A program made the translations under genes and the position numbers. This document shows positions 1 through 64,000 of a stretch of 64,000 nt of DNA, piece after piece. This DNA comes from Ferrovum sp. JA12 (lineage in GTDB: Bacteria > Pseudomonadota > Gammaproteobacteria > Burkholderiales > Ferrovaceae): positions 434,001 to 498,000 of the forward strand of contig NZ_LJWX01000002.1 in assembly GCF_001431705.1 (NCBI RefSeq), written 5' to 3'. Numbering within the stretch: position 1 is the first letter of the stretch; each line of letters starts with the position of its first letter. The notes under the pieces were generated by a model that was given only the letters and a program-made list of their open reading frames with translations, was not told the origin of the DNA and ran no database searches.

Positions 1-1236
1 TCAATGAACTGTCTCACAGAAGCGTTGGGATTATCTTTCCCTGGAAATGGGACGGTGGTTGCTACCCATGCTGACCGTGAACAACTTTTCAATAGAGCGG
101 GGCAGCATATTGTAGAACTCGCTAAGCGTTACTATGAACAAGAAGATAATACAGTTCTTCCACGATCAATTGGATTTAAGGCGTTTGAAAACGCTATTGC
201 ACTAGATATCGCTATGGGTGGTTCTACTAATACCATTTTACATTTGCTGGCCATTGCTCAAGAAGCACAAATTCCATTTACCATGGCAGATATTGATCGT
301 ATGTCTAGAGTGGTCCCACAACTTTGTAAGGTGGCGCCTAATACCAATAAATACCACATAGAAGATGTACATCGAGCAGGTGGGATTATGGCTATATTGG
401 CTGAACTCAACCGTGCCGGAAAATTACATACTGATGTGCCAACGATCCATGCAACAACCATGGGGGAAGCATTAAAAGAGTGGGATATCATGGGGCATGT
501 ATCAGAGGCAGTACAAACCTTTTATAAAGCTGGACCTGCTGGCATCCCAAGTCAAGTTGCTTTTAGTCAAAATACTCGCTGGCCTGTTCTTGATACCGAT
601 CGTGCTCAAGGATGTATCCGTTCTGTTGAGCATGCTTTTAGTAGTGAAGGGGGATTGGCGGTATTAAGTGGCAATATTGCTCTTGATGGCTGTGTAGTAA
701 AAACCGCTGGTGTTGATGACAGTTTGCTCGTATTTGAAGGCCCTGCACATGTTGTGGAATCGCAAGAAGAGGCAGTTGAAAATATTTTAAATGATAAAGT
801 GAAAGCAGGTGATGTTGTGGTGGTTCGTTATGAAGGACCCAAGGGTGGGCCTGGCATGCAAGAGATGCTTTACCCAACAAGTTATATAAAATCAAAAGGA
901 TTAGGTAAAGCCTGCGCATTACTTACCGACGGACGTTTTTCCGGAGGTACATCAGGATTGTCTATTGGACATTGTTCCCCTGAGGCAGCCGCAGGTGGAG
1001 CAATTGGTTTGGTTAGAAATGGCGATCGAATTCGTATCGATATCCCTCAGCGTAGTATTCATGTTTTAGTAAGTGATGATGAATTAAACCAACGCCGTAT
1101 TGAACAAAATCAGTTGGGATGGAAGCCAGTGAAACCTAGACCTCGTAAAGTCTCTACTGCTCTCAAAGTGTATGCCAAATTTGCGACTTCTGCTGATAAG
1201 GGTGCGGTACGTGATACCTCAGACTTTGAAGATTAG
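1..1236 (+). CDS. ilvD: Dihydroxy-acid dehydratase, 5' end outside window
   Basis: This enzyme dehydrates 2,3-dihydroxy-isovalerate and -methylvalerate in the cytoplasm, the third common step of valine and isoleucine synthesis. About 411 C-terminal residues are present of a family length near 615, so about a third lies left of the window; the reading frame is open to base 1 and the ATG at 4 is internal. The window starts within the conserved [10 protein letters not shown] segment, whose Cys is an Fe-S ligand in the family. [35 protein letters not shown] and [15 protein letters not shown] are all intact. Recognition is by close resemblance to E. coli IlvD along the whole visible length. The C-terminus is immediately followed by a broken antitoxin gene. 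Confidence 0.97.
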
Positions 1237-1279
1237 TGTCTCAGGGATAGTGGAAAAGGTTGCGATTAAGATCCAGAAA

Positions 1280-1462
1280 ATGACGAAAACCTTTGGCGGG
1301 GTGGAAACCGTAGCTGGAACTGCTCACTTGAGCACGACACAACTTTACCGCACCTTGTCACCAGAAGGGAATCCTGTACTTAGCAGCCTGTCTGCCATTC
1401 TCAAAGCAATGGGCCTGCGCCTAGCGGTGCAGTCTGACCAAACACCGCAAGCACACGCCTAA
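1280..1462 (+). pseudogene. Truncated HigA-type addiction-module antitoxin remnant
   Basis: About 60 residues match the C-terminal helix-turn-helix half of the small COG3636/HigA2-type antidote proteins: a LSTTQLYRTLSPEGNP core followed by LKAMGLRLAV. Intact members are about 95-100 residues with an N-terminal half ahead of this, which is missing here; the frame runs back into the ilvD 3' end without antitoxin-like sequence. There is no toxin gene on either side. I read it as the stump of a lost toxin-antitoxin pair. A short functional DNA-binding protein starting at the ATG at 1280 cannot be excluded, but no clear ribosome binding site precedes it. Confidence 0.55.
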
Positions 1463-1608
1463 ACCTCAGGTTACAGACCTTATTCCTTGCGATGATAAGT
1501 ATCCGTTTAAACGAATCTGAAAATTTCGTGGATTAAGGCTTATGACGATATTGTCAACTTAACGGTGATCATTACCTATTTGGTGATTGATGAGTATTGT
1601 GTTGAATC

Positions 1609-2352
1609 TTATTCAATTAACCTTCCTGCTCGAATACGTACTGGCCAACTAATTGAGTATTGTACTGATGGGTCAATCCAAAGCTCTGTGAGTTCTTGAA
1701 AAAAGTGGTGGAGCCCATTGTGTTGGTGAAGACGGGCCTGTTTACAGGCTGACCAAGTTAAAATATAGCCAATTAATTGGTTCAAATCCCATTGTAGAGT
1801 CATCGTAAAGTAGGGCGTTTTAACTTCATTGAAGGGGAAGGGAATAGTTTGATACCCTTCAGCAACAAGCTTTCTTTGTGCTGGCCAATAGGAAGACATG
1901 TCATGATAATAAAAGTCTTTAACACGTTGATTGATCTCGGACGAATTAATTTCTAGTACACCATAACTGATGAGTGCAATCACCGCTTCAGGTTTTAGTA
2001 CACGCTTAACCTCTTTGTAAAAGACATCTAAATCAAACCAATGAGCCGCTTGAGCTGCACTGATTAAATCCACGGATTGATTCTTAAGGGGTAATTGTTC
2101 CGCTCGGGCATTATGATAAAAAATCCCCTTTGTTTTAAAGGCTTCCTGAAGTTGCTCAAAACTGGGGTCAAGACCCAATGTCAGAGCAAAGTATTGTTTT
2201 AAGTGCTGGGTAAATTGACCGCTACCGCAACCTACATCCACTGCGACAAATCTTTGTGCAGGGAGGGAGGCTAAATATTGTGCTACTGGCTCTGGGTAAT
2301 GAGGGCGATAGGCGGCGTAATCTTGGGCTCCTTCGGTAAACCAATTATACAT
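1609..2352 (-). CDS. Class I SAM-dependent methyltransferase
   Basis: The 247-residue protein begins YNWFTEGAQDYAAYRPHYP, typical of type-11 methyltransferases. Motif I, VDVGCGSGQFTQ, lies near residues 38-49 and binds S-adenosylmethionine. A motif IV/post-I stretch (VDLISAAQAAHWFD) and the VLKPEAVIALISYG strand follow. The substrate is not evident. The gene stands alone, divergent from the acyl-CoA synthetase at 2458. The short AT-rich gap between them must hold promoters for both, but I see no convincing -35/-10 pair there. Confidence 0.8.
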   Translation of the reverse strand: MYNWFTEGAQDYAAYRPHYPEPVAQYLASLPAQRFVAVDVGCGSGQFTQHLKQYFALTLGLDPSFEQLQEAFKTKGIFYHNARAEQLPLKNQSVDLISAAQAAHWFDLDVFYKEVKRVLKPEAVIALISYGVLEINSSEINQRVKDFYYHDMSSYWPAQRKLVAEGYQTIPFPFNEVKTPYFTMTLQWDLNQLIGYILTWSACKQARLHQHNGLHHFFQELTELWIDPSVQYSISWPVRIRAGRLIE

Positions 2353-2457
2353 AGGTGTTTTTTAGAAAACTCCGTTAACAGATTGATAATTAATTATAGA
2401 ATAGAGTAAAAAAATATATAGTAATAAAAAATTAATAAAGTGTTGGGAGGATCCATC

Positions 2458-4110
2458 ATGTACACGCACGGGCTGGAGAAAAACCAAGCGAATTTCGTCC
2501 CTTTGTCACCCTTATCCTTTATCGAACGTAGCGCAGAGATTTATCCTCAGCAAGAGGCAATTGTTTATGGTGAGATGAGGCGTACTTGGAGAGAAACCTA
2601 CCAACGTACAAGAGCGCTGGCCAGCGCCCTAATTGGTTATGGGGTTCAACAGGGAGACACGGTGGCTGCACTGCTGCCTAATATTCCGGCTATGGTGGAA
2701 GCTCATTTTGGTGTTCCCATGGCTGGGGCTGTATTAAATACCATTAATACACGACTTGAGCCTGAGACCATCGCTTTTATTTTACAACATGGACAGGCTA
2801 AGCTTTTATTTCTAGATCATGAATATGCCAACACAGTAACAGAAGCCTTAGAGATAGCTCAACAAAAGTATGGTTTTGCAAGCGAAAAGCTGATTATTAT
2901 TGATGTGGCGGACAATGCCTTTACTGGGGATAAGAGAGGTTTAGGAGCCGTTGAATATGAGGATTTTTTAGCCTTAGGAGACCCTCAATTTGATTGGCAA
3001 CTGCCAGGGGACGAGTGGGATGCTATTTGTTTGAATTATACCTCCGGCACCACCGGTAATCCTAAAGGGGTGGTTTATCACCATCGTGGTGCAGCGCTTA
3101 ACGCTGTGTCAAATATTTTGGAATGGGATATGCCCAAGCATCCCATCTATCTGTGGACGCTCCCCATGTTTCACTGTAACGGCTGGTGTTTTCCTTGGAC
3201 CCTGGCTGCGCGGGCTGGAGTGAATGTTTGTTTGCGACGTATAGAGGCCAGTGAGATATTGCGCCTCATGAAAACTGAGAAGGTCACCCACTATTGTGCT
3301 GCTCCCATTGTGCACAGTATGCTAATTAATGCAGATTCACGATTAAAAGAGGAATTACCAAATTATATAAAGGCCATGGTAGCCGGCGCTGCGCCACCGG
3401 CTTCGATGATTGAAGGGATGGAGGCCATGGGGATAGATTTAACCCATGTATATGGGTTAACAGAAACCTATGGTCCCGCGGCGGTATGTGTTAAGCATCA
3501 GCATTGGCAAAGTTTGCCTGTGGGCGAGAGAGCGGCAAAAAACGCCCGGCAGGGAGTGCGTTACCATCTTCAAGAGGCCATTCAAGTACTAGATCCTGTT
3601 ACCTTAATAGCCGTTCCTCATGATGGGGAGACCATGGGTGAGATTATGTTTCGTGGCAACATTACTATGAAGGGTTATCTTAAAAACCAACAGGTCACAC
3701 AAGCCTCCTTCGCTGGAGGATGGTTTCATACGGGTGATTTGGCTGTGGTTAATCCTGATGGGTACGTTAAAATTAAAGACCGTAGCAAAGATATTATTAT
3801 TTCAGGCGGGGAAAATATTTCCTCCATAGAAATTGAGGATGTACTTTATCGCCATCCTGCCGTATTGGCAGCGGCTGTGGTGGCGAAGCCTGATCAAAAG
3901 TGGGGGGAGGTACCCTGTGCATTTGTGGAGGTGAAAGCCGGAGTGGGAATCTCCCCTGAGGAGTTAATGCATCATTGCCGTCAGCATCTCGCTGGTTTTA
4001 AAGTACCCAAAACCATCATTTTTGATATTATTCCCAAAACCTCAACGGGTAAAATACAAAAGTATGAATTGAGAAAAAAAATAGGTTCACAACAAGCCAT
4101 TGATGTTTAA
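2458..4110 (+). CDS. AMP-dependent acyl-CoA synthetase
   Basis: This is an adenylate-forming acyl-CoA ligase, activating a carboxylic acid with ATP and CoA. The P-loop YTSGTTGNPKGVVYHHRG, the VYGLTETYGP motif, the GWFHTGDLAVV motif and the C-terminal lysine motif PKTSTGKIQK are all present and in order. The protein is 550 residues, normal for the family. The open frame extends to a GTG at 2440, but a GGGAGG ribosome binding site lies inside that extension, so I start at the ATG at 2458. The sequence resembles the medium/short-chain group (AlkK and methylmercaptopropionyl-CoA ligase relatives) rather than FadD; the substrate is uncertain. It stands alone, and a second paralogue lies at 42073. 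Confidence 0.88.
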   Translation: MYTHGLEKNQANFVPLSPLSFIERSAEIYPQQEAIVYGEMRRTWRETYQRTRALASALIGYGVQQGDTVAALLPNIPAMVEAHFGVPMAGAVLNTINTRLEPETIAFILQHGQAKLLFLDHEYANTVTEALEIAQQKYGFASEKLIIIDVADNAFTGDKRGLGAVEYEDFLALGDPQFDWQLPGDEWDAICLNYTSGTTGNPKGVVYHHRGAALNAVSNILEWDMPKHPIYLWTLPMFHCNGWCFPWTLAARAGVNVCLRRIEASEILRLMKTEKVTHYCAAPIVHSMLINADSRLKEELPNYIKAMVAGAAPPASMIEGMEAMGIDLTHVYGLTETYGPAAVCVKHQHWQSLPVGERAAKNARQGVRYHLQEAIQVLDPVTLIAVPHDGETMGEIMFRGNITMKGYLKNQQVTQASFAGGWFHTGDLAVVNPDGYVKIKDRSKDIIISGGENISSIEIEDVLYRHPAVLAAAVVAKPDQKWGEVPCAFVEVKAGVGISPEELMHHCRQHLAGFKVPKTIIFDIIPKTSTGKIQKYELRKKIGSQQAIDV

Positions 4111-4215
4111 TAAATTAAAAAAATTTTGTGCTTGAGTGTATTTAGGAGTGCATAGGGCATGTTAAACTTAAAAAGTTAATTAATAAATAAAGTTTAGTTC
4201 AAACTCCCTCCATTC

Positions 4216-4683
4216 ATGACTGAGCACGGTACTACTCAAGATATGTTTTTTATGAACCATGCTCTTTATCAAGCGCGGTTAGCGAAAGAACAGGGTGAAG
4301 TGCCTGTGGGAGCCGTACTGGTGCGCGATAACACCATCATTACTCAAGGGTACAATCAGCCAATTGCTTTTCACGACCCCAGTGCCCATGCTGAGATTCA
4401 AGTTTTACGTCAGGGCGGTGCCCTACTTAAAAATTATCGCCTAATTGATTGCACTTTATATGTGACCTTAGAGCCTTGCAGCATGTGTGCAGGAGCTATT
4501 CTTCAAGCTCGTTTACCTCGTGTAGTGTTTGCTGCCACGGACCCTAAAACAGGCGCCTGTGGAGGAGTGGTCAATCTCTTTGCTCAGCCAAAACTTAATC
4601 ATCACACGCTGTGTCAAGGGGGAGTGATGGCGGCGGAGGCAAGCCAGTTATTAAAATCTTTTTTTCATGACAAACGGGGTTAG
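4216..4683 (+). CDS. tadA: tRNA-specific adenosine deaminase
   Basis: TadA converts adenosine 34 of tRNA-Arg(ACG) to inosine. At 155 residues it has normal length. The zinc and catalytic signature is complete: HAE at about residues 58-60 (His ligand and proton-shuttling Glu) and PCSMCAGAI with both Cys ligands at about 88 and 91. Flanking GYNQPI, YRLIDCTLYVTLE and FAATDPKTGA closely match E. coli TadA. It ends 11 bp before dnaE, suggesting cotranscription. The ATG at 4216 lacks a clear ribosome binding site, and one at 4243 is a possible alternative. Confidence 0.95.
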   Translation: MTEHGTTQDMFFMNHALYQARLAKEQGEVPVGAVLVRDNTIITQGYNQPIAFHDPSAHAEIQVLRQGGALLKNYRLIDCTLYVTLEPCSMCAGAILQARLPRVVFAATDPKTGACGGVVNLFAQPKLNHHTLCQGGVMAAEASQLLKSFFHDKRG

Positions 4684-4694
4684 TCATAGTCCCT

Positions 4695-7600
4695 ATGTCT
4701 GATAGCCATTCTCTTCTTCCTTTTGTGCATCTTCGGCTCCATAGCGAGTACTCGATTACCGATGGTATTGTGCGCATCAGCGATATATTAAAGGCGGCGG
4801 TGGATGATCAAATGGTGGCCATGGCCATTACGGACAATAATAATTTATTTGGACTCATCAAGTTCTATACGCAGGCTCGAGCAAAGGGCATTAAACCCAT
4901 TATTGGCTGTGAGATCACTATTCGCTCTGATGAAGAGAATGATCAACCTTTTAAAGTGGTGGTATTAGTTAAAAACCACCAAGGCTACCATACACTCTGC
5001 GAGCTCTTAACCCGTTCTTATTTAAACGGCCAAGAGCAGGGTGTGGCCCTCATTGAGCGCTCATGGCTTGAGCAAGAGAGTGAAGGCCTCATTATTTTGT
5101 CAGGGGGCGAGAAGGGGGATATTGGTCAGGCCTTATTACAAGGAAACAATACCCTTGCCGCGGAGCGTGTACGGCGTTGGCAAAAATACTTTGGTGATAA
5201 TTTCTATTTAGAAATTAGCCGAGTAGGGCGATCGCAAGAAAAGCTTTGGGTAGAGCAGACTATTGATTTGGCTATTATATTGGAAGTGGCCCTGGTGGCC
5301 ACCCAAACGATTCAGTTTTTAATGCCTGAGGATTATAAGGCCCATGAAGCCAGGGTATGCATTGCTGGAGGATATCTGCTAGCAGATCCCAAGCGTCCCA
5401 ATGAATTTACTCGTGAGCAACACTTTAAAACTCAAGCGCAAATGAACGCATTATTTAGTGATGTTCCCCAAGCACTCATTAACAGTGTTGAAATTGCTAA
5501 GCGTTGTAACTTAGAGTTGACCCTTGGGAAACCCAAACTACCAGATTTCCCTGCGCCGCCTGGCATGACTTTAGATGAGTATTTGATCACCCTATCCCAA
5601 CAAGGTTTAGCCTTGCGATTAGAAAAACTCTATCCAGACGTTGTACTGCGCGATAAAGAATATGCTACCTATCAAGCACGTCTGGAGTTTGAGCTAAATA
5701 CCATTATCCAAATGGGGTTCTCCGGTTACTTCTTGATTGTGGCTGATTTTATTAATTGGGCAAAAAATAATGGTGTGCCAGTTGGTCCAGGGCGCGGCTC
5801 TGGGGCAGGCTCACTAGTGGCCTATTGTTTAAGTATTACCGACTTGGATCCCTTGCGTTATGACCTTCTGTTTGAGCGCTTCTTAAATCCAGAACGGGTT
5901 TCTATGCCGGATTTTGATGTGGACTTTTGTCAAGATGGACGAGATCGGGTGATTGAATATGTACGGCATAAGTATGGCCCTCAATGCGTCTCACAAATTG
6001 TCACTTTCGGAACCATGGCAGCTAAGGCTGTGATCAGGGATGTGGGCCGAGTATTGGATTTACCCTACGGCTTTGTGGATCAATTGGCCAAATTGATTCC
6101 TTTTGAAATTGGTATGACCCTAGAGAAAGCCAAAGTCCAAGAACCACAGTTGTTACAAAGAGCTAAAGAGGAAGAGGAAGTGGCCGAGGTATTAACCTTA
6201 GGAGGCATCCTTGAGGGAATTACTCGTAATGTAGGGATGCATGCTGGGGGAGTATTAATTGCTCCAGGCAAACTGACTGACTTCACTCCGCTCTATGCGG
6301 CGGAGGGCTCACAGGCTGTGGTCAGTCAGTTTGATAAGGATGATGTGGAAAAAGTCGGTCTGGTTAAATTTGACTTTTTGGGTTTGCGTACCTTAACTAT
6401 TTTAGATTGGGCAGAGCGCTTTATTCATCTTATAGCAGAGAATGATGAAGAAAAGCATCTTAAGATCGATCAAATTCCTTTAGACGATCCAGCTACCTAT
6501 CAACTCTTTGGCTCAGGCAACACTACAGCGGTATTTCAGCAGGAATCTAGAACTGCAAAGGACTTAGAAAAACGTCTGCAACCAGATCAGTTTGAGGACA
6601 TTATTGCCTTGATGGCGCTCAACCGTCCCGGGCCCCTTCAATCAGGTATGGTGGATGACTTTATTAATCGTAAACAAGGTAAGGCTAAGGTGGATTATTT
6701 CCATCAACTGCTCGAGCCCGTTCTAACCCCCACCTATGGGGTCATTGTTTACCAAGAGCAGGTGATGCAAATAGCTCAGGTTCTCGCTGGTTATACTCTG
6801 GGTGCGGCGGATTTATTACGCCGTGCAATGGGTAAAAAGTTGCCGGAGGAGATGGCAAAACAACGCAGCCAGTTTATTGAAGGAGCCAGTGTTCGGGGTA
6901 TTTCCATTAAGCTTGCCACACAACTGTTTGACTTAATGGAAAAGTTTGCAGAATACGGTTTTAATAAATCGCACTCTGCTGCCTATGCTTTGATTTCCTA
7001 TCAGACAGCCTGGTTAAAGGCTCATCATACTGCAGCATTCATGGCGGCAACACTCTCCGGCGACTTGGATGATACGGATAAAGTTTCCGTCTTTGTGGAG
7101 GATGCCAAGGCTAATTCCTTGGACATATTGCCGCCTGATGTAAACCATTCTGTCTATCGTTTTATCCCCATCAACAAAAAACAGATACGCTATGGTTTGG
7201 GTTCCATCAAGGGGACTGGAGAGTCTGCAGCCATTGAAATTGAACGCGCTAGACATGAGGGAGGGGTCTTCACGAGTCTGCTGGATTTTTGTTTAAGAAC
7301 TGATAAACGTATAGTGAACCGCCGTGTAGTGGAAGCCTTGGTGAAAGCAGGTGCCTTTGATTTCACCAAGGAGGAGCGCTCTACTTTATCTAAGGCCATT
7401 GAACCTGCCTTTGAGCTGGCTGAACAGGCGGCCAACAATAGCCATCAAGGTGCTTTATTTGGCGCGGTGGACGAAAGTGTGATCGTGGACTCCTTAGCTG
7501 TAGAAGCGTCCGCCCCTTGGCCTGTCAATCAACAACTGTCTTATGAGAAAGCCGTCTTGGGTTTTTATTTTAGTGCCCATCCCTTTAGCTCTTATCGCCA

Positions 7601-8138
7601 AGAGCTCTCGCAACTTGTGGATCGTTCACTGAGTGATCTTGTACCCCATAATGAACTTGTTAAAGTGGCTGGAATTGTAGTGAGTACACGTATCCAGCAA
7701 ACCCGTCGGGGACGCATGGGGATTGTGGTCTTAGATGATGCTTCAGCCCGTGTGGAAGTGACTTTTTTCAATGAGATTTTCGAAGAGGCACGGCCACTTC
7801 TTAAGGAAGATCAGGTTCTGATTATCCACGGAAAACCCACTCTTGATGGTTTCACACAGAGTATAAGACTTACCGCTGAATCCGTGTATACCGTCAGCGA
7901 GGCAAGGCAACTCTATGCCAAAGAACTCATTATAACAATCACAGAGAGTCAAGACATAGAGTTAATTAAAGTCTTAAGAAGCGAATCTGAGCCAGGTCCT
8001 ACGCCTGTTTTAGTGCGCTATAACAACCCACTAGCTAGTGCTGAGATCCGTCTCCCATCAATCACCTTATCAGAGACTTGTCTAAGTCACCTAGCACGTC
8101 CATTAAATGAAGGGCGCTTAGTGATTCGCTATAAATGA
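4695..8138 (+). CDS. dnaE: DNA polymerase III alpha subunit
   Basis: This is the catalytic subunit of the replicative polymerase. The 1147-residue protein has the family order: N-terminal PHP domain beginning VHLRLHSEYSITDGI, the polymerase core with GPGRGSGAGSLVAYCL and the catalytic aspartates of PDFDVDFCQDGRD (about residues 406-412), then MALNRPGPLQSGMVDDFI, and a C-terminal OB-fold from about residue 985 (LVKVAGIVVSTRI). The His and Asp residues of the PHP domain look partly conserved. It follows tadA by 11 bp and ends 1 bp from the end of the convergent metG. Its proofreading partner dnaQ is at 35403. Confidence 0.98.
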   Translation: MSDSHSLLPFVHLRLHSEYSITDGIVRISDILKAAVDDQMVAMAITDNNNLFGLIKFYTQARAKGIKPIIGCEITIRSDEENDQPFKVVVLVKNHQGYHTLCELLTRSYLNGQEQGVALIERSWLEQESEGLIILSGGEKGDIGQALLQGNNTLAAERVRRWQKYFGDNFYLEISRVGRSQEKLWVEQTIDLAIILEVALVATQTIQFLMPEDYKAHEARVCIAGGYLLADPKRPNEFTREQHFKTQAQMNALFSDVPQALINSVEIAKRCNLELTLGKPKLPDFPAPPGMTLDEYLITLSQQGLALRLEKLYPDVVLRDKEYATYQARLEFELNTIIQMGFSGYFLIVADFINWAKNNGVPVGPGRGSGAGSLVAYCLSITDLDPLRYDLLFERFLNPERVSMPDFDVDFCQDGRDRVIEYVRHKYGPQCVSQIVTFGTMAAKAVIRDVGRVLDLPYGFVDQLAKLIPFEIGMTLEKAKVQEPQLLQRAKEEEEVAEVLTLGGILEGITRNVGMHAGGVLIAPGKLTDFTPLYAAEGSQAVVSQFDKDDVEKVGLVKFDFLGLRTLTILDWAERFIHLIAENDEEKHLKIDQIPLDDPATYQLFGSGNTTAVFQQESRTAKDLEKRLQPDQFEDIIALMALNRPGPLQSGMVDDFINRKQGKAKVDYFHQLLEPVLTPTYGVIVYQEQVMQIAQVLAGYTLGAADLLRRAMGKKLPEEMAKQRSQFIEGASVRGISIKLATQLFDLMEKFAEYGFNKSHSAAYALISYQTAWLKAHHTAAFMAATLSGDLDDTDKVSVFVEDAKANSLDILPPDVNHSVYRFIPINKKQIRYGLGSIKGTGESAAIEIERARHEGGVFTSLLDFCLRTDKRIVNRRVVEALVKAGAFDFTKEERSTLSKAIEPAFELAEQAANNSHQGALFGAVDESVIVDSLAVEASAPWPVNQQLSYEKAVLGFYFSAHPFSSYRQELSQLVDRSLSDLVPHNELVKVAGIVVSTRIQQTRRGRMGIVVLDDASARVEVTFFNEIFEEARPLLKEDQVLIIHGKPTLDGFTQSIRLTAESVYTVSEARQLYAKELIITITESQDIELIKVLRSESEPGPTPVLVRYNNPLASAEIRLPSITLSETCLSHLARPLNEGRLVIRYK

Positions 8139-8139
8139 C

Positions 8140-10158
8140 TTATTTGATTTTCATACCAGGCTTAGCGCCACTGTCAGGACTCAAGAGATAAATGGTATTG
8201 CCATCGCCAGCAGCCAGCACCATGCCTTGAGATTCACCAAAACGCATTTTTCTGGGGCTCAAATTTGCCACCATCACTGTTAGTCTGCCCACTAATTGTT
8301 CACTTTGATATTGACTTTTGATGCCGGCGAAAACCGTACGTTGCTCAAAACCTAAATCCAAAGTTAGTTTTAATAATTTATCGGCCTCAGGGATTGTGAC
8401 AGCATCAATGATTTTAGCAACCCGTAAATCAATCTTACTAAAGTCATCGATACCAATGGTTTCCGACAAAGGAGGAAAGTGATGATCTTGATTGGTTTTG
8501 TCGATTAAACTGCTTTTACTTTCACTTTGTAACTCTTCGATTTGTTTTGTTTCAATGCGAGAAATTAAATGATGGTAAGGCAAAATATCACAGGCATTGA
8601 TGGCATATTTTTTATCCAAATGCTTCCACATAAGCGGTGAAAGTTTCAGAAAAGTTTCCACCTGCTGAGTGAGTTTTGGCAGTACGGGTTTTAAATAAAT
8701 ACTTAAGCAACGAAACATTTCGAGGCATGAGGTGCAAACTTGATGCAGTAGATTAAGATGTTTTTGATCCTTAGCTAATTCCCAGGGCTTTTGTTGGTCA
8801 ATGTATTGATTGGCAAGGTCTGCCAAGGCCATAATTTCTCTGATAGCTTTAGCGAATTCACGCTCTTCGAATAATGTCTTAATCGTTAAGGCTTCTGTAT
8901 AAAAACGATCAATAATGGGCAGTGCTAATTCATCAAAACCAGTGGCTAATTTACCATTAAAGCGTTTGGTGATAAAACCAGATGTACGACTAGCAATATT
9001 AATAAACTTACCAACCAGATCACTGTTTACTCGGTTCGTGAAGTCGTCTAAATTCAGATCGATATCGTCCATGGAACTGTTCATTTTGGCGGCAAAATAG
9101 TAGCGTAAAGACTCGGGGTTTAAATGTTTTAAATAGCTTTGAGCAGTAATGAAGGAACCACGACTTTTAGACATTTTTTGTCCATTGACCGTGAGAAAAC
9201 CGTGCACAAATAAGCGCGTGGGAGTGCGCAGATTGGCAGCATAGAGCATGGCCGGCCAAAACAGAGAGTGAAAGTAGAGGATATCTTTACCAATAAAATG
9301 ATAGAGCTCGGTGGTGGAGTCTGCCTTCCAATAATCCCAAAAGGGCAACCCTTTGGTATCGGCAAATTTTTTAAACGTACCAATATAACCAATGGGAGCA
9401 TCTAACCACACATAAAAATATTTACCGGGTGCATCGGGGATTTCAAAGCCAAAATAGGGCTTGTCTCGCGAAATATCCCAATCAGTGAGCCCGCTCTTAA
9501 ACCACTCCTCGAGTTTGTTAGCGGCTTCCTCTGGGATGGTGCCAGAGCGCGTCCATTGTCTGAGAAAGCTCTCGCATTCCTTGAGTTTAAAGAAATAATG
9601 CTCCGATGTTTTTTTAATGGGGGTGGCCCCTGAAATGGCGGATACAGGTTGAATTAATTCCGTGGGGCTGTAGGAAGCGCCACAGACTTCACAATTGTCT
9701 CCATATTGGTCTTTGGCATGACAACGTGGGCATTCGCCTTTAATAAAGCGATCGGGCAAAAACATTTCCTTTTCAGGATCAAAGAGTTGCTCAATAGGCT
9801 TAACATCAATAAGTCCTGCTTGTTTCAAGGTTAAATAAATATCCTTTGCAAAAGCTTCGGTTTCTGGGGTATGGGTGCTGTAATACAAGTCATGATCGAT
9901 TAAAAAACCAGTAAAGTCTTTCATGTGTTCTTGCCGAGCTTTCTCAATCATTTGCTCTGGAGAAATGCCTAGTTGATTGGCCGCCAGCATCACCGGAGTG
10001 CCGTGGGTATCATCGGCGCAAAGATAATGAACGGTATGACCATTCATGCGCTGATGGCGCACCCATATATCCGTTTGTATATGCTCCACCATATGGCCTA
10101 GATGAATGCTGCCATTAGCATAGGGAAGAGCGCTGGTTACAATCATTGTTCTTGGCAT
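8140..10158 (-). CDS. metG: Methionyl-tRNA synthetase
   Basis: This enzyme charges tRNA-Met. The 672-residue protein starts with the HIGH-type motif (PYANGSIHLGH, residues 11-21). A four-cysteine zinc knuckle, CPRCHAKDQYGDNCEVCG, lies near 145-162. The catalytic loop GQKMSKSRGSFI is near residue 333. A C-terminal tRNA-binding OB domain (DFSKIDLRVAKI onward, about residue 568) ends the protein, giving the long dimeric E. coli-like form. It is convergent with dnaE, the two stops being one base apart with no terminator between. Confidence 0.98.
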   Translation of the reverse strand: MPRTMIVTSALPYANGSIHLGHMVEHIQTDIWVRHQRMNGHTVHYLCADDTHGTPVMLAANQLGISPEQMIEKARQEHMKDFTGFLIDHDLYYSTHTPETEAFAKDIYLTLKQAGLIDVKPIEQLFDPEKEMFLPDRFIKGECPRCHAKDQYGDNCEVCGASYSPTELIQPVSAISGATPIKKTSEHYFFKLKECESFLRQWTRSGTIPEEAANKLEEWFKSGLTDWDISRDKPYFGFEIPDAPGKYFYVWLDAPIGYIGTFKKFADTKGLPFWDYWKADSTTELYHFIGKDILYFHSLFWPAMLYAANLRTPTRLFVHGFLTVNGQKMSKSRGSFITAQSYLKHLNPESLRYYFAAKMNSSMDDIDLNLDDFTNRVNSDLVGKFINIASRTSGFITKRFNGKLATGFDELALPIIDRFYTEALTIKTLFEEREFAKAIREIMALADLANQYIDQQKPWELAKDQKHLNLLHQVCTSCLEMFRCLSIYLKPVLPKLTQQVETFLKLSPLMWKHLDKKYAINACDILPYHHLISRIETKQIEELQSESKSSLIDKTNQDHHFPPLSETIGIDDFSKIDLRVAKIIDAVTIPEADKLLKLTLDLGFEQRTVFAGIKSQYQSEQLVGRLTVMVANLSPRKMRFGESQGMVLAAGDGNTIYLLSPDSGAKPGMKIK

Positions 10159-10269
10159 AAAATATCAACTCTTGCAGATAATTAATCCTATAGTGTAACA
10201 AGGTCCTGACCATTTTCCATATAGGGACTATAATAGTTTTTTTTATTAATGAATTTTAGGTATGGCTCT

Positions 10270-11355
10270 ATGGATACGCAACGTATTGAAGCATTATTAA
10301 ATGGTTTAACAGATCCCTTTACATTAAAAACTTTTGGCCAAGAAAAAGCTTTAAAAAGTGTTAACTTCGGTGAGGGTACGCTGACTGTTCACTTAGAAGT
10401 AGGTTATCCAGCAAAACATTTGTCCAAGGAGCTCACCCAATTGGTAGTCGGGGCATTGAGAACCCTGGAATCGTTGCCCACCCCAGCCGTGACGGTAACT
10501 TGGAAGATTGCTACCCATACTGTGCAAGGAGCATTAAAGCCCTTGGAGGGAATTAAAAATATTATTGCTATCGCTTCAGGTAAAGGTGGCGTGGGAAAAT
10601 CCACTACAGCAGTGAACTTGGCACTGGCTTTGCAAGATGAAGGGGCGCAGGTAGCTATATTGGATGCGGATATTTATGGCCCATCGCAGCCTACCATGCT
10701 AGGTATTGATGACAAGCCCACCACCAGCGAGGATGGTCGGCGTATGCGTCCATTGATGAATTATGGACTGCAGACCATGTCAGTGGGCTATTTGATCGAC
10801 CCTGATCAACCCATGGTGTGGCGTGGCCCTATGGTCACCCAAGCCCTAGAGCAATTAATTCGCGATACGGCTTGGAATAATGTGGATTATTTAATTGTGG
10901 ATATGCCACCTGGTACAGGTGATGTACAACTCACCTTAGCTCAAAAGGTACCGGTGACCGGTGCGGTGATTGTTACCACGCCGCAGGATATCGCACTACT
11001 GGATGCACGCAAGGGTTACCGGATGTTTGAAAAGGTGGGCGTCCCTATCTTTGGTGTGGTGGAGAACATGAGTACTCATCGCTGCAGTCAATGCGGTCAT
11101 GAGGAATCCATTTTTGGTGCGGGGGGAGCAGCTAAAATGGTGAAAGATTTTGGTACTGAATTGTTGGGCGCTTTACCCTTAGATATTCGTATTCGTCAGC
11201 AAACCGATGCGGGAAAACCCTCTATGGTGGCAGATCCTGAGGGCGATATTGCTAACCACTATCGTGCTATTGCCAGAAAAGTAGCTATTAAAATAGCGCA
11301 AAAAACTGAGGACAGGACAACCAGGTTTCCTAAAATCGTGATTCAAAAGACCTAA
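10270..11355 (+). CDS. apbC: Mrp/ApbC-type iron-sulfur carrier ATPase
   Basis: A P-loop ATPase that holds and transfers Fe-S clusters in the cytosol. An N-terminal MIP18-like domain (about residues 1-85) precedes the deviant Walker A SGKGGVGKST (near 105), DADIYGPSQPTMLG, and a CxxC (HRCSQCGHEES, near 275), the dimer-bridging cluster site of the family. The frame begins at an ATG at 10249, but only the ATG at 10270 has an AGG at a sensible distance and gives the usual N-terminus (MDTQRIEALLNGL). dcd follows 15 bp later, and the pair is a common betaproteobacterial arrangement. Confidence 0.95.
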   Translation: MDTQRIEALLNGLTDPFTLKTFGQEKALKSVNFGEGTLTVHLEVGYPAKHLSKELTQLVVGALRTLESLPTPAVTVTWKIATHTVQGALKPLEGIKNIIAIASGKGGVGKSTTAVNLALALQDEGAQVAILDADIYGPSQPTMLGIDDKPTTSEDGRRMRPLMNYGLQTMSVGYLIDPDQPMVWRGPMVTQALEQLIRDTAWNNVDYLIVDMPPGTGDVQLTLAQKVPVTGAVIVTTPQDIALLDARKGYRMFEKVGVPIFGVVENMSTHRCSQCGHEESIFGAGGAAKMVKDFGTELLGALPLDIRIRQQTDAGKPSMVADPEGDIANHYRAIARKVAIKIAQKTEDRTTRFPKIVIQKT

Positions 11356-11370
11356 GGCGAGTATTGCGAG

Positions 11371-11937
11371 ATGAGTATAAAATCAGATCGTTGGATTAAA
11401 CGTATGGCGAGCGAGTATGGCATGATTGAGCCTTTTGAACCCGCCCAGGTGAAAGAACATAATGGCCAGAGAATTGTATCTTATGGTACCTCAAGCTATG
11501 GCTACGATATTCGCTGCTCCGATGAGTTTAAGCTGTTCACCAATATTAATTCTACTATTGTTGATCCTAAAAACTTTGATGCCAATTCTTTTGTGGATGT
11601 GAAAGCGCCGGTTTGTATTATTCCACCTAATTCTTTTGCCCTTGCCAGAACGGTTGAGTATTTTAGAATTCCGCGTAATGTTCTCACGGTATGTCTAGGT
11701 AAATCCACTTATGCGCGATGCGGCATTATTGTGAATGTAACGCCCTTTGAGCCGGAGTGGGAGGGCTATGTGACACTTGAGTTTTCTAATACGACCCCAT
11801 TGCCCGCTAAAATTTATGCTAATGAGGGCGTGGCTCAGGTACTCTTTTTTGAATCAGATGAAGTATGTGAAACCTCCTACAAAGATCGAGGTGGGAAGTA
11901 CCAAGGTCAGCGAGGAGTAACCTTACCAAAGATTTAA
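11371..11937 (+). CDS. dcd: dCTP deaminase
   Basis: Dcd deaminates dCTP to dUTP, the main source of dUMP for thymidylate in Gram-negative bacteria. It has 188 residues, close to E. coli Dcd (193). The sequence begins [22 protein letters not shown], and the core [18 protein letters not shown] and [10 protein letters not shown] motifs of the trimeric dUTPase-like fold are intact, as is the C-terminal [11 protein letters not shown]. It lies 15 bp after apbC and is probably cotranscribed. A palindromic hairpin follows about 25 bp downstream. Confidence 0.97.
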
Positions 11938-11961
11938 TTTGTCATAATGTGTCTCACTAAC

Positions 11962-12003
11962 CCTAGGATCATTGTCGTCACTTTTAGTGACATTGTTCCT
12001 AGG
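11962..12003 (+). repeat. Imperfect palindrome between dcd and flhDC
   Basis: Outer arms cctagga (11962-11968) and tcctagg (11997-12003) enclose an inner gtcac/gtgac stem (11977-11981 with 11987-11991) around a ttta-rich loop, and both sides of the inner stem carry the same attgt pentamer. No run of T follows, so it is a weak candidate intrinsic terminator. It could equally be an operator ahead of flhDC. Confidence 0.4.
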
Positions 12004-12132
12004 ATATCCTCGGCTTTCCCCTAGGCATCATCTGTTGCAGTTATTCTATTTATTAAGGTTTTTTTAAGACCTTCTCTTCCTAAATATCTGTTGTTATAGT
12101 CTTTTGACCATAAATATTTGAGGGAGAGAATG

Positions 12133-12441
12133 ATGGATGGTTATGAGCGTTCGATGGTTGATTTAAATTCAGAAATGTTAGGTCTTGCTCGTGAAATGCT
12201 AAGAGATAATTATAATCGGGCGTTGTATGAACTGGGTATTCAAAAGGCGGTGGCTCAAACTCTATTAACACTATCGGTTAAAGAAATACGTCAATTAGTG
12301 TCAACCCCCGTATTATTGGTAGGGCTTCGTTGGCGAAATCCCCGCGTATGGCAGGAATTAAGTCATTATGCCAGTGGTGAACAGGTGGCTCTAGCTCAAG
12401 CCATGTTAATTGGCGAGAAGGAAATGCGCAATGGCTACTAG
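12133..12441 (+). CDS. flhD: Flagellar master regulator subunit FlhD
   Basis: FlhD partners FlhC in the heterohexamer that activates class II flagellar promoters. The 102-residue protein has the family's helical pattern: VDLNSEMLGLAREML, DNYNRALYELGI, then VAQTLLTLSVKEIRQL and the LVGLRWRNP turn. The frame extends back to a TTG at 12118. An AGGGAG site at 12121-12126 favours the ATG at 12133 (or 12130). It overlaps flhC by 11 bp, so the two are translated together. No flagellar structural or chemotaxis gene lies in the window. Confidence 0.88.
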   Translation: MDGYERSMVDLNSEMLGLAREMLRDNYNRALYELGIQKAVAQTLLTLSVKEIRQLVSTPVLLVGLRWRNPRVWQELSHYASGEQVALAQAMLIGEKEMRNGY

Positions 12442-13039
12442 TCGCGAGTTACATACAGAGTTGGAACGGTATCATTCTGCCCAGCAGTTGTTTTTAGTGG
12501 GAGCGCGAGTTCCTATTGTGAGTGAATTAACTCAGCTCTCACCATGGCTGTTACGTAAATTTTATGTAGACAGTACCGGAGAGGCTCCGGCGCGCGGTCC
12601 CATTCCTTCCTCTGTTGAATGGTATCTCATTGGTCTCAATCATTTACAGTCTTCACTTTTTTTACAGTACTACATGAGTGTTAATGAACATCATCAACCT
12701 GTGCGTGCTGCGACTTTATTATTGGCTTACCAATTATGGTACTCAAATTGGAACAGCACTGGTTTAAAAAAGACCTTAAGCTTTGACCGAGCTTGGTGGT
12801 TAATTAAACTCATTGATTCAGAACAAATTAAGGGACAGAGTTGCCGTGTATGTCGCAGTATATTTGTAGTAGGATTGAAGAGGGTGGGTACTTATCGTTG
12901 CCCAGCATGTATGAAGAAAAGTTTACACTACGGCTCCAGATGTAAAAAAAGCAATTACTTGCCGCCGCGTGAAAAATCATCTATCTCCGTATCGGGAATA
13001 GCGTACATATCATCAAGGGAGTCATCATCCGTGTCATAG
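12431..13039 (+). CDS. flhC: Flagellar master regulator subunit FlhC
   Basis: FlhC is the zinc-binding, DNA-contacting partner of FlhD. Starting at the ATG at 12431, preceded by a GAGAAGGAAA site, it has 202 residues. LTQLSPWLLRKFYVD and PSSVEWYLIG match the FlhC fold, and CRVC with CPAC (about residues 138-161) supplies the four zinc cysteines. The tail after the zinc site is longer than in E. coli FlhC (192) and ends in a serine-rich stretch (SSISVSGIAYISSRESSSVS). That tail overlaps a small acidic ORF on the other strand, so the true 3' end of flhC may have drifted. Confidence 0.85.
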   Translation: MATSRELHTELERYHSAQQLFLVGARVPIVSELTQLSPWLLRKFYVDSTGEAPARGPIPSSVEWYLIGLNHLQSSLFLQYYMSVNEHHQPVRAATLLLAYQLWYSNWNSTGLKKTLSFDRAWWLIKLIDSEQIKGQSCRVCRSIFVVGLKRVGTYRCPACMKKSLHYGSRCKKSNYLPPREKSSISVSGIAYISSRESSSVS

Positions 13040-13122
13040 CGCTCCCCATTAGGGGCGATGTCAGGGTTAAGAGTGGTGGTTTGGCTTTCAAAGCCATTTA
13101 ATATGGGTGCTTGTGTAGGCAT
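12955..13122 (-). CDS. Small acidic hypothetical protein, antisense to flhC 3' end
   Basis: A 55-residue frame opens at an ATG (MPTQAPILNGFESQ) and ends SRGGK. Its second half is strongly acidic: YDTDDDSLDDMYAIPDTEIDDF. I do not recognise a family. The composition is coherent for a protein, with a full codon set, no low-complexity artefact, and an ATG just downstream of AT-rich sequence. The 3' half lies antisense to the odd C-terminal tail of flhC, so only one of the two overlapping frames need be under selection there. Confidence 0.4.
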   Translation of the reverse strand: MPTQAPILNGFESQTTTLNPDIAPNGERYDTDDDSLDDMYAIPDTEIDDFSRGGK

Positions 13123-13229
13123 AATTTTCTCTAATAATTTTTACTATAATTCCAAAGTATTGTTACAGCTTGATGACATTACATTGGGGGAAAGATGTTA
13201 AAATCATTGATTTTTTAAAGCGATTAATA

Positions 13230-14126
13230 ATGACTCAGCGTTCTTGGTTTCCCATTGTGGCGTTAATAGTCCTGTCTAGTATCTGGGGTTACACTTGGGT
13301 ACTCGCTAAGGAAGCCTTGAGTATGGCTCCTCCCTTCGCTTTTGCTGCACAACGCTGTATTGGTGGGGCATTGGCTTTATTTGTTTTATTAAAATTAACT
13401 GGCCGTCCAATCGGCTGCGCTGAACCGCGAGCGACAATTCTCATTGGTTTGGTACAAGTGGCGGGCTTTATGGCCTTTCAAACTTGGGCTTTGGTTGAGG
13501 GAGGACCGGGAAAAACCTCAGTGTTAATTTTTACCATGCCCATTTGGACTTTGGTGTTGGCGCGTATTTTTTTAGGTGAAATGATCAAAGGTGCACAATG
13601 GCTAGCTGCCATTCTCACCCTAGTGGGACTCCTTTTTATTATTGAGCCGTGGAATATGCAAGCTTCGGCCTTGAGTAAGGTATTGGGCATAGTGGCCGCT
13701 ATGTGCTGGTCAGTGGGCACGATACAGGTTAAATTATTGCGCCAGAAAAGTCGGGTTGACTTGGTAAATTTAACCACTTGGCAAATGGTGGTGGGTGCCT
13801 TACCTCTCACCATGCTTGCGTTATGGGTGCCTGAGGGGACTACGCAATGGTCCTTTCACTATATTTATCTGCTGGTTTTTATGTCCGTGACCAGTACAGG
13901 ATTATGTTGGTGGCTATGGATTTATATTTTAGATCGTGTTCCAGCTTGGGAGGCAAGTTTGTCTGTACTGGGTACGCCTGTCATTGCTATTTTGTCTTCC
14001 CGTTTGATTTTAAATGAAACCTTTAAATATCTTGAAATTATAGGCATTCTTTTAATTGGTGGAGGCTTATCATTGCTTTCATTTATTGGTTGGTTGACCT
14101 CGCGCAATCAAGAAAAAGCCGGTTAA
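13230..14126 (+). CDS. EamA/DMT-family membrane transporter
   Basis: An inner-membrane drug/metabolite exporter-type protein. Starting at the ATG at 13230 (MTQRSWFPIVALIVL) gives 298 residues and about ten hydrophobic segments arranged as two EamA repeats. The first repeat contains SSIWGYTWVLAKEAL and AAQRCIGGALAL; the second begins around VLGIVAAMCWSVGTIQVKL. An upstream in-frame ATG at 13170 would add a charged, non-family extension. The substrate cannot be predicted. The gene ends in a 4-bp overlap with the convergent ppk2. Confidence 0.85.
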   Translation: MTQRSWFPIVALIVLSSIWGYTWVLAKEALSMAPPFAFAAQRCIGGALALFVLLKLTGRPIGCAEPRATILIGLVQVAGFMAFQTWALVEGGPGKTSVLIFTMPIWTLVLARIFLGEMIKGAQWLAAILTLVGLLFIIEPWNMQASALSKVLGIVAAMCWSVGTIQVKLLRQKSRVDLVNLTTWQMVVGALPLTMLALWVPEGTTQWSFHYIYLLVFMSVTSTGLCWWLWIYILDRVPAWEASLSVLGTPVIAILSSRLILNETFKYLEIIGILLIGGGLSLLSFIGWLTSRNQEKAG

Positions 14127-14890
14127 CTTTTTAGCTGTAAGCTCTCTCCAATAGCCCACTCACGGACAATTAAGGGATCAGTTAAGAGTAAGTGGTGTTT
14201 TTTTTCAGGGTAGTCTAAGTTCTTTAGAATGTGGCGAATGAGGTTTAGACGGGCACTTTTTTTGTCATCAGAGTCAATTACCGTCCAAGGGGCTGATTGA
14301 TGATGGGTACGAGCAAGCATACTATCTCGGGCTTCACTGTATTCTTTCCATTTGCTCACTGCCGTCTCGTCGATGGAGCTCACCTTCCATTGCTTGAGAG
14401 GATTATTGTGGCGCTCGAGCATTCTGCGTTGCTGTTCATCCCTTGAAATATTAAGATAGTACTTTAATAAGCATATACCTGAGCGAACTAGCATATCTTC
14501 AAAGGCTGGTACCGTATTGAGAAACTCCTCATGTTGGTGATGGGTACAAAAACCCATGACAGGTTCAACTCCAGCGCGGTTATACCAACTTCGATTAAAG
14601 AGAACAAACTCCGCAGGGCCTGGAAGGTGGGTTACGTAACGCTGAAAATACCACTGTTTTTCTTCCCGATCAGAGGGCTTAGATAGAGCCACTACTCGGG
14701 TATCACGCGGACTTAAGTGTTCAGTGATTCGTTTGATGGCCCCATCTTTACCGGCGGCATCTCGCCCCTCAAGGATAACCAATATTTTTTCATTACTTTT
14801 GATGAGATGACGTTGAAATTTAACCAATTCAATCTGTAAGGCTTGCAGCTTTTCTTCGTAATGGTTGTTGTCATGCATGGTATTGGGCAT
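14123..14890 (-). CDS. ppk2: Polyphosphate kinase 2
   Basis: PPK2 enzymes move phosphate between polyphosphate and nucleotides, usually driving NDP to NTP synthesis. The 255-residue one-domain form is typical. Walker A EGRDAAGKDGAIKRI is near residues 42-56; the lid and Walker B region reads FNRSWYNRAGVEPVMGF; LERHNNPLKQWK and the SAPWTVIDSDDKK segment are conserved. Whether it prefers GDP or ADP cannot be told from sequence. It is transcribed alone, divergent from the YceI-like lipoprotein gene at 14950. Confidence 0.93.
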   Translation of the reverse strand: MPNTMHDNNHYEEKLQALQIELVKFQRHLIKSNEKILVILEGRDAAGKDGAIKRITEHLSPRDTRVVALSKPSDREEKQWYFQRYVTHLPGPAEFVLFNRSWYNRAGVEPVMGFCTHHQHEEFLNTVPAFEDMLVRSGICLLKYYLNISRDEQQRRMLERHNNPLKQWKVSSIDETAVSKWKEYSEARDSMLARTHHQSAPWTVIDSDDKKSARLNLIRHILKNLDYPEKKHHLLLTDPLIVREWAIGESLQLKS

Positions 14891-14949
14891 CTTTTCTGTA
14901 AGTTATGTGGTAACTTTTATATCATACGCTAAATTTTTGGAGAACATTG

Positions 14950-15651
14950 ATGCGCTATTTGATGCTGCTTAGTACATTATTTCTGACTGCCTGTTCTTCA
15001 CTGTCGCAGCACAGTGTTTCAGAGCAACAACTGGCTAATAGGAGTTCGCTGAACGCTTTTAATTCTGTACCTTACCAGCAATGGCAAAGGGCAGGGGATA
15101 AAGTGTTATGGGTCAATACCCAGCACTCCTTTATAGTAGTGAGTGTCTTCAAAGAAGGCGCTCTTGCTCGTTTAGGGCACGATCACGTAGTGGTGGTTCA
15201 CGACTTGGCAGGGGCCATCAATGAGACTAAGGGGGTAGGTGACTTTGGTTTTAGTTTAAAAAAAATGGCCGTGGATGAAGATGTCTATAGAGCGAGGATG
15301 CATTTACCTTTGGGGATTTCTCAGTTAGCCATTGAGGGGACACGAAATAATATGTTAAATAAAGTGTTGTTTGCCGATCAATACCCCTATGTAAAAATAC
15401 ATGTTCAAACATTGACTGGCCAAAAAGGTTATGTGGGTCTATTGATTACCCTGCATGGCGTTACCCGTCGCAAGATCATTTCTTACCATATTAGGCAGGA
15501 TTCTCACCATACTTTTATAACAGGACAGACTACCCTTTCTCAGACTCAGTTTGGCATCAAACCATTTGCCGTTTTAGGGGGAGCCCTGCAGGTTAAAAAC
15601 GAAATAAATATTCAATTTAATCTTGAAACTCAGGAACAAAAATTAAATTAA
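14950..15651 (+). CDS. YceI-domain lipoprotein
   Basis: The protein starts MRYLMLLSTLFLTACSS, a lipoprotein signal peptide with lipobox LTAC and modified Cys at residue 16, so it should be membrane-anchored facing the periplasm. The rest resembles the YceI-type lipocalin-like barrel: GALARLGHDHVVVVHDL, then PYVKIHVQTLTG and ITLHGVTRR, and a C-terminal FGIKPFAVLGGALQVKNEINI. The ATG at 14950 is preceded by GGAGAA. YceI relatives bind isoprenoid or amide ligands; the ligand here is unknown. Confidence 0.8.
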   Translation: MRYLMLLSTLFLTACSSLSQHSVSEQQLANRSSLNAFNSVPYQQWQRAGDKVLWVNTQHSFIVVSVFKEGALARLGHDHVVVVHDLAGAINETKGVGDFGFSLKKMAVDEDVYRARMHLPLGISQLAIEGTRNNMLNKVLFADQYPYVKIHVQTLTGQKGYVGLLITLHGVTRRKIISYHIRQDSHHTFITGQTTLSQTQFGIKPFAVLGGALQVKNEINIQFNLETQEQKLN

Positions 15652-15693
15652 TTGATCTATTAGAATGAGTTTAATCTATTGAGGTTAATAATC

Positions 15694-16185
15694 ATGTATA
15701 AAATAATTACTTCTCTTTTAGTATCACTATTTTTAGCTTTAAGTTTTTCCGCACGGGCAGAAACAGTTAATCAATCCATTTTTAGTCAGCCAACAAATCC
15801 CGATTCACTAGAGGGTGCCATTAATCATTTAAAAAATGATTTACACCTTAGACCCTATCAATATGCAATGTGGGATGTATGGTCACAAAGCATGATTGAA
15901 CTAAGCCAAGTTCCTCAGGTCTATCAGGATAGCAAGTTGAAATTAGATGATAAACATCTTATTCAAACCCAGCTTGATGTGATGGATGATTTTGAAAGAA
16001 GAGCGCATTATGCGTTAGCCAGAACTCAATTATTTATGGGGGATCTTGATGTTGCGCAGCAACATAAAATAACTGCTTTTTGGAAAAATAGTATGCCTGC
16101 TTATCATTTACTTCCTCATTCTTCACCATTTAATCTTGAGGATGTGGTGGGTGTGACAGGATGCGATAGGCACTGTGTAAATTAA
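15694..16185 (+). CDS. Small exported protein, possibly Spy/LTxxQ-like
   Basis: The 163-residue protein has a clear Sec signal peptide (MYKIITSLLVSLFLALSFSA, cleavage after ARA), so it is periplasmic. The mature part opens with a helical pattern, LKNDLHLRPYQYAMWDVWSQ, which recalls the LTPxQxxxW pattern of CpxP/Spy periplasmic chaperones; this is a weak resemblance. Two cysteines sit close together at the C-terminus (GCDRHCVN). A GAGG precedes the ATG at 15694. A strong intrinsic terminator follows at 16234. Confidence 0.6.
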   Translation: MYKIITSLLVSLFLALSFSARAETVNQSIFSQPTNPDSLEGAINHLKNDLHLRPYQYAMWDVWSQSMIELSQVPQVYQDSKLKLDDKHLIQTQLDVMDDFERRAHYALARTQLFMGDLDVAQQHKITAFWKNSMPAYHLLPHSSPFNLEDVVGVTGCDRHCVN

Positions 16186-16233
16186 ATAAGTTTTGCAAAT
16201 AATAATAACAATAAATGGTTAGGTAGTATTTTT

Positions 16234-16262
16234 AAGGGGGTGGTTTAACTGCCCCTTTTTTA
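16234..16262 (+). terminator. Rho-independent terminator
   Basis: An aagggg/cccctt stem (16234-16239 with 16252-16257) closes a 12-base loop and runs straight into a T tract. It sits 49 bp after the small exported protein and ahead of the cyo operon. Confidence 0.8.
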
Positions 16263-16400
16263 TTGGCTGAGGCGATGAAAGAATACGATGTATAAGAATT
16301 TCTTAATAAAAAAAGAATATTTATTCATAAATAATTACCCATTATTTTGCGCCGCAGTATTAGAATAGTTTTAATTTTGCCTGAAGGATGTGTAAAAAAC

Positions 16401-17336
16401 ATGAAGAAATTGATTCCTTGGATGGTGGGTGCGAGTGTTAGCTTATATAACGTCTCTAGTTTTGCCGCTGACTCGGGCGTATGGGGCAGTAATTGGGCTG
16501 TATTAGATCCTAAGGGACCGGTTGCCGCCGCAGAAAAACACTTGATATTGACGGCCTTTGGTCTGATGCTGTTAGTGGTCATTCCGGTGATTGTAATGAC
16601 TATTGCCTTCGCTTGGCGTTTCAGGGCTTCCAATAAAAATGCCAAATACGAACCCAAATGGGATAACTCCCATACCGTTGAATGGGTAGTGTGGAGCGTT
16701 CCTGCTGTCATAGTTTTAATTTTGGGGACCCTTGTCTGGCGGACTAGTCATGAATTAAGTCCTGAAAAACCCCTTGTTAGTGCTAACAAAACCCTTGAGG
16801 TTGAAGTGGTGTCCATGGATTGGAAATGGTTATTCATTTATCCACAACAAGGAATCGCTTCGGTTAATGAATTGGTTATTCCAGCCAATACTCCAGTTCA
16901 CTTTAAAATCACCTCCGATGCGGTGATGAATTCTTTCTTTATTCCTCAGTTAGGCGGTCAAATCTATGCCATGGCGGGGATGCAAACTAACTTAAACCTA
17001 CTGGCTAATGAAGAAGGTGTTTATCGCGGTATGGATGCCATGTACAACGGTGAAGGGTTTTCAGCTATGAGTTTCCCCGTAAAAGTGGCCAGTAATAACC
17101 AATTTGATGCTTGGGTTAACCAAGTGCATTCAGAAAAAACAGATCTTAACGTGACTCAGTTGCGTGCCCTTGAGGTGCCGAGCGATCACGTTAAACCAAT
17201 GTATTTTGCAACCGTAACCCCTTATCTTTTTGAGAGTGTCATCATGAAATACATGGGAAATGACGCCTCCACACTAAAAGCTATGGCAAGTTACTGCTCA
17301 CCAAACCGGTTGGTGAATTTAGCACAAGGTCACTAG
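16401..17336 (+). CDS. cyoA: Cytochrome bo3 quinol oxidase subunit II
   Basis: Subunit II of the proton-pumping quinol oxidase. It matches E. coli CyoA closely: VLDPKGPVAAAE, ILTAFGLMLLVVIPVIVMTIAFAWRF (first membrane helix), a second helix from VVWSVPAVIVLIL, VSMDWKWLFIYPQQGIA, and NSFFIPQLGGQIYAMAGMQT. The CuA ligands of cytochrome c oxidases are absent, as expected for a quinol oxidase. Unlike E. coli CyoA, the leader (MKKLIPWMVGASVSLYNVSSFAAD) has no lipobox cysteine, so it is probably cleaved as an ordinary signal peptide. First gene of cyoABCDE. Confidence 0.96.
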   Translation: MKKLIPWMVGASVSLYNVSSFAADSGVWGSNWAVLDPKGPVAAAEKHLILTAFGLMLLVVIPVIVMTIAFAWRFRASNKNAKYEPKWDNSHTVEWVVWSVPAVIVLILGTLVWRTSHELSPEKPLVSANKTLEVEVVSMDWKWLFIYPQQGIASVNELVIPANTPVHFKITSDAVMNSFFIPQLGGQIYAMAGMQTNLNLLANEEGVYRGMDAMYNGEGFSAMSFPVKVASNNQFDAWVNQVHSEKTDLNVTQLRALEVPSDHVKPMYFATVTPYLFESVIMKYMGNDASTLKAMASYCSPNRLVNLAQGH

Positions 17337-17348
17337 AGGAAAATAATT

Positions 17349-19382
17349 ATGACTACAACATCTGTTTTATTTGGACGTTTAACATTTGAGGCAATTCCTT
17401 ATCAAAATCCCATTATTATGGCCACGGTGGGTACTGTTTCGGTGCTTGGTATGTTGCTGGTGGCTTGGCTTACTTACCAGCGTCGCTGGGCATATTTATG
17501 GAATGAGTGGTTCACCAGTGTGGATCATAAACGCATCGGTATTATGTATATCATTTTCTCAGTCATTATGATGTTACGTGGTTTTGCCGATGCCATAATG
17601 ATGAGAACTCATCAAGCCCTTGCTCAAGGTTTGGGGCAAGGTTATTTACCCCCGGAACACTATGATCAAATCTTCAGTGCTCACGGTACTATTATGATTA
17701 TCTTTGTGGCGATGCCTTTTTTTATTGGGCTAATGAATTATGTAGTGCCCTTACAAATTGGTGCCAGAGATGTGGCTTATCCTTTCTTGAATTCAGTTAG
17801 TTTTTGGCTAACTGTTGCCAGTGGACTACTTGTCATGGTGTCCTTGGCGGTAGGAGATTTCTCACAAGCAGGTTGGACGGGTTATCCTCCCTATTCAGAA
17901 CTTAAATTTAGTCCTTCCACTGGGGTGGATTATTGGATGTGGAGTCTGCAATTAGGTGGTATTGGTACCTTGGTTACTGGGATTAACTTCTTCGTAACCA
18001 TACTACGCATGCGTGCACCTGGCATGTCGCTCATGAAAATGCCAATCTTTACCTGGACGATTTTAGTGACCACTGTGCTAATTATTTTTTCTTTCCCAGT
18101 GCTCACAGTAACCTTGGCTCTATTAGCTATGGATCGTTACTTAGATATGCATTTTTTCACCAATGATTTGGGTGGCAATCAGATGATGTTTGCCAATCTC
18201 TTCTGGATTTGGGGTCACCCTGAGGTGTACATCGTTGTACTGCCTGCCTTTGGTATTTTCTCCGAGGTGGTTTCTACTTTCTCACACAAACGATTATTTG
18301 GTTACGCATCAATGGTTTACGCTACCATCGCCATTGCCATACTTTCTTTTGTGGTCTGGTTGCACCATTTCTTCACCATGGGTTCTGGCGCCAACGTGAA
18401 TGCTTTCTTTGGTATTGCTACCATGATTATTGCTGTACCAACTGGAGTGAAAGTATTTAACTGGCTGTTCACCATGTATCGTGGCCGCATTGAATTTACC
18501 ACTGCCATGATGTGGAGTATTGGTTTTATTATTACCTTCGCTGTGGGTGGCATGACCGGTGTTTTATTGGCTGTACCAGGCGCTGACTTCATGTTACACA
18601 ATAGTGAATTCCTTGTGGCTCATTTTCACAACATGTTGATCCCGGGTGCCTTGTTTGGTTATTTTGCCGGTTACAACTATTGGTTTCCCAAAATGTTTGG
18701 TTTCCGGTTGGATGAAAAATGGGGTAAACGTTCTTTCTGGTCTTGGATTGCCGGTTTCTATTTAGCCTTTATGCCTTTATATGCTTTAGGTTTTATGGGT
18801 ATGCCACGGCGTATGTCGCATTATGATAATCCTTACTGGCAGCCTTATTTGCTAGTGGCCCTGTTGGGTACGTTCCTGATTGCCTTTGGTATTTTTAGCC
18901 AGATTATGCAATTAGCTGTCAGTATTCGTCAAAGACAGGCTTTGCGTGATACCACTGGTGATATATGGGGTAGTCATTCCTTAGAGTGGTCTATTCCCTC
19001 GCCCCCTCCCTTCTATAATTTTGCTAAGACACCTGTGGTGGAAGATTTGTATGCCTTTACCTATATGAAAGAAAATGGCATAAACCCAAGAGCTACAGCT
19101 CCCTTTGCTCCGATTCATATGCCACGTAATTCATCAATTGGGGTATTTATAGGTCTATTCACCTTTACCCTAGGTTTTGGTCTGGTCTGGCACATGTGGT
19201 GGTTAGTGGTAGGTTCATTATTCGCCATCTTATCCTTGCTAGTCATGCGTTCCAGTGATGACCATGTGGATTATGAGCTATCACCACAACAGGTCGCACT
19301 GTTTGAGGCGGAAGCTTATCAAAAAATGACTGGGCAAGCAGTGGATCAACGGACTCAACATGATTTAGCCACACAAGGATAG
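17349..19382 (+). CDS. cyoB: Cytochrome bo3 quinol oxidase subunit I
   Basis: The catalytic subunit carrying heme b, heme o3 and CuB. The 677-residue, roughly 15-helix protein keeps [14 protein letters not shown], the quinone-site [21 protein letters not shown] (heme b ligand), [15 protein letters not shown] with the CuB His and cross-linked Tyr, WLHHFFTMG (CuB His pair) and HFHNMLIPG (heme ligands). All metal ligands are therefore present. It lies 12 bp after cyoA and 5 bp before cyoC. Confidence 0.98.
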
Positions 19383-19387
19383 AAGTT

Positions 19388-19996
19388 ATGTCAGACACTA
19401 CTGTAATGGATGAGCACGGACACGCAGAACACACCCATAGTGCGTTAGATAATCAGTTGTTTGGTTTTTGGTTATATCTCATGACCGACTGTGTTTTGTT
19501 TGCCTCCCTATTTGCCACCTATGCGGTGTTAAAAAATAACAACGCAGGTGGCCCTACGGGGCATGAGATTTTTGAGTTGCGTTATGTGTTTCTTGAGACC
19601 ATGTTGCTATTGTTCTCTAGTTTCTTTAACGGTTTTGCCATGATTAATCTGTCCCGTAACAAAGTGAAAGAAACGGTATTGTGGTTGATCCCTACTATGA
19701 TCTTTGGTTTGGGCTTTATTCTCATGGAAATCAATGAGTTTAGCCGTTTAATTATTGAGGGCAATGGTCCTGACCGAAGCGGCTTTTTGTCAGGATTCTT
19801 TGGCTTAGTGGGTACCCATGGTTTACATGTATCAGTGGGTCTCATTTGGATGACCGTTATGGTTGTTCAGCTATTACAAAAGGGTATTACACCTGGCGTG
19901 AGATCACGACTGTTGCGTTTGAGTTTGTTTTGGCACTTTCTTGATGTGGTATGGATTGGTGTATTTACCATTGTTTATTTAATGGGAGTAGCGTGA
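19388..19996 (+). CDS. cyoC: Cytochrome bo3 quinol oxidase subunit III
   Basis: The 202-residue integral membrane subunit III has five hydrophobic helices and the family segments [56 protein letters not shown] and [19 protein letters not shown]. It stabilises subunit I. The start ATG at 19388 is preceded by AGAAG, and the stop sits 1 bp before cyoD. Confidence 0.97.
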
Positions 19997-19997
19997 A

Positions 19998-20330
19998 ATG
20001 TCTCATAGCGATTTACAACATGATGTACATCCACTGTCAGCAAAGTCTTATGTGGTCGGTTTTTCTCTATCCCTGTTGCTGACAGTGCTAGCCTTTGGTG
20101 CAGTGATGTCAGGGCTACTTAAGGGAATACCTGAGATTATTGCGGTGATTATTTGTGCGGTCATACAAATTTATGTGCAACTGCGTTATTTCTTGCACTT
20201 AGATGGCAGTTCAGAACAACGCTGGAATGTTATGTCCTTTGCTTATACAGTGGTTGTCATTGCCTTACTTGTGGTGGGTTCATTATGGATTATGTACAAC
20301 ATGCATAAACTCATGATGCCTGGTGCGTAA
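19998..20330 (+). CDS. cyoD: Cytochrome bo3 quinol oxidase subunit IV
   Basis: The 110-residue subunit IV has three membrane helices and the family's VQLRYFLHLDGSSEQRWN loop between the second and third. It assists CuB and heme assembly in subunit I. Its start lies 1 bp after the cyoC stop, indicating translational coupling. Confidence 0.96.
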   Translation: MSHSDLQHDVHPLSAKSYVVGFSLSLLLTVLAFGAVMSGLLKGIPEIIAVIICAVIQIYVQLRYFLHLDGSSEQRWNVMSFAYTVVVIALLVVGSLWIMYNMHKLMMPGA

Positions 20331-20339
20331 AGGAAAACA

Positions 20340-21299
20340 GTGATACTCAAAGATCTCATTAGCCTCACCAAGCCTGGCATCATCCTGGGTAATCTTGTAT
20401 CTGCTTCAGGGGCTTTCTTTCTGGGAACAGGGGGTGCACTCCATCCCTTGGCTTTTGTCATCACTTTAATCGGGTTGTCTTGTCTTATAGCTGGTGGATG
20501 TGTTTATAACAATTGTATAGACAGAGACATTGATGGATTGATGCAAAGAACCCAATCGCGTCCCTTGGTACAGGGCAGAATTTCTATAGTTTGGGCCCTG
20601 GCTTTAGCGACCTTATTAAGTCTCCTTGGCTTATTTTTGTTGTATAACGTGGGGGATACTCTGGGTCTTATTCTGGCTATTTTTGGTTTGTTTTCTTACG
20701 TGGTGTTTTATAGTTTATGGCTTAAGAGAACATGCTGGGGGACTTGGGGAGGAAGTATTTCTGGAGCCATGCCTCCTTTAATTGCCTATACTTGTGCTAC
20801 CCACCATTTGGATGTTACTGCGCTGCTGTTGTTCTTAATGTACTGTTTGTGGCAAATCCCTCATGCACAAGCCTTAGGAATTATGCATTTGAATGATTAC
20901 AGGCGAGCCAATATTCCCGTAGTATCCCCTGGTGAGTCAGGTATTGCACATATTAAGTCTATGACTCCTTGGTACGTATTAGGGTTATGTTTACTGAGTA
21001 TTTCCTTGTTCTTTATACACCGTGTAGGACTGTTTTATTTATTCAGTATTCTTCTGATGTCGACTCTTTGGATGCGGGCTAGTATTTTAAAGCGAGATGA
21101 ATTACCTCATCGCAGCTGGGCTAAAAAATCTTTTGTTTATTCGTTGTATATGGTCATGTTATTGAGTTTTATGATGTCCATTGATGTTAAGGAAGTATCC
21201 GGTCTTGATACGCCTCAAGTGGCACAAGTGAGTTCCTTCTCGTTAAAGGGGCATGAGTTGTGGCTTGCTTGGCTCAATGCTATGCCTGTGCAAAAATAA
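20340..21299 (+). CDS. cyoE: Heme O synthase (protoheme IX farnesyltransferase)
   Basis: This membrane prenyltransferase adds a farnesyl group to heme b to make the heme o needed by CyoB. At 319 residues it shows LTKPGIILGNLVSASGAF, the first Asp-rich motif NNCIDRDIDGLMQRTQSRPL, YSLWLKRTCWGTWGGSISGAMPP and the second polar motif MHLNDYRRANIPV. A C-terminal extension of about 25 residues past the last helix is unusual compared with E. coli CyoE (296). The start is a GTG at 20340 with AGGAAAA upstream. Last gene of the cyo operon. Confidence 0.95.
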   Translation: MILKDLISLTKPGIILGNLVSASGAFFLGTGGALHPLAFVITLIGLSCLIAGGCVYNNCIDRDIDGLMQRTQSRPLVQGRISIVWALALATLLSLLGLFLLYNVGDTLGLILAIFGLFSYVVFYSLWLKRTCWGTWGGSISGAMPPLIAYTCATHHLDVTALLLFLMYCLWQIPHAQALGIMHLNDYRRANIPVVSPGESGIAHIKSMTPWYVLGLCLLSISLFFIHRVGLFYLFSILLMSTLWMRASILKRDELPHRSWAKKSFVYSLYMVMLLSFMMSIDVKEVSGLDTPQVAQVSSFSLKGHELWLAWLNAMPVQK

Positions 21300-21348
21300 T
21301 TGTTATTATCGCGGAGTGATTCAATGACTCCTTTGGGTAATTGAGGTG

Positions 21349-21365
21349 ATGGGTTGCTGACCCAT
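21349..21365 (+). terminator. Weak hairpin after cyo operon
   Basis: atgggt/acccat arms around a 5-base loop lie about 50 bp after cyoE, with no clear T tract. The rest of the 370-bp gap to hupB is AT-rich; apart from this hairpin and the promoter at 21550 I see nothing in it. Confidence 0.35.
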
Positions 21366-21549
21366 TACTTGTAAAATTTATCATCAGTATTACCCTCAAG
21401 AATTTTATATTTTGTATAAGTAGAACTCCTTTCTCTAGGGTTGTAGGGTCTTTTAAGGATAAATTGTGGTATTTGGTGTATAAATACTATATGTTATTTG
21501 TGAAAATAAGGATTCATACGTATTTTAAGAGGGTTTTAAAAAATTTCAT

Positions 21550-21578
21550 TTGACAATCATTCAATACCCTTCTATAAA
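21550..21578 (+). promoter_or_regulatory. Sigma70-type promoter of hupB
   Basis: A perfect TTGACA (-35, 21550-21555) is followed after exactly 17 bp by TATAAA (21573-21578). Transcription would start about 80 bp upstream of the hupB GTG and could carry on into the two tRNA genes. Confidence 0.75.
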
Positions 21579-21669
21579 GTATCTTGTGCTTTTTTTTATG
21601 CACTTGAATAATTAATTGGCGAAGTTTTTATATTTATCTCTGAATTTTTAAATAAGAAGGGGACACCAG

Positions 21670-21942
21670 GTGAATAAGACAGAATTAATCGATCATATTG
21701 CTGATGCTGCAGATATCTCAAAAGCTGCCGCCGGACGCGCTCTAGATGGGGCTATTGCAGCTATCAGAACATCCTTGAAAAAAGGTGGTCAGGTGACTTT
21801 AGTGGGTTTTGGAACCTTTTATGTTGGTAAACGTGCTGCACGTACTGGACGTAATCCCCGCACCGGTGATGCCATTAAAATTAAAGCAGCAAAAGTTCCT
21901 AAGTTTAGGGCTGGTAAAGCGCTTAAAGATGCGTTAAACTAG
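21670..21942 (+). CDS. hupB: DNA-binding protein HU-beta
   Basis: A 90-residue nucleoid protein. It starts at GTG 21670 behind an AGAAGGGGA site and reads [21 protein letters not shown]. The beta-arm [19 protein letters not shown] carries the conserved Asn-Pro that intercalates in DNA. It is immediately followed by tRNA-Val and tRNA-Asp, the usual betaproteobacterial order. The lon protease gene that often precedes hupB is replaced here by the cyo operon. Confidence 0.97.
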
Positions 21943-21953
21943 CAGACTTTGCT

Positions 21954-22029
21954 GGGTGCTTAGCTCAGTTGGTAGAGCGTCGCCCTTACAAGGCGAATGT
22001 CGGGGGTTCGAGCCCCTCAGCACCCACCA
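21954..22029 (+). tRNA. tRNA-Val(TAC)
   Basis: A 76-nt cloverleaf: acceptor gggtgct pairs with agcaccc, the anticodon loop cttacaa reads TAC, ggttcga forms the T loop, and CCA is encoded. It starts 11 bp after hupB and may be cotranscribed with it. Confidence 0.97.
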
Positions 22030-22041
22030 GCAATTTTATTA

Positions 22042-22118
22042 GGAGTGGTAGTTCAGTTGGTTAGAATACCGGCCTGTCACGCCGGGGGTCGCGGGTTCGA
22101 GTCCCGTCCACTCCGCCA
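22042..22118 (+). tRNA. tRNA-Asp(GTC)
   Basis: A 77-nt cloverleaf with acceptor ggagtgg/ccactcc, anticodon loop ctgtcac (GTC), discriminator G and encoded CCA. It lies 12 bp after tRNA-Val, in the same likely transcript. Confidence 0.97.
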
Positions 22119-22153
22119 CGAATTACCAAATGTTGAAAAACATGTTGTGATTC

Positions 22154-22185
22154 AAAAAAGCCTCACGAAAGTGGGGTTTTTTTTT
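22154..22185 (+). terminator. Rho-independent terminator after tRNA-Asp
   Basis: An A-rich flank, cctcac/gtgggg stem with a gaaa tetraloop, and a nine-T tract. It ends the hupB-tRNA-Val-tRNA-Asp transcript. Confidence 0.85.
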
Positions 22186-22264
22186 GTATAGATCCCTAGT
22201 ATGGGTAAGTATTCTCTGGTTCTTCTGCGTCAGCGAGTATAGGATCGATAAAAACAGCGATTCA

Positions 22265-22293
22265 TTGCGACTCCCTGTGGCAACCGTTATACT
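22265..22293 (+). promoter_or_regulatory. Probable promoter of ppiD
   Basis: TTGCGA (22265-22270) and TATACT (22288-22293) are 17 bp apart, about 45 bp upstream of the ppiD start codon and beyond the tRNA terminator. Confidence 0.55.
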
Positions 22294-22336
22294 GACAGAG
22301 TAAATTTTGATCATTAATTATTAGGTTAGGTACGTC

Positions 22337-24256
22337 ATGTTGTTGGAAAAATTCAGAGATTTGTCTCAAACTTGGGTAGCTAAATTATTACTGGTTCTGA
22401 TCATGGTTCCCTTTGCCTTGTTTGGGATTAACTATTATTTTAATCAAGGTTCTTCAGGGGCTGATGTGGTTGCTAAGGTTGCCGGACAATCTATTACTCT
22501 CTCTGAGTTTAATCAAACTTTAAAAAGCCAACTTGAACAAAGCCCAGACAATTCATCCGTTACAGACTCTCAACAGTTGCGATTTTCCGTATTGCAGGCC
22601 CTCTCTATTCGTCATGTGATGCAAGGCTATGCTGAGGATATTCATTTACAGGTGCCCAACCAATTATTAGCCAGTGACATTGCACAGATACCCTATTTCA
22701 TGGATAACGGACAGTTTTCACCAAAGAAATATGAAGCGCTATTACGGGATCGGGGCATGACGCCCGTTAGGTTTGAAAACGCTGTGCGAGCAGACTTGGC
22801 AGTGGGTTTAGTGAGAGATACCTTTAGCGCCACCCAATGGGTTCCCAATACTTCTGTGCTGGCTTTTATGCGGCTCACTGGGCAACAAAGAAGCTATGCA
22901 ACGGCTCAGTTAACGGTTAAAGATTTAGCGCAAATGCCCAGTGTGAGCGATAAAGAGGTGAGCGCGTATTACCAATCGCACAAAGAGCAATTCCAAGTGC
23001 CTGAACAGGTGAAACTGAATTATGTGGTGCTATCCATGGCGGACATCGTTAATCAGAGTCCGGTCACTAAAGAGGAAATCGAGCGCTTTTACAAGGATCC
23101 AGCTAATGCCCAGCGCTGGCAAACTAAAGAAAGTCGACGAGTGAGCCACATTCTCTTTAGCGTACCAAGCCATGCCAGTCAACAGATCAAAGAAACACAG
23201 CTGGAAAAAGCTAAAAAAACCGCCATCTATTTAAGAGCTCACATCAAAGAGTTTGCTCAGGTTGCCAAGAAAGAGTCTGATGACAGCGTTTCTGCTAAAC
23301 AGGGGGGGGATCTTGGTTTCTTTACGCAAGGAACTATGGTGGCACAATTTGACCGTGCCGCTTTTGCCTTAGCCCTCAATCAAGTTTCAGACCCTATTGA
23401 AACGCCCTATGGTTATCATATCCTCCTGGTAACAGCCATTAAACCGGGTAAAATTAAGTCTTTAGAGGAGGTTACCCCAGTTATTACGGCCGAGCTGAAA
23501 AAAGAACATGCACAAAAACATTTTGCAGAGATCGCAGATCAGTTCAGTAATATGGTTTATGAGCAGTCCACCTCCCTTAACCCCGTGGTCGATAAATTTA
23601 AACTCACCTTAGAAACCTCTCCTTGGCTGACGCCCTTTGGATCTAAGGATGCTTCAGCCTACCTTAACCAACCTAAATTCTTAAAAGCTATTTTTAACGC
23701 AGAGAGCATTAAGGATGGGCGAAATACCCAAGCCATAGAGGTGGCTCCCAATGTGTTGATTGCGGCACGTGTTATCAGTCATCAAAGCGCCCATGATCGG
23801 CCCTTAAGTGATCTTAAAACCACCATTCAAACTATGTTGGAACGCGAGGCTCAAGACAAAGCCTTAACTGAGCTAGGACAACACTCGGTGACTCTACTCA
23901 ATAAAGGGAAAGGGCAAGAAGTTGAAGTTAATTGGTCTAAAGAGCTGTCGCAAAGTCGTTCTGAGGCGATCAATCACTTACCGCAAGCGGTAGTCAGAGC
24001 CCTTTACTCAGCGCCCATTAATCATTTCCCCTATTACCTTGGTGTCCTAACAGATCAGGGCTATACATTGTTGCAGTTAAATGGTGTGCAATACCATGAC
24101 AATTTTAGCAACGAAAAAACGCAACAAATCAGTGCTGCTCTGGATAAAAATTATGCACAAGGAATTGTTGAGTCATTTATAGACGGGGTTGAAAGTAAGA
24201 AACCACTGCGTATTCTTAATCAATCGATTTTGAATACACAGTCGAATCCCTCCTAA
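22337..24256 (+). CDS. ppiD: Periplasmic folding factor PpiD (SurA_N/parvulin)
   Basis: A membrane-anchored chaperone for outer-membrane and secreted proteins leaving the Sec channel. The 639-residue protein has one N-terminal anchor (WVAKLLLVLIMVPFALFGI, residues 13-31). A SurA_N-type region follows (VAGQSITLSEFNQTLKSQL onward). One parvulin domain lies near 265-365, with RRVSHILFSV and GGDLGFFTQGTMV. A PpiD-like C-terminal region completes it. Parvulin catalytic residues are often degenerate in PpiD, so activity is uncertain. It follows the hupB-tRNA cluster and converges on fabI. Confidence 0.92.
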   Translation: MLLEKFRDLSQTWVAKLLLVLIMVPFALFGINYYFNQGSSGADVVAKVAGQSITLSEFNQTLKSQLEQSPDNSSVTDSQQLRFSVLQALSIRHVMQGYAEDIHLQVPNQLLASDIAQIPYFMDNGQFSPKKYEALLRDRGMTPVRFENAVRADLAVGLVRDTFSATQWVPNTSVLAFMRLTGQQRSYATAQLTVKDLAQMPSVSDKEVSAYYQSHKEQFQVPEQVKLNYVVLSMADIVNQSPVTKEEIERFYKDPANAQRWQTKESRRVSHILFSVPSHASQQIKETQLEKAKKTAIYLRAHIKEFAQVAKKESDDSVSAKQGGDLGFFTQGTMVAQFDRAAFALALNQVSDPIETPYGYHILLVTAIKPGKIKSLEEVTPVITAELKKEHAQKHFAEIADQFSNMVYEQSTSLNPVVDKFKLTLETSPWLTPFGSKDASAYLNQPKFLKAIFNAESIKDGRNTQAIEVAPNVLIAARVISHQSAHDRPLSDLKTTIQTMLEREAQDKALTELGQHSVTLLNKGKGQEVEVNWSKELSQSRSEAINHLPQAVVRALYSAPINHFPYYLGVLTDQGYTLLQLNGVQYHDNFSNEKTQQISAALDKNYAQGIVESFIDGVESKKPLRILNQSILNTQSNPS

Positions 24257-24265
24257 GACATTTTG

Positions 24266-25051
24266 TTATTCAACCATACCCGGTATGGTTGAGAAGAACC
24301 CAGCATCCACGTGAATCACTTCGCCGGTAATGCCAAGGGCAAGATCACTACTTAAAAAAGCAGCGGTATTGCCCACATCTTCAATGGTCACATTGCGTCT
24401 CATGGGTGCATGGGCTTCTACAAAATTCAATATTTTATTAAAGTCCCCAATACCGGCTGCGGCCAGTGTTTTAATGGGACCGGCTGAAATTGCGTTAACA
24501 CGAATTCCCTGGGGGCCAAGGCTTTGCGCCATATAGCGCACATTGGCCTCAAGACTGGCTTTAGCAAGTCCCATCACATTATAGTTAGTAATAGACTTTT
24601 CAGCACCAAGGTAGGAGAGGGTCACGAGTGATCCTTGCCGATTTTTCATGAGCGGTAAGCCCGCTTTGGCTAAGGCGGCGAAACTGTAGGAGCTAATATC
24701 ATGGGCAATACGGAAACTTTCACGGTTGACGTTCTCTAAGTAATTACCGGATAAAGATTCCCGCGGTGCAAAAGCAATGGAGTGGACAATCACATCGAGT
24801 CCGTCCCAATGCTCTCCTAGGGCGCTAAACATGTTGTCTATGTCTTGATCTTGAGCTACATCACAGGGAAGTACCATTGTGATGTTTAACTCTTTAGCAA
24901 GCTTTTCAACGCGCTCACGGACGGCATCCCCTTGATAGGTTAAGGCAATGTCAGCGCCCTCCCGTTGCATGGCCTTAGCGATGCCCCAGGCGATGGAGCG
25001 ATTACTTAATAAACCGGTGATTAAAACTTTTTTATTTTGTAGAAATCCCAT
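24266..25051 (-). CDS. fabI: Enoyl-ACP reductase (NADH)
   Basis: The last reductive step of fatty acid elongation and the target of triclosan-type inhibitors. The 261-residue protein begins [23 protein letters not shown]; an AAGGAGG site decides this start over an upstream ATG. The catalytic pair is in the family spacing: Tyr of [19 protein letters not shown] and the Lys six residues after it. [11 protein letters not shown] and [17 protein letters not shown] match E. coli FabI. The start codon is only 25 bp from that of the divergent ABC importer gene. Confidence 0.97.
24270..24292. terminator. Hairpin between convergent ppiD and fabI
   Basis: A perfect 10-bp inverted repeat (tcaaccatac, 24270-24279; gtatggttga, 24283-24292) with a 3-base loop spans the last codons of fabI, 13 bp after the ppiD stop. 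It lacks a T tract on either strand but could slow transcription from both sides. Confidence 0.4.
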
Positions 25052-25076
25052 GTAACCTCCTTGTAAAATAGAGGCT

Positions 25077-26861
25077 ATGATAAACCATTTAAGACAATTA
25101 GTTACTAAGAGCAGTTTTTTCTTCCTAGGTATAGCTCTATACATCAACGCTTACCCAGCTCACTTGAAGGTATTTCATCTCTCCATGTCAGCGGCAGAAA
25201 CCGGTTTTGATCCAGTCATGACCTCTGACCTTAATACGGCAGCCATTGAAGAACAAATTTTTGAATCGCTCTTAACCTATGATTATTTAGCTCGGCCTGT
25301 TAAACTCGTGCCACGACTGGCCGCGCAAATGCCGCAAATTACCAATCAGGGTAAAACTTGGTTGTTTACCCTTAAAAAAGGCGTCATCTTTGCGCCGGAC
25401 CCAGTGTTTAAGAACCACAGGCGTGAAGTCAATGCGGCGGACGTGGCCTATACCATTAAACGTTTTATGGACCCTAAAAATCGATCGCCCTATAAGTTTT
25501 TGGTGGACCATAAAATTGTTGGCTTAAATGCCTTAGCTGATGCAGCGAAAAAAACAGGTCATTTTGATTATGATGCCCCAGTGGCTGGCTTAGAAATAGT
25601 GGGGCCTTATCAAATCAGAATCCATTTAACCGGTACGGATTACAATTTTGGTCATGCCATGGCGCAGCCTATGTTTGGTATTGTGGCCCGTGAAGTGATT
25701 GAGGCCTATCACGGTGATAGCGCCTCTCATCCCGTTGGTACAGGCCCTTATATGTTAGGCGAGTGGATTCGTTCAGCTTCCATGACCCTCGTCAAAAACC
25801 CCAATTACAGACATGAGCTATGGCACTTCACCTCCCAAGATCCTTTGGATCAACCCTTAATCAAAGAAATGACCGGAAAACCTATTCCGCAAATTGATAA
25901 AATTGATATTCAAATTGTTGAGGAGTCACAATCCGCTTATTTGAGTTTTTTAAAGGGGGAGCTTGATGTGTTGGGTGTACCCGGCCAATTTGCCCCTAAG
26001 GTACTGTCGGGTGATCAATTAAAACCGCAACTCAAGCGCCAAGGTATTCTATTGCAGCGTTTGGTGGATCCTTCCATTGCTTATTATTTTATTAATGTGC
26101 AAGACCCTATGCTAGGCGGGATGTCTTTATCGCGCATAGCCTTAAGACGTGCTATTTTAATGGCGTTGAATGACGATGAAATGATCCGTGTCATTTACAA
26201 GGGGCAAGCCTTTAGAGAAGCGTTCCCCATTCCTGAAGGGGTGGCGGGGCACGATGCCACTTATCAAAGCTTGATTAATTATAATCCCCGAGAAGCGAAC
26301 GATTTATTGGATAAAATGGGCTTTAGAAAAGATAAGGATGGTTATCGTCTAGAAGTTGATGGTAGCCCTCTCTACGTGAAATACACCACGAGTCTCACAT
26401 CGCAAGATCGCGATCTTGAAGAGATCATGAAGAAATCCTTAGATCGAATCGGTATTCGTTTTGTCAGTGAGAAACTTAAGTTCCCTGAAATTATTCGGGC
26501 CGAGCGATCCTGTCGGGTGGCTATGCGTTTATCGGCTTGGATTGCTGATTATCCGGATGGTGACAATTTTATGCAGCTTTGGTACGGTCCACATACTCAT
26601 GAAAACAATGCTTCCTGTTACCAGGATAGTGAGTGGGATAAAATCTATGAGAAAAGCGAGGCTTTACCTAATTCCCCTGAACGTGACCAACTTTATCGAC
26701 AACTTGCCCGTTTATTGGAAATTAATGGTGTCACCAAAGTGAGTACCAGCCATATTCGCAATGTGCTTATTCAACCTTGGGTCCTGGGCTACAAGGCTCA
26801 CCCCATATTGCCTTCCACGTGGTCCTATTTGGATATCAATAGCCAAGGGGATCATCACTAA
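25077..26861 (+). CDS. ABC importer solute-binding protein, family 5
   Basis: A 594-residue periplasmic binding protein of the oligopeptide/nickel group (SBP_bac_5). A signal peptide ([16 protein letters not shown]) is followed by [19 protein letters not shown], then [41 protein letters not shown] and [14 protein letters not shown], the standard SBP_bac_5 landmarks. An AGAGG precedes the ATG at 25077. The stop overlaps the permease start by one base. Substrate: probably peptides, by family and operon form only. Confidence 0.88.
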
Positions 26862-27799
26862 TGGCTGGCTTTATAGTCCGACGGGTACTGCAAATGATTC
26901 CCACTTTGTTGGGAGTCATACTGCTAGTTTTTTTTCTATTTAATGCGGTGGGAGGAGATCCTGCCTATATCCTCGCCGGTAAGATGGCCAGTGCTGAGGA
27001 TATTGCCAACATTCGCCATCAATTGGGTACAGATCAACCTGTATATATTCAGTTAGAGATTTTTATACGGCAAATCGTTACCGGTAACTTTGGCGACAGT
27101 TGGGCTACCCATGAAAGTGTTGCCCACATCTTTAAAACTCGTCTCACGCCCTCCTTGATTCTGCTCATTCCCATGATGATTATCGAAACTCTTACTGCCG
27201 TATGTTTGGCTTTATTGGTGTCGGTGTTAAGAGGCTCATTCATCGATCAATCCTTAATGGTGATCAGCACCGTGATGATGTCTATTAGTCTCTTGGTCTA
27301 TATCATCGTGGGTCAGTATCTTTTCGCTTCCATGTTAGGCTGGTTTCCCGTAAAGGGGTGGAGTGACTCTCTGTGGCGCGATATCACTGTTTATGCGCCA
27401 TTACCGATTTTATTAGGTCTCATGGTCAGTATCGCCCCCTCTTTGCGACTCTACCGCACTTTTATCCTCGATGAAATTAACCAAGACTATGTGAGAACTG
27501 CACGCGCTAAGGGATTAACTGAAACACGGGTATTGTTTACACATGTTCTTAAAAATGCCGCTATTCCAATTCTCACCAACTTATTGATGGGTTTACCGGG
27601 ATTGCTCACGGGAGCTTTTCTGTTAGAGCGTTTTTTTGCTATACCTGGCATTGGGCGAGAAATTATTTTAGCGGTGGAGAGAAGCGATTTTCCGATTATT
27701 AAGGCGGCCACCGTCTACGTGGCGGTGGCGACTATGTTGGCAAATTTATTAGCAGACATTCTCTACCGCTACCTTGATCCGCGAGTGAATTTAAAATGA
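26861..27799 (+). CDS. Peptide-type ABC transporter permease (OppB/DppB/YejB class)
   Basis: A 312-residue inner-membrane permease with about six helices. The N-terminus [20 protein letters not shown] is the OppB/DppB signature. The cytoplasmic EAA-type loop that docks the ATPase reads YVRTARAKGLTETRVLFTHVLKNA. It overlaps both neighbours (1 bp and 4 bp), so the operon is translationally coupled. Confidence 0.92.
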   Translation: MAGFIVRRVLQMIPTLLGVILLVFFLFNAVGGDPAYILAGKMASAEDIANIRHQLGTDQPVYIQLEIFIRQIVTGNFGDSWATHESVAHIFKTRLTPSLILLIPMMIIETLTAVCLALLVSVLRGSFIDQSLMVISTVMMSISLLVYIIVGQYLFASMLGWFPVKGWSDSLWRDITVYAPLPILLGLMVSIAPSLRLYRTFILDEINQDYVRTARAKGLTETRVLFTHVLKNAAIPILTNLLMGLPGLLTGAFLLERFFAIPGIGREIILAVERSDFPIIKAATVYVAVATMLANLLADILYRYLDPRVNLK

Positions 27800-28845
27800 G
27801 CGAACAACTCTCTTACCAGGCTTTTACCCCTAGTTTTTGGGGACTGGCACAGGCTCGTTTGCGTCGTGATGCAGTGGCTTTAACGGCTTTTACAATAGTG
27901 ATGCTATTTATTTTGATGAGTATTGCCTCTTATTTTGGTTTCATTGCCAAGCATTGGGGGGATGAGGTGGCTATTAATTACGCTCCGCCCAGTTGGATTG
28001 GCGCCTCGGAGAGTGAGCAGGGGGCAACGAGGCAGAGCCCAGCTCCTCCAGTACGCACTGCCATTAACCTCTACGGCCTCACAGACCCCTTATCGTCGAT
28101 CTTGGACCAATTAGAAGTAGCTCATCCTGAGGATTTAAAGAACGCCAATGATCAACAAAAATTGACTCATTTGTTCTTTGGCGCAGACAAATGGGGTAGG
28201 AGTGTGGCGTTAAAAACGATTAAGGGAAGTGAAACCTCAATTTTAGTGGGACTCATAGCTGCTTTAGTGGCCACTTTTATTGGCACCCTATTAGGTGCTT
28301 TAGCTGGCTACTTTGGGGGATGGGTGGATGATCTGCTTAACTGGTTTTATAACGTCTTTACGGCAATTCCCTATTTGTTATTAATCTTTGCTATTGCGGC
28401 GGTATTACATCAAAAAGGGGTGAGTACGATTATTTTAATTTTAGGTTCAACCGGCTGGACGGGAGTGTTTCGACTCGTTCGCGCAGAATATTTGAAGCAC
28501 GCCCAGCGTGAATATGTGCTGGCAGCCAAGGCCATGGGTGCCTCCCACACTCGACGCATGTTTATTCATATTCTGCCCAATACCTTGCATGTTGTTTTAG
28601 TTCAATTATCGATTAACGTGGTAGGTTTTATTAAATCAGAGGTGATTTTAAGCTTTCTGGGCTTTGGTGTCCCCGTGGAGGTGGTGTCCTGGGGTAGCAT
28701 GCTCAATGAAGCACAAAATGAATTGGTTTTAGGGATATGGTGGCAACTCCTCGCCGCTGGCCTCGCCATGGCCCTACTGGTCACCGCCTTTAGTGTATTA
28801 ACTGACGCCCTACGTGATGCATTGGACCCTAAGGTGGTGGCATAA
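27796..28845 (+). CDS. Peptide-type ABC transporter permease (OppC/DppC/YejE class)
   Basis: The 349-residue second permease has a long loop after the first helix (about residues 45-130) before the core helices, as in YejE-like proteins. FFGADKWGRSVALKTIKGS is the OppC start motif, and EYVLAAKAMGASHTRRMFIHIL is the ATPase-docking EAA loop. It follows the OppB-type gene with an ATGA overlap, and the ATPase gene starts directly after its stop. Confidence 0.92.
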   Translation: MSEQLSYQAFTPSFWGLAQARLRRDAVALTAFTIVMLFILMSIASYFGFIAKHWGDEVAINYAPPSWIGASESEQGATRQSPAPPVRTAINLYGLTDPLSSILDQLEVAHPEDLKNANDQQKLTHLFFGADKWGRSVALKTIKGSETSILVGLIAALVATFIGTLLGALAGYFGGWVDDLLNWFYNVFTAIPYLLLIFAIAAVLHQKGVSTIILILGSTGWTGVFRLVRAEYLKHAQREYVLAAKAMGASHTRRMFIHILPNTLHVVLVQLSINVVGFIKSEVILSFLGFGVPVEVVSWGSMLNEAQNELVLGIWWQLLAAGLAMALLVTAFSVLTDALRDALDPKVVA

Positions 28846-30519
28846 GTGACTGATCCCCTATTACGTATAGATCAGCTCAGCCTATCCTTTTCACAGGGAG
28901 GGACTCAAAAAAAAGTGCTCGATCACTTATCCTTCTCTCTGCACAAAGGGCAAACCCTCGCCTTGGTTGGTGAGTCGGGTAGTGGTAAATCTGTGAGTGC
29001 CCTCGCCATCATGGGTTTGTTGCCCAAGGACTTGGCTCGGATCGATGATAACAGCTGTATTTTTTGGCACGGTGAAAATATTCTCAATTACTCATCAAGT
29101 CAGCGCCGCTTACTGCGCGGGCGCGAGATGGCGATGATTTTTCAGGACCCAATGTCCGCCCTCAACCCAGTATTAACGATTGGAGAGCAGTTGATAGAAG
29201 GCATTCAACTCCACTTAAATGTCCCTCACCGTGAAGCTCAGGAGCGGGCTATTGAATTACTTACCGAGGTGGGCATTAGTGAGCCTACTCGTCGGATGAA
29301 GGCTTACGCCAGTCAGCTCTCAGGGGGGCAACAACAACGGGTCATGATTGCTATGGCCATATGTGGGGAACCGCAATTGTTAATTGCCGATGAGCCCACC
29401 ACCGCTTTAGATGTCACCATCCAAAGACAAATACTTGAGCTGATCAAAGAATTAACCCATGAGCGTCAGATGGCGGTTTTATTTATTACTCATGATCTTG
29501 CCCTGGTGGGGGAGTTTGCCGATCAAGTGGTGGTGATGCGCCATGGCATGGTGCGAGAGACAGGTAATACCCAAGCCATTTTTACAGAGCCCCAAGACCC
29601 TTACACCCAAGCCCTGTTGCTATGCCGCCCTAGCTTTAATGAGCGACCTTGGCATCTGCCGGTGGTGGAGGAGATGTTAGGTCCTTCTCTTGAGCACATA
29701 AAAGAGGTACCCCAAAGAGAGCGAGGTATTGAGTCGAAGGATGAAGTATTGTTACGTGTGCGCGGACTCAGTAAACGCTTTTCCTTGACCTCAGGGATCT
29801 TTCAGCGCACCTATTTTACGGCGGTCAAGGAGGTGAATTGTGATATTTATCGCGGTAAAACTCTAGGCATAGTGGGCGAGTCGGGGTCAGGTAAAACCAC
29901 CTTGGGCTTGATGCTCGCCGGAATTATTCCTATCACGAGTGGGGCGATTGAATACCATCCTGAGCTAGAATCCTTAAGAGGTTCTCCTGAGCTCATTCAA
30001 ATTATTTTTCAAAATCCCTACGCCTCCTTGAATCCACGCTTTACGGTATTTCAAATTTTAGAGGAACCCTTACTCCTCAATCGTCGCGCTCTCTCTCCCC
30101 ATGATCGACATGTGGCCGTCCTACAATTGCTCAATTGGGTGGGTCTTGATGAGAGTATGTTAAGCCGCTACCCCCATGAATTTTCTGGGGGACAAAGACA
30201 ACGTATTGCTATTGCGAGGTGCCTCGCCCTTAACCCAAAGGTGCTGGTATGTGATGAATCGGTATCGGCTTTAGATGTTTCGGTACAAGCGCAGGTATTA
30301 AACTTATTACAGGATTTGCAGGATCGATTCAAAATCAGTTTAATATTTATTTCCCATGATCTCTCGGTGGTGCGCTATATGTCAGATCACATCATGGTTA
30401 TGCATCAAGGGCAAGTGGTGGAAATGGGCGATTGTGATCAACTCACCCAATCCCCACAACAGTCTTATACAAAGAGCTTAATCGCTGCCATTCCCAAGGC
30501 CTACTCTATTTCGCGCTAG
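28846..30519 (+). CDS. Fused two-domain ABC transporter ATPase (YejF-like)
   Basis: Both ATPase halves are in one 557-residue chain, as in E. coli YejF. Half one: Walker A GESGSGKS near 44, Q-loop FQDPMSALNPV, signature LSGGQQQR, Walker B LLIADEPTTALD. Half two: Walker A GESGSGKT near 343, FQNPYASLNPR, signature FSGGQRQR, Walker B LVCDESVSALD, with Ser replacing the usual Pro-Thr and Asp still followed by Glu. The start is GTG 28846, directly at the preceding stop. It ends overlapping the convergent mltD by 14 bp. Confidence 0.93.
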   Translation: MTDPLLRIDQLSLSFSQGGTQKKVLDHLSFSLHKGQTLALVGESGSGKSVSALAIMGLLPKDLARIDDNSCIFWHGENILNYSSSQRRLLRGREMAMIFQDPMSALNPVLTIGEQLIEGIQLHLNVPHREAQERAIELLTEVGISEPTRRMKAYASQLSGGQQQRVMIAMAICGEPQLLIADEPTTALDVTIQRQILELIKELTHERQMAVLFITHDLALVGEFADQVVVMRHGMVRETGNTQAIFTEPQDPYTQALLLCRPSFNERPWHLPVVEEMLGPSLEHIKEVPQRERGIESKDEVLLRVRGLSKRFSLTSGIFQRTYFTAVKEVNCDIYRGKTLGIVGESGSGKTTLGLMLAGIIPITSGAIEYHPELESLRGSPELIQIIFQNPYASLNPRFTVFQILEEPLLLNRRALSPHDRHVAVLQLLNWVGLDESMLSRYPHEFSGGQRQRIAIARCLALNPKVLVCDESVSALDVSVQAQVLNLLQDLQDRFKISLIFISHDLSVVRYMSDHIMVMHQGQVVEMGDCDQLTQSPQQSYTKSLIAAIPKAYSISR

Positions 30520-32044
30520 AGGTATGGCGCACTTTGTGGGAGTGTCGATGGGCCAAATTTTTTTGTCTGTGGTGAACTCTCTTGCCCGAGGTGACAGTGG
30601 GATGAACAGGTCTAGCGTTCCCTGCCACCACTAAATAGTGTCCTGGTTTGAGAGGACTCTTTAACTGAAGATGATTCAAGGCAGCCAATTGTGCCACGCT
30701 CATATGGTACTTCTTCGCCAGTGAGTAAAGGGTATCGTGGGCATGAATGATTATCCGCAGTGTTTTTTGGTTGGCGATGGGGGAGGGGATGGACCCCTCA
30801 GCATTAGTGCTTTGCTCAGAATTTTGATCACCACTGCCATTGTCATCGGGTACTAATACTGTGCCTCCGCCAGCGATTTTCTTATTATAGGCAATGCCAT
30901 TAACTTGTTTTAGTTCTTCGGTGGAAATCCCATAGCGGTTAGCCACTTGGTCAAGGGATTCACCCCGTGTTAAATGTTGCGTTTTCCAGGTCTGAAGCTT
31001 AACTTGTGGGTCCTCTAGTTTGGCAACAAAACTATCGGCCATGGGGGAGGGGACTAAGATGTTTTGTTCATGATTAAAGTTAAGGGTAATAATACTGTGA
31101 TTAAAGGCTGGATTCAGCATCACAAAATCATTCACGCTCATGCCTGCAAATTGAGCAGCCAGTTTGGTATCAATGCGTTTTTTGGTGGTGACCACAGCAA
31201 AATACGGTTCATTAGCAATAGATTCTAAACTCAAGCCATAGCGTTTAGGATCCATGACAATGGCTTTTGCGGCCAGTAACTTAGGTACGTAATTACGGGT
31301 TTCATCAGGCAGATTAAGATTTAAATAGTCAGTAGGTAAATGACGCGCTCGATTATAGGCAATTTCACGACGCACTTTACCCTCACCGCAATTGTATCCC
31401 GCAAGAGCTAATTCCCATGAGCCAAACTCATCGTGCAAACGTTGGATGTAATCCAAAGCACTATTGGTGGCAGCCACCACGTCGCGGCGACCGTCATACC
31501 ACCAACTCTGCTCCATGCCATAGTGGCGTCCTGTGGCGGGAATAAATTGCCAAATGCCTGAGGCTTGACTGTTGGACAGAGCATGGGGGTTAAAGGCACT
31601 CTCCACAATAGGGAGTAATGCAATTTCCGTGGGCATTTTACGCCTTTGTACTTCTTCTACTATAAAAAACAGATATTTTCTGCTGCGCTCAACGGTGCGC
31701 TCCACATAATCGGGTCTTGCCGCATACCAATCAATTTGTCGTTGAATACGTTTGGGATCGTTAAGATCAGGCATCGCAAAACCAGTGCGAATTCTTTGCC
31801 ACAGATCATCTGCTGGCCCATCAATGACCTCCGGCGATTCTGGGTTGAGGACAGAGTTATCCGGATTGTTATCAAGGCTTGGTTGAAGATTCTTATTGTC
31901 TTTTTTAACGCTAGCAATAGCATCTGGTACAGAGATTAAATTGCCCTCCTCAGGGACGCCAAGCTCACTCACTGCTTGGGCGCCAAACAGGCAACACCAC
32001 AGACCCATGGCTACCAGAATTTTAAAGGGAAAGCGTCTGTCCAT
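30506..32044 (-). CDS. mltD: Lytic murein transglycosylase D with two LysM domains
   Basis: Cleaves peptidoglycan glycan strands to anhydromuropeptides in the periplasm. The SLT domain carries the catalytic Glu in LLPIVESAFNPHALS, followed by SQASGIWQFIPATGRHYGM and LALAGYNCGEGKVRR. Two LysM domains follow, around residues 345-390 (GESLDQVANRYGISTEEL) and 430-475 (HDTLYSLAKKYHMSVAQL), ending in a His/Arg/Lys-rich tail. The leader has two adjacent cysteines, so signal peptide type is unclear. I start at the ATG at 32044; a GTG two codons earlier is the alternative. Confidence 0.9.
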   Translation of the reverse strand: MDRRFPFKILVAMGLWCCLFGAQAVSELGVPEEGNLISVPDAIASVKKDNKNLQPSLDNNPDNSVLNPESPEVIDGPADDLWQRIRTGFAMPDLNDPKRIQRQIDWYAARPDYVERTVERSRKYLFFIVEEVQRRKMPTEIALLPIVESAFNPHALSNSQASGIWQFIPATGRHYGMEQSWWYDGRRDVVAATNSALDYIQRLHDEFGSWELALAGYNCGEGKVRREIAYNRARHLPTDYLNLNLPDETRNYVPKLLAAKAIVMDPKRYGLSLESIANEPYFAVVTTKKRIDTKLAAQFAGMSVNDFVMLNPAFNHSIITLNFNHEQNILVPSPMADSFVAKLEDPQVKLQTWKTQHLTRGESLDQVANRYGISTEELKQVNGIAYNKKIAGGGTVLVPDDNGSGDQNSEQSTNAEGSIPSPIANQKTLRIIIHAHDTLYSLAKKYHMSVAQLAALNHLQLKSPLKPGHYLVVAGNARPVHPTVTSGKRVHHRQKNLAHRHSHKVRHTSSAK

Positions 32045-32131
32045 ACCCACTATATCTATTACCTAAACAATTGATACTATCTTGAGGTATAGTCATTGGT
32101 CAACCGCTGCTTTCTTAGGGAGTCTCAAAAT

Positions 32132-32257
32132 ATGACAGCAAAAGTATTGTTGATGCTAGTGATGGCAAGCTTTTTACTCAGTGCGTGCAATACCGTGGAA
32201 GGGTTAGGTAAGGATATTGAAAAAACAGCAGATTGGACCCGCAACCATATGCCATAA
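32132..32257 (+). CDS. Entericidin-like small lipoprotein
   Basis: A 41-residue peptide starting MTAKVLLMLVMASFLLSAC, i.e. a lipoprotein leader with the modified Cys at residue 19, and a mature part NTVEGLGKDIEKTADW. The GxGxDIxxxG/A core is the entericidin A/B signature. Entericidins are outer-membrane-linked lipopeptides made under stationary-phase or stress conditions. AGGGAG lies 7 bp before the ATG. There is only one copy here, where E. coli has an ecnA-ecnB pair. A hairpin follows at 32275. Confidence 0.85.
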   Translation: MTAKVLLMLVMASFLLSACNTVEGLGKDIEKTADWTRNHMP

Positions 32258-32274
32258 GTTGATAGGGAAGAGGC

Positions 32275-32299
32275 CTGAGTGCCTTCTGTGGCAACTCAG
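32275..32299. terminator. Hairpin between entericidin and aldo/keto reductase genes
   Basis: ctgagtgcc pairs with ggc-actcag (one bulged A) around a 6-base loop, between two convergent genes. There is no T tract, so it is at best a weak bidirectional terminator. Confidence 0.4.
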
Positions 32300-32311
32300 A
32301 CCCCAATCTGG

Positions 32312-33298
32312 TTAACGGTTGAGGGCTAGCATTTGAGGACCAGCGTAACGCTCACCCACTGCTGCACCTTGTGGAATGTGCTCGTTAATCAAGTGTAGTT
32401 CCTCTTGGTTTAAGTTAACCGCTAGGGCACCAATATTGTCCTCTAAATGATGTCGGCTTTTAGAGCCTGGAATGGGCACAATATCAGCACCTTGATGAAT
32501 CACCCAAGCGATGGCGAGCTGTGCTGGGGTACAGCCTTTTTGTTGCGCCATGCTTTCAATGACTTTGACCAAGCTTAGATTTTTAGTAAAATTCTCTCCC
32601 TGAAAACGTGGCGAGCGACGACGATAATCCTCACTATCAAAGTCCTCCGGTGTCTTAAATTGTCCCGTTAAAAATCCACGACCCAGGGGGCTGTAAGCCA
32701 CATAGCCAATACCGAGCTCACGGGTGGCGGGTAAAATGTCCTGCTCAGCATCCCGACTCCATAGTGAATACTCCGTCTGTAATGCGCTAATGGGATGAAC
32801 TCGGTGAGCGCGTTTAATGGTACTGGCCGCCGCCTCTGATAGGCCCAGAAAACGCACTTTTCCCTCTTTGACTAAATCCGCCATGGCCCCCACTGTCTCC
32901 TCTATGGGTACCTTGGGATCCACACGATGCTGGTAATATAAATCGATGGTGTCCACCTGTAAGCGTTTGAGGGAGGCCTCGCAACACTCTTTCACGTATT
33001 GCGGGTCGCCGCGAACACCTAAAAACTCACCATTAGGGCCGCGTACATTGGCAAATTTAGTAGCAATGATCACCTGATCACGCTTACCGCGTAGCGCTTC
33101 ACCCAGCAGTTCCTCATTAATAAACGGGCCGTACATGTCGGCCGTATCAAAAAAAGTCACGCCAAGATCAATGGCGCGGTGGATGGTGGAGATGGATTGT
33201 TGATCGTTGCGCTGACCATAGAATTCAGACATACCCATACAGCCTAAACCTATTGCGCTGACCTTGAGACCTTGTTGACCTAAAGACTTTAATTGCAT
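32312..33298 (-). CDS. Aldo/keto reductase
   Basis: A 328-residue NADPH-dependent oxidoreductase of the YakC/AKR13 kind. The TIM-barrel landmarks are [22 protein letters not shown] (catalytic Asp and Tyr), VIIATKF (catalytic Lys), YYQHRVDP (catalytic His region), [10 protein letters not shown], and the cofactor phosphate loop [15 protein letters not shown]. The natural substrate is unknown; such enzymes often detoxify aldehydes, which would fit gloB next door. Confidence 0.9.
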
Positions 33299-33343
33299 AG
33301 CAACCCCTAATTAGTTTGAACACAAACTATATGGTAAGTCAGA

Positions 33344-34150
33344 TTATAGACAAAGAGAAGGGGGGCTTGGGTAGCTATTTTTCCATGAACGCAGAAATGC
33401 AAATAAACAAAGAGGATGAGGGTTAAGAGTTGGAAAACGTGAGGTCAGAGCCTTGATCAGGCTCTGCTGATCGGTCCGTAAGAAAGGGTTGATGGCTAAT
33501 TCGCGCTCTATGGAGGTTGGGATAGTGGCTTCGCACTCTTCTCGTAATCGCTCCACTTGCTTGGCATAAGCTTGTAATTGGGGATTATGGGGCTCCACCG
33601 CCAAGGCAAATTGCAGATTATTCTGCGTATACTCATGAGCACAGTAAACAAGTGTATCCTGGGGTAAGACTTTAATGGATTGCAGTGCTGCAAACATGCT
33701 CTCTGGGGTCCCTTCAAAAATACGTCCACAGCCCCCACTAAATAAGGTATCTCCACAAAACAGTATGCCCTGTGTGTAGTAGCCAATATGGCCCAGGGTA
33801 TGGCCACTAAAATTAAGAATATCAAAGTGTAAGTCAAGATCCTCGATATGGATGCTTGAGTGCGGTGTCAGAGCATGGGTGACTCCGCTAATATTTTCTG
33901 CTAGAGGAGCATAAACACTTGGCTGATACTGCTCTGTCAGCTCTTTTATGCCGCCAGTGTGGTCTCCATGGTGATGGGTAATCAAAATAGTGGTCAGCGT
34001 TAAATCATGGGTCTTGAGAAAGTTCAATACCCCTTGCGCCTGTCCAGGATCCACCACTAAGGCCTGTTTGTTATTATGCAATAACCAAATATAATTATCT
34101 GAAAAAGCGTGGAGGCGCTGAATATGAATGGTTTGCATGTAATTTGCCAT
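33344..34150 (-). CDS. gloB: Hydroxyacylglutathione hydrolase (glyoxalase II)
   Basis: Hydrolyses S-lactoylglutathione, completing methylglyoxal detoxification. The metallo-beta-lactamase zinc motif THHHGDHTGG is near residue 58 of the shorter form; FSGHTLGHIGYY, LFCGDTLFSGGCGR and YCAHEYTQNNLQFAL supply the other ligands. The open frame reaches 34195, but family N-termini begin near MQTIHIQRLHAFSDNYIW, so the ATG at 34150 or 34138 is more likely. The C-terminus (SWKNSYPSPPSLCL) differs from the usual end. It is divergent from the YafS-like gene, as in E. coli. Confidence 0.92.
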   Translation of the reverse strand: MANYMQTIHIQRLHAFSDNYIWLLHNNKQALVVDPGQAQGVLNFLKTHDLTLTTILITHHHGDHTGGIKELTEQYQPSVYAPLAENISGVTHALTPHSSIHIEDLDLHFDILNFSGHTLGHIGYYTQGILFCGDTLFSGGCGRIFEGTPESMFAALQSIKVLPQDTLVYCAHEYTQNNLQFALAVEPHNPQLQAYAKQVERLREECEATIPTSIERELAINPFLRTDQQSLIKALTSRFPTLNPHPLCLFAFLRSWKNSYPSPPSLCL

Positions 34151-34180
34151 GAAAGGAGTGTTTTCCGCTAAAATAAACCC

Positions 34181-34945
34181 ATGAATACAGAGCACATGAT
34201 CCCTTGGTTAAACTCAACCCTCGGACAATACATTCTAAACCAAGAACAGCTTATCCTAGACGAAGCGGTGGCAAATATTTTTGGTTTCAATGCCTTGCAG
34301 CTCTGCTTGCCAGGTCTTGATGCTTTGCGCCTAAACCGTATTCCAAACCGCTTTCGCCTTGGCATGAATCAAGACTGTCAACTACAAGCTGACCCTTTAT
34401 TTTTACCCATTGCAAGTCACAGTGTTGATTTGGTGGTATTGCCTCATCAGCTGGAGTTCTCAGAATATCCCCATGCTCTGTTAAGAGAAATTGATCGTAT
34501 CACGGTGCCTGAAGGGAGGATCATTATCACTGGCTTTAATCCATTGAGTTTGTGGGGAGTCAGGCAGTTTTTCTCCATGCAACCCAAAACCTTTCCGTGG
34601 AATGGCGAGTTTATTTCCTTAAATCGCTTAAAGGATTGGTTGTCTTTGTTGGGTTTTGAATTAAATGCAGGAAGATTTCTCGCCTATGTCCCCCCCTTTA
34701 GAAGCGAACAATTACGTCAACGTTTTCGTTTTATGGAATTAGCAGGTGATCGCTGGTGGGGAGTGGGTGGGGGGGTGTATTATTTGGAAGCCATTAAGCG
34801 CGTGCAAGGTGTTCGCTTAATCACTCCTCGTTGGCAAGTGAGTATGTCAGAGAAAGTCCTCTCGCCAGCGGTTCAAGCGGCTTCACGCCAACAGGATTTG
34901 TCAGCTAAAATTGTGCCCTTGTTTCCTCCTCAAGAAAATAGTTAA
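34181..34945 (+). CDS. yafS: YafS-like SAM-dependent methyltransferase
   Basis: The 254-residue protein lacks a strong glycine-rich motif I but keeps [26 protein letters not shown] and [18 protein letters not shown], the Methyltransf_11 pattern seen in YafS. Gene order gloB-yafS-rnhA-dnaQ is that of E. coli, which supports the name. Function is unknown in E. coli too. The start at 34181 leaves only 30 bp to the likely gloB start. Confidence 0.75.
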
Positions 34946-34953
34946 GAATAGGT

Positions 34954-35406
34954 GTGAGTAAACTCATGGATAAGGTTGAGATTTATACGGATGGGGCTTG
35001 CCGCGGTAATCCAGGCCCTGGCGGATGGGGTGCGCTACTGTGTTATCAGGGTCATGAAAAAAGCCTCTCTGGCGGTGAGTCTTATACCACCAATAACCGC
35101 ATGGAGTTAATGGCGGTGATTAAAGCCCTCGAAGCACTGCAACGCCAATGTGAAGTGACGGTTCACACGGATTCCCAGTATGTGAAAAACGGCATTACCC
35201 AATGGATTATTAATTGGAAAAAAAATGGCTGGAAAACCGCCGACAGAAAACCGGTGAAAAATGCCGATCTGTGGCAACAATTAGATGAGTTAGCTGGGCA
35301 ACATGGGATTCAATGGCTATGGGTAAAAGGGCATGCAGGCCACCCAGGTAATGAGCGAGCGGATCAATTGGCTAATTCTGGTATTGATGAAATGAGTAGA
35401 CGATGA
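34954..35406 (+). CDS. rnhA: Ribonuclease HI
   Basis: Cuts the RNA strand of RNA-DNA hybrids. The catalytic carboxylates are in place: Asp of [18 protein letters not shown], Glu of [14 protein letters not shown], Asp of [14 protein letters not shown] and Asp of [10 protein letters not shown]; the [10 protein letters not shown] and [12 protein letters not shown] segments are also typical. The start may be GTG 34954 or ATG 34966. The gene ends in a 4-bp overlap with dnaQ. Confidence 0.97.
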
Positions 35407-36104
35407 GATATCTCGTTTTGGATACAGAGACCACGGGTCTTGAAACCGCTAAGGGCAACCGAGTGGTAGAAATTGGGCTGGTAGAAATTGTTAATCGTCA
35501 ATTAACCGGACGAACTTTTCATCATTATTTAAATCCTGATCGCGACAGTGAACCAGGCGCCTTTGAAAAACACGGTTTAACCACAGAGTTTTTAGCGGAT
35601 AAACCGCGTTTCACAGAGATTGCAGAGGATTTACTAGCGTTCATTGAAGCGTCTACTCTGATCATTCATAACGCCGTGTTTGATATTGGTTTTCTAGATT
35701 ATGAACTGAAGCTCGTGGGTAGAGCTCCTCTAAAAAATCATTACCATGAGGTGATTGATACGCTGCTATTAGCCCGCGAATTGCATCCTGGTAAACGCAA
35801 TACCTTGGATGCTCTGTGCGATCGCTATGGCATTGATAACACACATCGAACTTACCATGGCGCGTTGCTGGATGCTAAATTATTAGGTGATGTGTATCTT
35901 GCAATGACGCGCGGGCAGGAAGCGTTAATTGTGGATGAGCATATGGTACGGCAATCGGACACCGATCATTACATAAAGCAAGATCGCACAGCCTTGAAAG
36001 TGGTCTATGCTACGCTCGATGAACTGGATGAACACCAACAACAATTGCTACGCATTGACAAAGACAGCAAAGGTCAGTGTCTATGGTCTCAGCGCAATAT
36101 TTAG
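35403..36104 (+). CDS. dnaQ: DNA polymerase III epsilon (proofreading) subunit
   Basis: The 3'-5' exonuclease partner of DnaE. ExoI motif [10 protein letters not shown] is at residues 5-14, with ExoII ([17 protein letters not shown]) and ExoIII ([21 protein letters not shown]) carrying the remaining catalytic residues. At 233 residues the length is normal, and the C-terminal tail should bind alpha. It overlaps rnhA by 4 bp and its 3' end overlaps the convergent DUF1841 gene by 24 bp. Confidence 0.97.
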
Positions 36105-36533
36105 AGTGTTCAGCTTTTGCGCCACAAGACTTAAGTAGCGTTGGTTATCGAGCGGCTGACCATTGACTTCTGCTTGCCACACCATTTCAGTTAAGGCATC
36201 CAACAATTCATGACGAGCTAAATGCTCATCCTTTAGAGCCAAACACAGTTTATGGTAAGACTCCTTGATACCAGGTGGCTGATCGATAGATAACTGTTCT
36301 TCAATGGCCAAGTGTAAACTCAAATGCAAAAATGGATTACTGTCGCCCTCACTGACTGACCAGTCTTTGTCTCTAAAGCGCTCCGGCTGATCAAGCAGGC
36401 TATGGTATTCAGGATGATGACTGATGATGGATAGGGCCATATCCTCAAGGGCTGTGAGAGGCTGAGCACGTTTACTTTTCTCTCTGACATCAAAAAAGAA
36501 TTGACGAACTTCTGACCGGGATACATCAAACAT
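36081..36533 (-). CDS. DUF1841 family protein
   Basis: A 150-residue protein of unknown function conserved in beta- and gammaproteobacteria. It matches by RSEVRQFFFDVREKSKRAQPLT, HPEYHSLLDQPERFRDKDW and the hallmark NPFLHLSLHLAIEEQLSIDQP. A GGAG supports the ATG at 36533 (MFDVSRSEV). It overlaps the nth stop and is the last gene of the moaA-to-DUF1841 run. Mostly helical and without signal peptide, so it is probably cytoplasmic. Confidence 0.88.
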   Translation of the reverse strand: MFDVSRSEVRQFFFDVREKSKRAQPLTALEDMALSIISHHPEYHSLLDQPERFRDKDWSVSEGDSNPFLHLSLHLAIEEQLSIDQPPGIKESYHKLCLALKDEHLARHELLDALTEMVWQAEVNGQPLDNQRYLSLVAQKLNTLNIALRP

Positions 36534-37158
36534 GTTTAGCTCCATAGCCACACAGGTCTACGACGAGGCATGTCTCACACTTGGGTCGTTGGGCGGTACA
36601 GGTGTACCGGCCGTGAAGAATCAGCCAGTGGTGGGCATTCATCATAAACTCTTGTGGAATCACTTTGATTAATTTTTGTTCAATGGCTAAGGGGGTAGTA
36701 CCGCGAGCGAGCCCTAGGCGCTGAGAGACTCTAAAAATGTGAGTATCCACGGCCATGGTGGGTTGACCAAAGGCGGTATTGAGTAGTACGTTAGCGGTTT
36801 TTCTGCCCACCCCAGGAAGGGCCTCTAGGGCCTCACGGCTTTTGGGCACACGCCCATTATGTTGCTCCACCAAGATTTTGGCGGTTTGCATGAGATGCTT
36901 GCCTTTACTGCGGAAAAGACCGATGGAGGAGATAGCGGCCATTAATTTCTCCTCTCCCATATCAAGTAAGTCCTGTGGCTTCTTAATGATTTTAAATAAA
37001 GGTGCGGTGGCCCGATTCACTCCTTTATCCGTAGCCTGTGCTGAGAGAATCACGGCGGTGAGCAGTTGGTAGTGATTGCCATAGCGTAGTTCTGTTTTAG
37101 GGTGGGGGTTGGCCTGTTGAAAGCGGCGAAACAGTTCGATGATGTTTTCTTTTTTCAT
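36526..37158 (-). CDS. nth: Endonuclease III
   Basis: A base-excision repair glycosylase/AP lyase for oxidised pyrimidines. The 210-residue protein has the helix-hairpin-helix LEALPGVGRKTANVLLN, with catalytic Lys in GVGRKTA and Asp in AVDTHIFRVSQRLGL. The 4Fe-4S loop CTAQRPKCETCLVVDLC is complete (C-x6-C-x2-C-x5-C). It lies 3 bp after the ferredoxin gene, as in other betaproteobacteria. Confidence 0.97.
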   Translation of the reverse strand: MKKENIIELFRRFQQANPHPKTELRYGNHYQLLTAVILSAQATDKGVNRATAPLFKIIKKPQDLLDMGEEKLMAAISSIGLFRSKGKHLMQTAKILVEQHNGRVPKSREALEALPGVGRKTANVLLNTAFGQPTMAVDTHIFRVSQRLGLARGTTPLAIEQKLIKVIPQEFMMNAHHWLILHGRYTCTAQRPKCETCLVVDLCGYGAKHV

Positions 37159-37161
37159 ACT

Positions 37162-37386
37162 CTAGAGTGTTTTCATTTCAATGCAGTCAACGGGGCAGGG
37201 GACGAGACACGCTTCGCACCCAGTGCACAATGCTTGAATCACGGTATGCATCAAGCGTGAGGCGCCCACAATGGCGTTCTCTGGACAAGCTTTTACGCAA
37301 CGAAAGCAGCCGATACATGCCTCCTCAACCACCCAGGCGGTTTGCACTCGATTATCTAACCTGTGGTGTTTTTCAACGGTGATCAC
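37162..37386 (-). CDS. Short RnfB-type 2[4Fe-4S] ferredoxin
   Basis: A 74-residue protein with two CxxCxxCxxxCP clusters: [12 protein letters not shown] and [12 protein letters not shown], followed by VDCIEM. It corresponds to the ferredoxin part of RnfB/RsxB. The N-terminal membrane anchor and the first Fe-S domain of full-length RnfB (about 190 residues) are absent. Its place between pyrD and nth suggests it donates electrons in this operon, perhaps for Fe-S proteins, but no partner is evident. No rnfACDGE genes lie in the window. Confidence 0.85.
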
Positions 37387-37392
37387 GATGGC

Positions 37393-38394
37393 TTATAAAG
37401 CTTTGAGGATGGAGTGAATCAAAGCGGGCCCTTGGAATATTAAACCACTGTAGAGTTGGATCAAGGAGGCGCCCGCTTGCATCATCGACCGGGCTCGCTC
37501 AGGGCTTGTGATACCCCCAACACCCATGATGGGGAGTTGTTTGCCCAGGTGAGAGTTCAATAAACTGACCATCTGTAAGGATTTATCAAAGAGTGGTGCG
37601 CCACTTAACCCGCCCTGTTCCCTACCATGGGGGTGATGCTGAACACGGCTATGGTCTATGGTGGTGTTAGTGGCGATGATGGCGTCCATGTCAAACTTTA
37701 GGAGTTGATCGGCAATTAATTTCGCTTCATCCTGGGTCAGATCTGGGGCAATTTTAACAGCCATGGGAACAACACGCTGGTGGATGTCGCTTAGTCGTTT
37801 TCTGGTGTCACTGAGGGTGCGCAATAGTACTATTAATTCGTCGCCCAATTGTAATTGACGCAGTTGTGCGGTGTTAGGCGATGAGATATTAATGGTGATG
37901 TAATGGGCATGAGTATAGACTCTCTCCAGCGTATAAGCATAATCTTCATGGGCTTTATCTAGAGGAGTATCAAAATTCTTACCAATATTAATACCCAGTA
38001 CGCCGCGATAGTGTGCGCGTTGAATGTTTTCAAGCAGATGCTCAACGCCAGTATTGTTAAAGCCCAAACGATTGATAATGCCTTGCTCTTCAATGAGGCG
38101 GAACATACGCGGCTTAGGGTTACCAGGTTGCGCGCGAGGAGTGACGGTTCCCACCTCAATAAAGCCCACGCCAAGGGACGCTAAACCTGGCAGATATTCA
38201 GCATTCTTATCAAGTCCTGCAGCAATACCTAAGGGGTTGGGGAAAGGGATACCCATTATGTTTACCGGGTGCGAAGGTGTAGGCCCATGGAGGGCTTTGC
38301 ACTTGGCTGTTTGATTAAGTCCCATCATGGCCACAAGATGGGCACTCTCAGGATCCATGGAAAAAAGCAGTGGTCGAAGAAATTGATAGAGCAT
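37393..38394 (-). CDS. pyrD: Dihydroorotate dehydrogenase (quinone)
   Basis: A class 2, membrane-associated enzyme feeding electrons from dihydroorotate to quinone in pyrimidine synthesis. An AGGAAA site selects the ATG at 38394 (MLYQFLRPLLFSMDPESAH), giving 333 residues. PNPLGIAAGLDKNAEYL, the GFIEVGTVTP flavin motif, INISSPNTAQLR with the catalytic Ser of class 2, NTTIDHSR and IMGVGGI are present. It is separated from the upstream bpt by 1 bp. Confidence 0.97.
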   Translation of the reverse strand: MLYQFLRPLLFSMDPESAHLVAMMGLNQTAKCKALHGPTPSHPVNIMGIPFPNPLGIAAGLDKNAEYLPGLASLGVGFIEVGTVTPRAQPGNPKPRMFRLIEEQGIINRLGFNNTGVEHLLENIQRAHYRGVLGINIGKNFDTPLDKAHEDYAYTLERVYTHAHYITINISSPNTAQLRQLQLGDELIVLLRTLSDTRKRLSDIHQRVVPMAVKIAPDLTQDEAKLIADQLLKFDMDAIIATNTTIDHSRVQHHPHGREQGGLSGAPLFDKSLQMVSLLNSHLGKQLPIMGVGGITSPERARSMMQAGASLIQLYSGLIFQGPALIHSILKAL

Positions 38395-38395
38395 A

Positions 38396-39139
38396 TTAAA
38401 GAGTTTCCTGTGACGACACAACGAGGGGTTGCCAAATATCATTAATTAACCCCTCTAGGGGTTGATATTGAATTTTATAATTCATTTTTCTTGACTCCTT
38501 TATCCAATAGCCTAGGTAGAGCCAGGGTAATTGAAGAGTGCGACATTGCTCAAGTTGCCAAAGAATATTAAATTGCCCAAGACTGCGATGCTCTAGGGTA
38601 GGGTCAAAGAAAGTATAAACAGAGGATAATCCATCCTCTAAATAATCCACTACGCTAACCATCACCACCTGCTCCTCTAGACGAAATTCAATTAACTCTG
38701 AGTGAACTGGGGAGTGAATCAAAAAATGGATATATTGTTCTTTACTATCCGGTTCACTCTCCTCCTTCGGGTGGCGTGCCTGTTGATAGGCGAGGTAGAG
38801 CTTAAAATGTGACTCATCAAAAGCGAGCTGGCGATGGTGAATAATTAAATCTTGGTTTTTTTTAACGACTCGGCGATTGATCCTGCGCCAATTAAAGTCG
38901 GCAACATTCACTCTGACCGGCACACAAGCTTGGCACAGATCACAATAGGGGCGGTAGGTAAAGCCACCACTGCGACGAAAACCGTGACGTACTAACGCGC
39001 TGTAGATCACCCTGTTAAGGGGACTATTGGGCGAGAGAACTTGAGAGCGAGCCTCATGCTGATCTAAATAACTACAAGGATAGGGGGCAGTTAAATAAAA
39101 CTGTAAAGAATCAAGGGGGAGATCGCGGGGATTGGCCAT
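38396..39139 (-). CDS. bpt: Aspartate/glutamate leucyltransferase
   Basis: Transfers Leu from Leu-tRNA onto proteins with N-terminal Asp or Glu, marking them for ClpAP (N-degron pathway). The 247-residue protein shows YPCSYLDQHEARSQVL, the YRPYCDLCQACVPVRVNV cysteine cluster and VYTFFDPTLEHRSLGQFNILWQ. The family is homologous to eukaryotic Ate1, and I name it Bpt on the bacterial form. It lies within the moaA-to-DUF1841 run, 3 bp after moeA and 1 bp before pyrD. Confidence 0.93.
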   Translation of the reverse strand: MANPRDLPLDSLQFYLTAPYPCSYLDQHEARSQVLSPNSPLNRVIYSALVRHGFRRSGGFTYRPYCDLCQACVPVRVNVADFNWRRINRRVVKKNQDLIIHHRQLAFDESHFKLYLAYQQARHPKEESEPDSKEQYIHFLIHSPVHSELIEFRLEEQVVMVSVVDYLEDGLSSVYTFFDPTLEHRSLGQFNILWQLEQCRTLQLPWLYLGYWIKESRKMNYKIQYQPLEGLINDIWQPLVVSSQETL

Positions 39140-39141
39140 GG

Positions 39142-40413
39142 TTAGAGAATACCCTGAAATAACTCAACCTCGACCCACTCTCCGTCATTGACCGAGCCAC
39201 TGTCCATGGGGAGCACAATAAAGCAATTTGCCTCAGTCATGGAGCTTAATACGCCAGAACTTTGATTGCCAGTGGTTTTTACCTGCCATTGCCCAGCGCT
39301 ATTTTGAAACACTGTGCCACGTTGAAATTCCATGCGCCCAGGTATTTTTTTGATTTGCCCTGCTAAGGGATAGCGCACCTTGGGCACGCTCTCTCTTATT
39401 TCTTGCCCGGCAAGAGAGGCTAGGGCGTGCTGCACAAACTGATAAAAGGTTACCATCACCGCCACCGGATTGCCTGGTAGTCCAAAAAAGTGACTGTTTT
39501 TTATTTTGCCATAGGCCAGGGGCCGACCGGGTTTCATGGCCAACTTCCAAAACACCACTTGACCTAACTGGGCCATGAGATTTTTAATGAAATCCGCATC
39601 ACCCACCGACACGCCACCACTACTAATAATCACATCAGCCCATAGACTCGCCTCATGAAACACTTGCTTTAAGGCTTGGGGATCATCTCGCACGACACCA
39701 AAGTCTCTTGCCTCTACCCTGAGTGAGGTTAATAACCCCTTTAGGCTGTAGCGGTTACTGTCGTATAGTTGGCCATTTTGTAAGGGCTGCCCTACGCCAA
39801 CCAGTTCATCACCTGTGGAGAAGAAGGCTACCTTAAGTGGCTCATAGACTCTAAGGTTCACCATGCCTAGAGAGGCCATGAGTCCCATGTGGGCAGGGGT
39901 GATTCGGGTGCCTCGAGGAATGGCGATGGCGCCCTCCCTGATATCCTCACCTCGTCGCCGAATATTTTGACCGGCGGTAATGCCGTGACTGGAAAAACGA
40001 ATTATCTCCTCTTCGCGCACCACCAGCTCCTGCATGACGACCGTATCGAGAGATTCTGGAATAACAGCTCCGGTCATGATGCGCACAGCGCATCCAGGGG
40101 GCACCTTGTCCTGAAAGGGATGGCCGGCAAAAACACTCCCTACCACTCGTAAGGTGACATCATGGTTGCGTAATTCGCCGCTGTGAAAAGCATAACCATC
40201 CATGGCGGAGTAATCACTGGAGGGAACACTCAGGGGAGCGATTAAATCCTCAGCGGTGATCCGTTCTAAGGAATCATAGACCGCAATCTCTTCAATGCGT
40301 CGGATGGGATTTAAATAGCGATGAATAATACTGCGGGCTTGATCCACACTCAAGGAGTTGGGATCATAGTCGTCGGTATTATTGATGGCGGGTAGAGAGG
40401 TGTTGTTAGTCAT
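39142..40413 (-). CDS. moeA: Molybdopterin molybdenumtransferase
   Basis: Inserts molybdenum into adenylylated molybdopterin. The 423-residue protein has the MoeA domains: PLSVPSSDYSAMDGYAFHSG, AVRIMTGAVIPESLDTVVMQE, the MoCF-binding core VAFFSTGDELVGVG and IISSGGVSVGDADFIK, and a C-terminal beta domain. It starts 8 bp inside mobA. No molybdoenzyme structural gene is seen in the window. Confidence 0.96.
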   Translation of the reverse strand: MTNNTSLPAINNTDDYDPNSLSVDQARSIIHRYLNPIRRIEEIAVYDSLERITAEDLIAPLSVPSSDYSAMDGYAFHSGELRNHDVTLRVVGSVFAGHPFQDKVPPGCAVRIMTGAVIPESLDTVVMQELVVREEEIIRFSSHGITAGQNIRRRGEDIREGAIAIPRGTRITPAHMGLMASLGMVNLRVYEPLKVAFFSTGDELVGVGQPLQNGQLYDSNRYSLKGLLTSLRVEARDFGVVRDDPQALKQVFHEASLWADVIISSGGVSVGDADFIKNLMAQLGQVVFWKLAMKPGRPLAYGKIKNSHFFGLPGNPVAVMVTFYQFVQHALASLAGQEIRESVPKVRYPLAGQIKKIPGRMEFQRGTVFQNSAGQWQVKTTGNQSSGVLSSMTEANCFIVLPMDSGSVNDGEWVEVELFQGIL

Positions 40414-40978
40414 GGCTATACTGCTCTAATTGGGCTTGGGTGTTAAGATTGATAAAAAACTCATTATGATCAAAAAATACTTCACTGTAAGAATGCTTGT
40501 GTAACCAAGCGATTAATTTTTTGTGACCCGCGTTTAAGCTTGCTAAGAGATCGTCATGGAGTTCTTTGTTGAGTAGACAAAACACGGGTTGCGGACCCTC
40601 AGCGCTGACCACATAGGCGCATTGACTCTGTTGCGCTATCAAGGTTTCAAACAACCGCTCAATGAGGTTCAAGGGGATAAAAGGAGAGTCGCAAGGCACA
40701 AAGGCTACCCAAGGTGTAGTAGCCATTGCCAACCCCCTCTCTATACCAGCTAAGGGTCCTGAGTAGAGATCAACTTCATCCTCAACAACTGGGTAACCCC
40801 ATGCCCGGTAGCGCTCTAGATTGCGGTTAGCGTTAATGATAATTTGCTGCACCTGGGGCTTTAATCTATCCAATACATGAGCGATGAGGGGACGCTCTTG
40901 AAACAGCACTAAACCCTTATCCTCCCCACTCATTCTTGAGCCTTGTCCACCCGAGAGAACGCAACCTGTTATGTTCAT
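40406..40978 (-). CDS. mobA: Molybdenum cofactor guanylyltransferase
   Basis: Attaches GMP to molybdopterin, making the bis-MGD form used by DMSO-reductase-type enzymes. The 190-residue protein has the nucleotidyltransferase start GCVLSGGQGSRMSGEDKGL and the FVPCDSPFIPL metal-binding Asp, plus AEGPQPVFCLLNKEL. It lies 3 bp after moaA and overlaps moeA by 8 bp. Its presence implies at least one bis-MGD enzyme elsewhere. Confidence 0.95.
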   Translation of the reverse strand: MNITGCVLSGGQGSRMSGEDKGLVLFQERPLIAHVLDRLKPQVQQIIINANRNLERYRAWGYPVVEDEVDLYSGPLAGIERGLAMATTPWVAFVPCDSPFIPLNLIERLFETLIAQQSQCAYVVSAEGPQPVFCLLNKELHDDLLASLNAGHKKLIAWLHKHSYSEVFFDHNEFFINLNTQAQLEQYSHD

Positions 40979-40981
40979 ACT

Positions 40982-42007
40982 CTAGCCACCAATGTAGGAC
41001 ATTTCAATTTTTTTCTTTTCTCCGCTAGCGATTTGCCTGAGCTCGGAATAGCGATCGGATCGTTTTTGCCACAAAGCAATAATCATCGTTGACAGAGCCT
41101 GATCACTCGCCCCACTGCGGAGTTGTTGGCGCAGATCAAAGCCTGTGGTAGCAAACAAACAGCTATAGAGTTTACCGTCCGTAGACAAACGAATTCTGGT
41201 GCAATCGCCACAGAAGGGTTGGGTGACCGAGGTGATGAACCCCACTTTGCCGCTGTCATCCTCATAGCGATAACTTTTTGCCACTTCTCCAGGATAGCTT
41301 TGCTCCCCATCTTTAAGGGGAAACATGCGCTCTATGGTCTCCTTCATCTCTTTTGCAGGAACCACTTCTTTGGCGTGCCAGTTGTTGGTGGAACCCACGT
41401 CCATGTATTCAATAAAACGTACCGTGATGGCGGTGCCTTTGAAATAGCGCGTTAAATCTTCTAGCGCATGATCGTTAACGCCACGTTTAATCACACAATT
41501 CACTTTAATGTTCTCAAAACCCACCCTATGAGCCTCTTCAATGCCCTGAAGCACATCTTCCACATCAAAGTCAGCGTCACTCATTAATTGAAAAGTGGCG
41601 TTATCGAGCGCATCAAGGCTGACGGTCAGCCGATTGAGCCCCGCTTCCTTTAAGGCATAGGCTTTTTTGGCGAGCAATGATGCATTAGTAGTGAGAGCGG
41701 TTTCCACGTTAGGTAACAGAGATAATTGACTAATCAGTTGTTCGAGGTTTTTTCTGAGTAAAGGTTCTCCACCGGTTAAGCGGATTTTTCTAACACCCAA
41801 CGTGCTAAACACTTGACCGACGCGGGCAATCTCCTCAAAGCTCAGAATGTCAGGGCGCGGAAGGTAGGGGTAATTTTGACCAAATACGGCGCGCGGCATA
41901 CAGTAGCTACAACGAAAATTACAGCGGTCGGTTACTGAAATACGCAGATCTCTTAGGGGCCGCTCTAATTGGTCCACTAATTTAAAGGCTAAACGGTTAT
42001 CATTCAT
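40982..42007 (-). CDS. moaA: GTP 3',8-cyclase
   Basis: The radical-SAM enzyme that begins molybdopterin synthesis. The N-terminal cluster motif CNFRCSYC (C-x3-C-x2-C) is near residues 28-35 within LRISVTDRCNFRCSYCMPRA. The C-terminal auxiliary 4Fe-4S ligands are in FCGDCTRIRLSTDGKLYSC. The protein ends in the conserved Gly-Gly tail (SYIGG). It is the first gene of the eight-gene minus-strand run, and divergent from the acyl-CoA synthetase at 42073. Confidence 0.97.
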   Translation of the reverse strand: MNDNRLAFKLVDQLERPLRDLRISVTDRCNFRCSYCMPRAVFGQNYPYLPRPDILSFEEIARVGQVFSTLGVRKIRLTGGEPLLRKNLEQLISQLSLLPNVETALTTNASLLAKKAYALKEAGLNRLTVSLDALDNATFQLMSDADFDVEDVLQGIEEAHRVGFENIKVNCVIKRGVNDHALEDLTRYFKGTAITVRFIEYMDVGSTNNWHAKEVVPAKEMKETIERMFPLKDGEQSYPGEVAKSYRYEDDSGKVGFITSVTQPFCGDCTRIRLSTDGKLYSCLFATTGFDLRQQLRSGASDQALSTMIIALWQKRSDRYSELRQIASGEKKKIEMSYIGG

Positions 42008-42072
42008 AGTTTACTATTATAACCTCTGATGATGCTTTATTCATTTGATTTGTTGGTTTTAGGAGCCCTTTC

Positions 42073-43698
42073 ATGTTTGGCCTGATGATGCATTCACCCC
42101 TATTAATCAGTTCGTTAATTGAGCACGCAGCCAAACACCACGCTGATACACCTATTGTGTCCAAGGAAGCGGATGGCACGATGTATCGCAGCAATTGGCG
42201 GGAAGTACACGAGCGTAGCCAATTATTAGCCAGAGCCTTAATCAAGCACGGGATACAACCAGGCGATAGAGTAGCCACCTTAGCCTGGAATACCCATCGC
42301 CATGTTGAGGCCTACTATGCCATCTCAGGCATAGGAGCAATATGTCATACCATTAACCCCAGACTCTTTAAGGAACAAATTAGTTTAATTATCAACCACG
42401 CCGAGGATAAACTGATTTTCATTGAAAAGCAGTTTATGCCGCTGATGGAGGAGTTAAAGCTCAATAACGAAGCCCTTAGCCTCGTGGTGATGGATCAGGA
42501 TAGCTCTGTTTTATCAAGTCGCTATAACACCTTAAATTATGAACAATTACTGAAGGCCGTGGAGCCTGGTGCTTGGTCATGGCCACAGCTAAAAGAGAAT
42601 GATGCCTCCAGTTTGTGCTATACCTCAGGCACCACTGGTATGCCAAAGGGCGTGTTGTATTCCCATCGCTCCACGGTGCTGCATGCCTTTGCCGTGGCGT
42701 TGCCTGATTCTTTAGGGTTGTCAGCGCGCGATAGCGTATTACCCGTGGTGCCTCTTTTTCATGCCAACGCATGGGGGATACCCTATGCTGCTGCCATGGT
42801 GGGCGCTAAACTGGTGTTGCCAGGACATGAGTTAGGAGGAGCTCATTTAGCTACGCTGTTAAAGCAAGAGGAGGTCACTGTCACCGCGGGAGTACCCACA
42901 GTGTGGCAGGGGTTAATCAATCACTTGCAGCACACTCAGGAGAGCCTATCCCATTTAGAGCGCCTCGGTGTGGGTGGTGCACAATGCCCATTACCCATTA
43001 TTCAATTTTTTGAACAAAGAGGGGTACGTGTTATGCCAGGTTGGGGCATGACAGAAACGAGCCCTGTGGTCACCTTGATGCAACCTAAATATTCTCAACA
43101 CCAGATGAGTGATGAAGAGAGACTACAATGGTTAACCAAATCAGGGCGGATTCTCTATGGCGCGGACATGAAGATAGTCGATGAGGGAGGCCAAGAGTTG
43201 CCTCAGGATGGCAAGGCGGTGGGTGAGCTGTATGTACGGGGGCATTGGGTGTGTCAGGCTTACTATCAGAACGATCAGTCACCTCTTAAAGCGGGATGGC
43301 TCGCTACCGGTGACATGGCCACCATTGATCAGGCTGGGTTTATGCAGATCACTGACCGTGCTAAGGATATGATTAAAAGTGGCGGAGAATGGATAAGCTC
43401 CCTCACTCTGGAGCAAATCGCCTCCACTTTTAATGGTGTGGCCGAGGCGGCAGTGATCGCTGCTCAGCATGAGTATTGGGGAGAGCGCCCCTTGCTCTTT
43501 ATTGTGCCGCAGGCGGGGGTGGACATTGATACCGAGCAGCTCCTGAATCATCTTCAACAGCATGTCGCTAAATGGTGGGTTCCCGATCGAGTATTGATGG
43601 TGAAGGAACTGCCCCATACGGCCACTGGCAAACTAAATAAATTAAGCTTACGCAAGACATGGGGGGATGAACTTAAAAAAAATCCCCTTAATTCTTAG
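42073..43698 (+). CDS. AlkK-type acyl-CoA synthetase
   Basis: The second adenylate-forming ligase of the window, 541 residues. The P-loop CYTSGTTGMPKGVLYSHRS, GWGMTETSPVV, GWLATGDMATI and PHTATGKLNKLSLR are all intact. It resembles the medium/long-chain AlkK group (MMHSPLLISSLIEHAAKHH and VPLFHANAWGIPYA are typical) and differs from the paralogue at 2458. An AGGAG lies 9 bp before the ATG. It precedes the decarboxylase by 37 bp, though a promoter-like ttctataat lies between. Confidence 0.88.
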   Translation: MFGLMMHSPLLISSLIEHAAKHHADTPIVSKEADGTMYRSNWREVHERSQLLARALIKHGIQPGDRVATLAWNTHRHVEAYYAISGIGAICHTINPRLFKEQISLIINHAEDKLIFIEKQFMPLMEELKLNNEALSLVVMDQDSSVLSSRYNTLNYEQLLKAVEPGAWSWPQLKENDASSLCYTSGTTGMPKGVLYSHRSTVLHAFAVALPDSLGLSARDSVLPVVPLFHANAWGIPYAAAMVGAKLVLPGHELGGAHLATLLKQEEVTVTAGVPTVWQGLINHLQHTQESLSHLERLGVGGAQCPLPIIQFFEQRGVRVMPGWGMTETSPVVTLMQPKYSQHQMSDEERLQWLTKSGRILYGADMKIVDEGGQELPQDGKAVGELYVRGHWVCQAYYQNDQSPLKAGWLATGDMATIDQAGFMQITDRAKDMIKSGGEWISSLTLEQIASTFNGVAEAAVIAAQHEYWGERPLLFIVPQAGVDIDTEQLLNHLQQHVAKWWVPDRVLMVKELPHTATGKLNKLSLRKTWGDELKKNPLNS

Positions 43699-43735
43699 TG
43701 GCGTTCTATAATCCGGCCTTAATTAGGGAGAAACT

Positions 43736-45988
43736 ATGAAATTCCGTTTTCCGGTGGTAATCATTGATGAGGATTTTCGGTCTGAGAACGCCAGTGGTTT
43801 TGGTGTGCGAGCCTTAGCCGATGCCATACAAAACGAAGGGTTGGAAGTACTTGGAGTGACGAGTTTTGGTGACATGACCTCCTTCGCCCAACAGCAAAGC
43901 CGGGCCTCTAGTTTTATTTTATCTATCGATGATGAAGAGTTCGGTGCGGGCTCAGCTGGGGAAATGGAATCGGCTCTAAAACATCTGCGTGCCTTTGTCC
44001 AAGAGGTACGTTGGCGTAATGCGGATATCCCTATCTTTTTATATGGTGAAACGCGAACCTCACGCCATATCCCCAATGATGTATTAAAGGAATTACATGG
44101 TTTTATTCATATGTTTGAGGACACACCTGAGTTTGTGGCCAAACATATTGTGAGAGAAGCCCGGGTTTATTTAGATTCTCTAGCGCCTCCCTTTTTTAGA
44201 GCACTCACTCACTACGCTTCAGATGGGTCATATTCTTGGCATTGTCCTGGTCATTCAGGTGGCGTGGCATTCTTGAAAAGTCCAGTGGGGCAAATGTTCC
44301 ATCAGTTCTTTGGCGAGAATATGCTGCGTGCTGATGTGTGTAATGCGGTGGATGAATTAGGACAATTATTGGATCACACGGGGCCTGTTGCCGCCTCAGA
44401 GCGAAATGCTGCCCGTATTTTTAATGCCGATCATTTGTTCTTTGTGACCAATGGTACTTCCACCTCGAATAAGATTGTCTGGCATTCAACGGTGGCACCG
44501 GGGGATGTGGTGGTGGTGGATAGAAACTGCCACAAGTCAGTATTGCATGCCATTATGATGACTGGCGCGGTGCCGGTGTTTTTAATGCCCACTCGGAATC
44601 ACTATGGCATTATTGGTCCTATTCCTTTATCTGAATTTACGCCTGAGAATATCCAGAAGAAAATTGCTGCTAACCCCTTTGCTAAACAAAATAGCGCGCC
44701 CCCGCGTGTGCTCACCATTACCCAAAGCACCTATGATGGGATTATTTATAATGTAGAAACTATTAAAACCATGTTAGATGGCCGCATTGATACACTACAT
44801 TTTGATGAAGCCTGGTTGCCGCACGCCTCCTTCAGTGATTTTTATAAAAATATGCATGCTATTGGTCGCGATCGGTTGCCCTGTGAGCATTCAATGGTCA
44901 TGTCAACCCAGTCTACCCACAAACTCTTGGCAGGATTAAGTCAAGCCTCCCAAATTTTAGTGCAGGACTCGCAAACGAGAAAGCTCGACCGTGACACCTT
45001 TAACGAGGCTTATTTGATGCACACCTCAACGAGCCCGCAATACGCCATTATTGCCTCCTGCGATGTGGCTGCGGCGATGATGGAGCCTCCCGGGGGAACC
45101 TCCCTCGTTGAGGAGTCCATTAAGGAAGCCTTAGATTTTAGGCGTGCCATGCGTAAAGTGGATGAAGAATGGGGAGCGGATTGGTGGTTTAAAGTGTGGG
45201 GACCTGAGCATTTCGCCGAAGAGGGGATTGGTAGCCAAGAGGATTGGTTGCTGAAACCCAATGACCGTTGGCATGGTTTTGGTGACCTCGCAGAGGGCTT
45301 TAATATGCTGGACCCCATTAAAGCCACCGTGATCACTCCAGGACTTGATGTGGGAGGAGATTTCCATGAGATAGGTATTCCCGCTGCGGTGGTCACTAAG
45401 TATTTGGCAGAGCATGGTGTGGTAGTTGAAAAAACAGGTCTGTATTCATTTTTTATTATGTTCACTATCGGTATTACTAAGGGGCGCTGGAACACCATGG
45501 TAACGGAGTTGCAACAATTTAAAGATGATTATGACCGTAACCAGCCCCTATGGCGCGTACTACCTGAGTTTGTAGCCAAATATCCCCGTTATGAGAAATG
45601 GGGGTTGAAAGAGCTGTGCGATAAAATTCATGAGGTCTATCGCGATAATGATGTGGCTCGCTTAACCACCGAGATGTATTTGTCAGACATGGTACCGGCC
45701 ATGAAGCCTGCCGACGCTTTTGCTAAAATGGCCCATCGAGAAATTGAGCGAGTACCCTTGGATCACCTGGAAGACCGGATCACGGCAGTATTGTTAACTC
45801 CTTACCCTCCCGGTATTCCGTTACTGATTCCAGGGGAGCGCTTTAATGCCACCATTGTGCGTTATTTAAAGTTCGCTCACGCCTTTAATGAACGCTTCCC
45901 AGGCTTTGAAACCGACGTTCATGGTTTATCAAAAGTGGTGGTGGATGGGGTGGCTCGTTTCTATGTTGATTGCGTGAAACAAGATTAA
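43736..45988 (+). CDS. Arg/Lys/Orn decarboxylase (PLP, fold I)
   Basis: A 750-residue basic amino acid decarboxylase of the inducible E. coli AdiA/LdcC/SpeF superfamily. An N-terminal response-regulator-like wing (about 1-135) precedes the PLP core: SYSWHCPGHSGGVAFL, FVTNGTSTSNKIVWH, DRNCHKSVLHAIM, HFDEAWLPHASF and the PLP lysine in STQSTHKLLAG, followed by LLTPYPPGIPLLIPGE. The exact substrate (Arg, Lys or Orn) cannot be chosen from motifs alone. Such enzymes serve acid resistance or polyamine synthesis. No antiporter gene is adjacent. Confidence 0.9.
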   Translation: MKFRFPVVIIDEDFRSENASGFGVRALADAIQNEGLEVLGVTSFGDMTSFAQQQSRASSFILSIDDEEFGAGSAGEMESALKHLRAFVQEVRWRNADIPIFLYGETRTSRHIPNDVLKELHGFIHMFEDTPEFVAKHIVREARVYLDSLAPPFFRALTHYASDGSYSWHCPGHSGGVAFLKSPVGQMFHQFFGENMLRADVCNAVDELGQLLDHTGPVAASERNAARIFNADHLFFVTNGTSTSNKIVWHSTVAPGDVVVVDRNCHKSVLHAIMMTGAVPVFLMPTRNHYGIIGPIPLSEFTPENIQKKIAANPFAKQNSAPPRVLTITQSTYDGIIYNVETIKTMLDGRIDTLHFDEAWLPHASFSDFYKNMHAIGRDRLPCEHSMVMSTQSTHKLLAGLSQASQILVQDSQTRKLDRDTFNEAYLMHTSTSPQYAIIASCDVAAAMMEPPGGTSLVEESIKEALDFRRAMRKVDEEWGADWWFKVWGPEHFAEEGIGSQEDWLLKPNDRWHGFGDLAEGFNMLDPIKATVITPGLDVGGDFHEIGIPAAVVTKYLAEHGVVVEKTGLYSFFIMFTIGITKGRWNTMVTELQQFKDDYDRNQPLWRVLPEFVAKYPRYEKWGLKELCDKIHEVYRDNDVARLTTEMYLSDMVPAMKPADAFAKMAHREIERVPLDHLEDRITAVLLTPYPPGIPLLIPGERFNATIVRYLKFAHAFNERFPGFETDVHGLSKVVVDGVARFYVDCVKQD

Positions 45989-46011
45989 CAGATAGAATCT
46001 ATGGTTTTATT

Positions 46012-46088
46012 AGGCGCGTAGCTCAGCTGGTTAGAGCACCACCTTGACATGGTGGGGGTCGTTGGTTCGAGTCCAATCGCGCCTACCA
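46012..46088 (+). tRNA. tRNA-Val(GAC)
   Basis: A 77-nt cloverleaf: aggcgcg/cgcgcct acceptor, anticodon loop ttgacat (GAC), T loop ggttcga, encoded CCA. It lies 23 bp after the decarboxylase and directly before thrS, the standard position in betaproteobacteria. Confidence 0.97.
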
Positions 46089-46108
46089 ATCTTTTCAGAC
46101 ATGAAACA

Positions 46109-48022
46109 GTGATAAATATTCATTTACCAGATGGTTCCGTACGCTCCTTTGAGCACTCAGTGACGGTGGCTCAGGTGGCCTCTAACATTGGCTCTGGCCT
46201 CGCTCGAGCGGCGCTTGCTGGTCGTGTGGATGGTCGCTTGGTTGATTTGTCGCACACCATTGATCACGATGTGCAGCTTGCTATTGTCACGGACAAAGAT
46301 CCCGAAAGTTTAGAGATTATCCGTCATTCCACAGCCCATTTATTAGCCCATGCCGTTAAAGAATTATTTCCTGAAGCGCAGGTGACAATTGGTCCTGTTA
46401 TTGAAAATGGTTTTTTCTATGATTTCTCCTACCAAAGAGCTTTTACCACTGAGGATCTTGAGTTAATTGAACAGCGTATGGCAATCCTGGCTAACCAGGA
46501 TTTTAAGATTCAGCGCGAAGAGATGGAACGTGATGCGGCCATCAATTATTTCAAAGGATTGGGGGAAGCCTACAAGGCTGAAATCATCACCAGTATTCCT
46601 TCCACTGAAACTTTATCGCTGTATCGGCAAGGTGGATTTGTGGATTTGTGTCGTGGTCCCCATGTGCCCTCAACGAGTAAATTAAAAGTCTTTAAACTCA
46701 CTCACGTGGCTGGTGCCTATTGGCGTGGGGATTCTAAGAATGAAATGCTCACCCGCGTTTATGGCACCGCCTGGACTAAAAAAGAAGATCTTGAGGCTTA
46801 TCTTTTTAGAATTGCAGAGGCGGAAAAAAGAGATCATCGTCGTTTAGGTAAGCAGCTGGATTTGTTTCATATTCAGGATGAAGCCCCGGGGATGGTATTT
46901 TGGCATCCTAAGGGGTGGGCTCTCTGGCAGGCGGTAGAGCAATATATGCGTCAGGTATACCGTAACAACGGTTACCAAGAAATTCGTTGCCCCCAAATTC
47001 TTGACCGAACCCTATGGGAGAAATCTGGTCACTGGGAAAACTTTCAGAAGAATATGTTCACCACGGAGTCTGAGGCACGGGATTTTGCCATTAAACCCAT
47101 GAATTGCCCAGGTCATGTGCAAGTATTTAATCAAGGGTTAAGAAGTTACCGGGAATTGCCCCTACGTTATGGAGAGTTTGGCTCCTGTCACCGTAACGAA
47201 CCTTCTGGTTCATTACATGGGGTGATGCGGGTGCGCGCTTTCACCCAGGATGATGGCCATATTTTTTGTACTGAGGAACAAATTCAAGCGGAAGTGTTGG
47301 CTTTTATTAAGTTACTACAGAGGGTATATCAAGACTTTGGTTTTGATGATATACAATATAAATTGGCTACTCGACCCGCCCAGCGAGTGGGCTCTGATGC
47401 CATTTGGGATAAAGCCGAGAGCGCTCTAGAAAACGCTCTGCAGAGTACGGGAGTTCACTTCGAGCGGTTGCCTGGGGAGGGGGCTTTTTATGGTCCTAAA
47501 ATCGAGTTTCATTTGCGCGACAGTATTGGTAGAACCTGGCAGTGTGGCACCATTCAGGCAGACTTTTCTATGCCCGGGCGCCTTGGTGCTGAGTATGTGG
47601 CAGAAGATAACTCCAAACAAGTACCCGTCATGTTGCACCGTGCTGTTTTAGGATCCCTTGAGAGATTTATTGGTATTTTGATTGAGCATTACGCCGGAGC
47701 GATGCCTCTGTGGCTGTCGCCCGTTCAGGTGGTGGTGGCGACTATTACTTCAAATCAGGCTTTGTATGCGGAAGAATTGGTTAACACCTTGAAAGAAAAA
47801 GGCTTCAGGGCCATCGCAGACTTGCGTAATGAGAAAATAAACTATAAAATACGAGCCCATAGTATGGATAAGGTTCCTTACCAAATTATTGTTGGTGACA
47901 AGGAGATGGCGTCGCAGACAGTATCTGTGAGGGGTCGCGCTGACAAAGACTTGGGAATTATGACGCAAGAGGCTTTATTGGCGCTACTGCAGCAAGAATC
48001 CCTGTTCGTGAAGACCTTTTAG
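46109..48022 (+). CDS. thrS: Threonyl-tRNA synthetase
   Basis: Charges tRNA-Thr, with editing. The open frame runs back into tRNA-Val, so I start at GTG 46109 ([18 protein letters not shown]), giving 637 residues. The order is TGS domain, editing domain with [16 protein letters not shown] and [12 protein letters not shown], the class II core [25 protein letters not shown], and the anticodon-binding C-terminus. It heads the thrS-infC-rpmI-rplT-pheS-pheT-ihfA cluster. Confidence 0.97.
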
Positions 48023-48077
48023 TGTTGCACACCCTTTGAGTGGGCAACGTGATTGTTTTTTTTAGGAGAGTTTGACC

Positions 48078-48671
48078 ATCATTCAATCTAAAGAATTAAG
48101 GATTAACAGCGAAATTAGTCTCGCTGAGGTAAGGCTTGTTGGAATAGAAGGTGAGCAGTTAGGGATTGTAAAAATAGCTGAGGCCTTACGCCTGGCTGAA
48201 GAGGCAACCGTTGATTTGGTTGAAATTGCTCCTAACGCTGCTCCTCCCGTGTGTCGGTTGATGGATTACGGTAAGTATAAATATCGTGAAAGCAAACGAC
48301 TACATGAAGCAAAAGTAAAGCAAAAACAAATTCAGGTAAAGGAAATTAAATTTCGTCCTGGTACCGATGATGGCGATTATGCTATTAAGGTCAGAAACTT
48401 AATTCGTTTTTTGAGCGAAGGCGATAAAACCAAAGTGACTTTACGTTTTAGAGGACGTGAAATGAGTCACCAAGAATTGGGCTTTAATCTTCTAAAGCGG
48501 GTAGAGGCCGATTTGTCTGCCCACGGAGTGGTGGAACAGTTTCCTAAAATGGAAGGACGACAAATGGTGATGGTCCTCGCGCCCAAGAAAAAAGAATTGC
48601 TTAAAGAAGCTAAGGCTCCTAAGCCCAAGGACACCCCTACTGAATCAACCCAAAGCGGTGGTTCGGTTTAG
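48078..48671 (+). CDS. infC: Translation initiation factor IF-3
   Basis: Prevents 50S joining and proofreads the start codon. [44 protein letters not shown] and the C-terminal [14 protein letters not shown] and [14 protein letters not shown] are intact. No ATG is available: the frame opens with TTG 48072, ATC 48078, ATT 48081. The AGGAG at 48064-48068 is too close to the TTG but well placed for the ATC (9 bp) or ATT (12 bp). I choose ATC. Rare AUU/AUC-type starts are the known basis of IF-3 autoregulation. The tail after residue 170 is Lys/Pro-rich and longer than in E. coli. Confidence 0.93.
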
Positions 48672-48720
48672 TATCAAGTTGTAGGAAAGTTGTACATAAG
48701 GCCGTTCTAGGTTAACAAGT

Positions 48721-48737
48721 GTTAGGGGGTTCCTAAC
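48721..48737 (+). promoter_or_regulatory. Leader hairpin ahead of rpmI
   Basis: gttagg/cctaac with a 5-base loop, flanked by further partial pairing (ttaac at 48712 with gttaa at 48749), lies in the 98-bp infC-rpmI gap. In E. coli the L20 protein represses rpmI-rplT through structured RNA in this same region; that role is inferred here from position only. Confidence 0.4.
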
Positions 48738-48769
48738 CACCTGTTCTGGTTAAAATAAGGAGATGGGTA

Positions 48770-48967
48770 ATGCCCAAGATGAAAACCAAAAGTGGTGCAG
48801 CCAAGCGCTTTAAAGTGCGCGGAAGCGGCAGCATCAAGCGCTCACAAGCGTTCAAACGTCATATTTTGACAAAAAAGACCACTAAGAATAAACGTCAGTT
48901 ACGTGGTACCGCCGAAATTCATTCAACCAATGTGGCTTCAGTGAAAGCCATGTTGCCCTACGCATAA
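48770..48967 (+). CDS. rpmI: Ribosomal protein bL35
   Basis: A 65-residue basic large-subunit protein: [20 protein letters not shown], then [19 protein letters not shown] strong AAGGAG site precedes it. It stands 12 bp before rplT in the usual infC-rpmI-rplT order. Confidence 0.97.
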
Positions 48968-48979
48968 AGGAGGAGCGCA

Positions 48980-49339
48980 ATGCCAAGAGTTAAACGTGGT
49001 GTTACGGCTCATGCCCGTCACAAGAAAGTTTTAGTTCAAGCCAAAGGTTATCGCGGTCGTCGCAATAACGTTTACCGTATTGCCAAACAAGCGGTCATGA
49101 AAGCAGGGCAGTACGCCTATCGTGACCGTCGTCGTCGTAAACGTGATTTCCGTGTATTGTGGATTGCTCGGATTAACGCAGCAGCCCGTGAGTGTGGTAT
49201 GAAATATAGTACCTTCATGAATGGTTTGAAAAAGGCAGAGATTCAAGTTGACCGTAAAGTGTTGGCTGATATCGCTGTGTTTGATAAGCCAGCCTTCATG
49301 AAAATGGTGGATACCGCTAAGGCGTCCTTGGCTCATTAA
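48980..49339 (+). CDS. rplT: Ribosomal protein bL20
   Basis: A 119-residue 23S rRNA-binding assembly protein: [37 protein letters not shown] and a C-terminal [20 protein letters not shown] precedes the ATG. A short gc-rich hairpin (cccgg/ccggg, near 49353-49366) separates it from pheS, possibly an attenuator remnant. Confidence 0.97.
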
Positions 49340-50398
<1,059 letters not shown>

Positions 50399-50404
50399 TT
50401 TTAA

Positions 50405-52768
50405 ATGAAATTTTCTGAATCCTGGTTAAAAACCCTTATTAATTATCCCTGGACAAGCACTGAGCTTGCTCACTCACTCACTATGGCAGGTATTGAGGTA
50501 GAGGCCCTTGAATCGGTGGCTCCTCCTTTTTCCGGGGTGGTGGTGGGGTTGGTGTTAAGTGCCCACAAGCATCCTGAAGCAGATCGCCTCAAGGTACTTT
50601 CTGTGGATGTGGGGCGAGAGAGCCCGTTACAAATTGTGTGTGGTGCGAGTAATGTGGTGGTGGGTATGAAGGCTCCCTGCGCTACAGTGGGGGCCATACT
50701 GCCCGGAGACTTTAAAATTAAGGAAGCTAAGCTACGTGGCGTTGCTTCCTTTGGCATGATGTGCTCTGAGAAAGAGTTGGGTTTAAAAGAGGAAGCCGAT
50801 GGTTTGATGGTGTTGGATCCTGCGGCCAAGGTGGGGCAGGATATTCGTGAGAGTTTGCGACTCGACGATCAGGTCTTGACTTTAAAATTGACCCCTAACC
50901 GTGCTGATTGCTTGAGTTTACTGGGGGTTGCAAGGGAAGTATCGGCACTGACCAATCTTGCGATTACCCCCCCTGTGTTTACTCTTGTTGAACCCCTTAA
51001 TGCAATAACCAGGGAGGTGATTAATCAGGTACCTCAAGCCTGCCCACAATATGTGGGGCGGCAAATTAATCTGACCAATCCAACCGCCGCTACCCCACCA
51101 TGGATGGTAGAGCGCCTGCAGCGCTCAGGTATCAAGAGCCATGGCGTTGTGGTGGATGTTACCAATTACGTGTTATTAGAGACGGGGCAACCCTTGCATG
51201 CCTTTGACGACCAACAGATTGAGGGGGCAGTGGTGGTGCGTTGGGCCCATGACAAAGAACCCTTGGTGTTATTAAATGAGCAACAGGTTAGTTTGTCGAA
51301 TGATGTGTTAGTGATTGCTGATGAATCGAAAGCTCTAGCTATCGCTGGCATTATGGGTGGTTTAGAGAGTGCCGTAACCGAGAATAGTCGACACATTTTT
51401 CTTGAGGCGGCGTTTTTTACACCGCAGGCCATTGCTGGGCGAGCAAGGCGTTTTAATCTTTCCACGGACTCCTCCCATCGTTTTGAGCGGGGTGTTGATT
51501 TTGCTTATACCGTGCATGCCATAGAGCGTGCCACGGCCCTATTAATTGAGATTTGTGGTGGTGAGGCACTGCCGTTAATTAAACATATTAGTACTCTGCC
51601 TTCCCGTCCCTCATGTTTGGTTAGAGTTAAGCGGGTGGAGCGCGTGTTGGGTATGCACGTTACCCAGGCCTTGATACTGGACCTTTTCACGAGACTGGGT
51701 TTGAAAGCCGAGCAAAAAGGAGAGGATGTGGAGGTAACTCCCGCCTCCTATCGTTTTGATTTATCTATTGAAGAAGATTATATCGAAGAGATTGCTCGCC
51801 TCATTGGTTATGATCATATTCCTGAGTTGCCTGCTGTGGGTGAATTGAAAATGTATAGTCAGCCTGCGTCATTGCAGCTGGAGTATAAATTGCAGGAGCA
51901 ATTGGTGGCCCGTGACTACCAAGAGGCAATTAGTTACAGTTTTATCAGTGAAGAGTGGCAGGCTTGTTTTACTGACCCTCAGCAAGAATCTTTAACCTTG
52001 ATTAATCCTATTGCTAGTCATTTAAGTGTGATGCGCACTAGTATTTGGCCAGGCTTATTGCAGGCTTTAGCGGTTAATCTGGCTAAACAAGTGGAGCGCG
52101 TTCGTCTGTTTGAAATGGGCAGATGCTTTTACAAAGAGGAATCCGGTAAGATTGAGCAACCTAAAAAACTGGCGTTGTTGGCGTACGGTAAACAATTGAA
52201 TGATCAATGGGGTGAAAAAAGTCGAACCGTTGATTTTTATGATATGAAAGCTGATGTAGAAGCCCTGCTACATGGGCAAGAGGTGAGTTTTGACGCCTCG
52301 CAACATAAAGGTCTACATCCCGGCCGTCAGGCACGGATTTTTATCGGTGATTTGGCCGTGGGTTATTTGGGCGAGTTACACCCGAGGTTGGTGAAACAGT
52401 TGGGATTGCCACAAAGCTGTTTGTTAGCTGAGTTAGATCTTGATAGTCTTAATTTAAATAAGCTACCTAGCTATCGTGAGAGTTCAAAATACCCACCCGT
52501 TACCAGAGATTTAGCGGTAATAGTAGAGGATAAGGTGGTTGTGGGAACTCTATTAGCCACTCTCAAGCCGCTTATTGCTCCCCCTATACAAGATTTGTTT
52601 TTGTTTGACTTATATCGTGGACCTGGAGTGCCACAAGGTAAAAAAAGCCTTGCTTTTCGTATAGTTATGCAAGATACTGAAAAAACTTTAACTGACATTG
52701 ATATAGATTTATTAGTGACAAAAGTGTTGCAAAAATTGAAGTCTGAGTTTCAGGCGGAATTACGTTAA
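50405..52768 (+). CDS. pheT: Phenylalanyl-tRNA synthetase beta subunit
   Basis: The 787-residue beta chain starts MKFSESWLKTLINYPW. It has an EMAP-type tRNA-binding domain (HPEADRLKVLSVDVG), the B3/B4 editing region (NRADCLSLLGVAREVSAL, VVVDVTNYVLLETGQPLHAFD), B5, a degenerate class II core and the C-terminal ferredoxin-fold anticodon domain (YPPVTRDLAVIVEDKV). Completes the alpha2-beta2 enzyme with pheS. Confidence 0.97.
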   Translation: MKFSESWLKTLINYPWTSTELAHSLTMAGIEVEALESVAPPFSGVVVGLVLSAHKHPEADRLKVLSVDVGRESPLQIVCGASNVVVGMKAPCATVGAILPGDFKIKEAKLRGVASFGMMCSEKELGLKEEADGLMVLDPAAKVGQDIRESLRLDDQVLTLKLTPNRADCLSLLGVAREVSALTNLAITPPVFTLVEPLNAITREVINQVPQACPQYVGRQINLTNPTAATPPWMVERLQRSGIKSHGVVVDVTNYVLLETGQPLHAFDDQQIEGAVVVRWAHDKEPLVLLNEQQVSLSNDVLVIADESKALAIAGIMGGLESAVTENSRHIFLEAAFFTPQAIAGRARRFNLSTDSSHRFERGVDFAYTVHAIERATALLIEICGGEALPLIKHISTLPSRPSCLVRVKRVERVLGMHVTQALILDLFTRLGLKAEQKGEDVEVTPASYRFDLSIEEDYIEEIARLIGYDHIPELPAVGELKMYSQPASLQLEYKLQEQLVARDYQEAISYSFISEEWQACFTDPQQESLTLINPIASHLSVMRTSIWPGLLQALAVNLAKQVERVRLFEMGRCFYKEESGKIEQPKKLALLAYGKQLNDQWGEKSRTVDFYDMKADVEALLHGQEVSFDASQHKGLHPGRQARIFIGDLAVGYLGELHPRLVKQLGLPQSCLLAELDLDSLNLNKLPSYRESSKYPPVTRDLAVIVEDKVVVGTLLATLKPLIAPPIQDLFLFDLYRGPGVPQGKKSLAFRIVMQDTEKTLTDIDIDLLVTKVLQKLKSEFQAELR

Positions 52769-52778
52769 GAGGTGATCC

Positions 52779-53090
52779 ATGACACTAACTAAGGCAGAGT
52801 TGTCTGATTTATTATTTGAAAAAGTAGGGCTAAACAAACGTGAAGCTAAGGACTTAGTAGATACTTTTTTTGAAGAAATACGGATAGCTCTTGAAAAGGG
52901 AGACGTGGTTAAATTATCGGGGTTTGGTAACTTCCAGCTACGCACCAAGCCACAGCGTCCTGGTAGAAACCCGAAAACCGGTGAAGAGATTCCCATCTCA
53001 GCTCGCCGAGTGGTGACTTTTCATGCTAGTCAAAAACTAAAGGGCTTAGTGGAAAACCGTCATGGAGATAGTAACAGCGACAACATCTAA
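52779..53090 (+). CDS. ihfA: Integration host factor alpha subunit
   Basis: A 103-residue DNA-bending protein: [27 protein letters not shown], the [20 protein letters not shown] arm with its conserved Pro, and [13 protein letters not shown]. Position directly after pheT identifies it as IhfA rather than HU. Its 3' end overlaps the merR-type gene by 29 bp. Confidence 0.97.
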
Positions 53091-53481
53091 TAATGAGGAG
53101 GTGTTATCTTTTCCTCCCATTCCTGATAAGCGTTACTTCACCATTGGTGAAGTGGGAGCTCTTTGTGCAGTAAAACCCCACGTATTGCGTTATTGGGAAC
53201 AGGAGTTTAATCAGCTCAAACCCGTTAAACGACGTGGTAATCGACGTTACTATCAACCCCATGAGGTATTACTGATCCGTCGCATCAGAAGCCTTCTTTA
53301 TGATCGTGGTTTTACTATCAATGGCGCACGCCATGTTCTATCCTCTCCAGAAGAGAAAATTGCCATCAAGCAGTTACTTGAAGAGAAAAAGAGAAAAACT
53401 GTCTCTGCTCCGCCACAGAGGTTCATTCCTAAGCAGATGATTGTGGAAGAGTTACAGGCTATCTTGGTATTACTAAGTTAA
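53062..53481 (+). CDS. MerR-family transcriptional regulator
   Basis: A 139-residue regulator. The winged-helix DNA-binding domain is clear: [25 protein letters not shown], then [20 protein letters not shown] short helical C-terminus (LEEKKRKT) lacks metal-binding cysteines. This is the ihfA-linked MerR-like protein common in beta- and gammaproteobacteria (CueR/HmrR fold, unknown effector). The ATG lies within the ihfA end, so it is translationally coupled. Confidence 0.92.
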
Positions 53482-53563
53482 ACTCTTTGGCCTAGTTTCT
53501 AAAGAAAATAGGAAAGTAGTAAAGTGGGTTAAAACTTATTTTTCAAATTTGTGACCAATGTTC

Positions 53564-53592
53564 TTAACGTGGTGCTGGAATATTGTTATAAT
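53564..53592 (+). promoter_or_regulatory. Promoter of tRNA-Pro
   Basis: TTAACG (53564-53569), a 17-bp spacer and a perfect TATAAT (53587-53592) end 8 bp before the tRNA, close to the usual start-site distance. Confidence 0.6.
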
Positions 53593-53600
53593 TACAAGTT

Positions 53601-53677
<77 letters not shown>

Positions 53678-53745
53678 TTAATAACTAATGGTTATAGAAA
53701 TAACGGGCTCTTCAGGCTCTTTCCCATTTAAGAGGGCAGTTTTAA

Positions 53746-54120
53746 TCATCCACAGAGCCCCTTAACACGCACTCTGGCATTCTCAAAGTTTCTATACCCA
53801 TCAGCTCTTCTCTGAATCAGTTTCATCTTACGGTGGCATCCTTCTGTAATGCCATTAGATTTACTTAACCGCCACATTCTGGCACTCTCTTCTTTTCATG
53901 AGCTGAGTGTTTTACCTAAAGCAGCCACTGGTTTAAAGGCACTTGTTTTAACTCAGTTAACATCGTTAGGAATACAGGAATCACTTCACCACATGCCCGT
54001 TGCGTTAAAGCTCTTTTCATCAATAGCGTATGAAGTGGTTGTTGGAATGGATAAATGGCTGCAATAGCTGGATACCTGTCTAAGAACAGATCTCTTTTAG
54101 CCTTTTTATTGGGCGGTACA
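53746..54120 (-). pseudogene. ISL3-family transposase remnant (C-terminal part)
   Basis: Read on the minus strand, the DNA gives the C-terminal third of an ISL3-type transposase: RDLFLDRYPAIAAIYPFQQ, then TMLTELK, then FKPVAALGKTLSS, and finally NGITEGCHRKMKLIQRRADG and YRNFENARVRVKGLCG before a TGA at 53746-53748. It is broken: one frame change near 53955 and an in-frame TGA where the family has Trp (GKTLxxW). No N-terminal half was recognised. The end of the element is probably near 53705-53735, only about 30-60 bp after tRNA-Pro. Confidence 0.75.
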
Positions 54121-54771
54121 ACTTATGGGCGAGTAACCTTAACACAGTGCGCCTGAGGCCCAATAGTTCATGATGAACTGTTTCGTGTATAGGAATAGGA
54201 ATCTGTTGGACGTACCTGTTTACTGTGGCTATGGCTACAACGGGCCAAGCGATTGCACTTCACTTCCATAGAGGTTGATAACCCCTGACTTTTACTGTAG
54301 AAAACCTGGTCAATTTAGGATAAGATAATTCTTGAGCACTTTAATCTCATTTTTCATGGCAAAATCATGAGGTTAGTTAAGATAAACACAATTAAAGAGC
54401 ACCCCTTGTTTGGTGGAGAGCTGGGCAGAGCAAAAGCCCACCAGGGCGTTTTCGCCAATATCCCACCACTAGACCTGAATATATAGCCTCTTGGGGCTTT
54501 TTGGAACGTCCCAGGGTGTAATCCCGCGTACTATCCCAGGATTCACAACCGCCATCGCCAACATGAACGCCAATGCTGAAGAACATTTTTCTTATCTCGC
54601 CGTTCGACCAACAGTTAGCCTTATTGATGATGCCGAGAATAATCGCCAATGCCGAGATCGGAATCGCTTAACCGATCAATCAACTGTTGTCTTGAAATAA
54701 TTGAACGACCTATCGAATCAAGTGCAGAGCAAGGCGCGGCAAGTAAAGATCTTGAGCAAGGGTATATCAAA

Positions 54772-54945
54772 ATGATACAAAATAATTCACACGAGCCAAA
54801 AGTCTTCAAGAGACGAATGAGTTTGACAGAATATGCAGTGACTAAGGGTTTCAAGCTAGACCGCCGCGTGTCGTTCAAGGACTGCCATGTTATGCGCAGC
54901 GGTTCTAAGAAGATCCGAATTCACCGGGAAGGTGGACGGTCATGA
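54772..54945 (+). CDS. Small basic hypothetical protein
   Basis: A 57-residue frame (MIQNNSHEPKVFKRRMSLTE) with a basic C-terminus, FKDCHVMRSGSKKIRIHREG. The frame is open further upstream, but the ATG at 54772 follows a GAGCAAGGG stretch. I do not recognise the family. It overlaps the next frame by 4 bp (ATGA), which argues mildly for a real, coupled pair in a plasmid- or phage-derived region. Confidence 0.3.
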   Translation: MIQNNSHEPKVFKRRMSLTEYAVTKGFKLDRRVSFKDCHVMRSGSKKIRIHREGGRS

Positions 54946-55148
54946 TGTGTATAGCAACGCAAATAACGAGTGTGAGGGCGGCAATGTTGGCGTATCGTTA
55001 TGGTAATGAGTGCCCCCGCCTTGGTCATCGCCCCAATGACGACAAGCAGGGCTATATATACGCAGACTTGGTACGACAATGGCGTCCTGACTCGGTACGC
55101 GAAAGACCGAGACCGAGCATTGGGAAGGATTGGAACGATGAGTTATGA
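54942..55148 (+). CDS. Small hypothetical protein
   Basis: A 68-residue frame (MMCIATQITSVRAAMLAYRY) with a charged second half (GYIYADLVRQWRPDSVRER). Not recognised. It overlaps the preceding small frame by 4 bp and lies about 120 bp before the KfrA-like remnant, so it may belong to the same lost plasmid or ICE segment. Confidence 0.25.
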   Translation: MMCIATQITSVRAAMLAYRYGNECPRLGHRPNDDKQGYIYADLVRQWRPDSVRERPRPSIGKDWNDEL

Positions 55149-55267
55149 GATAAATTGAAGGACTATCGTAGAGTCGTCATGAGGGTAAATCGATAACAAA
55201 AAAACGCTTGTAGTTTGTTATATGTTTAATCCTATACTACTTAGGGCAAACCACAAGAGTCTCATAA

Positions 55268-55799
55268 GTAGCCATCACAAACGCAGACAGACACGCTGCC
55301 GCCGAAGGACAGTCACCCACGTTTGCAGCAGTATGTAGAACCATCGGTGAGAGCAGTTTTACGACGATTTCCGAGGCTATGAAGTCATGGAGACCGCAAA
55401 AAATATCAGTCGCGCAGCCGATGCGCAAGGCAGTACTCGCAGCAGTTGTCGACAAAGCCAGCGGGCTTTCTGTCGGAATTTAGGACGTTGCTATGGGCAT
55501 AGCAAACAACTGTTTAGCCAGCAAACGCGAAGCCGTGGTGGTTGCGCGAAAGGAAATGGAATAGGCACGCGAGAAGCCATTGAATAAGCAGACCAAGTAG
55601 CCACTGAGCTCGATGCAGCGCGGTCTCAGATCGAGAAGCAGATCGAAGCGCGCAAGCATACCGGGATACAAGCTGATCAGCTTATAATAAAAGCGCGAAG
55701 TGGGCAGGTGGTCTGGCCGCATTGCTGGTACAGGAACGTGTGGCGACAAAGGATGCCGAGGACAAGGCAGAAAAAGCGATTGTCGACGCTCTAAACTAA
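55268..55799 (+). pseudogene. KfrA-like plasmid DNA-binding protein remnant
   Basis: KfrA proteins combine an N-terminal helix-turn-helix domain with a long coiled coil and help regulate and segregate plasmids. The plus strand reads ITNADRHAAAEGQSPTFAAV, RTIGESSFTTISEAMKSWRP, then coiled-coil text (NNCLASKREAVVVARKEME; TELDAARSQIEKQIEARK; VATKDAEDKAEKAIVDALN). It is broken by TAG at 55481-55483 (probably an old Trp codon), TAG at 55562-55564 (probably an old Gln codon), and frame changes near 55590 and 55735. The coiled coil is also far shorter than in intact proteins. A plasmid or conjugative-element origin is inferred. Confidence 0.7.
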
Positions 55800-55931
55800 G
55801 GGGTAATTTGGAGGTTTAGCAGTCCAAGCCCATGGTTGAAAGCAATGGCATGGAATGTTGACTTGAGCTAGGCACCCTCAACGAGCACGGCCATAAATAG
55901 GTGGTTTTGGTGCCAACACGGGTGCCCGGTC

Positions 55932-55959
55932 TTGAGATCGCACCACATTAGTGTAGAAT
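55932..55959 (+). promoter_or_regulatory. Probable promoter of the hsd operon
   Basis: TTGAGA (55932-55937) and TAGAAT (55954-55959) are 16 bp apart, about 60 bp upstream of the hsdM ATG. AGGAAGC precedes that ATG. This is the only reasonable promoter before the operon. Confidence 0.45.
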
Positions 55960-56021
55960 TGTGCCTTTAATTGGGTATCGTGGATGAAGAAAAATATGAA
56001 TAACTCAATAGGAAGCTAACC

Positions 56022-57587
56022 ATGACCAGCTCCCAACAACGCGCCGAACTGCAGCGCCGCATTTGGCAAATCGCCAATGATGTCCGTGGCGCAGTCGACG
56101 GCTGGGATTTCAAGCAATACGTGCTCGGCACGCTGTTCTACCGCTTTATCAGTGAAAACTTCGCCAGTTACATCGAAGGTGGTGATGACAGCATCCACTA
56201 CGCCGAGTTGGCCGATAGCCTCATCACTCCGGACATCAAAGATGACGCCATCAAGACCAAGGGCTATTTCATCTACCCCAGTCAGCTGTTTGCCAAGATG
56301 GCTGCCAGCGCCAATACCAATGAAAGCCTGAATACCGATCTCGCCGCCATCTTTGCCGCCATCGAGTCCTCTGCCAACGGCTACCCCTCTGAACACGACA
56401 TCAAAGGCCTGTTTGCCGACTTCGACACCACCAGCAATCGCCTCGGTAATACCGTTAAAGACAAGAATGCCCGTCTGGCCGCTGTTCTCAAAGGCGTGGC
56501 TGAGCTGAACTTTGCCGATTTCGAAGGTAGCAACATCGACCTCTTCGGGGATGCCTACGAATTTCTCATCTCCAACTACGCCGCCAATGCCGGTAAATCC
56601 GGCGGTGAGTTTTTCACCCCGCAGCATGTTTCGAAGCTGATTGCCCAGCTCGCCATACACAAGCAAACCACCGTCAACAAGATCTTTGACCCGGCCTGTG
56701 GGTCAGGTTCGCTGCTGCTGCAAGCCAAAAAGCACTTTGACGCGCACATCATCGAAGATGGTTTTTTCGGGCAAGAAATCAACCACACCACTTACAACCT
56801 GGCGCGGATGAACATGTTCTTGCACAACATCAATTACGACAAGTTCAACGTCCAGCTCGGCAACACCCTCATTGACCCGTATTTCGGCGACCACAAACCC
56901 TTCGATGCCATCGTCTCCAACCCCCCATACTCGGTGAAGTGGATAGGCAGCGACGATCCCACACTGATCAACGACGAACGCTTTGCCCCAGCGGGTGTAC
57001 TTGCGCCCAAGTCCAAAGCCGACTTTGCCTTCGTGCTGCACGCACTCAGCTACCTCTCAAGCAAGGGCCGCGCCGCCATCGTCTGCTTCCCCGGTATTTT
57101 CTACCGCGGTGGAGCCGAGCAGAAGATTCGCCAATATCTGGTAGATAACAACTATGTGGAAACGGTGATTTCGCTCGCGCCCAACCTGTTTTATGGCACC
57201 ACGATTGCGGTCAATATTCTGGTGCTCTCCAAACACAAAACAGACACCACCACCCAGTTCATCGACGCCAGCGGCCTGTTCAAGAAAGAGACCAATAACA
57301 ACGTGCTGCTGGACGCGCATATCGACCAGATCATGGCGGTGTTCGACAGCAAGGACAATGTGGATCATTTCGCCCAATCGGTGCCATTTGAGAAGGTGGC
57401 CGCCAACGACTACAACCTGTCGGTGAGCAGCTATGTCGAAGCGAAGGACAGCCACGAGGTGGTGGATATTGCAAAGCTCAATGCCGAGCTGAAAACCACC
57501 GTAGCCCGAATCGACAAATTGCGCAAAGACATTGATGCCATCGTCGCCGAGATTGATGGCGTAGATTCAGAGGGAGCGAGCCCATGA
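56022..57587 (+). CDS. hsdM: Type I restriction-modification methyltransferase subunit HsdM
   Basis: The N6-adenine methylase of a type I system. The 521-residue protein has an N-terminal helical domain ([21 protein letters not shown]), then [16 protein letters not shown], the SAM motif [12 protein letters not shown] near residue 225 and the catalytic NPPYSV near 302. Its length equals that of the EcoR124I (type IC) HsdM to within one residue. By eye GC is clearly above that of the genes left of tRNA-Pro. The start is ATG 56022 behind AGGAAGC. Its stop overlaps the fic gene by 4 bp. Confidence 0.97.
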
Positions 57588-58189
57588 TTCTGGAAAACAA
57601 ACTCATCATCACCGACCAAATTGAACTGGCCAAAGCCGAAGAAAGAATCAGCAAGCAAAAAGCCAAGCAGCTTTTCGACTCTGGCGATATAACAAAAGTG
57701 GAAGTCGGCACCTTTGCTGGGCTGAGCTTTATTCATACTTACTTGTTTGAAGATATTTACGCCTTCGCCGGAAAAATACGCGACGTCAATATCGCCAAAG
57801 GCAACTTCCGTTTTGCTCCCCTGATGTACCTGGAAGCATCGTTAAAACATATCGACACCATGCCGCAAAGCATGTTTGATGAGATCGTTGAAAAATATGT
57901 CGAGATGAATGTCGCCCACCCTTTCCGTGAAGGCAATGGTCGCGCCACCCGCATCTGGCTGGATTTGATGCTTAAAAAAGAAATTCAACAGGTGGTGGAT
58001 TGGAACAGGGTCGATAAAGAAGAATACCTCTCGGCCATGCAGCGCAGCGTGGTAAAAGACCTTGAAATCAAAGCACTAATTAAGCAGGCGCTTACCAGTA
58101 AAATTAACGACCGCACCTTGTTCATGAAGGGTATTGATGTCAGCTATTACTACGAAGGCTATAGCGAATTCAAGACGGAGGAGCTGTGA
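57584..58189 (+). CDS. fic: Class III Fic protein (NmFic-like adenylyltransferase)
   Basis: Fic enzymes usually transfer AMP from ATP to a target hydroxyl. The 201-residue protein follows N. meningitidis Fic along its length: [38 protein letters not shown], the active loop [12 protein letters not shown] (residues 112-123, catalytic His 112) and the C-terminal inhibitory helix SYYYEGY (Ser 187, Glu 191). NmFic is known to be held inactive by that Glu and to modify GyrB when released; the target here is only inferred. It is inserted between hsdM and hsdS with 4-bp overlaps on both sides, so it is part of the transcript. Confidence 0.92.
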
Positions 58190-59370
58190 GCACGAGTAAT
58201 ATTAGCTTTATGGAAAAGCTGCTGGATGGCGTTGAGGTTGAGTGGAAACCGCTAGGCGAAGTGCTTGTTCGTACCAAAGGTACAAAGATCACTGCAGGCC
58301 AAATGAAGGGGCTGCATAAAGATGACGGGGTCGTAAAAATATTTGCAGGGGGAAAAACTGTAGCGTTTGTCAACCTTGAAGATATCCCGGCAAAAGATAT
58401 CAATCGCAAGCCTTCAATCATCGTCAAATCTCGTGGCGTGATTGAGTTTGAGTATTACGACAAGCCGTTTTCTCACAAAAATGAAATGTGGTCGTATCAC
58501 TCCAATACTGATCACTTCCACATTAAGTTTTTCTACCATTTTTTGAAGTTGAATGAACCTCACTTTCAGCAACTGGGAAGCAAAATGCAAATGCCGCAAA
58601 TTGCTACACCTGACACTGACAAGTTCATGGTCCCCGTTCCCTGCCCAGAAAACTCAAAAAAATCGCTCGAAATCCAAGCCGAAATCGTCCGCATTCTGGA
58701 CACTTTCACCGAACTGACCGCCGAACTGACCGCCGAACTGACCGCCGAACTGACCGCCCGCAAAAAACAATACAACTACTACCGCGACCAGTTGTTGAGT
58801 TTTGAAGAAGGCGAAGTGGAGTGGAAGGCGCTCGGTAAAGTGATAAAAACTGTAACGGCACCCTCAAAGCTCAAAAGCCAAGCCTATCGCGCAACAGGAA
58901 GACTTCCAATTGTTGATCAGGGTGTCGAATTCATCGCCGGCTATACTGACGAGAATATAACTCCCGTTGAAGCTGGAGAATACGTAATTTTTGGCGATCA
59001 TTCTGAACACATAAAGTATGTAGACTTTCCTTTTGTTCAAGGCGCTGATGGACTAAAAATTCTTAGCCCTATCTCGGCTAATGCCAAGTACATCTACCAT
59101 ACCTTCCTGAACTTTTATACGAAGAAATTGAGCTACAAAAGGCATTGGTCAACTGCGCAACAGACATTAATTCCCATCCCCTGCCCAGAAAACCCACAAA
59201 AATCGCTCGAAATCCAAGCCGAAATCGTCCGAATCCTCGACAAATTCGACGCCCTGACCAACTCCATTACGGAAGGCTTGCCGCGCGAAATTGCTCTGCG
59301 CCAGAAGCAATACGAGTATTACCGCGACTTGCTACTGAGCTTCCCCAAGCCGGAAGAAGTAGCCGCCTGA
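58186..59370 (+). CDS. hsdS: Type I restriction specificity subunit HsdS (IC family)
   Basis: Recognises the DNA target for both HsdM and HsdR. The 394 residues form two similar halves: LLDGVEVEWKPLGEVLV, target-recognition domain 1, PCPENSKKSLEIQAEIVRIL, a spacer of TAEL repeats, KKQYNYYRDQLLSF; then EGEVEWKALGKV, domain 2, PCPENPQKSLEIQAEIVRIL, and a closing EYYRDLLLSF. These conserved blocks match EcoR124I-type (IC) HsdS. The start is GTG 58186, overlapping the fic stop. The spacer contains three TAEL units after FTEL, where EcoR124I has two. See repeats at 58711 and 58641/59181. Confidence 0.95.
   Translation: MSTSNISFMEKLLDGVEVEWKPLGEVLVRTKGTKITAGQMKGLHKDDGVVKIFAGGKTVAFVNLEDIPAKDINRKPSIIVKSRGVIEFEYYDKPFSHKNEMWSYHSNTDHFHIKFFYHFLKLNEPHFQQLGSKMQMPQIATPDTDKFMVPVPCPENSKKSLEIQAEIVRILDTFTELTAELTAELTAELTARKKQYNYYRDQLLSFEEGEVEWKALGKVIKTVTAPSKLKSQAYRATGRLPIVDQGVEFIAGYTDENITPVEAGEYVIFGDHSEHIKYVDFPFVQGADGLKILSPISANAKYIYHTFLNFYTKKLSYKRHWSTAQQTLIPIPCPENPQKSLEIQAEIVRILDKFDALTNSITEGLPREIALRQKQYEYYRDLLLSFPKPEEVAA
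58641..58702 (+). repeat. Direct repeat copy 1 within hsdS
   Basis: A 62-bp block encoding CPENSKKSLEIQAEIVRILD. It differs at five positions from the copy at 59181-59242, with a 34-nt identical core (58658-58691). The copies are offset by exactly 540 bp, a multiple of three. Confidence 0.95.
58711..58758 (+). repeat. Tandem repeat in hsdS: gaactgaccgcc x4
   Basis: Four perfect 12-bp copies encode ELTA x4, seen in the protein as TEL-TAEL-TAEL-TAEL. In the EcoR124 family the number of TAEL units sets the spacing between the two half-sites of the recognition sequence. Confidence 0.97.
59181..59242 (+). repeat. Direct repeat copy 2 within hsdS
   Basis: The second copy of the 62-bp block at 58641, encoding CPENPQKSLEIQAEIVRILD after the second target-recognition domain. 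Recombination between copies would remove 540 bp in frame, including the TAEL repeats and domain 2. Confidence 0.95.
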
Positions 59371-59371
59371 T

Positions 59372-60397
59372 ATGAGTTATCAACCGCCTTTTACCATTAC
59401 CCGCGATATCCTGAATCTGGTAGCGGACATCAGCCAGCAAGTCGGTCGGCTGGATGCCAGTGCGCTGAATGCTTCACCTCAATTACGCAAGCAAAACCGC
59501 ATCAAAACCCTGGTTGGCACTCTGGCGATTGAAGGCAATACGCTCACCGAAGAACAGATCACGGCGATCCTTGACGGTAAGTCCGTGATGGGCAGTGTGC
59601 GTGAACTGGCGGAAGTGAAAGGCGCGATTGCGTCCTATGATGCCCTGCCCACCTGGAAGCCGGACAGTATCGAGGATTTGCTCACCGCGCACGGCTTGAT
59701 GATGTCGGATATTCTGGTCAATGCAGGACGATTTCGTGACAAGGCGGTGGGCATCCAGAAAGGCAAGGTGGTGCATCATGTTGCCCCGCCCGCGCATCAG
59801 GTCTCAGGATTGATGGCCGATTTAACCCACTGGTTAAAACAGACAAAAGATCACCCATTGATCACCAGCAGCGTGTTTCATTACGAGTTTGAGTTTATCC
59901 ACCCCTTCAGTGATGGCAATGGCCGTATGGGGCGCTTGTGGCAAACTCTGATTTTGTCGCAATGGCATCCCTTGTTTTTGTCCTTGCCGCTGGAAAGTGT
60001 GATTAAAGACCACCAACCACTCTACTATCAGGCACTGGAAGAGGCTGACGAAAAAGCCGATAGCACGCCTTTTATTCACTTTATGTTGTCGGTCATTGCC
60101 GAAACCCTGGCACAAAACGCCCCCGTAAACGCCTTTGTAAACGCCTCTGTAAACGCCTCTGTAAACGCCTCTGTAAATGTTCCGGCAAATGCCTTAGTTT
60201 CAGTGGCAGGGCTTAAAACACCTGAGGCTATTTTGGCATTGCTCGCGGCGAATCCTTTGCTGACCCGCAAGCAACTGGCTAACGCCATCGGTAAAGACAT
60301 ACGCACGATTGGCCGAGCACTGGCCAAGCTGCAACAAGCGGGAAAAATCAAACGCATCGGTTCTGATAAAACCGGCCATTGGATGGTTCAACCATGA
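59372..60397 (+). CDS. Class II Fic protein with C-terminal winged helix
   Basis: A second, unrelated-looking Fic protein of 341 residues. An N-terminal inhibitory motif TLAIEGN (Thr 50, Glu 54, Gly 55) makes it class II; the active loop is [12 protein letters not shown] (residues 177-188). After a linker containing VNAS repeats (about 252-270) comes a winged-helix-like domain: [50 protein letters not shown]. Such Fic-HTH proteins may bind DNA or regulate their own operon. The start ATG lies 1 bp after the hsdS stop, and its stop overlaps hsdR by 4 bp. Confidence 0.92.
60125..60172 (+). repeat. Tandem repeat in second fic gene: gtaaacgcctct x4
   Basis: Four 12-bp units (the first with one change, the next three identical), followed by a decayed fifth at 60173. 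They encode a VNAS/VNAF linker between the Fic domain and the C-terminal domain. Copy-number change would alter linker length without shifting frame. Confidence 0.95.
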
Positions 60398-63300
60398 CGG
60401 ACTACAAAACCATTGCTGAATCGAAAAACTTCATCGTTCTGGACAAATATGCCCCGGAATGGAAGGTCGCGGAAGGCTACCAGAGCGAGAGCAAGCTGGA
60501 GCGTGAGTTCATCCAAGATCTGGTCAATCAGGGTTATGAATACCTACCCGACCTGAATGCGCCAGAGGCCTTGCTGGCCAATGTGCGCGTGCAGCTGCAA
60601 ACACTCAATAACGTGCAGTTTGCGCATGGCGAATGGCTGCGCTTTGTCGAGACCTGGCTGGACAAACCCAGTGATGGCATCGTCGAGAAAACCCGCAAGA
60701 TTCACGACGATTACATTCATGACTTTGTGTTCGACGACGGGCGCATCCAGAACATCTACCTGCTGGAGAAGAAAAACATCGCCCGCAACAAGGTGCAGGT
60801 GATCAAGCAGTTTGAGCAGACCGGCAGCCATGCCAACCGTTATGACGTGACGATTCTGGTCAACGGCCTGCCGCTGGTTCAAGTGGAGCTAAAAAAGCGT
60901 GGCGTCGCTATTCGGGAGGCCTTCAATCAGGTGCACCGTTACAGCAAGGAAAGCTTCAACAGCGAGCATTCCTTGTTCAAGTATTTGCAGCTGTTCGTGA
61001 TCTCCAACGGCACCGATAGCCGTTACTTTGCCAACACCACTAGGCGTGACAAAAATAGCTTTGACTTCACCATGAACTGGGCGAAGGCGGATAATAGCCT
61101 GATCAAGGACCTGAAGGACTTTACCGCCACCTTCTTCCAGAAGAATACCCTGCTCAATGTGCTGATGCATTATTCGGTGTTTGATGTCAGCGATACTTTG
61201 CTGGTGATGCGCCCCTACCAGATTGCCGCCACGGAACGCATTCTGTGGAAGGTTAACAGCGCGTATCAGGCAAAAAACTGGAGCAATCTTGAAGGTGGCG
61301 GTTTCATCTGGCACACCACCGGCTCGGGAAAGACCCTCACCAGTTTCAAGGCGGCGCGTCTCGCCACCGAGCTGGATTTCATCGACAAGGTGTTCTTCGT
61401 GGTGGACCGCAAGGATCTGGACTACCAGACCATGAAGGAGTACCAGCGCTTTTCGCCAGACAGCGTGAATGGCTCTGACAGCACCGCTGGCCTGAAGCGT
61501 AACCTGGACAAGGACGATAACAAGATCGTCGTCACCACCATCCAGAAGCTCAACAACCTGATGAAAAGCGAAGCTGACTTGCCCATCTACGGCAAGCAGG
61601 TCGTGTTCATTTTTGATGAATGCCACCGCAGCCATTTCGGTGAAGCACAGAAGAACCTGAAGAAGAAGTTTAAGAAGTTCTATCAGTTTGGCTTTACCGG
61701 CACGCCGATCTTCCCCGAGAACGCGCTGGGCGCGGAAACCACCGCCAGCGTGTTTGGCCGTGAGCTGCATTCTTACGTCATCACCGATGCGATACGAGAT
61801 GAGAAGGTGCTCAAGTTCAAGGTGGACTACAACGATGTGCGCCCGCATTTCAAAGCCGTTGAAACTGAGCAGGACGAGAAAAAGCTCAGTGCCGCAGAAA
61901 ACAAGCAGGCCTTGCTTCACCCCGACCGCATTCGTGAGATCACGCAGTACATCCTGAATAACTTCAGACAAAAGACCCATCGCCTACAACCGGGCAATAA
62001 GGGCTTCAACGCCATGTTTGCGGTCAGTAGCGTAGATGCTGCGAAGCTGTACTACGAATCGTTCCGTGAGCTACAGAAGGGCAGTGACAAGTCGCTGAGG
62101 GTGGCCACCATCTTCTCGTTTGCGGCCAACGAAGAGCAGGATGCTGTAGGTGACATTCAGGACGAAAGTTTTGATGTGTCCGCCATGAACAGCAGCGCTA
62201 AGGAGTTTTTGAGCGCAGCCATCGCCGACTACAACGCGCTGTTCAAGACCAACTTCAGTGTAGACAGCAACGGGTTTCAGAACTACTACCGGGACCTGGC
62301 CAAGCAGGTGAAGGCCAAGGAAATCGATCTGCTCATCGTGGTGGGCATGTTCCTGACCGGCTTTGATGCCCCCACGCTGAACACCTTGTTTGTCGATAAA
62401 AATCTGCGCTTTCATGGGTTGATGCAGGCTTACTCTCGCACCAACCGCATTTTTGGCGCCACCAAAACCTTCGGCAATATTGTCACCTTCCGTGACCTCG
62501 AGCAGGCGACCATCGACGCTATCACCCTGTTTGGCGACAAGAACACCAAGAACGTGGTGTTGGAGAAGAGCTACAAAGAATACATGGAAGGCTTCACCGA
62601 TGCGACCACCGGCGAGGCGCGGCGTGGCTTTGTAGAAGTGGTGAAGGAGCTGGAGCAGCGTTTTCCTGATCCCGCTGCCATTGAAAAAGAGGCGGATAAA
62701 AAAGCCTTTGCGAAACTGTTTGGCGAATATTTGCGCGTTGAGAACGTGCTGCAGAACTATGACGAGTTCGCCAGCTTGAAGGATATGCAAAATGTCGACA
62801 TGACCGACCCAGCGGCAGTGGAGGCGTACAAGGCCAAGCACTATTTGAGCGATGACGATCTAATCGCACTGCAATCCATCACGCTACCTGCTGAGCGAAA
62901 AATCCAGGATTACCGATCCACTTACAACGATGTTCGCGACTGGCAGCGTCGAGAAAAATCTTCGGATCAGAAGGACAAGTCAACCATCGATTGGGATGAC
63001 GTGGTCTTCGAGGTGGACTTGCTCAAGTCGCAGGAAATCAATCTGGATTACATCTTGGAATTGATCTTCGAGCACAACAAGAAGAGCAAGAGCAAATCGG
63101 AGCTGGTGGATGAAGTGCGCCGGGTTATTCGCGCCAGCTTGGGCAACCGCGCCAAAGAAAGCCTGCTGGTTGACTTCATCAACCAGACCGATCTAGACCA
63201 GATTGGTGACAAGGCCAGCGTAATCGACGCTTTCTTCACTTTTGCCCAAGCGGAGCAGCAGCGTGAAGCGCAAGAGCTGATCAGCGCCGAAAATCTGAAT

Positions 63301-63492
63301 GCCGAAGCGGCCAGACGCTATATCACCACCTCGCTCAAGCGGGAATTTGCCAGTGACAGCGGCACAGAGCTCAATGCTGTGCTGCCCAAGATGAGCCCGT
63401 TAAACCCGCAGTACCTGGCCAAAAAGCAAAGCGTGTTCCAGAAGATCGCGGCTTTTGTTGAAAAGTTCAAAGGCGTGGGCGGGCAGGTCTGA
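60394..63492 (+). CDS. hsdR: Type I restriction endonuclease motor subunit HsdR
   Basis: ATP-driven translocase and nuclease of the complex. Starting at ATG 60394 (ATGA overlap with the fic stop) it has 1032 residues, near EcoR124I HsdR (1038). The nuclease site is [20 protein letters not shown] (about 148-167, Asp...Glu-x-Lys). The SF2 motor shows TGSGKT near 309, [11 protein letters not shown] near 406, GFTGTPIF near 430 and [12 protein letters not shown] near 652, and the helical C-terminal part that binds HsdM follows. All key residues look intact, so restriction should be active. Confidence 0.97.
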
Positions 63493-63495
63493 GAA

Positions 63496-63651
63496 ATGAC
63501 TATGAGCAGACTCCGTGTCATCCGTACCGCGTGCTCCTTTGCCAACGACATCGTCAAGCCCTATATTGTGGTCAACAGCCAACTTGCCGCGTTGCGTTCA
63601 CTGCCGCACAGGCAGCTTAGAAAATCCCGAACGGCGGTGCGCTGGGGGTAG
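63496..63651 (+). CDS. Small hypothetical ORF after hsdR
   Basis: A 51-residue frame starting 3 bp after the hsdR stop (MTMSRLRVIRTACSFANDIV) with a basic C-terminus. Not recognised. It may be a real small gene of the operon or chance; base use resembles hsdR. Confidence 0.25.
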   Translation: MTMSRLRVIRTACSFANDIVKPYIVVNSQLAALRSLPHRQLRKSRTAVRWG

Positions 63652-63734
63652 TGACTAAGTAAGGGTTCGGTAAAGGCACCTATTATTTGTCGCTTGATGA
63701 AGGCACTCTGTGGTTTTGCACAGGGGAACTGGAA

Positions 63735-63917
63735 ATGCAGCGGGAATCGATAAGGGGCGAATGGCAATAGCGGGTGGTGGATTGGAAAGCCAGCGGTCTG
63801 ACGCAAAAGGAATACTGCTCACAGAAAAGGGTGGGGTTTGGCCGTTTGGGCTACTGGTCAGCACGACTGCAGCGTGATGAGAAGAAATTGACGCTGGTTC
63901 CGGTTGTGCAAGCATAA
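63735..63917 (+). pseudogene. IS66-family orfA (TnpA) remnant
   Basis: The frame reads MQRESIRGEWQ, an in-frame TAG, RVVDWKASGLTQKEYCSQKR, GYWSARLQRDEKKLTLVPV, then VQA and a stop. The WKASGLTQKEYC...YW core is that of the small IS66 accessory protein TnpA. It is broken by the TAG and shortened at the C-terminus, and no tnpB follows before the window edge. It marks the right side of the hsd operon as mobile-element-derived DNA. The last 80 bases hold nothing I can assign. Confidence 0.6.
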
Positions 63918-64000
63918 CCTTTGGTAACTAGCACAATCGAAAACCCCCTGGTTCGTTGTTTTTTATTAACGGCATTTTTGGGTGGTTGTTTCGATGTAAC

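Follow-up and report, generated by a model that had tools for sequence, protein, structure and literature searches.

Iterons, the direct repeats of replication origins, are read by winged-helix Rep proteins. Binding sites may also lie within the gene of the protein that binds them, as in C.Kpn2I, which has a site inside its own gene and, when bound there, stalls RNA polymerase; its authors describe this autoregulation as promoter-independent and suited to horizontal transfer (PMC6237814). Among Fic proteins, CccR of Yersinia, which combines Fic and helix-turn-helix (HTH) domains, represses its own gene through promoter palindromes (PMC9755527). In human, the rG4/RGG coding–binding relation provides an RNA-level case in which a coding repeat is the target of its own product (PMC11789052). 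In-gene operators as such are already known, and single in-gene operators are the closest precedent for the feature described here.

Here we describe an array of 12-bp direct repeats within a fic gene of Ferrovum sp. JA12, identified in a 64,000-nucleotide stretch of its genome (hereafter referred to as the window), together with related arrays in other genes. Iterons and this array are both direct repeats with a winged helix as reader, here a predicted one, but iterons are longer and lie in origins, whereas the 12-bp repeats are coding; moreover, iterons need a Rep initiator, and a domain search of the Ferrovum Fic protein found no Rep domain. The locus resembles that of C.Kpn2I in having an in-gene site for its own product, here a candidate site, and a link to restriction–modification. 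However, C.Kpn2I is described as XRE-related with one or two inverted-repeat motifs at the gene start, whereas the Ferrovum protein has neither an XRE/C-protein domain nor an inverted-repeat site: an enzyme bears an HTH_24 winged HTH (wHTH) domain, and the linker preceding that domain is encoded by direct 12-bp repeats, which number two to seven across homologues. The polymerase roadblock is demonstrated for C.Kpn2I and inferred for the Ferrovum protein (PMC6237814). Like CccR, the latter has a Fic domain and a C-terminal DNA-binding domain and may be negatively autoregulated, but in place of the promoter palindromes reported for CccR it has direct repeats within the gene, with none enriched in the promoter (PMC9755527). 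It also shares with CbFic2 of Coxiella burnetii a class II Fic domain followed by a C-terminal wHTH, although CbFic2 is a DUF4172-type Fic protein and was studied, in the account consulted, with random DNA (PMC10628234). In the rG4/RGG case, as reported, the peptide that the repeat encodes is also the motif that binds, whereas here the predicted reader is a separate domain (PMC11789052). The open-access literature, outside which most subscription papers and preprints lie, yielded no account of Fic or AlbA_2 genes with arrays of internal sites. What would be new is a linker made of an in-frame array that precedes its predicted reading domain, recurs in two enzyme families and co-evolves with the recognition helix.

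A phased array in the Ferrovum fic gene

The wHTH fic gene lies in an operon with the order hsdM, NmFic-like fic, hsdS, wHTH fic and hsdR, in which the gene ends overlap or abut (Table 1). No wHTH was found in the second, NmFic-like fic gene. The promoter-like site upstream of hsdM is the sole one on the plus strand in 55600-60600, a region in which both strands together hold three such sites against 4.3 by chance, and thus no excess. A search of 150 genomes, its own included, found the wHTH fic gene at E <= 1e-40 in its own genome alone, and blastn searches for E. coli copies, for which the window gene and homologues from Enterobacter and Klebsiella served as queries, gave no matches. Orthologues of about 76% identity occupy hsdM-hsdS-fic-hsdR operons on Shewanella, Vibrio and Salinivibrio plasmids, and Azotobacter plasmids (L247, L248) carry fic-hsdS-fic-hsdR, with two fic genes flanking hsdS. 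The hsd–fic operon looks like a mobile restriction operon. Outside the window, a weak Fic-like match (L003, G000:C2:559359-559601, minus strand) with an E value of 7.5e-4 falls within a giant gene, an open frame of 10937 codons in a 2.0 Mb genome.

Table 1 Features of the hsd–fic operon in the window
Feature	Position	Strand	Remarks
Promoter-like site	55932..55959	+	consensus match only; upstream of hsdM
hsdM	56022..57587	+	first gene of the operon
Second fic gene, NmFic-like	57584..58189	+	between hsdM and hsdS; NF046029, 311 bits
hsdS, type I specificity subunit	58186..59370	+	directly upstream of wHTH fic
12-bp array in hsdS, TAEL repeats	58709..58758	+	unrelated sequence; outside the proposed mechanism
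fic gene	59372..60397	+	341 aa; class II Fic protein (by motifs) with C-terminal wHTH
Fic domain, residues 99-195	59666..59956	+	
Phased 12-bp unit array, n=7, in frame	60115..60198	+	consensus AAACGCCTCTGT; candidate wHTH binding-site array
Mismatched copy GTAAACGCCTTT	60125	+	encodes VNAF
Exact copies GTAAACGCCTCT	60137, 60149, 60161	+	encode VNAS
Winged helix domain, residues 283-339	60218..60388	+	HTH_24 match at 285-327
Recognition helix, residues 310-322	60299..60337	+	model columns 34-42 = K308 to A316
hsdR	60394..63492	+	directly downstream; start codon overlaps fic stop codon

The encoded protein, whose Fic domain match scores 75 bits, has the Fic motif HPFx(D/E)GNGRxxR, the core of which is invariant in 50 aligned homologues. 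Upstream of the Fic domain, residues 50-56 form an inhibitory motif, TLAIEGN, with E54 invariant in 50/50; by the usual definition, this motif places the protein among the class II Fic proteins. A published example of the class II inhibitory motif is TSAIEG (PMC10628234). An AlphaFold2 model built from an alignment of 50 sequences reproduced both domains well, whereas residues 252-275 had pLDDT values below 50, and the linker between the Fic domain and the wHTH is thus predicted to be disordered. The nearest solved structure is that of Dde_2494, a Fic family protein of Desulfovibrio desulfuricans (PDB 4RGL), with 41% identity over the Fic and C-terminal regions.

An earlier note on this DNA had described a fourfold 12-bp repeat encoding VNAS at 60125-60172, in the linker of a class II Fic protein. 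We confirmed this repeat as four in-frame copies, three of them exact (GTAAACGCCTCT) and one with a single mismatch (GTAAACGCCTTT), lying exactly within the inter-domain linker of the gene that adjoins hsdS. The copy number of four holds for that interval but is an undercount of the array: with the unit defined as an AAAnGnnnn core plus a 3-nt spacer, phased AAAnG cores start at 60115, 60127, 60139, 60151, 60163, 60175 and 60187, giving seven units. Tandem Repeats Finder delimited an array at 60115-60177 (5.2 copies, score 105) that encodes the inter-domain residues 248-269; the only other array in the window scoring above 44 is the hsdS repeat at 58709-58758 (score 100). Allowing up to two mismatches, the unit has eight matches in the window, four of which are the array copies, against 3.79 expected by chance, so the excess lies in the tandem arrangement and not in the single unit. 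The earlier note had also drawn a parallel with the hsdS repeat. The two are indeed independent in sequence, but their equal copy number means little given seven phased units, and the TAEL repeat lies in HsdS with no wHTH behind it; the likeness looks coincidental. The TAEL repeat sits in the HsdS spacer and resembles the spacer of EcoR124-type enzymes.

The DNA is conserved while the peptide changes

To compare the linker among relatives, we collected 81 Fic homologues, of which six were dropped because they had no such region and 75 were scored for period. At the DNA level, 66 of the 75 scored best with a period of 12 and the other nine with 24; at the protein level, 73 scored best with a period of 4 or 8 (p<0.01 against shuffles in 49). 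This preference was absent from a control stretch taken from these proteins. The encoded tetrapeptides are diverse (VNAP, VNDG, KTPV, SNQK, KVTV, VPKN, NEPI, MSVE, MSEE and TPQV), but the units become alike when sorted as DNA and rotated, and share the core AAAnGnnnn, with A at positions 1-3 in 70, 76 and 73 of 78 proteins and G at position 5 in 73/78. One and the same DNA is read in different frames: AAATGTCGG gives NVG in some genes and MS(V/E/G) in others, and in the 31 proteins with glutamate at column 40 of the wHTH model (Glu40) the codon phases of the unit are 15, 15 and 1. Cysteine is absent and arginine nearly so from the peptides of the frames in use; the open frames not in use would encode 11.6% cysteine and 14% arginine. 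This composition fits a linker whose sole requirement is to do no harm, the DNA core being accommodated by the choice of frame and spacer triplet.

These comparisons bear on the suggestion of the earlier note that the geometry between the Fic and DNA-binding domains is tuned by an in-frame, length-variable site, and on the reading of the repeat as a slippage-prone microsatellite whose DNA sequence is incidental. Length variation is real: homologues have 2 to 7 phased sites, and the linker measures 84 or 108 nt in orthologues whose wHTH-coding DNA is 92-97% identical, the copy number of the in-frame unit thus varying between species and between orthologues. This variation and the predicted disorder of the linker favour a length-tunable linker. 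However, slippage alone would allow periods of 9, 15 or 18, whereas 12 is near universal; the tetrapeptide changes completely, while AAAnGnnnn persists at a 12-bp period across frames; and, as described below, the unit tracks exposed residues of the recognition helix in an association of which synonymous recoding removes much. Linker length does not emerge as the conserved feature, and tuned geometry found no direct support, the DNA repeat covarying instead with the recognition helix of its own gene. Conservation of the DNA but not of the peptide led us to reject linker geometry as the chief explanation, and we consider it very improbable.

Covariation with the recognition helix

The winged helices were aligned to a profile derived from the Fic proteins and compared with the units, unit similarity being taken as the best of 12 rotations. 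After removal of 17/111 wHTH proteins below the array score threshold (at least 13) and 14/94 near-duplicates, the statistics set comprised 80 proteins (64 Fic and 16 other) with less than 85% mutual wHTH identity. Ten of the 16 non-Fic proteins were scanned for domains, which revealed SLFN_AlbA_2 in nine and HATPase_c_4 in all ten. Unit similarity correlated with recognition-helix identity (r=0.51, 80 proteins), also when the rest of the domain was given (partial r 0.47); the sample behind the covariation analyses, 78 to 80 proteins, is modest. For pairs below 45% wHTH identity, r was 0.35 for the recognition helix and -0.01 for the rest of the domain, and for the 1024 Fic × non-Fic pairs, whose N-terminal domains are unrelated, 0.51 for the helix and -0.02 for the remainder of the wHTH. 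By column, the signal is strongest in the recognition helix, at columns 34, 37, 38, 40 (z=12), 41 and 42, which correspond to K308, R311, T312, G314, R315 and A316 in the Ferrovum protein; column 17 also reached z=4.9, which is unexplained.

Several controls were applied to this association. Synonymous recoding with each gene's own codon usage reduced r from 0.512 to 0.288, and from 0.508 to 0.224 across families, with 0/300 replicates reaching the observed values (maxima 0.339 and 0.300). Pairs sharing no unit-peptide residue in any rotation still gave r=0.38 (p=0.0005, permutation). Out-of-frame rotations alone gave only a weak correlation (r=0.06 to 0.09), which counts against the binding-site reading. 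The reverse-complement control gave r -0.10. This sense-only similarity would suit a protein that binds its own mRNA at the repeats and so regulates its translation, but sense orientation is also expected from inheritance as a cassette, the covariation follows the recognition-helix positions of the wHTH fold, and 12 bp is close to one turn of the DNA helix. The wHTH fold usually reads the DNA major groove, and we give mRNA binding little credence relative to binding of DNA.

At the level of single residues and bases (78 proteins; L169 and L174 were left out, as the array called in each was not the linker repeat), columns 41 and 38 associate with unit position 4, columns 34, 35 and 42 with position 6, column 37 with positions 7-8 and column 40 with positions 8-9. 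GG at positions 8-9 occurs in 29/31 proteins with Glu40, in two main frames, and in 1/47 with other residues (Fisher p 6e-18, uncorrected for ancestry). In the uncorrected table, several columns outside the helix also have high mutual information (for example 9, 25 and 59; z up to 13), which we read as shared ancestry because the residue-base test carries no ancestry correction.

Shared ancestry could in principle account for the entire association, if array and wHTH, which are adjacent and evidently form one block in Fic and AlbA_2 genes, were simply inherited together; the high non-helix columns fit this explanation. However, the rest of the wHTH is unassociated in low-identity and cross-family pairs. 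Moreover, on a tree of the Fic domain only (59 proteins, 3/62 having been left out as too short), Glu40 and GG each switch seven times, with a mismatch in 0/59. A switch is also seen between two related AlbA_2 proteins, L116 and L192, which are 68% identical: their helices read EKTAKRD and SRTAERD and their units TGTCCC and TGTCGG, a change of K to E in the helix alongside CCC to CGG in the unit. Finally, where Fic and AlbA_2 genes are neighbours (L021, L045 and L084/L192), each array fits the helix of its own gene; at another such locus, L086, the fit is weak, and its AlbA_2 array, itself weak (score 7), was left out of the statistics. Joint inheritance alone is thus a highly unlikely source of the association. 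Taken together, the helix covariation, the recoding controls and the Fic tree indicate that the DNA of the unit is not incidental to function.

Forecast on new genomes

The rule for column 40 was written down before new genomes were examined. Samples centred on Campylobacterales-type and Treponema genomes yielded 29 loci with 21 wHTH proteins, 17 of them scorable. The rule was right in 13/17, and in 12/16 among proteins less than 85% identical to any earlier domain, whereas shuffled assignments gave a mean of 5.8 and a maximum of 12 in 2000 shuffles. All four misses belong to the SG[IV]KK helix class, whose earlier units already read AC, and are therefore attributable to a written rule that was too coarse. 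The pairing of Glu with GG held in 3/3 scored proteins, or 4/4 including one below the score cut.

Occurrence of arrays and cores

The array accompanies the winged helix: in Fic proteins that end before it (L068, L079, L096, L241 and L242), 0/5 examined carry an array. L002, the other Fic–wHTH protein of the Ferrovum genome, belongs to another subfamily and has no array; possession of a DNA-binding domain by a Fic protein thus does not in general entail the feature. Elsewhere in the loci the core is not enriched (10 occurrences against 5.5 expected, 7/10 being array extensions), nor is it enriched upstream of the genes, in their own promoters (10 against 7.7). Ordinary promoter autoregulation is thus not indicated, and we rejected promoter operators of the ordinary kind.

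A pattern search of 299 genomes gave two matches, each of which has a C-terminus of AlbA_2 type in which column 40 is Glu. In viral contigs, two-copy patterns had a wHTH in 2/21, 2/33 and 0/18 loci, many of them of low complexity, and three-copy patterns gave nine loci, few with a wHTH. Since most two-copy viral matches lie outside wHTH genes, the AAAnGnnnn motif is not exclusive to such genes. Where a viral match did have a wHTH, E was paired with CGG (2/2 loci) and K with CCC (2/2 loci). The viral contigs L184 and L190/L191 hold arrays of AAATGTCGGAGA and AAAGTAACCTAA with no reading frame leading to a wHTH; these are possibly free-standing sites, remnants or chance occurrences.

Other array forms were also encountered. 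A second winged-helix subfamily, with FRKNYL, FRERYL and VRENYL helices, lies behind 12-bp arrays with other units (SDQV, DPVT and TPQV) in Fic genes and one AlbA_2 gene (L028, L034, L041, L064, L080 and L153). The AlbA_2 gene L114 has a very long 12-bp array from residue 411 (period score 195; SRLE/QPES units), against about three copies in the similar gene L113, and the AlbA_2-type L162 has a higher-order 30-bp repeat made of AAATGACCC units. The AlbA_2 gene L166, with the helix KRHIERV, has mixed 9- and 12-bp spacing (VGN DVGN), which suggests that array spacing can relax.

Discussion

Computation establishes the array, the DNA-level constraint on it and its covariation with the recognition helix. 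From these sequence relations we consider it highly probable that the array provides binding sites for the winged helix of the protein encoded by the same gene. The A-tract of each core would presumably lie under the wing, with positions 4-9 read by the recognition helix. A spacing of 12 bp keeps the reading frame, being divisible by three, comes close to a turn of the DNA helix and would leave room for a 9-bp core, and reading frame and spacer trinucleotide may vary so that the linker peptide stays harmless and disordered. Array and wHTH would together form a self-recognizing cassette, in which a wHTH carries its own target array as an in-frame linker, the two acting as a single unit of inheritance, transfer and co-evolution, and which is mounted on unrelated enzymes, Fic and SLFN_AlbA_2, in several phyla. 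We regard this cassette reading, taken as a whole, as probable.

What the bound array does is a separate matter. Its likeliest use, by analogy with C.Kpn2I, may be that the protein binds its own gene and blocks the elongating RNA polymerase, giving promoter-independent negative autoregulation; we put this forward tentatively, as having not quite an even chance. In the Ferrovum operon, such a roadblock would stand about 200-280 bp ahead of hsdR and restrict HsdR as well as Fic, although a damping effect on hsdR seems rather unlikely. Control of a following gene cannot be what arrays are for in general, since 31 of the 70 evaluable genes lack a close co-directional neighbour downstream.

The main rival retains self-binding but recasts the array as an enzyme switch, a self-DNA sensor or latch: the self-bound array would assemble or dimerize the enzyme and set its AMPylation/deAMPylation state, leaving transcription aside. 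It draws on the proposal that CbFic2 passes from AMPylation to deAMPylation on DNA binding (PMC10628234), on the lack of site enrichment in promoters and on the presence of arrays regardless of a close following gene. However, the CbFic2 experiments, as described, used random DNA (PMC10628234), and the cassette is also found in AlbA_2 proteins, whose N-terminal domain is unrelated. We regard such a switch as possible but doubtful.

If the cassette reading is true, each gene records a natural pair of DNA-binding domain and site, and the recognition code could be read from sequence: Glu at column 40 would specify GG and the Lys of TIKR helices CC, with columns 38 and 41 specifying position 4. 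The varied linker tetrapeptides of Fic and AlbA_2 proteins would then share one cause, the peptide being a by-product of a DNA function. The genes would form a large natural collection of winged helices and their sites, found without experiment and useful for decoding DNA recognition. Widespread toxin-like enzymes would control or tether themselves through sites in their own coding sequences, and regulation that needs no host promoter would be well matched to genes passed from one species to another, those of restriction operons among them.
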